Shown in pieces: positions 1-44,804 of a stretch of 44,804 nt of DNA. Each line of letters opens with the position of its first letter. Position 1 is the stretch's first letter. A model generated the notes under the pieces. That model did not search any database and was not told where the DNA came from. It was given only the letters and a program-made list of their open reading frames with translations. Position numbers and translations under genes: made by a program. The stretch spans positions 1 through 44,804 of the IMG/VR virus record IMGVR_UViG_3300033150_001682. One strand, written 5' to 3'. This DNA is from a virus.

Positions 1-1
1 C

Positions 2-727
2 GTTGGCTACTCGTCTAAGGGTATCACTCTTATTGTCCCAGTTAGTTCTCCAGCAGCTACATTTGGGTTTAATGAATTAGAGGATGTTGGACTGGTTAAT
101 CAGGGAGCTGTGAATGGAGATCTTAATCGTCAGGTGTTTCTCGGAGAAGATTATGTTCTTAGAGAAGTAACTATGAAGGGGATTAAGAGATTAGGGTTTG
201 AGAGATATATGGAGCAGCTGGAGGGAGAAGATGTTGTTGTTAGTTATGATAAGAAGCTCAAGGATTTTTATATAGGGAATAGTGAGAAGACATACCTACT
301 ATCTCCAAACGGTCTCACTGAAATCCCTCAGCATCCAAGTGCTGTGTGGAGAAGGAACAGGGAGACTCACATGCTTCCTGATACAACAGATGATTACAAG
401 CAACTCATCATAACTCAACCTTTCGACTTCGGCATGGCTGGGCAGAAGACTATCTTTGAGGTGGAGACAGACTTGTTGTTAGGTGACAATGTTGAGGCTG
501 CGATTGACTATTACATCAATCCGACTTCATTTGGGACAACTGATTATAGGCCTCTTAACAACCAAAACACAGTATCTATCATAGCAACTGGCAATGCCTT
601 CGCCGTTAGACTAAGATTTGATCCTACTTACGATAGTCCAAGAATAAGCTATATAAAGGTAAGATATAAGATGACAGACTTGAGATCAATCAGAGGCATC
701 TATGCACCTCCTCCAAGGGGACAGTGA
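2..727 (+). CDS. Phage structural (tail) protein, 5' end cut by window edge
   Basis: The reading frame is open from base 2 and ends at a TGA at 725-727, so the N-terminus lies outside the window. About 241 residues are visible. The sequence is rich in beta-strand-type stretches and has no signal peptide or membrane segment. It is followed with a one-base overlap by the next late gene and lies upstream of probable ejection proteins, so a tail or tail-tube role is likely by position only. I recognise no family motif. Confidence 0.6.
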   Translation, partial: VGYSSKGITLIVPVSSPAATFGFNELEDVGLVNQGAVNGDLNRQVFLGEDYVLREVTMKGIKRLGFERYMEQLEGEDVVVSYDKKLKDFYIGNSEKTYLLSPNGLTEIPQHPSAVWRRNRETHMLPDTTDDYKQLIITQPFDFGMAGQKTIFEVETDLLLGDNVEAAIDYYINPTSFGTTDYRPLNNQNTVSIIATGNAFAVRLRFDPTYDSPRISYIKVRYKMTDLRSIRGIYAPPPRGQ

Positions 728-1191
728 TGTTAGTCAAGTTATTACCTGACCAGATATCTCGATTCTGGGACATTATCAAGTATGCAATCGAACAGTCCCT
801 CCCTCCTATCGCTGGAGAACATCCTAACAAGATGAACAACATCTTAATGTCAGCTCTTGATGGGTCAATAGATGTGTGGGCATCTTATCAAAAGACTGAT
901 GAGGGTAATAAGTTTGAGGGGATAGCTCTGACGGAGATTTTGTTTGATAGACCATCTAGGACTAGGAATCTGCTGATATACTGTATATACGGATATGAGA
1001 ATGTTGATGGTAGGTCGTGGAGAGAGGGACTCAGAACGCTGATAAAGTATGCAGCTAGCAAGAGATGTAACCAGATAATCGCTTACACTGACGTACCTCA
1101 GATAGCTAGACTAGTTGAACGATTAGGAGGGGAAGCAAGATATACTCTGCTGTCTTTTGATGTAAAAAAGATGATTAAAAAATTTAATTAA
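727..1191 (+). CDS. Small acetyltransferase-like phage protein
   Basis: 154 residues from ATG 727, whose A is also the last base of the upstream TGA stop; a GTG codon 3 bases earlier is the alternative start. The middle and C-terminal part (GVALTEI-like strand, then a helix, then IIAYTDVPQIARLVERLGG) looks like a degenerate GNAT fold, a type often found beside podovirus internal virion genes. I see no clear acetyl-CoA loop, so enzymatic activity is uncertain. The last codons (MIKKFN, stop) are encoded by the 25-bp palindromic element at 1169-1193. Confidence 0.6.
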   Translation: MLVKLLPDQISRFWDIIKYAIEQSLPPIAGEHPNKMNNILMSALDGSIDVWASYQKTDEGNKFEGIALTEILFDRPSRTRNLLIYCIYGYENVDGRSWREGLRTLIKYAASKRCNQIIAYTDVPQIARLVERLGGEARYTLLSFDVKKMIKKFN

Positions 1192-1193
1192 CT
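1169..1193. repeat. 25-bp palindromic boundary element, copy 1
   Basis: Left half AGATGATTAAA, right half TTTAATTAACT. It encodes the C-terminus and TAA stop of the gene ending at 1191 and ends 11 bases before the next ATG (1205). The ribosome site GGAG follows directly. Confidence 0.85.
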
Positions 1194-1204
1194 GGAGAAT
1201 ACTT

Positions 1205-2122
1205 ATGTGGTGGAGCTTTGAAGATATAGGAAAGAACCCGTTTGGGCCTCTTGTAAGATGCAAAGGAGGAGGTGGAGGAGGAGGTTCTGGAGCTGTCAGT
1301 TATCCAGCTTACATGCAAACAGTTCATAACGATTGGCTAGATAACTCTGGAGCCGACACAATCACTTCATCTATCACCGATGTAATGAACTCTGCACTGG
1401 GCAGCTCTCCCTGGACAACTCAGGTTGCTTATGATCCAGATGCAGATATAACTGAGATGGTCAACTCAGTTGATGGCTTGCAGACACTAGTTGATTTGCT
1501 GAGTTCTGGAACTACTCTAGATACCTTGATATCCTCTGTCCTAGATGATTCGAGGATAGATGACTCAGTAGACGAGTATGCTGCTGACCTTGACGCTAGG
1601 CTCACCTCCGAAGTCATTCCTCGTTTCGAGCGTGGGATGCAAGATATAAATGCGGTTGTGTCGTCTGCGTTTGTTATAGGTAGAGCTCTGATTGAGGAAA
1701 ACCAAAATCGTCAAGTAGCTAAGTATTCAGCTGATCTTCACATGAAAGCTTTCTCTGATGACGCTATCAAGTTGATATCCCTCAAACTCGAATATCAGCG
1801 AATGGCTACTGCTACACTGGTCGAAACTTATCGGATGAAGATAGTTGCGAAGAAAGAAGAGAATGAGGTAGCTATGAGTATAGATGAGAAGGATGCTCTG
1901 TGGGACCTCGAGGTATTCCAATACGGAGCTAACCTCCTAGCCGGAATAGGTGGAGGTACATCTGATACTCGTAAGCCCTCAGTATTGCAATCTGCGATAG
2001 GTGGTGCGTTGAGCGGTGCTGCAGCCGGAGCGATGATAGCTGGTGCATCTGAGGGAGCTATATCTGGCCCTATGGGAATGATAGGAGGTGCTGTTCTAGG
2101 TGCTGCGTCAGCGTTGCTTTGA
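1205..2122 (+). CDS. Probable internal virion / ejection protein with glycine-zipper C-terminus
   Basis: 305 residues from ATG 1205, with GGAG eight bases upstream. It opens with a CKGGGGGGGSG stretch near residues 20-28 and then an acidic, helical middle. The C-terminal 45 residues are a Gly/Ala-rich membrane-active type segment (GGALSGAAAGAMIAG, then GPMGMIGGAVLGAA). Glycine-rich helical tails of this type occur in podovirus proteins that insert into the cell envelope during DNA ejection. Its place just before a giant internal virion protein supports that role; function is inferred from composition and position. The TGA stop overlaps the first base of palindromic copy 2. Confidence 0.6.
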   Translation: MWWSFEDIGKNPFGPLVRCKGGGGGGGSGAVSYPAYMQTVHNDWLDNSGADTITSSITDVMNSALGSSPWTTQVAYDPDADITEMVNSVDGLQTLVDLLSSGTTLDTLISSVLDDSRIDDSVDEYAADLDARLTSEVIPRFERGMQDINAVVSSAFVIGRALIEENQNRQVAKYSADLHMKAFSDDAIKLISLKLEYQRMATATLVETYRMKIVAKKEENEVAMSIDEKDALWDLEVFQYGANLLAGIGGGTSDTRKPSVLQSAIGGALSGAAAGAMIAGASEGAISGPMGMIGGAVLGAASALL

Positions 2123-2146
2123 GATAATTAAATTATTTAATCAACT
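2122..2146. repeat. 25-bp palindromic boundary element, copy 2
   Basis: Left half AGATAATTAAA, right half TTTAATCAACT. It begins at the last base of the upstream TGA stop and is followed at once by GGAGG and the ATG at 2158. Confidence 0.9.
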
Positions 2147-2157
2147 GGAGGATTAAG

Positions 2158-3273
2158 ATGAATATCAGTAACTTGTTGCAAAATAAACTCTTGCTCCAAT
2201 ACCTAGCTGGAGCCGGAGCTGACATCTCGGCAGGCCAGCCGATTGGTCAGAATGTTAATCTGATCACTCAGCAAAATATTGCTGCCCAGAACTTCATGGG
2301 ACTGCTGGCGAAGATGCTGAAAGGGGAAGTTCCAGAGGGTGGTAAGGTAACTATAGATAACAAGGGAACGAAGATAACAGTTCCTAAGGAATCCACTACC
2401 ATGCCAGCACCTCTGCGGAGTGCTATTGAGGGATCTCAGTTACCAGGTGGCTCTGGAATCGACTGGACTGATCCACGTAATCTCTCAAAACTGGGCGTCC
2501 TAAACCCTTCCGCTAGTCCAGCTATCGGTGGTGCCGAGCTAGCTGGGCTGACCCCTGCAAACATTTCACAGGCACTAACAGGCGCTATCAGTGTGGAGGC
2601 ATTGAAGCAGAAGAAACTGACTGATCTCGTAGACATGGCTTACAGGAGGGCTCTTACTGAGCAGGCTCTAGCCAATGTGGAGAAGGCGAGGAAACCTGAG
2701 GCTCTAGACCAACCTTTTGTTGGAGGTCTCACGCTTCGTCAGTTCAATGCACTTACCCCTGATGCTAAGGAATATGTGTTGGCTAAGCATGGTGCCAGGA
2801 TTCTTGGTGATACAGATTTTATGCCTAAAAGAGAATGGGATGAGACTTCTCCTACAGAGAAGAAGAAGTTCCTAACTGAGTTGGCCGAGGATCCTAGACT
2901 CCTTGACTTGCAGAAAGAACTCCTTGAGGCTGGTAGGAATGTTATCTCAATCGGCGAGAAGGCTGAGACTGCTGCGGCAGTGAGAGGTGCAGTTGAGAAC
3001 GTTAAAGCTAAAAAATACTTTGCCGACCCTAAGGGACTTGCTAGAGATGTAGATAGGTATATCAACTCGAACGAGGCCCGAGATCAGATTATTCGATACT
3101 CAGATCCACATAAAATTGAGGTAGAGACTATTAGACTTAAGGAAAAATTCATCAGAAGTCGGATAGCTTCTGCCGGTGGAACTATTGTCGACGAAAGACT
3201 TGAAGGTAGAACTTTCGTGTTTACTGTGAAATGGCCAGATGGAACAACTAGTGAGGTGCGCTATGCTAACTGA
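2158..3273 (+). CDS. Helical virion-associated protein of unknown function
   Basis: 371 residues from ATG 2158 with an upstream GGAGG. The N-terminal 50 residues are Gln/Asn/Ala-rich (QNVNLITQQNIAAQNFMG), followed by a Pro-rich linker and long charged helices. The last 60 residues form a small strand-rich domain. There is no recognised family motif. It lies between the glycine-zipper protein and the giant internal protein and overlaps the latter by 11 bases, so translational coupling and a shared role in the ejection apparatus are likely. Confidence 0.6.
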   Translation: MNISNLLQNKLLLQYLAGAGADISAGQPIGQNVNLITQQNIAAQNFMGLLAKMLKGEVPEGGKVTIDNKGTKITVPKESTTMPAPLRSAIEGSQLPGGSGIDWTDPRNLSKLGVLNPSASPAIGGAELAGLTPANISQALTGAISVEALKQKKLTDLVDMAYRRALTEQALANVEKARKPEALDQPFVGGLTLRQFNALTPDAKEYVLAKHGARILGDTDFMPKREWDETSPTEKKKFLTELAEDPRLLDLQKELLEAGRNVISIGEKAETAAAVRGAVENVKAKKYFADPKGLARDVDRYINSNEARDQIIRYSDPHKIEVETIRLKEKFIRSRIASAGGTIVDERLEGRTFVFTVKWPDGTTSEVRYAN

Positions 3274-6200
3274 CCAGTTATTTGGAGAGAGTGAGACTCC
3301 ACTAACAGATAAACTTTTTGCTGAGAAACCTAAGGGTCTAACTGATCAGCTAACTGAGCAGGAACGAGGAGAGCTGGAGGAAATAACTACAACTCTCAGA
3401 GCCGAATCACTTCGTGAGAAAGATATCGGCAAAGGGACAATTCAGGGTGCTTTTATGAAGGAGTTTCTGGCTCCTTCAGTTGAGGAGTTTGACTCCTTTA
3501 CAACTGAACCTGTTCTAAGATCTGTAGGTAAAACGTTGAAATCAGCTGCTAAAGCGGCTGGAATGGAGCTCTTAGCGGCCTCTGAACTGGCCATGTCATT
3601 GGCCAGTGGTATGCTGTTATATCTCCCCTCTAAACTCTACGGTCTGATGGCTCTTCCTTTTGGTAGGGAAGTTGCTAATGTAGCTGAGGAAGAAATGGCT
3701 AAGTTAGGGTATCATCCTCACACAGAGAAAGGTAAGGCTGCTGCTAAGTTAGTAGGGAAGGGGTTTGAAACATTTTTATCGCCAGCTCATAAACTAGATG
3801 AGGTTATAAGTGGGCTGAGTCCTGAAGCTGGATATTTGGTAGGATTTGGAGCTGAGCTTGCAGAGTTCGCTCTAACAGGAGGCATGGTTAAAGGGGCTAA
3901 AGCCAGGTTCAAGCCTACGATCGAACAGGCTAGGAGGATTATAGATGCCAAGAGGAAGATGGAGATAGATAGGATAAATGAATTGAAGAAACAGGCTGAG
4001 AACATTCCTAATGAAGCTATTAAGAGAGCCCAGCAGAAAATTCTTGAGGTTGAAAAGATTCAGGCTGAGATAGATGCCAAGGAGGCAATGGAGAATCTTG
4101 ACTACGGAGAGATGATTAAGGAGGACTTGCAGGTTAAAGGTAGGAGAATCAAGAAAATCAAACAACCTAAGAAATACATAGCTGATGAAGCTATTAATAA
4201 GGCTATGGAGAGAATCAAGGTTGAGAAGAAAAAACCTCCGAAGCCAAAGCCGTTGGATGAAGAAGCTATTGAGGACTTAGCAACTATCAATGCTATCGAG
4301 AAGCATTATGGGAGGAAGATAGATGAGATTAGTGATAAGGAGATAGAGGATTGGTTTGCTGAGCAGTACACTACTGAAGACTACGTCTTTGGAGTAAGTG
4401 ACCGTAGGTTTGATGTTCCTATGCCTACAAGGATAAGGTCCATCATAAGCACGTTAAAAGATGAACTCCCATCTTTATTTAAGACGAATCCAAAAATTAG
4501 AGTTATAAAAAGTGAGGAGTTCATGACTAGAACAAAAGAAGGATACGAGTCATGGAGGGGACTCTACGACTCTGAGACTAACACAATATTTATTCCAGAG
4601 GATGTTGCAACTTCGGACTTAATTCACGAACTAGTACATTCACTTCAGAAGAATCTAGCTAAGAAAGTAAGCAAGTCTAGGTTGGAAGATATAACTAAGA
4701 AAATTGAGGATAAGATATCATCTAGGATGGAGGAAGCAGAGGCAGAACCAATTACTGACCTCGACCTCCAGACTGGTGCTCGAGAGCCAGAGCAACTTTC
4801 TACTGAAAACTCTCCCTTCCGTGAGAAAGATCCAGAGGTCACTGCTCAACAGAGGAAGTTATTTGAGGAGAAGAAAATAGGTGATAGTCCAGAAGTGATG
4901 GTCTCTAAGTGGCTCAATGATGTGAATAGTTGGTTGGATGGGAAGGAGGTTGATATTGAGAAGGTTAGGGATAACTTGAGTACGTTAGCGATAGCTACTA
5001 AGGACCCAGCTAACAGAATTGCTCTGTTAGATTACTTTAATGGAGATGCTGCAGCAGTAGACAATTTTGCTGAGTTGGTGAGTAGTGCGGCTGAGTGGGC
5101 GAGGAGAGCAGAGAGGAGTAAGGCTGAGCCAGGGGTTCAACTGAATATGATGATTCCTGTTGACCAGCTTCCTGAGGCAGTTAGAGATTTGGTTCTGAAA
5201 GGTAAAGAGTTTGCAGGTAGAGTTATTAGAGCGGGTGATCTGTACCGCAATAAAACTATATTTGACAAGACCGGATTCTGGCTTGGGAAAGATGGAAAGT
5301 GGAGATATGAGATAGATGATAGTAAGGCCGAACTCAGACTCCCTAAGGATCGTCGCACGCTGGATGGTTTCTCTACAACGTTAGGAGAGATACTTGATTA
5401 TCCAGAACTGTATAAGACAGTTCCTGGAATAGACAGTATGAAAGTGTATTTCAGAGACTTAGGAGGCGATGCTGGACAGTATACTTCTGGAGGTGGCAGG
5501 ACACTCGGAAAGGGATACATAGCAATAGACCCACATAGATCTAGGAATATAAAGAAGACCTTGTTTCACGAGCTACAGCATGCAGTTAATGATGTAGCTG
5601 GGTCTAGATTTCGTGGAGCCAGTACTGGAGTTGCTGGAGGATACTTTGAGTATCTCATTGATCCTGGAGAAATGGAATCTCGTCTTGCTGAGAGAAGATT
5701 GAGGATGACTGCCGAGGAAAGAAAGAAGACTCCGCCTTGGGAGATGTTAGATAGGATGCTAAGAGCGGAGATGTTCACTAGGGATGTTAGATTAGGGCCT
5801 AAGTATGGAACTAAGCTCTACTCAGGAATTCCTATTGATCTAGCATACGAGAGATTAAAGAGAGGATTATCCAGAATCATAGACGATATAAGAAGAGGTG
5901 GACTCGAGGAATCAGCTAAACAAAATATCTTGAAAGGTTACGAGCTACTAGACAGAGATCTACATCGTGGAGCCACTTGGCTAGTTGCGCACGCTGATAC
6001 AGTTCTTCCTATAGTAGAAAGAAATAATCTCGACAAGCGTCCTCTAGAGATTGCTGCTAGGTATGTAATAGAGAATAATATAGAAATAGAAGGCATAGAC
6101 CTACAGGCTAGGGCCAGAAAGATGCTAAACAGAGCTACTGGCAAAGTAGTCAAGCTCTACGACATAGGAGGTGCTATTGGAGAAGGTGCTAAGCAAGTGA

Positions 6201-8917
6201 TTGAGCTCTACAAGAGTGCTAAGAGGAAGGGTGAGGAAGCTAGAGGGATTAAGGACTTCAAACCTAAGAGAGCTGTTAGAGAGTTGCTGAAGGAGCTCAC
6301 TAGGTCTTTCGTAGATCGCTCTGGAAATATAAGGAAGGACTTGCTGGACGTATTGGGAGAGAAAGGCTATGGTGTTATTCAGAGAATGTACCTCTCCAAG
6401 GGTGCTGGGGCTCTTGCAGCAGCAAAACTTAAGCAGATGCAGAAGGAAGTCTATGGAGGACTATCGAGGAATGAAAAGCGCATCCTCGATGATATTATCT
6501 TTCATTCTCGAATCCTAGACATAGCCAAGTATAAAACTGCAAAGGATTTTAAGGAGCTGAAGAAGTATCCTCCTGAGGAAAGCATAGCTTATCTAGAACT
6601 CTTTGGTGAGATGGAGGGGCTTTCTCCTGAGAGAGCTCATGAACTTTATCATGTTAGAGAAGATGGTGGTATAGGTGGGAGGGCTGGTGCATACTTTGAG
6701 TGGATGAGAAATACACTGAAGGATATGCTTGATGCAGAATTAATTACTGAACAAGAATTTAAGGATCTCTCTGCACACAACTATAGACGGCTGAAGATAG
6801 TTGATATATTTGATAAGAGAAGACCCTCGCTTGTTAAGAAGGGGATCAGTGTATATGACTCAGGAGTTGAAGCACTTGCTAAGGGAAGGGAATCGACTAT
6901 ATTTGAGCGAGATGCCCAGGTTATGGCTCTTGAAGTGTTTAATAGAGCCTATGGGAGAATCCTGAATAATGAGGCTAATAAGGCCTTGCTTGAGGTTGCT
7001 AGGAAGTATCCAGATAATCCTCTTGTTAGAGTAAGCGAGAAATACGGTGGTAAGGGGAAGATTCCATCTGGGTGGAATAGGATGTTCTTGTATGAGAAGG
7101 GTGAGAGGATTCCCATTTATCTTTCTCCGGATATGAGTAAGGAGTGGATTTCGGCTAATCCAGAGACCACTTATAGATATAGTCAGTTTTTGAGATATAT
7201 TTCAGGATCTCCTGTTCTAAGAACATTTGCTACTGGAATCAACTGGGGGTTTGCTCTAGCCAATATTCCTAGGGATGTGATGCACTTGTGGTTTGCTGCT
7301 AGAGTTTACGAAGATGGAAAGTGGAAGCCTGTTTATAGTTCTCACGCTCCAGTTTTTGCAGCTCAGCTCACGAGAGACCTACTGGTGGTATTCCCTGATG
7401 CTGCGCTGAGGAGAGGAAGGTACAAGGATTATATCAACGAAGGTGGCGGGATGGAGTTCCTAGTTCACCAAGGCAGGATTCTCAGACGTGGAAGACATAT
7501 TGAAGGGCCGCTGGATGCTTTTTATAAGTACCTAGGATACTTTGGTGAGACATCTGAAATTTTGACTCGTCTAGCGATTCGTGAGAGGGTGATTAGGAGG
7601 AGGGCTAGGGAGAGAGGTATTTCGGTTGAGAAGGCAAGGAGAGATCCTAAGATTGCAAAGGAAGCTACATTTGCAGCAAGGGATTATATAGACTTTGGCC
7701 AGGGTGGAGGGATAGCTAAGGCACTTGATAATGCTATTCCTTATTTCAATGCTCCTATCCAAGGGACAAGAGGGTTGCTCAGAGCTTTCAAAGATAACCC
7801 TTGGTCATCTATGTATAAACTGTCTCAGTTTGCTGCACTTGTAACTGGATTGGAGATAGCTGCTGAGAAGTTCGCTTCTCAGACCATGAAAGAAGTTACT
7901 GGTTCTGTAGATGATAAGAATAATCTTATTATTCCGCTAGGGGATAGATTCTCGTTTGTGGATGAGAGGGGTCAGACGAGATACCCATATTTCAAAATTC
8001 CTCTTGATCCAGGTCAAAGATTCTTCAAAGCATTTTTCAGAGCGGCTGCTAGAAAGTGGCTCGGGTATGAAGTTGATGAAGGAGAGGTTGCCTCTACATT
8101 GAAGGAGCTGTTTCCTGTTGAAGGCACCAGTGGTGTGCTTCCTCCAACGCTTAGTGGAGCTCTTGGGTATGTCACTAATAAGGACTTTTGGCTGAATGAA
8201 GATGTGTGGAAGAAGACCGAGCCGTTTAGTTTTCCCCGCAGTAAGGAGGAATATACGAGTAGAACTCCTGAGGCTTATATAGATATTGGAAAGTTAACTG
8301 GACTGAGTCCGGAGAGGACTAGGTATGTAGTTGAGGAACTGGTTACAAATGGAACTGTCTGGTCTTACTTGCTCGGCCAAGGTTATGATGCAGCTTTTGG
8401 TGATCTTCCTAAAGAGAAAAAGGAGCAGCATCTAGCTATGGTTCTTTCTGAGATGCCTATTATAAGAAGATTCATAGGTGTCACCAATCCTTACATGAAG
8501 CACGCCACAAAGATTGATGAGGCTCAAGAGAAGGCAGTGCTGGAGAGATTTGTGCAGAATAGAAACTTCGATATTAAAGTTGAGGCTTATCTTTATGGGA
8601 AGCCTGGATTGGTGAGTAGAGAAGAGGTTATCAAAGAGGCTCGAAAGTATAAGGATGTAGAGACCTACGATCGACTAATGGATAGATTCAGATTCGAGGA
8701 AGCAATCAAAGATCTACCTGAGAAATCCTTCTGGCGAAGAATGAAGGGGTTGATGACTGAAGCTAAGGCTAGAGTGTTTGTGGATAGATTGAAGAGTGCT
8801 AGTGAAGAGGAGAAGGATCAGCTGTGGCGAGAGTATGTAATAATCTCCAGAGCAAAAGGCGTTATTTCTCCAGAGTTTAGGAGCGAAGTAGAGAGACTGA
8901 TGAGAGAAGAAAGATGA
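3263..8917 (+). CDS. Giant internal virion protein with two zinc-protease motifs (large polyvalent protein)
   Basis: 1884 residues from ATG 3263, chosen because GAGGTG lies six bases upstream; an in-frame ATG at 3239 has no such site. Residues about 100-135 form a hydrophobic helix (ELAMSLASGMLLYLPSKLYG). Two metalloprotease HExxH motifs are visible: HELVH at 455-459 and HELQH at 769-773; the second is followed by a Gly-rich loop and then GEMESRLAERR, as in large-polyvalent-protein peptidase domains. The C-terminal third (IDFGQGG...IPYFNAPIQGTRG) matches my memory of the LPD38 family of phage giant proteins. These are packaged in the capsid and ejected. The TGA stop lies inside palindromic copy 3. 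Confidence 0.85.
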   Translation: MLTDQLFGESETPLTDKLFAEKPKGLTDQLTEQERGELEEITTTLRAESLREKDIGKGTIQGAFMKEFLAPSVEEFDSFTTEPVLRSVGKTLKSAAKAAGMELLAASELAMSLASGMLLYLPSKLYGLMALPFGREVANVAEEEMAKLGYHPHTEKGKAAAKLVGKGFETFLSPAHKLDEVISGLSPEAGYLVGFGAELAEFALTGGMVKGAKARFKPTIEQARRIIDAKRKMEIDRINELKKQAENIPNEAIKRAQQKILEVEKIQAEIDAKEAMENLDYGEMIKEDLQVKGRRIKKIKQPKKYIADEAINKAMERIKVEKKKPPKPKPLDEEAIEDLATINAIEKHYGRKIDEISDKEIEDWFAEQYTTEDYVFGVSDRRFDVPMPTRIRSIISTLKDELPSLFKTNPKIRVIKSEEFMTRTKEGYESWRGLYDSETNTIFIPEDVATSDLIHELVHSLQKNLAKKVSKSRLEDITKKIEDKISSRMEEAEAEPITDLDLQTGAREPEQLSTENSPFREKDPEVTAQQRKLFEEKKIGDSPEVMVSKWLNDVNSWLDGKEVDIEKVRDNLSTLAIATKDPANRIALLDYFNGDAAAVDNFAELVSSAAEWARRAERSKAEPGVQLNMMIPVDQLPEAVRDLVLKGKEFAGRVIRAGDLYRNKTIFDKTGFWLGKDGKWRYEIDDSKAELRLPKDRRTLDGFSTTLGEILDYPELYKTVPGIDSMKVYFRDLGGDAGQYTSGGGRTLGKGYIAIDPHRSRNIKKTLFHELQHAVNDVAGSRFRGASTGVAGGYFEYLIDPGEMESRLAERRLRMTAEERKKTPPWEMLDRMLRAEMFTRDVRLGPKYGTKLYSGIPIDLAYERLKRGLSRIIDDIRRGGLEESAKQNILKGYELLDRDLHRGATWLVAHADTVLPIVERNNLDKRPLEIAARYVIENNIEIEGIDLQARARKMLNRATGKVVKLYDIGGAIGEGAKQVIELYKSAKRKGEEARGIKDFKPKRAVRELLKELTRSFVDRSGNIRKDLLDVLGEKGYGVIQRMYLSKGAGALAAAKLKQMQKEVYGGLSRNEKRILDDIIFHSRILDIAKYKTAKDFKELKKYPPEESIAYLELFGEMEGLSPERAHELYHVREDGGIGGRAGAYFEWMRNTLKDMLDAELITEQEFKDLSAHNYRRLKIVDIFDKRRPSLVKKGISVYDSGVEALAKGRESTIFERDAQVMALEVFNRAYGRILNNEANKALLEVARKYPDNPLVRVSEKYGGKGKIPSGWNRMFLYEKGERIPIYLSPDMSKEWISANPETTYRYSQFLRYISGSPVLRTFATGINWGFALANIPRDVMHLWFAARVYEDGKWKPVYSSHAPVFAAQLTRDLLVVFPDAALRRGRYKDYINEGGGMEFLVHQGRILRRGRHIEGPLDAFYKYLGYFGETSEILTRLAIRERVIRRRARERGISVEKARRDPKIAKEATFAARDYIDFGQGGGIAKALDNAIPYFNAPIQGTRGLLRAFKDNPWSSMYKLSQFAALVTGLEIAAEKFASQTMKEVTGSVDDKNNLIIPLGDRFSFVDERGQTRYPYFKIPLDPGQRFFKAFFRAAARKWLGYEVDEGEVASTLKELFPVEGTSGVLPPTLSGALGYVTNKDFWLNEDVWKKTEPFSFPRSKEEYTSRTPEAYIDIGKLTGLSPERTRYVVEELVTNGTVWSYLLGQGYDAAFGDLPKEKKEQHLAMVLSEMPIIRRFIGVTNPYMKHATKIDEAQEKAVLERFVQNRNFDIKVEAYLYGKPGLVSREEVIKEARKYKDVETYDRLMDRFRFEEAIKDLPEKSFWRRMKGLMTEAKARVFVDRLKSASEEEKDQLWREYVIISRAKGVISPEFRSEVERLMREER

Positions 8918-8936
8918 TTAAATTATTTAATTATCT
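8912..8936. repeat. 25-bp palindromic boundary element, copy 3, at a convergent gene junction
   Basis: Left half AGATGATTAAA, right half TTTAATTATCT. It contains the stop codons of both converging genes: TGA at 8915-8917 for the + gene and the complement of TAA at 8923-8925 for the - gene. Confidence 0.9.
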
Positions 8937-9105
8937 TTCTAAGCTTGCATCTGAGCATCATTATAGTCCACTGAATCCTCCCGCAAAGCCAAGCTCCAAC
9001 ATACGTCCTATGTTGATGATGGCAGAAGTCGGAGCAAGTCCAGCGAAATTTAATCTTTTGTTTCTCTCTTGGGACAGGTAGCGGTTCAAATTGTGTCTTG
9101 TCCAT
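8923..9105 (-). CDS. Small Cys/His-rich phage protein
   Basis: 60 residues from ATG 9105, with a strong GGGAGGTGA about ten bases upstream, close behind the stop of the upstream ATPase gene. The WTCSDFCHHQHRTYVGAWLCG segment has Cys and His spaced as in a small metal-binding protein. The C-terminus RKIIK-stop is written by the palindromic element and is identical to the C-terminus of the unrelated methyltransferase at 35364-35963. Function unknown. Confidence 0.6.
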   Translation of the reverse strand: MDKTQFEPLPVPREKQKIKFRWTCSDFCHHQHRTYVGAWLCGRIQWTIMMLRCKLRKIIK

Positions 9106-9114
9106 CTTAATATC

Positions 9115-16983: not shown

Positions 16984-17624
16984 AGTTCGAACTCCCTAAT
17001 TTTTATAGATGAGTTAGCATAAAGGAATTTAGTGAGACTATCGTAGAAGGTTATGCTCTCTACTACTATCTCTATGATTCCAGCATTGATTAGAGTGCCA
17101 AAGCAATTCTTGCATGGAATAATGCTGTTGAGGTAAAGAGTTGTGCCAATAGTAGATGCGCCTATCCGAGCTGCGTTGCTGACAGCGTTTTCCTCAGCGT
17201 GTTGAGCGGGGCAGAGCTCAGTGTGAGTCCCAGATTCGTAGCCTAGAACTCTGCGAGGACACTCGTTGGAGAGGCGAGATAGGTCTACTGGTTTAGGGTG
17301 AGAAGCGATCACTTCTGAGAGTGATCTGTCCTTTAAGTATCTCTGATGCCCACAATGAGGGATTCCTCGAGGAGGTCCGTTGTAGCCAGTTGAAACGATA
17401 GAGTGATCCCTCACAAGGATAGCTCCTATCTTGCGACTGAGGCAAGGAGACTTAGAGGCCACCGTCCGGCAGATTTCGTGGAAGTATCTGTCCCACTCAC
17501 TATCAGAAGATCCTTTCGGTGGCCATAGTCTCCGTCCACAGTGTTGGCAGTAGAACATATCTGAGGTTGTGGGTATCAGAGCACCAGGTTTCACCTTGGT
17601 CGGGTCGCAGTACGGACAAGTCAT
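16980..17624 (-). CDS. dCMP deaminase with N-terminal zinc ribbon
   Basis: 214 residues. The catalytic zinc motif is HAEENAV (about 141-147) with PCKNC about 28 residues later, and ILVRDHSIVSTGYNGPPRG before it, all typical of phage deoxycytidylate deaminase, which turns dCMP into dUMP for thymidylate synthesis. An extra N-terminal segment CPYC...CQHC (residues 3-33) forms a likely second zinc site. The gene overlaps its neighbours by 1-4 bases, so it is part of a tight operon. A Cys-rich insert between the two halves carries further His/Cys residues, as in other phage dCMP deaminases. Confidence 0.85.
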   Translation of the reverse strand: MTCPYCDPTKVKPGALIPTTSDMFYCQHCGRRLWPPKGSSDSEWDRYFHEICRTVASKSPCLSRKIGAILVRDHSIVSTGYNGPPRGIPHCGHQRYLKDRSLSEVIASHPKPVDLSRLSNECPRRVLGYESGTHTELCPAQHAEENAVSNAARIGASTIGTTLYLNSIIPCKNCFGTLINAGIIEIVVESITFYDSLTKFLYANSSIKIREFEL

Positions 17625-17935
17625 TATTCAACTCCTAAGTCTGAGAGCATTGCTTCTAAGAGGAAGGTGTAGTTGCGCAGATCAACTATCTTCTCCCTCC
17701 ACTGTCTCATACTGTAAGCAAGAGGATCTTTGCACATGTCTGCGATAGAGGTTATGTGTTTAGTAGCCATGCCCATGAGAGCCTCAGTTGGAGTTATGTC
17801 CTGAGTACTTGCGGCCCTGTAGAATTGCCCTAGACGGTCTTTCCCGTCCGAGTATTCGACTTGTTTTCTTAAGAGCACTCTTTTACTCCTCAAAAAGGCC
17901 TTCTCCACTTCAATCATAAATTCTTCGTTAGTCAT
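17624..17935 (-). CDS. DUF1599-like (nucleotide modification associated) protein
   Basis: 103 all-helical residues. LLRKQVEYSDGKDRLGQFYRAASTQ with the later WREKIVDLRNYTFLLEAML resembles the DUF1599 / Nmad1 group, which often lies beside phage nucleotide-modifying genes and is related in fold to MazG-type hydrolases. The start overlaps the upstream gene by eight bases and the stop overlaps the dCMP deaminase start. A role in nucleotide pool or base modification is inferred from family and neighbours; no catalytic residue is proven. Confidence 0.6.
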   Translation of the reverse strand: MTNEEFMIEVEKAFLRSKRVLLRKQVEYSDGKDRLGQFYRAASTQDITPTEALMGMATKHITSIADMCKDPLAYSMRQWREKIVDLRNYTFLLEAMLSDLGVE

Positions 17936-18230
17936 TTCCTTTCTCCTTTCTCTTCACATGGTTCTTGATAATACGAGCTGCTAGCACTTCCATTCTCATC
18001 CCTTTCTGCTCGGCTTCCTTACGCAAGAGATCCCTTACGTATTTTGGGATTCTTACTCTGTAGTAAGGATACATAGTAACATTCGTGCGTCTAGGATGTC
18101 TCTTTGGTTCCTGCGGAGGAGGCTCATTTAGCCATCTGCAGTTACCACAGAAATGTGCTGGCAGCTCACGCTTTATGCGGAGACATTCAGCTGCTGATAC
18201 TTCTCTATTCATAGCTACGCAATGTCTCAT
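17928..18230 (-). CDS. Cys-rich protein with C-terminal ribbon-helix-helix
   Basis: 100 residues. The first 40 contain MRHCVAMNREVSAAEC and AHFCGNCRW, a likely zinc site. The second half, YYRVRIPKYVRDLLRKEAEQKGMRMEVLAARIIKNHVKRK, is a clear ribbon-helix-helix (strand RVRIPK, two helices) of the Arc/MetJ type. It probably binds DNA and may regulate this operon. Palindromic copy 6 lies 13 bases upstream of the ATG. Confidence 0.65.
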   Translation of the reverse strand: MRHCVAMNREVSAAECLRIKRELPAHFCGNCRWLNEPPPQEPKRHPRRTNVTMYPYYRVRIPKYVRDLLRKEAEQKGMRMEVLAARIIKNHVKRKEKGND

Positions 18231-18242
18231 TGGTGTATTCGT

Positions 18243-18267
18243 AGATAATTAAATAATTTAATTAACT
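18243..18267. repeat. 25-bp palindromic boundary element, copy 6
   Basis: Left half AGATAATTAAA, right half TTTAATTAACT. It lies between the RHH gene start and a 110-base stretch bounded by inverted repeats; the possible micro-ORF at 18258-18341 ends inside it. Confidence 0.9.
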
Positions 18268-18341
18268 GTGCCACCGGCTCCTGGCTCCTGTTTCAGCTTT
18301 CTACACAGTGCTGAGGACGAACTTAGATTACCGGCTCCCAT
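18258..18341 (-). CDS. Possible 27-residue micro-ORF
   Basis: An ATG at 18339-18341 with GGGG three bases upstream opens MGAGNLSSSALCRKLKQEP and ends GAGGTVN at a TAA inside palindromic copy 6. An in-frame GTG at 18366-18368 would add MPIALTIWG. The stretch also has RNA-like inverted repeats, so it may not be coding. No family is recognised. Confidence 0.3.
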   Translation of the reverse strand: MGAGNLSSSSALCRKLKQEPGAGGTVN

Positions 18342-18373
18342 GCCCCAGATAGTGAGTGCTATCGGCACAGTTA
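18265..18373. other. Intergenic stretch closed by a 9-bp inverted repeat
   Basis: AACTGTGCC (18265-18273) pairs with GGCACAGTT (18364-18372). Inside are smaller hairpin arms GATAG/CTATC around 18349-18362 and CAGC/GCTG around 18296-18314, plus a direct repeat of CCGGCTCC. This could be a multi-branched RNA, or chance structure in the micro-ORF. Confidence 0.4.
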
Positions 18374-18377
18374 GTTG

Positions 18378-18848
18378 TTAGAATGGAATGTCCTCAGGAT
18401 CCGACTGTTGATCACCAGCTGTTGAAGGCCCAGCAATGTATTTCTTCACTCCATTCTTGTCAGGATACTGACCATCTTTGTCCCTCACTACCTTCAAAAT
18501 CATCCAGCCTTCGAGACCTGGCAAGTCGTCTTCCCATGAGAAAGGACGAGAATAGTCAATGCCAAAGGCTTCTGCGAATGACTTGAATTGGTGGAGAGAG
18601 GCGACATACTGTTTTTCAGTTAGCTTATCTCTGTCCACGAGGTCCCAGAAGAAGTCAGAGAACATTGGACAGAGAGGTTCATCTGGAACATCGAAGACTA
18701 CAGAGTACCACTTTGCGTTGTTAGTGTCGCTTACTCCAGAATTGACAGCTACGATGCGAGCCTTGACCTCTGTATCCTTTGGAAGGATTTGAGGTTCCGG
18801 AGCTTCCCTTATTTCTTTTTCTATTTCTGAGTAATCGGTTAGAGACAT
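18378..18848 (-). CDS. SSB-like / DUF669-like single-strand DNA-binding protein
   Basis: 156 residues from ATG 18848 with AAGGAGG upstream (an earlier in-frame start at 18866 lacks a ribosome site). A strand-rich core (TEVKARIVAVNSGVSDTNNAKWYSVVFDVPDEP) suggests an OB-type fold, and the last residues DPEDIPF give the acidic, aromatic-ended tail typical of single-strand binding proteins. It is next to the Sak4-like ATPase, a common pairing in phage recombination. DUF669 family membership is my best guess. Confidence 0.6.
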   Translation of the reverse strand: MSLTDYSEIEKEIREAPEPQILPKDTEVKARIVAVNSGVSDTNNAKWYSVVFDVPDEPLCPMFSDFFWDLVDRDKLTEKQYVASLHQFKSFAEAFGIDYSRPFSWEDDLPGLEGWMILKVVRDKDGQYPDKNGVKKYIAGPSTAGDQQSDPEDIPF

Positions 18849-18910
18849 AAAGTTCCTCCTTCTCAAATTAGGTTAAGGGTTTAAAGTGTTGAGCCTCTTG
18901 CCATGGGTAA

Positions 18911-19759
18911 TTACTTTTCACCCCCTTTCTCATCAGAAGCTGCTTGTGAACTTAGCTTAGGCTTATCTTCCCACTGCAGCCCTACCTTTTTCAGCAACTT
19001 CTTAATATTAGGTTCTTCAACTGCATCTAGTCTCCCGTCTGCCTTCAGACGAGATCTAGCAATGTATTGGCCTAGTGAGTCGATCAGCATTTCTCTGCGA
19101 GGTGGATTTCCCTTTCCGATCAGCACGTAGAGTTCGTCGAAGAGGAGAGGGACAGTTACTACTGCCTGACCAGTCACGTAGAGTCGATAGCGGATTTCTT
19201 CGTACTTGATGCCAGTTGACTTGTCAATGCTTTTGAGGTCTCTGTTTTCACGCAAGTGGGCAGTTATGATGAAGTCGCAAGGGAGATTCATTAGCCGTCT
19301 GATTTGGTTCTCTATTTCTACTTTCTGAGGATTATAGTCTCTGCGATGCTGAGGTACTCCACCTGCATCTCCCCTCATTCCGAGTTGATAGTTCATGGCT
19401 GCTTGTCCGAAGGTTGTTAGAGAGTCGATGCAATAGGTTCCGAATTGTTCAAAGTAGCCTATGCGGATTCGCAGTTCAGTTGCTTTCTTCCACTCGGCAT
19501 AGATTCGAGGATTGAAAGGATCCTCGGTTTCCCATCGAGTGTCGACTACTATATGCCCCGCGTCTATCCACTTCATCAAGCACTTTGTTCCACCAGGATC
19601 AAAGCTGTCAATGTGAACTGGGAGACGAGCAGTTCGGAGCAGGAAGGTTTTCCCGCTATTCGTTTCGCCAGTGATGATTGCACTGAAGCGCTTTTGCATC
19701 TTGTCAGCGTTGTAGTAGTTGCGGACTCTTTCTAGTTCCTTCTTTTTATCGTAAGCCAT
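18911..19759 (-). CDS. Sak4-like / AAA_24 P-loop ATPase, probable recombinase
   Basis: 282 residues. Walker A GETNSGKT lies at 31-38 and a Walker B-type strand YCIDSLTTFG about residues 107-116. The spacing and small RecA-like core fit the AAA_24/Sak4 group of phage single-strand annealing or RecA-like proteins. The C-terminal part (FDELYVLIGKGNPPRREMLIDSLG) fits the same group. Its neighbour 18378-18848 is SSB-like, and a PD-(D/E)XK nuclease lies in the same operon, together a plausible recombination set. Confidence 0.7.
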   Translation of the reverse strand: MAYDKKKELERVRNYYNADKMQKRFSAIITGETNSGKTFLLRTARLPVHIDSFDPGGTKCLMKWIDAGHIVVDTRWETEDPFNPRIYAEWKKATELRIRIGYFEQFGTYCIDSLTTFGQAAMNYQLGMRGDAGGVPQHRRDYNPQKVEIENQIRRLMNLPCDFIITAHLRENRDLKSIDKSTGIKYEEIRYRLYVTGQAVVTVPLLFDELYVLIGKGNPPRREMLIDSLGQYIARSRLKADGRLDAVEEPNIKKLLKKVGLQWEDKPKLSSQAASDEKGGEK

Positions 19760-19775
19760 TACTTATCTCCTCTCT

Positions 19776-19970
19776 CTAATCTTCTATCCTCACTCTCATA
19801 GAGTCCCTCCAAGCTAGCTCATCCTCAAAGGGTTCGATGAGATCCTCGTACCCCTCTTCAAACCAATCCTGTTCAAGGCACCAGCGGAGGTAGGAGTTAG
19901 GGACCTCCGCTAGGAGGCGGCCCTTGAACCTCCCAAAAGGCATTGTTAATTCTCCGTAAGATCCATACAT
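19776..19970 (-). CDS. DUF3820-like small protein
   Basis: 64 residues. MPFGRFKGRLLAEVPNSYLRWCLEQDW matches the short conserved block of DUF3820 (quorum-sensing-regulator-like proteins in phages and bacteria), often linked to exonuclease domains. Both ATG 19970 and the internal ATG before PFGRF (GGAG nine bases upstream) are possible starts. The function of the family is not known to me. Confidence 0.65.
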   Translation of the reverse strand: MYGSYGELTMPFGRFKGRLLAEVPNSYLRWCLEQDWFEEGYEDLIEPFEDELAWRDSMRVRIED

Positions 19971-19992
19971 TAATTGTTTTCCTTTCTTTCTC

Positions 19993-20190
19993 CTATATTA
20001 TTTCTAAAGTTATCCGTTCTCCTTTTTGTAAAGAGACAATTTTTATTTCTATAATTCGACAAGACCAGCAACTATCTACTCCCGGATGGCTCAAATTCAT
20101 TACCTCAAACTTATCAGTTGAAGCTGTTCTCATTACAATACAGCCTTTATAGCAGCCATCTATGACCTTGCCAATTTCGCAAGGTTCCAT
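19993..20190 (-). CDS. Hypothetical protein, strand-rich
   Basis: 65 residues. The sequence reads like a small beta-barrel (IGKVIDGCYKGCIVMR, then CRIIEIKIVSLQKGERITLEII). There are five cysteines, two pairs of them close (CYKGC, CWSC). AGGG is near the start. Function unknown. Confidence 0.5.
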   Translation of the reverse strand: MEPCEIGKVIDGCYKGCIVMRTASTDKFEVMNLSHPGVDSCWSCRIIEIKIVSLQKGERITLEII

Positions 20191-20269
20191 CTCCCTAAAC
20201 TTTTCCCTTCGGAGATTTCACTTTGAGATTTAATTAGTTTGAACATTTTTATCCCTTTTTGTTTATGTG

Positions 20270-20469
20270 GCCGCAGCCAGGATTCGAACCTGGACGGAGC
20301 AGTTACGACGATACCCGCTGGTATCCTTCCTCCACGCCGTCGTCCTCACTGCTCCTGCATGTTAGCAGTGTCTACCAAGGGCAGGTGGCGTCCGAGTCTA
20401 AATTGCTAGACTCGGCCCCTATGTACACTCAGGTTTGCACTGTCGCCTGCCACATTCCACCACTGCAGC
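20270..20469 (-). ncRNA. 200-nt tRNA-like RNA with expanded interior
   Basis: Read on the - strand, the ends pair as a 7-bp acceptor stem (GCTGCAG / CTGCGGC, one G-U pair), and the 3' part is a perfect T-arm (CCAGG, loop TTCGAAT, CCTGG). The D-arm region matches leucine-type tRNA words: TGGTGGAAT and, 75 bases later, TTGGTAGACAC, whose outer three pairs can form. Between them lies a hairpin CCGAGTCTA/TAGACTCGG inside GGCAGG/CCTGCC. Further on, GGAGCAGT pairs with ACTGCTCC around ACGAC/GTCGT and GATACC/GGTATC. No normal 7-base anticodon loop is visible. It could be an intron-bearing or insertion-bearing tRNA, or a tRNA mimic. No encoded CCA. Confidence 0.6.
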
Positions 20470-20481
20470 CATAAATTATCT

Positions 20482-20685
20482 CTAAACGTAAGTATCATAA
20501 AGGTCTCCATCAGCTGTCATTTGTCTCATGTACCCATCACACCCTGGACAGCGTGCGTATCCTTTGTCATCTTTCTTCGCCCTCTCAATTGGTATTTGGT
20601 GGTAACACTTTAGGCACCTGAACGTGAGAGGCCTCTCATCCCATTTTATTGTATTAATGTGCGCAGCATTATCTGGAATGTTCAT
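20482..20685 (-). CDS. Zinc-ribbon microprotein
   Basis: 67 residues. CLKCYHQIP and, 22 residues on, CPGC form a four-cysteine zinc ribbon in the middle. GAAGGAGAG stands before the ATG. The stop is 13 bases before the tRNA-like RNA, and a copy of the RNA's 5' end lies just upstream of its start (20698-20723). Function unknown. Confidence 0.6.
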   Translation of the reverse strand: MNIPDNAAHINTIKWDERPLTFRCLKCYHQIPIERAKKDDKGYARCPGCDGYMRQMTADGDLYDTYV

Positions 20686-20717
20686 ATATCTCTCCTTCTA
20701 GCCACTGCGGCCATAGG

Positions 20718-20948
20718 TTATCTGTCCAGCGCTTCTTCTCCTTCCACAGTAAAGAGGCAATGTGCCCTTACTGAAGAAGGGCTGTTGTATCCTAGACTGA
20801 GTAATGCTCCGAACAACTGCCATTCTCCAATTCTGAAAGTTAGCTCTCCACAATTTGCGAGAGTCTCCTCCTCAGATCCCATAAAGACAGAGCAGCGAAT
20901 GTGATTTCCTGCTCTCTTTAGCTTTAATTTTAGGTGGGTTCTTTTCAT
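20718..20948 (-). CDS. Hypothetical protein
   Basis: 76 residues beginning MKRTHLKLKLKRAGNHIRC, a basic N-terminus, then an acidic middle and a strand-rich part (ELTFRIGEWQLFGALLSLG). AGGAGAGAAG precedes the start. No family recognised; its place in the early operon suggests an accessory early protein. Confidence 0.5.
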   Translation of the reverse strand: MKRTHLKLKLKRAGNHIRCSVFMGSEEETLANCGELTFRIGEWQLFGALLSLGYNSPSSVRAHCLFTVEGEEALDR

Positions 20949-21037
20949 CTCTTCTCTCCTCTCCTCTTTTACTTTCCCTTGAGTCCACTAAAAGCATAAA
21001 GTATCCCTTACTCAAAACAAGAACTATTAAAATCTCC

Positions 21038-21154
21038 CTAACCAGATATCATAAGAGGGAGCACTCTTAGATGTGTCATAACCCAAGACCCATAGTATAA
21101 AGCTCCCCAAGCTAAAGCAGTCATCGCACCCACTATTAATTTCTCAAACAGCAT
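21038..21154 (-). CDS. 38-residue single-pass membrane protein
   Basis: ATG at 21152-21154 overlaps the end of the TSCPD gene (shared bases 21144-21154), with AAGGAA just upstream. The product begins MLFEKLIVGAMTALAWGALYY (hydrophobic core from residue 6) and ends VLPLMISG. The overlap and ribosome site suggest it is real; function unknown. Confidence 0.5.
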   Translation of the reverse strand: MLFEKLIVGAMTALAWGALYYGSWVMTHLRVLPLMISG

Positions 21155-21497
21155 TTCCTTCTTCCCCTTTTCTTAAGTATCTTTCCCTAAGAGTCTTCCC
21201 AACTGCATCAGGGATACTCTTAATGACTGTGTCTTTCCAAGCTATCTGTTCACTCCCTGATATATCGATCAGTTGATCAACTATATCTTTCACAGGAATA
21301 CTATTCCTCAGTGCCAAAGACACCATCCGACCAGTTACCTCTGCCTTAGCCATTATAGAAGCACCTGACTTTCCAATGGTGCAGAAGACCTCGAAAGGCT
21401 TTCCATCGAGCTCGGAGATGGTGATGTAGAGGCTGCCGAGGCCAGTAGGGATTCTGACAGTGGTAGATGTTAAAGTCTCTGGTCTATCTTGTTTCAC
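21144..21497 (-). CDS. Stand-alone TSCPD domain protein (ribonucleotide reductase accessory)
   Basis: 117 residues from a GTG start. The block LTSTTVRIPTGLGSLYITIS...GKPFEVFCTIGKSGASIMAKAE...RMVSLALRNSIPVKDIVDQL matches the TSCPD domain normally found at the C-terminus of B12-dependent (class II) ribonucleotide reductases (NrdJ). Here the catalytic subunit is absent from the window. It may be a split NrdJb-like subunit for a reductase elsewhere in the genome or of the host. The family typically has a metal-binding Cys pair after this block, and no such pair is visible, so function may differ. Confidence 0.75.
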   Translation of the reverse strand: MKQDRPETLTSTTVRIPTGLGSLYITISELDGKPFEVFCTIGKSGASIMAKAEVTGRMVSLALRNSIPVKDIVDQLIDISGSEQIAWKDTVIKSIPDAVGKTLRERYLRKGEEGNAV

Positions 21498-21545
21498 GGT
21501 ACTTTGTATTCCTCATGATGTATATCAGTTTGTTCAGATTTAATT

Positions 21546-21899
21546 CTAACCTATGCGTAAGAGTGCAGGATTAAGGACTCCCCCACTCCTGTTAGCCCTC
21601 TCCCCTTCGTTGTTCAACTGAACACTCAGATTATGCCACCTTCTCAATTCTTCTCCATGAATCCAGACAGCAGATAGGATTGACACTGCTACTCCATACA
21701 TAAAGCCAGTTATTCCTTCCTCATCCGCTTTGTGAGAGAGTTCCTCAGCGACATCCTCTAGCTTCTGTCCCTCGGACAGTGCCTTCTCCATGAAGTTCGC
21801 CCATCTTTCAGCATAATCAAAACAAGCCCTTTCATAAGGATCGCTGTTCTTATTGTACCAATCTTTGTACTCATCTTCTTTGCCTTTTACAATTTGCAT
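21546..21899 (-). CDS. Conserved-looking phage protein of unknown function
   Basis: 117 residues. The pattern VKGKEDEYKDWYNKNSDPYERACFDYAERWANFME is one I have seen in many phage genomes as an uncharacterised helical protein; the rest is helical with Gly-Ala (ITGFMYGVAVSILSAVWIHGEELRRWHN). It is next to the PD-(D/E)XK nuclease with only three bases between. No catalytic motif is recognised. Confidence 0.65.
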   Translation of the reverse strand: MQIVKGKEDEYKDWYNKNSDPYERACFDYAERWANFMEKALSEGQKLEDVAEELSHKADEEGITGFMYGVAVSILSAVWIHGEELRRWHNLSVQLNNEGERANRSGGVLNPALLRIG

Positions 21900-21902
21900 A
21901 GC

Positions 21903-22895
21903 TTACCTCCATTCTAGTTTTAGTTTATTTCTAGAGTCCTTCTCTCTAGGATCCCAAAATTCTTGCGTGAATCCGAGAGGTGGTTCCTGACACTGTCGAA
22001 GTGGATTAGGCCATAGCATGCAGAATTCGTGGAACTCGCAGCCTCGGTACTTGTTGCAGCCCTGAGGGTTGATAGGAAAAGCAGTCATTACTGTGTCGCT
22101 TTCCTTGCAGTCGCTGAGTCTATCCATGTCTCGTTCGAGATCACAGACAGCATTCACTACAGTCCACAGCCAGACGTTCATCTGGTCGGAAGTTTTAAAT
22201 GCTGGTACTCGACGGAGAGTGGAATAGAACCCAGGTGGACGTGCAGATGAGCCCCTTGATAAGTATTCAAATCCGACTCCGCAGAACTCCACCCCGAGCA
22301 CCTCATCTACGGGAAAGAGACAATACATGCAGTGGGTGTAAGTGCCGTTTTGGATGCTGAGGTAGAACTGCTTCTCCCACATGTTTGAAGTGATGTATTT
22401 GCCAGTAGTTTTGTGATCCCAAGAGAATACCTTTCCTGTCTCTTTATTGCGGAGGAGGGAGTCCATTCTGAAGTAAAGGACTCTTTGTTCATCAATAGGG
22501 ACGGTTCCGGAGATTTCGGTTAGAGGTTCTCCTGTCTCTGGGTTATGGAGGAGTTCGTTTCTCTCCAAGTCATCCCAGTAGGTTACTGCGAAGTTAGCGA
22601 GGGCTTGCTTCACTGCTTCTGGAACCTTTGGTCTGTGGATAGGGTCAGTGGATTCAGGAAATTGCTCTCGATAAGGCACTATGAAAGCATTAAAGGCTCC
22701 CTCAAGATCATCGTAGCCGTGAATGAGTTGCCATTCTCTTGCCTTATGCCAGCACTCGCCGAAGTAAGTATCATGGGAAGGGATATCGAGACGCCAGCCT
22801 AGAATGTGGGAGTAGAAGTAGCGACGAGGACAGCGGAGATAGTCGTCGAGCTTTGAACTGTCCAGAATGCTCCAGCTTGGGTGTTCTTCGATCAT
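21903..22895 (-). CDS. PD-(D/E)XK exonuclease, Cas4/RecB-like with probable iron-sulfur cluster
   Basis: 330 residues. The N-terminal SKLDDYLRCPRRYFY is the typical start of a RecB/Cas4 nuclease, with Cys 22. FGECWHKARE supplies the conserved His and VLYFRMDSLL with FSWDHKTTG (about residue 158) gives the D and DxK active-site residues. C-terminal CNKYRGCEFHEFC adds three cysteines, which with Cys 22 fit an AddB/Cas4-type 4Fe-4S cluster. Such enzymes resect DNA ends; here it probably works with the Sak4-like ATPase and the SSB-like protein. Confidence 0.85.
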   Translation of the reverse strand: MIEEHPSWSILDSSKLDDYLRCPRRYFYSHILGWRLDIPSHDTYFGECWHKAREWQLIHGYDDLEGAFNAFIVPYREQFPESTDPIHRPKVPEAVKQALANFAVTYWDDLERNELLHNPETGEPLTEISGTVPIDEQRVLYFRMDSLLRNKETGKVFSWDHKTTGKYITSNMWEKQFYLSIQNGTYTHCMYCLFPVDEVLGVEFCGVGFEYLSRGSSARPPGFYSTLRRVPAFKTSDQMNVWLWTVVNAVCDLERDMDRLSDCKESDTVMTAFPINPQGCNKYRGCEFHEFCMLWPNPLRQCQEPPLGFTQEFWDPREKDSRNKLKLEWR

Positions 22896-23080
22896 AGTCC
22901 CTCCTTGTCAATAAGTAGGCGATCTAGCAACTCTTGGTTCATGGCTAGGAATTTTAGGAGAATGTCATTGCAGGTTTTTCTTCCTACTCCGAGAACATCT
23001 CCTGATCCATCACCTCGTTGGATTGTCAGGAGGATGAGGGCCTCTTTTCTCCACTTCTTTAGCTTTCTCTCACTTATCAT
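22892..23080 (-). CDS. Hypothetical helical protein
   Basis: 62 residues, mostly helical and charged (MISERKLKKWRKEALILL), overlapping the nuclease start by four bases (ATGA type), so co-translated with it. The start overlaps the upstream gene by 11 bases. No family recognised. Confidence 0.55.
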   Translation of the reverse strand: MISERKLKKWRKEALILLTIQRGDGSGDVLGVGRKTCNDILLKFLAMNQELLDRLLIDKEGL

Positions 23081-23330
23081 CTTTCTTCTCTCCTTTCTTA
23101 TATCTCAGCCTCAGCCACTTTCCATTCCCCTTATTAACATACAGCTTATCTCCGACCATTAAGTAATCATAGCCAGGTCCCATCTTCATCATAGCCCTTT
23201 TAATCTCCTCAGAAGCTACTTCTCCCTTATACTGATGCTCAACAGCAGGTTCTCGTTGAGATAGGATTAAGGCAGCCGTTAGGGCTGGAGCCAAGATAAT
23301 TAAAATTTTTAACCATCTAGTCAAGCACAT
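23070..23330 (-). CDS. Membrane-anchored small protein containing a captured palindromic element
   Basis: 86 residues from ATG 23330 (GGAG seven bases upstream; an earlier start at 23354 lacks a good site). Residues 5-25 (RWLKILIILAPALTAALILS) form one transmembrane or signal-anchor segment, followed by a charged C-terminal domain. The codons for the start of this segment (RWLKILII) coincide with a diverged palindromic element (copy 16), which lies just downstream of the stop of the preceding gene (23317-23319). Function unknown. Confidence 0.6.
   Translation of the reverse strand: MCLTRWLKILIILAPALTAALILSQREPAVEHQYKGEVASEEIKRAMMKMGPGYDYLMVGDKLYVNKGNGKWLRLRYKKGEKKDDK
23294..23318. repeat. 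Diverged 25-bp palindromic element, copy 16, inside a gene start
   Basis: Left half AGATAATTAAA, right half TTTAACCATCT with an altered centre. Unlike all other copies it is read through in the frame of the gene at 23070-23330, although it still lies at a gene boundary. Confidence 0.7.
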
Positions 23331-23613
23331 GATTTCTCTCCACATAACTCCCATTTTTGTAAAGAAGCAAGTTCAGCGTTCCATGCTTGTGAGCGAACAC
23401 TGCACAAGCCAGTGAGTTCATGACATTTAGAGAGCAGAGGAGGATATAATCACTGGATTTTGAATTTGCTAGCGAATCTTTAAACTTCCTAATCATATCG
23501 TTAGTACTAAACCTATTCATTCTCCCTTCAGTCATAAACACTAGTTCACCAAACTTCTCCGCAGCACTGAAGTTGTGGGAGCTCTTGTTTACCACATAAA
23601 CCTTGGTATCCAT
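23317..23613 (-). CDS. Hypothetical protein
   Basis: 98 residues, mixed alpha/beta composition (DTKVYVVNKSSHNFSAAEKFG; later YILLCSLNVMNSLACAVFAHKHG). The Leu/Val strands alternating with helices suggest a small Rossmann-like fold, of the kind seen in phage proteins that manipulate host functions, but I recognise no motif. It overlaps the next gene by 14 bases. Confidence 0.5.
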   Translation of the reverse strand: MDTKVYVVNKSSHNFSAAEKFGELVFMTEGRMNRFSTNDMIRKFKDSLANSKSSDYILLCSLNVMNSLACAVFAHKHGTLNLLLYKNGSYVERNHVLD

Positions 23614-23641
23614 CTTTCACAGATCCTTTCATACGAACTCC

Positions 23642-23953
23642 TTACGTAGATGAAGTTTCCAGACCCTTTAGTATTCCAGCTGGAGCTGTGGATTTTAGGA
23701 TAGAGGAGTCCCTCCTGTCACCTGGGCCTTTGATAGATTTATCAGGTTCAGGTTGAGCGAGGGAGGGTTCACCTAGGTCCTTTAGACCTTCGATTACCTC
23801 TAGCACAGTAGACTTGTTGTCAGGGGTTTCTTTGACAGCGAAGCCTTCGCATTCGTGAGGGTCGATGAGGTCTAGGATATGGCCCTTTTTGGGTATAGCT
23901 CTTCGAGTATGGACAAGTTCAATTCCGCACTTTGAGCAATAGAATTTGCGCAT
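23642..23953 (-). CDS. Zinc-binding protein with disordered C-terminus
   Basis: 103 residues. The N-terminus CSKCGIELVHTR and PHECEGFAVK give three cysteines and nearby histidine, a likely zinc site; the second half is rich in Pro/Ser/Lys (AQPEPDKSIKGPGDRRDSS) and probably disordered. A 'CSKCG...ELVHTRRA.PKKG' start is common in phage early proteins. Function unknown. Confidence 0.6.
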   Translation of the reverse strand: MRKFYCSKCGIELVHTRRAIPKKGHILDLIDPHECEGFAVKETPDNKSTVLEVIEGLKDLGEPSLAQPEPDKSIKGPGDRRDSSILKSTAPAGILKGLETSST

Positions 23954-23957
23954 CTTT

Positions 23958-24101
23958 TTAGTCCTCCAAGTATCTTTCTATGAACTCTGCGTACACTTCT
24001 TCTATGAATAGTTCAAGTTCTCTCTTGCCCCATGAGGTCTTCCGGTGAGCCCTGAGAACTTCCCGTAGATGGTCTTTGAAATCTCTTGCAGACGGTTTCA
24101 T
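23958..24101 (-). CDS. Hypothetical helical protein
   Basis: 47 residues from ATG 24101, which overlaps the HIRAN gene's stop as ATGA and follows a GGAGGGG. The product starts MKPSARDFKDHLREVLRAHR and ends IERYLED. No family recognised. A longer in-frame start at 24146 lies inside the HIRAN gene and is less likely. Confidence 0.5.
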   Translation of the reverse strand: MKPSARDFKDHLREVLRAHRKTSWGKRELELFIEEVYAEFIERYLED

Positions 24102-24427
24102 TGCTCGTCCCCTCCCACAAATATAGCAACCTTCAACTGCTTCCAAGGTTTCTCATCAGGATTTACCTCAGTGACGAGACATTGAGGAGTGTCAGTTTCA
24201 ACTGCAGCTGAGATAGTTGCTGACAATTTAGCTGGTACATAGCCAACCATGAAAGTTTTATCTTGATTAAGAGATTGGAACTCCAGTCTGACAGCATTAG
24301 GATCGAATTTGTTAGTCGGTTCGAGAGTCATTGAGAGGTTGGTTCCCTCTTCTATTTCTTCGATGCACTTGTGGAGTTCGTGGAACTTTACTCCTGCTAC
24401 ATAGAATTCGTAGTCAGCTTCTTTCAT
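24098..24427 (-). CDS. HIRAN domain protein
   Basis: 109 residues. VAGVKFHELHKCIEEIEEGTN, then LEPTNKFDPNAVRLEF, then MVGYVPAKLSATISAAVE fit the HIRAN domain, which recognises DNA ends or single-strand gaps in repair and fork-remodelling proteins. The domain fills the whole protein, with no helicase attached. The start overlaps the ligase stop by four bases, so it may target DNA nicks or ends handled by the ligase or the PD-(D/E)XK nuclease. Confidence 0.8.
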   Translation of the reverse strand: MKEADYEFYVAGVKFHELHKCIEEIEEGTNLSMTLEPTNKFDPNAVRLEFQSLNQDKTFMVGYVPAKLSATISAAVETDTPQCLVTEVNPDEKPWKQLKVAIFVGGDEQ

Positions 24428-25278
24428 CTTATTTCTCCTTCCTTATCAAGAATTTCTACAAAAACAGGAAAGCGTGGAACTTTCTTTCCTGAAGTTAAGT
24501 GTTGATACTTGACCCTAGCATATCTACCGATAAGCGAATCTCTATCTCTCCAAAGTTCATATCTTTGATCTCTGGTAAATCCAGTGCCGACTGAGAACTT
24601 GCTTCCATCGCCTGATTTACACCATAGAGATCCAAGAGTACCCTTGGGTCTTCCTTTGACAGATATTTCTTCCTCGAATCCAACGATCTCATAAACATCC
24701 TCCTTTTTAGGTTTAAATTTCATAATCCAAGTTGAGCGCTTACGCTCGTAAGGAGCATCTCGATGACGGACTATGATTCCCTCGTAGCCCTTTCTGATGA
24801 TGTAGTCGTAAGTTCTCATTATGTCATCTAGTGAGCCGCACAACCAGAACGGAGATACTTGGATGATCGGCCTGAGGTGCTGGAGGGAGTTGATGAAGAT
24901 GAGGCGCTCAGTTTGAGGATCGCTATTAATGACATCGAAGCAGTGGAATTGGATGAGTCTGTGGTCAGGATGGAGGTTGACTGTGCGAGAGGTGATTGAG
25001 AATACTTCTTCAAAACTCATTCCGTGACAATAGAGTTCACCGTCAAGCTCAAAGTTGACCTTTGCATCCTTTAGAGTCTGATTGATGTGAGGAACAGAGA
25101 AGATAGGGTTTTCTTCGCTTGAGAGGAGTAGGAAATCTCCGTTGTCGAGAGGGACAGCCCTACACCTAACTCCATCATATTTAGGTTGGACGATGAAAGG
25201 AGGTTTCCATTTGAGGAGACGCTTTTCCTCAAAAGGCACAGCTTTCATTATATTCTTCCATCTTTGCCACTTGCTCAT
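24424..25278 (-). CDS. ATP-dependent DNA ligase
   Basis: 284 residues. The nucleotidyltransferase motif I KYDGVR (33-38, Lys 33 adenylated), motif III ELDGEL (about 77-82), FHCFDV, motif IV GYEGIIVR and motif V MKFKP follow in order; a short OB-type C-terminal domain (GRYARVKYQHLTSGKKVPRFP) follows. This is the usual size for small phage ligases. It seals nicks in phage replication and recombination. It overlaps the HIRAN gene at its end. Confidence 0.9.
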   Translation of the reverse strand: MSKWQRWKNIMKAVPFEEKRLLKWKPPFIVQPKYDGVRCRAVPLDNGDFLLLSSEENPIFSVPHINQTLKDAKVNFELDGELYCHGMSFEEVFSITSRTVNLHPDHRLIQFHCFDVINSDPQTERLIFINSLQHLRPIIQVSPFWLCGSLDDIMRTYDYIIRKGYEGIIVRHRDAPYERKRSTWIMKFKPKKEDVYEIVGFEEEISVKGRPKGTLGSLWCKSGDGSKFSVGTGFTRDQRYELWRDRDSLIGRYARVKYQHLTSGKKVPRFPVFVEILDKEGEIR

Positions 25279-25711
25279 TATTCATCTCCACAATCTATGA
25301 AGTACTCCATCTCAGGCACTTCGACACTGACTGTTTCTTGCTTTGTCGTCATCCTCCCAGTAGGGACAGCAATGATCCTGCATGAGTTGGTAGGTTTTGC
25401 GTAGACGGTGATGTAGATGGTTCTTCCATCCCTCGTCAGGGATGTCGAGTAACTAACCGCACTGCTTGCTATTGTCCTTTCCCACCTAACATTAAGTCTT
25501 TCGGAGAGGGAAGGAAGGATTTTTTCTTCGAAGGTTTCTAGGTCATTGGTGGAGAGATAGAGGAACGAGCTGAGCTCGTAAACATTCCCTGTGATGCTAG
25601 ATCTGAGCTCGGGGCCTAGAAGTTCAAGGATGGATTCAGTGATTTTTTCTGTCTTTACTGTTTCCCTATATCCCTTAGCTCTTTCTTTCAGCCTCTCTTT
25701 TAACGGCTTCA
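25278..25711 (-). CDS. Hypothetical protein
   Basis: 144 residues from ATG 25711 (GGAG eight bases upstream; an in-frame start at 25733 is before this site). N-terminal basic helix (MKPLKERLKERAKGYR), then a long alpha/beta part (NVRWERTIASSAVSYSTSLTRDGRTIYITVYA) and acidic end. The stop overlaps the ligase ATG as TAATG. No family recognised. Confidence 0.55.
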
Positions 25712-25735
25712 TTCTTATTCTCCTTTTTTTCAAAA

Positions 25736-25760
25736 AGATAATTAAATAATTTAATCATCT
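25736..25760. repeat. 25-bp palindromic boundary element, copy 7
   Basis: Left half AGATAATTAAA, right half TTTAATCATCT, a consensus copy. It separates the 25278-25711 gene (its ribosome site is adjacent) from the terminator of the unit encoding 25846-26211. Confidence 0.95.
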
Positions 25761-25794
25761 TTTCATAGCTCATCTCTGAACATTTAATCTCCAG

Positions 25795-25827
25795 AAAAAC
25801 CCTGGGAGGCGGCTGAACCTCCCAGGG
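25795..25827 (-). terminator. Intrinsic terminator
   Basis: On the - strand a perfect 10-bp stem CCCTGGGAGG / CCTCCCAGGG with an 8-base loop is followed by TTTTT, 18 bases after the stop of the gene at 25846-26211. It should end that transcription unit before palindromic copy 7. Confidence 0.85.
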
Positions 25828-25845
25828 AATCAGGAGGAGGTGAAG

Positions 25846-26211
25846 TTACGCAGCAAGCTCTTGTAACTTCTTCATCATGGCCTTGCGCTCAGCTGGAGAA
25901 GCAGCCTGGTACTTTGCCAGGAATGCAGCTTCGGGGTCAGCTGCAGCCTTCTGAATTTTCACTCCCATCTTTGCCTCTCCTAGTCTGGCTTGGAGTTGCT
26001 CTTGAGTTTCACCCCTGCGCAGTCCTGATCTGATGGCGCTTTGAAGAGTGACATCCCAGTTGCTCGAAGCGTTGCTTCTGACAGCAGCATCTCCGAACAT
26101 CTTGATTTGCTCCTCGGCGGTCTCGCCATCTGTGATAGTGATGGATGCAACTTTCTCAGGCTGTCCATCCTTCGCAGGAACCCTTGCTGTTACTGTTCTT
26201 TTTACTGGCAT
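25846..26211 (-). CDS. Abundant-type early phage protein in its own transcription unit
   Basis: 121 residues with AAGGAG eight bases upstream. The protein is Ala/Gln/Lys-rich and helical; its C-terminus (AKYQAASPAERKAMMKKLQELAA) resembles the end of the protein at 29614-29976 (MASMTPEERKAYKKALLDKLAD). The gene has its own promoter (26324-26352), a leader with an intrinsic terminator (26240-26280) and a downstream terminator (25795-25827), so it is transcribed singly and probably highly. Function unknown. Confidence 0.65.
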   Translation of the reverse strand: MPVKRTVTARVPAKDGQPEKVASITITDGETAEEQIKMFGDAAVRSNASSNWDVTLQSAIRSGLRRGETQEQLQARLGEAKMGVKIQKAAADPEAAFLAKYQAASPAERKAMMKKLQELAA

Positions 26212-26239
26212 ACTTTTCTCCTTTCTATTAGAGGTTAAC

Positions 26240-26280
26240 GAAAAAGGGAACCACTGCTATATTTCAAGCAGTGATTCCCT
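26240..26280 (-). promoter_or_regulatory. Leader intrinsic terminator (possible attenuator)
   Basis: On the - strand a 14-bp stem with one mismatch (AGGGAATCACTGCT / AGCAGTGGTTCCCT, 8-base loop) runs into TTTTT. It lies between the promoter and the gene start, about 30 bases before the ATG of 25846-26211, so it can only act by stopping or modulating that transcript. Confidence 0.75.
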
Positions 26281-26313
26281 GACCAATGTTGCTTTTGCAT
26301 CTTCTCTTACCAT
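26257..26313 (-). CDS. Possible 18-residue leader peptide
   Basis: ATG at 26311-26313 lies about four bases after the predicted transcription start. The frame reads MVREDAKATLVRESLLEI and stops at a TAG within the first arm/loop of the leader terminator. Such overlap would let ribosome position change the hairpin. There is no ribosome site before it, so translation would be leaderless. Confidence 0.3.
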   Translation of the reverse strand: MVREDAKATLVRESLLEI

Positions 26314-26323
26314 TATGTTCCGT

Positions 26324-26352
26324 ATTATGGCATAACTATTGTTAATTGTCAA
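26324..26352 (-). promoter_or_regulatory. Sigma-70 promoter
   Basis: - strand: -35 TTGACA (26347-26352), 17-base spacer, -10 CATAAT (26324-26329). Predicted start near 26317. It drives 25846-26211 through the leader terminator. Confidence 0.85.
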
Positions 26353-26387
26353 TACATTTTTTTGTACATTTTTCGCCACTTGACAAA

Positions 26388-26549
26388 TCAATCTTCAAAG
26401 GTTATCTTGATCTGTTTTAAAGGTACACCCTTTGGCCTCGAGATTCGCTGTGGGATGTAGATGACAAGGTCACCAGTTGAATCCTCATAGCGATCTCCAC
26501 CTGCTTTGCGAGCAGGTCGCTTGAGTTCCAAGGTCTCAGTTACTTTCAT
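26388..26549 (-). CDS. 53-residue conserved-looking phage protein
   Basis: ATG at 26547-26549 with a textbook AAAGGAGGTGA eight bases upstream. The product begins MKVTETLELKRPARKAGGDR, goes on with YEDSTGDLVIYIPQRISRPKG and ends KITFED. It is strand-rich. It lies as the last gene of the operon reading from the right, ending about 36 bases before the promoter at 26352. Function unknown. Confidence 0.7.
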   Translation of the reverse strand: MKVTETLELKRPARKAGGDRYEDSTGDLVIYIPQRISRPKGVPLKQIKITFED

Positions 26550-26570
26550 TGAATTCACCTCCTTTCTGAG

Positions 26571-26765
26571 TTAATTATCTTCCTTCACTACCTTGACGCT
26601 GAGTTCGACTGCCACTGCGTCTCCGTTAAATCTATCAGAAATAGCATCCTTCATTGCTTTCTCAAGTTCCTTTACAAAGATCTCCTTCCCTAGAAACCTC
26701 ACGGCTGGAGCGAGCCACTGGGAATCTAGGAAAGTAACACTGCCAGTAAAGAATAGATGCTTCAT
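26571..26765 (-). CDS. Hypothetical protein
   Basis: 64 residues. The middle (APAVRFLGKEIFVKELEKAMKDAISDRFNGDAVAVELSVKVV) has a helix followed by a strand, and the N-terminus is hydrophobic (HLFFTGSVTFLDSQWLAP). It overlaps the coiled-coil gene by four bases (ATGA), so co-translated. No family recognised. Confidence 0.5.
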   Translation of the reverse strand: MKHLFFTGSVTFLDSQWLAPAVRFLGKEIFVKELEKAMKDAISDRFNGDAVAVELSVKVVKEDN

Positions 26766-27070
26766 TCATTACCTCCCTCTAATTCTTCAAGGACCTTTCG
26801 AAGTTGATCCTTGGAAAGCTTGTTAATAAGATGAAGACCATCGGCTAGATCTTCTGCCCTCTTGCCCAGTGGGAAAGTTTTCACTTTCTCTGCCAGCGCA
26901 AGTGTTCGATCTGCTACTTCATATCGGGACTTCCATCTTCGATGGATGGCTTCATAGGATTGTAGGATTTTGCGGAGCTGCACTACAGTGCTCCACACTT
27001 CCCTGCATCTAGTTGCTGCCTCTGCCTTTTGACGGAGGAGGTCGGCTTTTTCTTCTTCTGTGAGTTTCAT
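26762..27070 (-). CDS. Coiled-coil protein of unknown function
   Basis: 102 residues, almost entirely helical, with heptad-like Leu spacing (EEKADLLRQKAEAATRCREV, then LRKILQSYEAIHRRWKSRYEVADRTLALAEKV). GGAGG stands before the ATG. No motif for a known family. Confidence 0.55.
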   Translation of the reverse strand: MKLTEEEKADLLRQKAEAATRCREVWSTVVQLRKILQSYEAIHRRWKSRYEVADRTLALAEKVKTFPLGKRAEDLADGLHLINKLSKDQLRKVLEELEGGNE

Positions 27071-27082
27071 CTGCTACCTCCT

Positions 27083-27268
27083 TTAGTTAACTGGTAGGAC
27101 AAATTCTACGCTTCCGCCGCACTGACACTTTACATAGATGACAGTGCGATACTCGGGCTCGTTATATCTTTGTGCGGATACCTCTATAACCCTCCCACAC
27201 TTCACGCACTTGCTGCGATAGGTTTGTGCGAACTCCTTGCCAAAGTCGTATAGGTCTCTGAAGTCCAT
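27083..27268 (-). CDS. Zinc-ribbon microprotein
   Basis: 61 residues. CVKCG and, after 22 residues, CQCGG form a short zinc ribbon, with aromatic-rich N-terminus (DFRDLYDFGKEFAQTYRSK). Start has a GGAGG, and palindromic copy 8 lies directly upstream. Function unknown. Confidence 0.6.
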   Translation of the reverse strand: MDFRDLYDFGKEFAQTYRSKCVKCGRVIEVSAQRYNEPEYRTVIYVKCQCGGSVEFVLPVN

Positions 27269-27281
27269 TTCTTCCCTCCTG

Positions 27282-27306
27282 AGTTAATTAAATAATTTAA
27301 TCATCT
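27282..27306. repeat. 25-bp palindromic boundary element, copy 8
   Basis: Left half AGTTAATTAAA (one change from consensus), right half TTTAATCATCT. It lies between the GGAGG of the zinc-ribbon gene and the end of the gene at 27301-27591, whose stop is inside it. Confidence 0.9.
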
Positions 27307-27591
27307 CCAAATGTAGTTACCATTCTCCAACTGCCACCCGACAGCGGTTACCTTGTCAAGATCCCCGACTAACTCCTGACACACTTTCAAGTGAGTCGCT
27401 GGAGGAGGCATTGATCTTATACCTCCACCTACCAACCTCACACAGACCGCTATTACTCGTCCGCAGTGCTCTTTGATAACCCGAGGACGGATGCCGTAGT
27501 GGATGCGAGGTTTCTCACTCTTATAAACCCTGCAGCGATAAGGTGTCGAGGGTCTAATGAGTGAGATTTTGTGACCTAAGATAGTTATCAT
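27301..27591 (-). CDS. Hypothetical protein
   Basis: 96 residues, strand-rich with few helices. The N-terminus (MITILGHKISLIRPSTPYRCRVYKSEKP) and the conserved-looking HCGRVIAVCVRLVGGG have three cysteines. Its ATG overlaps the stop of the 49-residue gene as ATGA. Its stop lies in palindromic copy 8. Function unknown. Confidence 0.55.
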   Translation of the reverse strand: MITILGHKISLIRPSTPYRCRVYKSEKPRIHYGIRPRVIKEHCGRVIAVCVRLVGGGIRSMPPPATHLKVCQELVGDLDKVTAVGWQLENGNYIWR

Positions 27592-27737
27592 TTCTTCATC
27601 TCCTCTCTCAAAAGTACCTCTGTTGCTTTGCCAACGATCTTCCTCTCCGACATGGAGAGTTTTCTAACTCCCATGTTGTGGCTCGCTATGCGGATAGACA
27701 TTCTCCGCAGAACTCGCCTAGCAATCTTAGGTTTCAT
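27588..27737 (-). CDS. 49-residue basic protein
   Basis: ATG at 27735-27737 with AAGGAG eight bases upstream. The product begins MKPKIARRVLRRMSIRIASH, continues NMGVRKLSMSERKIVGKATE and ends REEMKK. Its start overlaps the SWIM gene by 11 bases and its stop overlaps the next gene as ATGA, so coding is well supported. Very basic N-terminal half; function unknown. Confidence 0.65.
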   Translation of the reverse strand: MKPKIARRVLRRMSIRIASHNMGVRKLSMSERKIVGKATEVLLREEMKK

Positions 27738-28017
27738 AACTTATCTCCTTCTTCAGGTATTGCATCTCTCCTGCTTCCTCAGCCCACTCTGCCCAAGGTT
27801 CCTCAATTGAGGGCTGGCTCATCAACCCCCTAATCATCGAAGTATGCCAGCACTTCTTATGAAACTTCGCACCTGGACAGTTACAGTGAAAAAGACCGGA
27901 GCGCCCAACTGCAATATAACTGAGCACTCCGGCCTTAGTAATTTCGATTACCTGAGCTAATTCAAGCAAACGAAACTCGTATTGAATATTTCTTCTGTTA
28001 ACCACGAGAATCTTCAT
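27727..28017 (-). CDS. SWIM-type zinc-finger protein
   Basis: 96 residues. CNCPGAKFHKKCWH is a CxCx(n)CxH SWIM zinc finger (about residues 45-58), preceded by strands YEFRLLELAQVIEITKAG. SWIM fingers bind DNA or protein. It lies in the early operon downstream of the promoter at 28262-28290 and is probably a host-directed or replication accessory protein. Confidence 0.7.
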   Translation of the reverse strand: MKILVVNRRNIQYEFRLLELAQVIEITKAGVLSYIAVGRSGLFHCNCPGAKFHKKCWHTSMIRGLMSQPSIEEPWAEWAEEAGEMQYLKKEISYET

Positions 28018-28018
28018 C

Positions 28019-28228
28019 CTACCTATATGGGTATTCTACTGATGCCCATGCTCCTCTGCAGAGGTGTATTACTCTGCCATACTCCTCCAGCGCTGAGAGA
28101 GTTGCACTCAATTGGTTTCTTGTGAGGCCTGGAAACTGTTTCCGTAAGCGTGAGTACATATCCTTCATCCACATGTCAGTTTCCTCATCTAGTAATTCTA
28201 AAACTGCTCTTGTTAAACCTCTATTCAT
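28019..28228 (-). CDS. Small winged-helix-like protein, first gene after an early promoter
   Basis: 69 residues from ATG 28228 (GGAGGTGAT six bases upstream; an in-frame start at 28273 would precede the transcript start). Helices VLELLDEETDMWMKDMYSRLRKQFPGLTRNQLSATLSALEEYGRV followed by two strands fit a winged helix. It is the first gene of a long - strand transcript and may be an early regulator. Confidence 0.6.
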   Translation of the reverse strand: MNRGLTRAVLELLDEETDMWMKDMYSRLRKQFPGLTRNQLSATLSALEEYGRVIHLCRGAWASVEYPYR

Positions 28229-28261
28229 TTCATCACCTCCTCTCATTTTAAATTCACGTGC

Positions 28262-28290
28262 ATCATAACACATTCGTGTCCGTGTGTCAA
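28262..28290 (-). promoter_or_regulatory. Sigma-70 promoter with the palindrome 25 bp upstream
   Basis: - strand: -35 TTGACA (28285-28290), 17-base spacer, -10 TATGAT (28262-28267). Start near 28255. Palindromic copy 9 begins 25 bp upstream of the -35 box (centre about -73). It drives 28019-28228 and the early genes below it. Confidence 0.85.
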
Positions 28291-28315
28291 TAACTTTTAG
28301 TGCTGAAAACGAACC

Positions 28316-28340
28316 AGATAATTAAATTATTTAATCATCT
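28316..28340. repeat. 25-bp palindromic boundary element, copy 9
   Basis: Left half AGATAATTAAA, right half TTTAATCATCT. It supplies the GAT GAT TAA end of the 28331-29083 gene and is centred about 73 bp upstream of the start driven by the promoter at 28262-28290. Confidence 0.95.
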
Positions 28341-29083
28341 ACCTCAACCACTCCACTAGCATCAGCAACCTCTGACGTCAGATTCATCTCTGCCAACTTC
28401 GCATCCTCCTCCCTAATCCTCTCAATCTCCCTAGCAACTTCCTCCTCACTCTTCGACCTGATCTTACTATTAGTTACATTGCTACTGGTGGTAGGTGAAC
28501 CACTTCGTGGCTGAGGGCCTCTATCACTACTATCCCTGGGCACAACTACTCCATCCACAACTTTGTAATTCTCAGCTATCCTCCTCTCCTGCTTCTTCCT
28601 CTCCTCTTCCTCTTCCAACTTTCTATAAATCTCAGCTGCCCTCTCCGCCTCCTCTCTCATCTTCTTCTCCTCTTCAATACTCATCTTACTCACCAGATCA
28701 TCAATGCTCTCTCCCACTCCAGCAACCTTGCTCCTCTCTCTCCTCAAATCATCTAACGTCAAATTATGCACTAGATTCTTCACTCCTCTCCCACTTGGAT
28801 TAAGATCTATCTTATACTTGCTCTGCAAAATCCTCGTGGCCTCATCAGTAAACTCTACTCTCCTCACCATCCCCTCTCTCACCAACTTCTCAACTATCTC
28901 ATCAATAGTAATCTTCACTACATCACTCAAAAATCTCGTCCCATAACCTCCTTCATCTAACCAAATACTCAACATAGCTAACTTCCTCCTATCAACCCAC
29001 GTCTGCACTAGTGCATCCCTCTTATACCTCCTCGGTCTAATCATCGACTTGCCTCTCGTACTATCCTCTTTATACTCCCTCAT
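28331..29083 (-). CDS. Charged helical protein, possible DNA-binding early factor
   Basis: 250 residues with GGAGG upstream. The N-terminal 110 residues (YKRDALVQTWVDRRKLAMLSIWLDEGGYGTRFLSDVVKITIDEIVEKLVREGMV) are mixed and could hold a DNA-binding fold; residues 125-175 are a Glu/Lys-rich coiled coil (EEEKKMREEAERAAEIYRKLEEEEERKK). The C-terminal 70 residues are Ser/Pro-rich and disordered. The gene ends in palindromic copy 9 and is transcribed alone from the promoter at 29375-29404. Function unknown. Confidence 0.6.
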   Translation of the reverse strand: MREYKEDSTRGKSMIRPRRYKRDALVQTWVDRRKLAMLSIWLDEGGYGTRFLSDVVKITIDEIVEKLVREGMVRRVEFTDEATRILQSKYKIDLNPSGRGVKNLVHNLTLDDLRRERSKVAGVGESIDDLVSKMSIEEEKKMREEAERAAEIYRKLEEEEERKKQERRIAENYKVVDGVVVPRDSSDRGPQPRSGSPTTSSNVTNSKIRSKSEEEVAREIERIREEDAKLAEMNLTSEVADASGVVEVDD

Positions 29084-29096
29084 CTCTCTACCTCCT

Positions 29097-29213
29097 TCAG
29101 AAAGTTATCAGTTTCACCAACTCAATCCTTCTTGTCTTGGTTTGCACGGTCGGTATGTCTGTATGCTGTAAAACCATATTGTTATTCCATAGGAGGGCGT
29201 TATTCGCCGACAT
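29097..29213 (-). CDS. Possible 38-residue ORF in the leader of 28331-29083
   Basis: ATG at 29211-29213 opens MSANNALLWNNNMVLQHTD and ends RIELVKLITF at a TGA just before the next gene's GGAGG. It has no ribosome site, and the three CTTATTGG repeats lie just before it. Coding status is doubtful. Confidence 0.25.
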   Translation of the reverse strand: MSANNALLWNNNMVLQHTDIPTVQTKTRRIELVKLITF

Positions 29214-29374
29214 GTCAATAAGCCAATAAGCCAATAAGACATACAAAAAAAAATAAGAGAAAAAGAACAGAACAAACACACAAAGATACATAAGCACATT
29301 ACAAATTTCCAACCCGTCCCCCGTATAGCAATATAGTATTACAGCATACACGCATTACACACAATACATAATGG
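29214..29374. other. Non-coding T-rich leader region
   Basis: Transcribed leader of the 28331-29083 gene. On the - strand it has a long T-rich stretch (29242-29275) and no convincing gene or hairpin; function not visible. Confidence 0.4.
29216..29239. repeat. Three tandem 8-bp repeats
   Basis: + strand CAATAAGC, CAATAAGC, CAATAAGA in tandem, in the 290-base leader between the promoter at 29375-29404 and the gene at 28331-29083. 8-bp units change frame or spacing if copy number varies. Confidence 0.7.
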
Positions 29375-29404
29375 ACATTACCATATCTCTGTCCACGTTG
29401 TCAA
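29375..29404 (-). promoter_or_regulatory. Sigma-70 promoter with extended -10
   Basis: - strand: -35 TTGACA (29399-29404), 18-base spacer, -10 TAATGT preceded by TGG (extended -10 type). The first 10 bases, TTGACAACGT, are shared with the promoter at 30044-30071. It drives 28331-29083. Confidence 0.65.
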
Positions 29405-29480
29405 CGTAAAACTTTGTGTATTTCCAGAGCACTGTGAATACAGGTTGAAGGGATAAAGTGGTAGGAGAGTGAGTTAATCT

Positions 29481-29505
29481 AGATAATTAAAAAATTTAAT
29501 CATCT
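29481..29505. repeat. 25-bp palindromic boundary element, copy 10
   Basis: Left half AGATAATTAAA, right half TTTAATCATCT, centre AAA. It lies between the promoter at 29375-29404 and the terminator at 29543-29577, i.e. between two single-gene units. Confidence 0.9.
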
Positions 29506-29542
29506 CCAATGTTCCAAGCTCGAGTGCATAGATTGCATAGTG

Positions 29543-29577
29543 CAAAAAGAAGCCTTAGATCACTATGACCTAAGGCT
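29543..29577 (-). terminator. Intrinsic terminator
   Basis: - strand stem AGCCTTAG / CTAAGGCT with an 11-base loop, then TCTTTTT. It lies 36 bases after the stop of the gene at 29614-29976. Confidence 0.8.
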
Positions 29578-29613
29578 CCTTAGTTTGGTAGACGGCAGGT
29601 GTCATTGAATAGG

Positions 29614-29976
29614 TTAATCTAGATCTGCTAATTTGTCTAGCAGTGCCTTTTTATACGCTTTCCGCTCCTCAGGTGTCATACTAGCCATTTTTGCTTTTAT
29701 GGCATCCTCAGGTGGGACTTCAGGCGCTTTCGCAGGCGCTTTGAAATCCACTTTAACAACCTGATTATTCTCCCAGGTGTCAAAGTTCTTACGGCCCTTT
29801 CCATTTTGCCACTGGATGACCGTAGCGCTCAGTGCTTTTTGGAACACGGCGCTCAACGGTACCCCGTCAAATGACACCTCAAGTGTCACTTGCTTGGAGT
29901 CCTCGGACTCCGCATGAGGTTTGATAGAACAAACCTTAGACAATTTTACACCTTTTACGATAGTCGTCAAATCCAT
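29614..29976 (-). CDS. Abundant-type early phage protein in its own transcription unit
   Basis: 120 residues with GGAGGG before the ATG. A strand-rich N-terminal domain (LTTIVKGVKLSKVCSIKPHAESEDSKQVTLEVSFDGVPL...) is followed by an Ala/Pro linker and a C-terminal helix (DAIKAKMASMTPEERKAYKKALLDKLAD) like the C-terminus of 25846-26211. It is the first gene on the left side of the divergent region, with its own promoter and terminator, so it is probably made early and in large amount. Function unknown. Confidence 0.65.
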   Translation of the reverse strand: MDLTTIVKGVKLSKVCSIKPHAESEDSKQVTLEVSFDGVPLSAVFQKALSATVIQWQNGKGRKNFDTWENNQVVKVDFKAPAKAPEVPPEDAIKAKMASMTPEERKAYKKALLDKLADLD

Positions 29977-30043
29977 AACTTCCCTCCATTAATGAATTTG
30001 ACACCTACCATCTACCATATTCAATTATCAAAGAACCAATTAC

Positions 30044-30071
30044 ATCATATCACACCCATGTACGTTGTCAA
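30044..30071 (-). promoter_or_regulatory. Sigma-70 promoter of the leftward unit
   Basis: - strand: -35 TTGACA (30066-30071), 16-base spacer, -10 TATGAT (30044-30049). It drives 29614-29976. Confidence 0.8.
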
Positions 30072-30212
30072 GCTTTTTATTTTGGAAAGGTCGAAGGGGG
30101 AAACTCGGCTCGTAGCGCGCAGGGTTAGCTCTCTCACATTTTATCAGAAGTATTTATAAATGCACAATCATGTACGATTTCATCATCTATGACTTCGCCA
30201 TCTCGGTGATTG
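30072..30212. other. Divergent control region
   Basis: No gene seen. It separates the leftward promoter (30044-30071) from palindromic copy 11 and the rightward promoter (30263-30291); it contains no clear operator other than the palindrome. Confidence 0.5.
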
Positions 30213-30237
30213 AGATAATTAAATTATTTAACCAACT
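30213..30237. repeat. 25-bp palindromic boundary element, copy 11
   Basis: Left half AGATAATTAAA, right half TTTAACCAACT. It ends 25 bp before the -35 box of the rightward promoter (centre about -73), the same geometry as copy 9. Confidence 0.9.
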
Positions 30238-30262
30238 ACCCGCAAATTTCCGAAGATTCACC

Positions 30263-38347: not shown

Positions 38348-39904
38348 ATGGACAGAGAAACTTCTCAAATTCTATCTATCTGTTCCGTTTCAACTGAGAT
38401 GGTAGCTAAGACGTTCTTCCCAGAGCGCTTTCATCTACCTTTTGCAAGGGAAGTCCATGGGAAGATCTTTGATCTCATAGATGGATCTGCTAACAAAGTA
38501 GCAATTGCAGCCCCTCGTGGTTGGGGAAAGACCTCGATAGTTGCGCTGGCTCTTATGGCCAGATATATATTATTCAGACACTGCTCGTTCATAGTCTACA
38601 TCAACAAAAGCCACGATGCTGCTAGTCTGCAGACTGAGAATCTGAGGCGTGAACTTGTAACTAACAGGATGGTCAAGTATTTCTTCGGGGACTTTAAACA
38701 AAGAGGAGTTAACAAAGCAGAATTCGACGAGGTATTCAGCAAGAAAGCTTGGGTTGCCTACAATACTCTCGTCTGGCCTCGTGGTGCTGGACAGCAGGTT
38801 CGAGGGGTGCTATTTAAGAACGATCGTCCTGGATTAATCGTAATAGATGATCTCGAGGATCCTGACAAAATAGAGAACGACGAAATAAGGGCTAGCTGGT
38901 ATCAGTGGCTATATGCAGATGTGATTAAGGCAGTTCCGAGGATAGGTGAGATGGCTAACAGATATAAGATAGTCTACATTGACACTCTAAAACATGAAGA
39001 CTCTGTGCTTCAGAAACTCCTTGACTCTCCAGAGTGGGAAAGTGTGCGCCTCGAAGCTTGCGATGATGATCTTAATCCGACTGCTCCGGAATTTATGTCC
39101 AAGGAGGACATAGAAAAAGAGTGGCAAACTCACGTTGATGCTGGGCAAACTGATGTATTCTTTCGAGAGCTGCGTAATCTCCCTATATCTACAAAAGATT
39201 CTGCTTTTCAGCAAGAATACTTCAAATACTACAATCTACCTCCAGAGCGAGGCTTCAGGGAAAATGTTGACTTGAAGTTGACAGATGCAGATGTCCAGCT
39301 CAATCAGCACATTGAAACAGTGGTGTTGCTAGACCCTGCTAAAACAGTCAAAATTCACTCTGCTGAGACAGCAATAGTAGGTGTAGGGATAGACCTCAAT
39401 AGCGCAAGGCTCTATGTCAGAGATGCAATCTCAGAAAAACTCTATCCTGACGAAATCTATAATGCTCTCTTTCAGATGGCTATCTCCCTCGATGCAAAGG
39501 TAATAGGGATTGAAGAAACATCTCTCAGCGAGTTCATCAAGCAGCCTATCAAGAATGAGATGTTCAGACGAGGGAAGTTCTTTGAACTGGTCTGGTTGAA
39601 AGCCAGAGGAGGCATGAAAGGGGAAAAAGGGAAAGCCCTCAGAATAAAGGAACTAGTTCCTTACTATCGTCAGGGCTATATTTACCATAATGCTTCATGT
39701 CAGACGATAAAAAAGTTAGAACAACAACTCTTAATGTTTCCTCGCTCAGCTCTATGGGACTTGATGGACTGTCTAGCCTATGTAATTGAGATGCTAGAGC
39801 TCGGCGAGAGATACTTTAGTCCAACCGAGGATCCTCATGACATTGAAGCTGAATACAGAGAACTAGAATACGAGGATCCTATCAGCAATTGGAGATACGC
39901 ATAA
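38348..39904 (+). CDS. Terminase large subunit
   Basis: 518 residues. Walker A APRGWGKT (55-62), Walker B LIVIDDLED (about 162-170), and the nuclease domain with LLDPAKT (about 322), then GIEETSLSEF; all expected terminase parts are there. It packages DNA into the prohead with ATP. It starts seven bases after the tailspike stop and is followed by a small membrane protein and the portal module. Confidence 0.9.
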   Translation: MDRETSQILSICSVSTEMVAKTFFPERFHLPFAREVHGKIFDLIDGSANKVAIAAPRGWGKTSIVALALMARYILFRHCSFIVYINKSHDAASLQTENLRRELVTNRMVKYFFGDFKQRGVNKAEFDEVFSKKAWVAYNTLVWPRGAGQQVRGVLFKNDRPGLIVIDDLEDPDKIENDEIRASWYQWLYADVIKAVPRIGEMANRYKIVYIDTLKHEDSVLQKLLDSPEWESVRLEACDDDLNPTAPEFMSKEDIEKEWQTHVDAGQTDVFFRELRNLPISTKDSAFQQEYFKYYNLPPERGFRENVDLKLTDADVQLNQHIETVVLLDPAKTVKIHSAETAIVGVGIDLNSARLYVRDAISEKLYPDEIYNALFQMAISLDAKVIGIEETSLSEFIKQPIKNEMFRRGKFFELVWLKARGGMKGEKGKALRIKELVPYYRQGYIYHNASCQTIKKLEQQLLMFPRSALWDLMDCLAYVIEMLELGERYFSPTEDPHDIEAEYRELEYEDPISNWRYA

Positions 39905-40083
39905 TGGCTAACGAACTATGTCATGAGCACTCTGGAGTATGTGCTAGGATAGAGAAGCTGGAGGATGATGTGAGAACACTATTCAGCAAATGGGATGGTA
40001 ATCAGAAACTGTTGTTGGGAACTTTGGTATCAACTATAACATCGCTCTTAGGTGTTATATTTCTACTGTTGAAATCAAGTTGA
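39904..40083 (+). CDS. XhlA-like small membrane protein (holin-associated)
   Basis: 59 residues from ATG 39904, overlapping the terminase stop by one base. CHEHSGVCARIEKLEDDVRTLFSKWDGN is a helical coil, then LLLGTLVSTITSLLGVIFLLLKSS is a single membrane segment, the layout of XhlA/hemolysin-type phage proteins. A second lysis-related protein here, away from the holin/endolysin pair, is unusual. Its TGA stop lies in palindromic copy 15. Confidence 0.65.
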   Translation: MANELCHEHSGVCARIEKLEDDVRTLFSKWDGNQKLLLGTLVSTITSLLGVIFLLLKSS

Positions 40084-40102
40084 TTAAATTATTTAATTAT
40101 CT
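40078..40102. repeat. 25-bp palindromic boundary element, copy 15
   Basis: Left half AGTTGATTAAA (one change), right half TTTAATTATCT. It contains the TGA stop of the XhlA-like gene and lies nine bases before the ATG at 40112. Confidence 0.9.
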
Positions 40103-40111
40103 GGTTGAGAG

Positions 40112-40903
40112 ATGGCTTTAAGACAATTCAGAATAGGCAGCTTTCCCGATGCTCTTCAATATGACGATGCAGACTATGATGCTGCCATCGAGACAGATCA
40201 CTTTATCAAGAGTACACAAGCTCCTGTGGCCAACGAAGACATGGTGCGTCTAGGTGATCTGCCAGCTGGAGCACCTAGCAACCTTGTAACTTCGGGTGCA
40301 ACCATACCTGACAATGCACTTGTTCGTGGAGATGGTGGTGGTAGAGGAATTCAGCAGGTTCCTAATGTAACAGCTGATGACAACGGGCAGTTCACTCTAG
40401 CTGGGAATGCAAGAATTAAACACCGCATCTGGATACCTGCCAACGGAATCCAAGCTGCTGGCTCTAAACCTGCATCTCTCGTAGTCGTAGGTGTATCAGT
40501 CTGTTGGGAGTTTGTGGTGACATCTGATAAGCAGATTCTGATAATATTTCCTATACCTATGGATGTTGACAGGTCTCATGATATGACTGTTCACATAGGA
40601 TGGTTCTCTGCTGACAACAACGTTACTCACGTGGCCAACTGGGAGCTCGAATATAAACTAGTCGAGCCTGATGAAGATGTAACTGGGGCTGCTGATGGAA
40701 CTCTCGATGCTTCACCTAATCCCAGTTCAACTTCTAACGGAATGGTCTTAACGTCACTCGGAGACATTACAGTTGGAGCCGACGACATAACTCTCCATGC
40801 AAACTTGATCCTGGACGTAAGCGACAGTACCATCTCATCAAGCGCTTTCCTCTCAGGCATCTGCATGGATTATGTAGCTAACAAGTTTGGAGGGGCTATC
40901 TAA
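40112..40903 (+). CDS. Structural protein, possible fibre or head decoration
   Basis: 263 residues. N-terminal linker (LRQFRIGSFPDALQYDDADYDAAIETDHFIKSTQAPVANEDMVRLGDL) with an attachment-type look, then a beta-rich C-terminal domain (TSDKQILIIFPIPMDVDRSHDMTVHIGW...). Repeated Gly/Asp turns suggest a fibre or decoration protein. The last base of its stop is the first base of the portal ATG. Confidence 0.55.
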   Translation: MALRQFRIGSFPDALQYDDADYDAAIETDHFIKSTQAPVANEDMVRLGDLPAGAPSNLVTSGATIPDNALVRGDGGGRGIQQVPNVTADDNGQFTLAGNARIKHRIWIPANGIQAAGSKPASLVVVGVSVCWEFVVTSDKQILIIFPIPMDVDRSHDMTVHIGWFSADNNVTHVANWELEYKLVEPDEDVTGAADGTLDASPNPSSTSNGMVLTSLGDITVGADDITLHANLILDVSDSTISSSAFLSGICMDYVANKFGGAI

Positions 40904-42861
40904 TGCCTTACATTGTACAAGGTGATTCTGCGGAAGTTAGAAGGGACAATTATGCTAGGTTGAACTTTGACTACGACTATCCTTACGGTCTAAACCTAGA
41001 TCCAAAATCCGACTTCCACGAATCGCTGAGATCAAAAATCTGGCAGCGTGCTTCTAACTCCCGCAAGGAAATCAGCAAGCGCTTTCCTTCATGGAATGAG
41101 ATAGATCAAGTACTGACAACTTATATTCCATTGAGTGATAAAGAGAAGAGGATTAAAGACAAGGACTCTAGGAAACCTGTCTCTATCATATTTCCTTATT
41201 CTTATAGCAACTTAGAATCTCTGTTAACTTATATGTCTCTAGCCTTCTTTCAAGATCCTATCTTCCAATATGAAGGAGTAGAGGACTCTGACACTCTCGG
41301 CGCTATGTTGATGGAGCTAGTGATCCGTCTCCACTGCATAAAGACCAAGGTACCACTAGCCCTCCACACTATCTTCCGTGATGCCTTTAGCTACGGAGTT
41401 GGAATAGGGATGCCTGGGTGGGTTAGGAGATATGGAAAGATTCCTGTGAGATCTAAGATAGTTACCGAGAGTGAACTAGGTACATCTGAGCAGGAAGACG
41501 TTCACTTCGTAGATGGACTAGTCTTCGAAGGAAACGATCTGAGCAATATAGATCCATACCTGTGGCTCCCTGATCCCTCCGTTTCTAGTGACAGAATCCA
41601 GGATGGCGAGTTCATCGGATGGATAGACCGTGACAATTACATGAATCTGCTCTCAGAAGAATCTAACAGTGGCGGAGATGTGTTCAATGTTAAATATCTA
41701 CGTGGGAAGACTGACAAGCGCTCTTCACTAGCCACTGACGAAAGTCTCAGGGAAATAAGACACGGAGGTACTTCAAAGTCAATGCGTCAAGGGATGACAT
41801 CTACTACTAATCCAGTTGATGTCATAAACCTCTACGTCACTCTCATCCCCAAAGAGTGGAATCTCGGAGATGGCGAATATCCAGAAAAATGGTTCTTTAG
41901 ACTAGCAGCAGACGATGTCATCATCACTTGCCAGAAAGCCAACTACTACCACGGTATGTACCCAGTTGCTGTTGCTAGCCCTGAGTACGATGGCTACTCA
42001 ATTACTCCAATAGGCAGACTCGAAGTCCTCTATGGACTCCAAGGAGTGCTAGACTGGTTGTTTAACTCGCACGTGGCTAATGTTAAGAAGGCCATCAATG
42101 ATATGCTGATTGTTGATCCTTATCTAGTAAACATCAACGATCTCAAAGACCCTGAACCTGGCAAGCTAATCCGTCTGCGCCGTCCAGCTTGGGGACATGG
42201 AGTTGACAAGGTTGTTCAGCAACTAGGTGTAACAGACATCACTCGTCTAAACATAGCTGACTCTGCCTACATAACTCAATGGATGGATAGGATCTCAGGT
42301 GCAGATCAATCTATGGCTGGGATGATCAGACAGACTGGCCCTGAGCGTCTAACTCGTGGAGAATTCCAGGGTACTCGAAGCAGTGCTATCTCCCGACTGC
42401 AGCGAATAGCTATGCTAATCGGCTATCAATTCATGCAGGATATAGGTACTATGTTTGCTGTTCACACTCAACAATATATGACTAAGGAAACTTTTGTAAA
42501 AATAACTGGTCGCTATGAAGATCAGCTGAAAAGTATATTCGGACCAGAAGCAACCAGAGCTCCTGTCTCTCCACTAGACTTAGCCATCAGCTATGACCTA
42601 ATAGTCAGAGACGGCTCTATCCCAGGTGGCAACTTCTCTGAAGCCTGGCTGCAGTTATTTCAAACTATAGGTTCAACTCCTGAGCTCCTAGCTCAATTTG
42701 ACATAACTCGAATTTTCATGTATATAGCACAGCAGCTGGGTGCTAAGAACGTCGAGGACTTCAAACGTAATGTTAATAGGATTCAGCCGGCTCAGATGTC
42801 AGATGAACAAGTGGTAAGGGAAGTTGAAAAAGGTAACATTGTACCTACTGAGGAGATTTAG
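40903..42861 (+). CDS. Portal protein
   Basis: 652 residues. Long helical and mixed protein placed between terminase and scaffold, as portals are. Stretches RFPSWNEIDQVLTTYIPL, FPYSYSNLESLLTYMSLAFFQDPIFQYEG and GLQGVLDWLFNSHVANVKKAINDMLIVDP, then a C-terminal helix region with AGMIRQTGPERLTRGEFQGTR, resemble portals of podoviruses. It forms the dodecameric DNA gate at the capsid vertex. Confidence 0.8.
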   Translation: MPYIVQGDSAEVRRDNYARLNFDYDYPYGLNLDPKSDFHESLRSKIWQRASNSRKEISKRFPSWNEIDQVLTTYIPLSDKEKRIKDKDSRKPVSIIFPYSYSNLESLLTYMSLAFFQDPIFQYEGVEDSDTLGAMLMELVIRLHCIKTKVPLALHTIFRDAFSYGVGIGMPGWVRRYGKIPVRSKIVTESELGTSEQEDVHFVDGLVFEGNDLSNIDPYLWLPDPSVSSDRIQDGEFIGWIDRDNYMNLLSEESNSGGDVFNVKYLRGKTDKRSSLATDESLREIRHGGTSKSMRQGMTSTTNPVDVINLYVTLIPKEWNLGDGEYPEKWFFRLAADDVIITCQKANYYHGMYPVAVASPEYDGYSITPIGRLEVLYGLQGVLDWLFNSHVANVKKAINDMLIVDPYLVNINDLKDPEPGKLIRLRRPAWGHGVDKVVQQLGVTDITRLNIADSAYITQWMDRISGADQSMAGMIRQTGPERLTRGEFQGTRSSAISRLQRIAMLIGYQFMQDIGTMFAVHTQQYMTKETFVKITGRYEDQLKSIFGPEATRAPVSPLDLAISYDLIVRDGSIPGGNFSEAWLQLFQTIGSTPELLAQFDITRIFMYIAQQLGAKNVEDFKRNVNRIQPAQMSDEQVVREVEKGNIVPTEEI

Positions 42862-43137
42862 ATGCCAGGTGTGTTTGATCCAGAGGGCCCAGGATATGAT
42901 TACGAGACAGCTATAAAGTTTGGTCTTGGCCCAGATATCACAGGACATTGGCCAAGTAGAGTTCCTCAAACTGGACTAATTTTGAAGGGCAGAAAGCACA
43001 AAACTTGGCCACTGACTGTAGAAGGGGAGAAGAAAGCTGGTTACATAATAATAAAGAGAAATGGTAGGTACTATTCACTTCCAGTAGACGATTTAACAAG
43101 AGATTTTAGATTAATGGATGAGGCACTTCGGAAATGA
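42862..43137 (+). CDS. Hypothetical protein after the portal gene
   Basis: 91 residues, starting directly after the portal stop. N-terminus PGVFDPEGPGYDYETAIKFGLGPDITGHWPSRVPQTG is the pattern of a short phage protein often located beside portals (head maturation or completion); no enzyme motif. C-terminal KKAGYIIIKRNGRYYSLPVDD is strand-rich. Confidence 0.6.
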   Translation: MPGVFDPEGPGYDYETAIKFGLGPDITGHWPSRVPQTGLILKGRKHKTWPLTVEGEKKAGYIIIKRNGRYYSLPVDDLTRDFRLMDEALRK

Positions 43138-43439
43138 TAGAAGAAACTGGAATAGTCGTCCATGCTACAAAGGCTCAGATCGAAGAATTTAAGGAATCCA
43201 TCTTGTGGAAAGACATCTGTCGAGAACTAGACTTCTGGGCTGAGGGATTTGTTAAAGAACAAGACATGATAGTAGACAATGCATCAACCAACAATCCCTC
43301 AACTGCTGCTGTCCTCCTTCACTACGGAGACATCAACGGACGTAAGAGGGCAGTTGCTTACTTCAAAAACATTCTAGACGTCTTTCTAGACGTATTGGAG
43401 GCTAAGAAAGATGACACTAGACGCAACGAAACCGACTGA
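43134..43439 (+). CDS. Hypothetical structural-module protein
   Basis: 101 residues, helical (TKAQIEEFKESILWKDICRELDFWAEGFVKEQDMIVD, then RKRAVAYFKNILDVFLDVLEAKK). It overlaps the gene before by four bases and the gene after by 29. The place suggests a small head or portal-associated protein; no family recognised. Confidence 0.55.
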   Translation: MIEETGIVVHATKAQIEEFKESILWKDICRELDFWAEGFVKEQDMIVDNASTNNPSTAAVLLHYGDINGRKRAVAYFKNILDVFLDVLEAKKDDTRRNETD

Positions 43440-43875
43440 TCAAGAGCTAGTATCAGTCCTTCCTTATTGGATAAGAAATACTAGGAGTGCAGTAAACTCA
43501 CTCATAACTGGAATAACAGAAATAACAACAACTGACTTGACCATCTCTGCAGGAGATACTGCACTCGTAATAGGCACTGATCTCACTGCTATCGCAATGG
43601 AAATCGTACTTCTGTCTGGCCTAGGAGCTGCTACAATAGACCAGATAAGAGGTGGTACTGAAGGACAACTAAAAATATTCATATTCCAGGGCAACAATGT
43701 GTCCTTCAAAGATGGCCCTAAGTCAAATGGCCAGCTCTACCTAAACCAGCTTCCTGTGCTATCTACCTTCAACGCTCAACAGGATGATGTAATAGCGTTG
43801 ATAAATATAGATGGAGACGGTTCAACCAACTACGGATATTGGAAAGAGGTCTGGAGACAGGTCTCAGTAAAATAA
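43411..43875 (+). CDS. Fibre-tip-like structural protein
   Basis: 154 residues. Strand-rich with conserved-looking ISAGDTALVIGTDLTAIAMEIVLLSGLGAATIDQIRGGTEGQLKIFIFQGNNVSFKDG...GYWKEVWRQVSVK, a layout I have seen at the C-terminal ends of phage fibres as a stand-alone head or spike-tip domain. The start overlaps the previous gene by 29 bases. It probably attaches to the head or tail surface. Confidence 0.6.
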   Translation: MTLDATKPTDQELVSVLPYWIRNTRSAVNSLITGITEITTTDLTISAGDTALVIGTDLTAIAMEIVLLSGLGAATIDQIRGGTEGQLKIFIFQGNNVSFKDGPKSNGQLYLNQLPVLSTFNAQQDDVIALINIDGDGSTNYGYWKEVWRQVSVK

Positions 43876-43894
43876 ATAACTGGAGGTTTTGAAA

Positions 43895-44509
43895 ATGCCT
43901 GATTTGAAAGACATTCAACAGGAAGTGGATGAAATGGCTAGGGCCTTAGGTGACTCGCTGGATAGCAGCACTAATGCTCCAGCAACTGATGCACCTAACA
44001 CGAGCAGTCCTTCGACAGACGCTCCAAGCACTGATGCTCCCTCAACAGATGCACCAGCAACCAGTGCACCTTCTACTGATGCACCAGCTACTGGAGCTCC
44101 AACCACCGAAGCTCCTGCTGAGGATGAGAAAGACAAGATAATCAGGGAGCTGAGGGAGAAACTTGCAGAGAAGGAAGCTGCTCCGAAAACCAAAGCTCCA
44201 AAAACCGAAGTTCCTCAAACAGAGGCTCCAATATCTGATGAGGACTTCCTCGATGGAGTTGACCTGGACGACCTCACTAGAGACCCTGCTGAGTTCAACA
44301 AGCTCCTTAACAAAATCTACAAGCGAGCTCTAGAACAAGCTAGGAGTGAGGTAAAGAGGCACAGTGAAACTGTTGTGAAAGCTATCCCTGACATAGTCAA
44401 AAACAACATAGCCATCACTGCTCGCCTCAAGCAAGTCCATGATAAGTTCTATGAAGACAATAAGGACTTAGTACCTTGGAAGAAGGTAGTAGGCTCCAAA
44501 AGTGGCTGA
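43895..44509 (+). CDS. Probable scaffolding protein with repetitive TDAP linker
   Basis: 204 residues from ATG 43895 (GGAGG upstream; an in-frame TTG six bases earlier is less likely). N-terminal helix, then a low-complexity block of about a dozen TDAP(S/A) repeats (about residues 26-80), then a charged coiled coil (KIIRELREKLAEKEAA) and acidic helical C-terminus. Helical, charged, disordered proteins between portal and capsid genes are usually scaffolds that guide capsid assembly. The assignment rests on position and composition. Confidence 0.6.
   Translation: MPDLKDIQQEVDEMARALGDSLDSSTNAPATDAPNTSSPSTDAPSTDAPSTDAPATSAPSTDAPATGAPTTEAPAEDEKDKIIRELREKLAEKEAAPKTKAPKTEVPQTEAPISDEDFLDGVDLDDLTRDPAEFNKLLNKIYKRALEQARSEVKRHSETVVKAIPDIVKNNIAITARLKQVHDKFYEDNKDLVPWKKVVGSKSG
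43971..44123. repeat. Degenerate 12-bp tandem repeats in the scaffold gene
   Basis: Repeated codon blocks for T-D-A-P plus a Ser/Ala/Thr, unit 12-15 bases. They give a disordered linker and could vary in copy number between relatives. Confidence 0.8.
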
Positions 44510-44678
44510 GGAAGCTCGTAAACGATTAGAGCTTCACAAGAAAGCTCAAACTGAGTCCAACGAACCTCCTCCTAAACTTCCTCGCAAGAAAGGAGGACCA
44601 AGACAAACTACTAAACCCAACACTGATCCATTGCTAGATGAACTTTCTGAAATGGACAAGGCGTTGGAACTAGACTAA
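44502..44678 (+). CDS. Small basic protein between scaffold and capsid
   Basis: 58 residues from a GTG at 44502 that overlaps the scaffold stop. The product begins VAEEARKRLELHKKAQTESN (initiator read as Met), followed by EPPPKLPRKKGGPRQTTKP and ends LDELSEMDKALELD. Charged and disordered. It may be a second scaffold or a decoration helper; a frameshift extension of the scaffold protein is another option because the genes overlap by eight bases. Confidence 0.5.
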   Translation: MAEEARKRLELHKKAQTESNEPPPKLPRKKGGPRQTTKPNTDPLLDELSEMDKALELD

Positions 44679-44693
44679 TCGGAGGTAGTGAAT

Positions 44694-44804
44694 ATGTTAG
44701 AGGATAGATTTGCTCAACACGATAAGATCCCAGGGGATAAGTTCGTTAATCCCACAGCTGACTACACCATGCGTGTCTGGGACTACGTGGTTCGTCCAGC
44801 TGCA
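44694..44804 (+). CDS. Probable major capsid protein, 3' end cut by window edge
   Basis: ATG 44694 follows a GGAGG. The first 37 residues (MLEDRFAQHDKIPGDKF..., then YTMRVWDYVVRPAA) are in view. The order portal, scaffold, this gene is the usual place for the major capsid protein. Not enough sequence is in view for a family match. Confidence 0.5.
   Translation, partial: MLEDRFAQHDKIPGDKFVNPTADYTMRVWDYVVRPAA

Follow-up and report, generated by a model that had tools for sequence, protein, structure and literature searches.

The ends and the elbow of a tRNA are what RNase P, RNase Z and the CCA enzyme recognise, and several known RNAs keep such parts in an otherwise unusual body. In tmRNA, a helix in the direction of a long variable arm leads to pseudoknots, and in the engineered tRNA scaffold a foreign RNA replaces the anticodon arm for stability, with no second insert in the D-loop. 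Phage T4 encodes rnaC (species 1 RNA), a stable RNA of 139 nt that lies beside tRNA genes and has the T-arm CCGGG TTCGAAT CCCGG. The bacterial Y RNA YrlA imitates three tRNA arms, namely D, T and acceptor (PMC8394870, in excerpt).

The RNA described in this study is encoded in a virus record of 44,804 bases, the whole of which is referred to here as the window. It is a tRNA-like RNA of 200 nt that runs from G1 to C72 on the minus strand (20469→20270), and it belongs to a class of RNAs in which a tRNA acceptor, D and T core is combined with an expanded middle that is not an anticodon arm. Searches of one open-access library, made up mostly of papers other than subscription articles and preprints, on tRNA-like, mimic, decoy, scaffold and Y RNAs, on atypical tRNAs and tRNA arrays, and on cyanobacterial tRNA operons turned up no description of the class, so that one may exist elsewhere. 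The reading preferred here, with a probability of roughly one half, is that this is a phage-encoded RNA without an anticodon that serves as a natural tRNA scaffold, and that its exchangeable structured payload would act in trans.

Results

The arrangement scanned for, consisting of an acceptor with 7/7 pairs, U8, a D-stem of 3/3, GG in the D-loop and a T-stem of 5/5, has a single match in the window, and 60 dinucleotide shuffles of that sequence contain no match. This bears out the observation and the coordinates of an earlier note made from the letters of the window, and places the RNA on the minus strand. The acceptor and T-arm, described in that note as near perfect, pair throughout, and the Leu-type D-arm words are indeed split by exactly 75 nt that fold. 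The parts of the RNA are, from 5' to 3':

20270–20469, minus strand: whole tRNA-like RNA, 200 nt, with its 5' end at 20469 and its acceptor 3' end at 20270
20463–20469, minus strand: acceptor 5' strand GCTGCAG, 7/7 pairs with 20276–20270
20458–20460, minus strand: D-stem 5' strand GTG, 3/3 pairs with CAC
20454–20457, minus strand: first part of the D-loop, GAAT (A14, A15), from the arrangement scan
20379–20453, minus strand: 75-nt D-loop insert, with outer helix GGCAGG/CCTGCC and hairpin CCGAGTCTA/TAGACTCGG, z −3.7 against shuffles
20371–20378, minus strand: second part of the D-loop, TTGGTAGA (G18 G19), from the arrangement scan
20368–20370, minus strand: D-stem 3' strand CAC, 3/3 pairs with GTG
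20294–20367, minus strand: structured middle of 74 nt, which replaces the anticodon and variable arms, last base U48, z −4.0
20357–20361, minus strand: 5' strand CATGC of a possible crossing helix S1, pairing with GCGTG at 20337–20333 (single-sequence pairing)
20348–20355, minus strand: 5' strand of helix S2, GGAGCAGT, in the minimum-energy fold
20333–20337, minus strand: 3' strand GCGTG of the possible crossing helix S1, partner of CATGC
20296–20303, minus strand: 3' strand of helix S2, ACTGCTCC, ending 2 nt short of the T-stem, in the minimum-energy fold
20277–20293, minus strand: T-arm CCAGG TTCGAAT CCTGG, 5/5 pairs
20270–20276, minus strand: acceptor 3' strand CTGCGGC, 7/7 pairs, one of them U-G
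20269, minus strand: base 73, C, identical in the relative L001

U8-G9 lies between the acceptor and the D-stem, the D-loop is of the Leu type, and the features of an ordinary tRNA-Leu that are present comprise the 7-bp acceptor, the D-stem, the T-arm, G18G19 and A15-U48. An eighth acceptor pair is possible between G (20470) and C (20269), and the 8-bp acceptor would then precede A C. The alanine identity pair G3-U70 is absent, being U3-G70 in the window RNA and C3-G70 in L001.

Both the D-insert and the middle are more stable than their shuffles. With the tRNA core enforced, the fold reaches −84.5 kcal/mol against a free minimum of −85.6 kcal/mol, a cost of just 1.1 kcal/mol, and this fold includes the GGAGCAGT/ACTGCTCC helix and has no anticodon stem-loop (U33 and anticodon). 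Of the two mutually exclusive pairings previously proposed for this region, each is present as a string of letters, but the balance between them is uneven; the competing local TGCT/AGCA hairpin is 12.7 kcal/mol less favourable with the core enforced, and its neighbouring CAC is required by the D-stem. The pseudoknot predicted for the window RNA (S1 crossing S2) is possible on single-sequence pairing. An antisense guide against the phage's own genome was rejected, as no complement to the RNA elsewhere in the window is longer than 13 nt, a length judged unremarkable.

ARAGORN predicted no tRNA or tmRNA genes in the window, and Rfam gave no matches at the gathering threshold. At E ≤ 10, over 651 bases, only a chance-level mascRNA match (14.5 bits, gathering 42.5) and one miRNA family were returned; neither the tmRNA covariance model RF00023 nor any Rfam intron model matched the window RNA. 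A plain tRNA, a tmRNA and a tRNA with a group I intron were rejected on these grounds, in line with the earlier claim that the RNA is neither a tmRNA, a plain tRNA nor a tRNA with an intron at the usual place. Nothing matching the window region was found in the reference phages.

Both flanking ORFs are codirectional with the RNA and lie within about 80 nt of it:

20482–20685, minus strand: 67-aa ORF just upstream, with sub-threshold zinc-ribbon matches, ending 12 nt before G1
19993–20190, minus strand: 65-aa ORF just downstream, with no Pfam match

As there are also no promoter or terminator matches beyond chance around the RNA, it is likely to be co-transcribed with its neighbours and then excised. 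An orphan copy of its 5' end is present at 20726–20700 on the minus strand (compare 20486–20459; GATAACCTATGGCCGCAGTGG against GATAATTTATGGCTGCAGTGG), and this copy and the RNA's own 5' end flank the zinc-ribbon-like ORF (20685–20482), while in L001 the RNA comes directly after the TSCPD gene. It looks as if another gene had entered the tRNA-like gene at its 5' end, with the acceptor strand regenerated. Elsewhere in the window, positions 11036–13549 (minus strand) encode a family A DNA polymerase with an N-terminal domain resembling uracil-DNA glycosylase.

When 2.9 million viral contigs were scanned with an exact pattern, two contigs with the RNA were found, L003/L196, in which its sequence is identical, and L001. 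Between the window and L001, identity is 94.1% from the acceptor to the D-arm including the insert, 96% over the T-arm plus acceptor, 93.2% in the 600 nt downstream and 81.3% in the upstream TSCPD gene, but just 45.7% in the middle, which by our judgement, rather than by shuffles of this comparison, is about what a gapped alignment of unrelated sequence would give. Both have unbroken acceptor, D and T stems, and a C-G pair of the D-insert hairpin in the window is U-A in L001, a compensatory change. In L001 a helix GGAGAG/CTCTCC, with letters differing from those of the window, precedes the T-stem; its middle alone, with z −0.98, is no more stable than shuffles. Judging from these alignments, the middle has been swapped or changed beyond recognition whilst the remainder of the RNA was kept.

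The RNA is absent from three more distant relatives, identified by their Sak4-like protein (L197–L199), and from the nearest reference phage, Desulfofustis phage LS06-2018-MD01, whose DNA polymerase is 45.6% identical over 98%. Conservation of the acceptor and T-arm in related phages, the lack of which would by the earlier note have refuted its reading, thus extends to L001 and L003/L196 but not to these phages. Because more distant relatives are without it, the RNA is accessory and dispensable. A match in L002 was rejected as a chance occurrence, apparently within a protein gene.

The window by itself could not show that this RNA is one of a large class. Viral contigs and genomes yielded at least 131 distinct RNAs that combine a Leu-like tRNA body with a middle of 33–119 nt and have no ARAGORN call. 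The class was first searched for by its Leu D-arm pattern, and the cut-offs and filters were our own choice and shaped the counts. One pattern, in which the Leu D-loop and the T-loop are more distant than an ordinary tRNA-Leu allows, gave at least 120 viral contig stretches; a second, for D-loops interrupted at the same site, gave 36 stretches, and the genome collection gave 39. A structural filter (acceptor ≥6/7, D-stem 3/3, T-stem ≥4/5) left at least 170 distinct RNAs, and among the matches listed the removal of 30 called by ARAGORN, 3 with N and 6 with tRNA motifs in the middle reduced the 170 to 131. Some genome-collection matches proved to be duplicated or tandem ordinary tRNA-Leu genes, and in those of L125 and L150 the middles were masked. 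Some members with long insertions have Rfam tRNA matches (30–53 bits), so that a few would be labelled "tRNA" by that model.

G18G19 and the T-loop were written into the search pattern, whereas U48, U(-1), A73 and C74 were in neither pattern nor filter. Among the matches listed, U48 is present in 128 of the 131 RNAs and U(-1) in 89, with T at −4, −3 and −2 in 29, 43 and 37; A73 is found in 93/131 and C74 in 106/131. A comparable share, 16/26, has U(-1) among the ordinary tRNAs in phage L263. The retention of these features may be a sign of a working tRNA core and of cleavage by RNase P. The suggestion of a tRNA mimic for RNase P/Z or tRNA-binding proteins is, in so far as the ends, the elbow contacts and the U(-1) enrichment bear on it, consistent with what is seen.

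Of the middles among the matches listed, 192 distinct ones were examined, 173 of them non-redundant. In these 173, the best ungapped helix ending 2 nt before the T-stem has a mean of −2.89 kcal/mol, compared with −0.9 kcal/mol when shuffled. Among the matches listed, a helix at the place of S2 with −4 kcal/mol or better occurs in 44% of middles vs 14% of shuffles, and a second helix crossing S2 in 23% vs 4 ± 1% (letters permuted, last two bases fixed), which makes a pseudoknot possible in the 23%. Compensatory changes were counted in both directions over 31 related pairs of middles among the matches listed; S2 has 10 compensatory cells at its true register and 2, 0, 1, 1, 2 and 0 when the register is shifted by −3 to +3, and the crossing helix S1 has 1 vs 0 over these 31 pairs.

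D-loop inserts of several unrelated kinds occupy exactly the same site in many members. One of them, GTTAAC...GTTAAC, recurs in about 10 contigs with mostly different middles, and contains a T-arm-like hairpin, GTGG-TTAGAAT-CCAC (L091, L083, L164, L166, L177, L182, L183, L185, L191 and L192). The precise recurrence of the site, and the fact that GAAT and TTGGTAGA joined give a Leu D-loop almost exactly, would suit an ordinary tRNA-Leu still in precursor form, with two introns, one in the D-loop and one in the anticodon region. There is, however, no recognisable anticodon stem-loop in the window RNA or in L001, whose middles are unrelated, no Rfam intron family matches and ARAGORN finds no tRNA, which leaves such a precursor highly improbable. 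Equally improbable is a decaying tRNA pseudogene. The missing anticodon and the absence of the RNA from more distant relatives are what decay would leave, but none of the three stems (acceptor, D and T) is broken in the window or in L001, the compensatory change preserves the D-insert hairpin, and change falls in the middle and not at the ends; more than 100 parallel cases also retain U48 and the excess of S2 helices.

The nearest ORFs are both codirectional in 69/131 class loci among the matches listed, and no neighbour gene is common to them, the largest family being found at 6 loci among the matches listed and including relatives of the window phage's Sak4 gene. Cellular copies are rare. 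In the phylum to which the Sphingobacterium locus belongs, 5 of 395 genomes have a match, and one of these is the query genome itself; in another phylum there is a match in 1 of 398 genomes, and it is the query's own duplicated tRNA. Among isolates, the copy at L158 (the Sphingobacterium locus, Bacteroidota) lies next to genes for a terminase and a portal protein, and that at L146 next to an ERF recombinase, which suggests that these copies reside in prophages. In L142, L377 and L378, which include Chlorobaculum, Leu-type tRNA-like genes were observed with a hairpin of about 45 nt for an anticodon arm and a short variable arm, and their stems co-vary between copies.

The tRNA-like modules invite comparison with bacterial Y RNAs, in which a tRNA-like module is joined to a Ro60-binding stem, YrlA likewise mimicking tRNA arms (PMC8394870, in excerpt). 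Arrays of up to 11 tRNA-like RNAs with varied tRNA bodies occur in the cyanobacterial L129, L134 and L148, with a CUUGCC-loop-GGGCCGAAG hairpin common to all, and the array of L148 (Prochloron; 2502–5694) is followed by a TROVE/Ro60 gene (5664–7337), an adjacency that speaks for a Y RNA. The hairpin conserved in these arrays resembles what we take to be the Ro60 motif. A regular expression for the motif, in the form we assume it to have, matched 0 of the 192 class middles and 0 of the 191 RNAs of the family described below, among the matches listed, and did not match the window RNA; the window record has no TROVE protein, although the host may supply one, and there is no Rfam match. With both the motif and a TROVE gene absent, a YrlA-like RNA was rejected as very improbable.

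A recurring family with AGTCAGG/CCTGACT ends comprises at least 191 distinct RNAs, with lengths from 53 to 237 nt. Searches with an exact 5'-side 26-mer and with an exact 3'-side 24-mer, the latter leaving the D-arm free, each gave at least 120 stretches; the set starts at the exact 24-mer, with 26 occurrences dropped for having no 5' acceptor within 260 nt, and among the matches listed 11 of the 115 occurrences of the 26-mer are without a matching T-arm and acceptor. Among the matches listed, 152/191 are without an ARAGORN call, the rest having scattered calls for many amino acids, and 137/191 have a Leu-like D-arm although the search was blind to it. As the other 54/191 have different D-arms, the constant part of the family appears from its sequences to be the acceptor/T-arm minihelix. 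Against the reference phages, the AGTCAGG RNA of L023 matched only four tRNA-Gln genes, by their T-arm. In L207 (553–939), a phage contig, a full Rfam tmRNA match lies beside an AGTCAGG RNA.

These D-arms bear on whether the RNA is leucylated and acts on the ribosome, being charged by LeuRS and carried by EF-Tu, with the payload replacing codon reading (as a tmRNA-like entry, a translation inhibitor, or a leucine donor to a non-ribosomal enzyme). According to a review, E. coli LeuRS charges tRNA-Leu lacking the anticodon and variable arms given A73 and the D/T-loop contacts, and C73 abolishes charging of such truncated tRNA-Leu (PMC9976931). Most class members have what LeuRS would need by that account, keeping U48 as well as the G18G19 and T-loop that the pattern required, with A73 in 93/131 among the matches listed, and the Leu-like D-arm prevails in the AGTCAGG family unsought. 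The window RNA, on the other hand, has C73 in the 7-bp register, which should abolish charging according to the same review unless the acceptor is of 8 bp followed by A, and among the matches listed 38/131 class RNAs are without A73. Charging is ranked second because other D-arms occur within the AGTCAGG family, and it is on balance unlikely.

At least 223 loci have an AGTCAGG 3' end, of which 74 hold two or more RNAs and 139 have no ordinary tRNA in the stretch examined; in L263 (479–6071), 26 ordinary tRNA genes are interleaved with several AGTCAGG RNAs. Membership in ordinary tRNA arrays such as that of L263 would suit a decoy for tRNA-attacking defence nucleases or tRNA-sensing regulators, with the elbow as bait and the missing anticodon loop making it uncuttable, and anticodon nucleases do confront phages (PMC7824862, in excerpt). 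Bait for an anticodon nuclease would nevertheless be expected to retain the anticodon loop, the 139 of 223 loci without an ordinary tRNA (among the matches listed) do not fit, and the exchanged, structured middles are left unexplained, so that a decoy, which the earlier note had also proposed, is improbable.

Discussion

The best-supported common denominator of these RNAs is a constant tRNA chassis with a swapped structured payload. In the scaffold reading, the RNA probably sits in a polycistronic transcript, from which host RNase P and RNase Z would cut it, reading the acceptor/T-arm minihelix and the D-loop/T-loop elbow; CCA would then be added, and the tRNA fold would protect the RNA. Since the ends and elbow hold what these enzymes read, a mature, fold-protected RNA is to be expected. 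Codon reading is impossible as there is no anticodon arm, the place of which would be taken by the exchangeable payload, often with pseudoknot-like crossing helices, and in the window RNA a second structured domain is added in the D-loop. The anatomy, the class and the replacement of the middle are shown by the sequences, and processing and CCA addition are suggested by sequence signals. The payload would act in trans, its most likely mode being to bind a factor of the host or of a competing phage. The exchange of the middle between phage stretches that are otherwise about 93% identical suggests that the payload has a specificity role in conflict.

A broader and more tentative proposal, to which we would give rather less than even odds, is that phages have evolved a natural tRNA-scaffold platform on a large scale. 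The minihelix chassis would be matured and stabilised by host tRNA enzymes, and the anticodon arm would be a cassette site for pseudoknotted effectors that are swapped between phages, with one or several in each, perhaps as specificity modules in conflict. Such effectors could perhaps be RNA mimics that neutralise defences, or regulators brought to the ribosome by EF-Tu.

ARAGORN misses most of the RNAs collected here. Numerous phage RNAs that keep all the needs of tRNA maturation without codon reading would amount to a considerable gap in the annotation of tRNAs and other RNAs. Should the middle prove to be an exchangeable effector, phages would have a new route by which RNA effectors are stabilised and diversified, with the collection offering ready variants for tests on defence systems, LeuRS, EF-Tu and SmpB. 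The class may also connect to T4 rnaC, a stable RNA annotated without a function. The window RNA and rnaC share the type of T-arm only; the best acceptor pairing found for rnaC in our alignment is 5/7, and the Leu D-arm words were not seen in it.

With tmRNA (RF00023), the window RNA shares tRNA-like ends and the missing anticodon arm, but it is far smaller, has a full D-stem, has U-G at 3-70 (C-G in L001) and not G-U, and has no Rfam match. YrlA is likewise a modular RNA with a tRNA-like module (PMC8394870, in excerpt), whereas the window RNA is without the Ro60 motif, its acceptor end is intact and its record has no Ro60 gene. Bacterial tRNA-Leu has the same D-arm and D-loop words, A15-U48 and T-arm; the window RNA differs in having no anticodon arm, a 75-nt D-loop insert and C73 (in the 7-bp register). 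The engineered tRNA scaffold is a product of design, whereas the window RNA is natural and carries a second insert in its D-loop.
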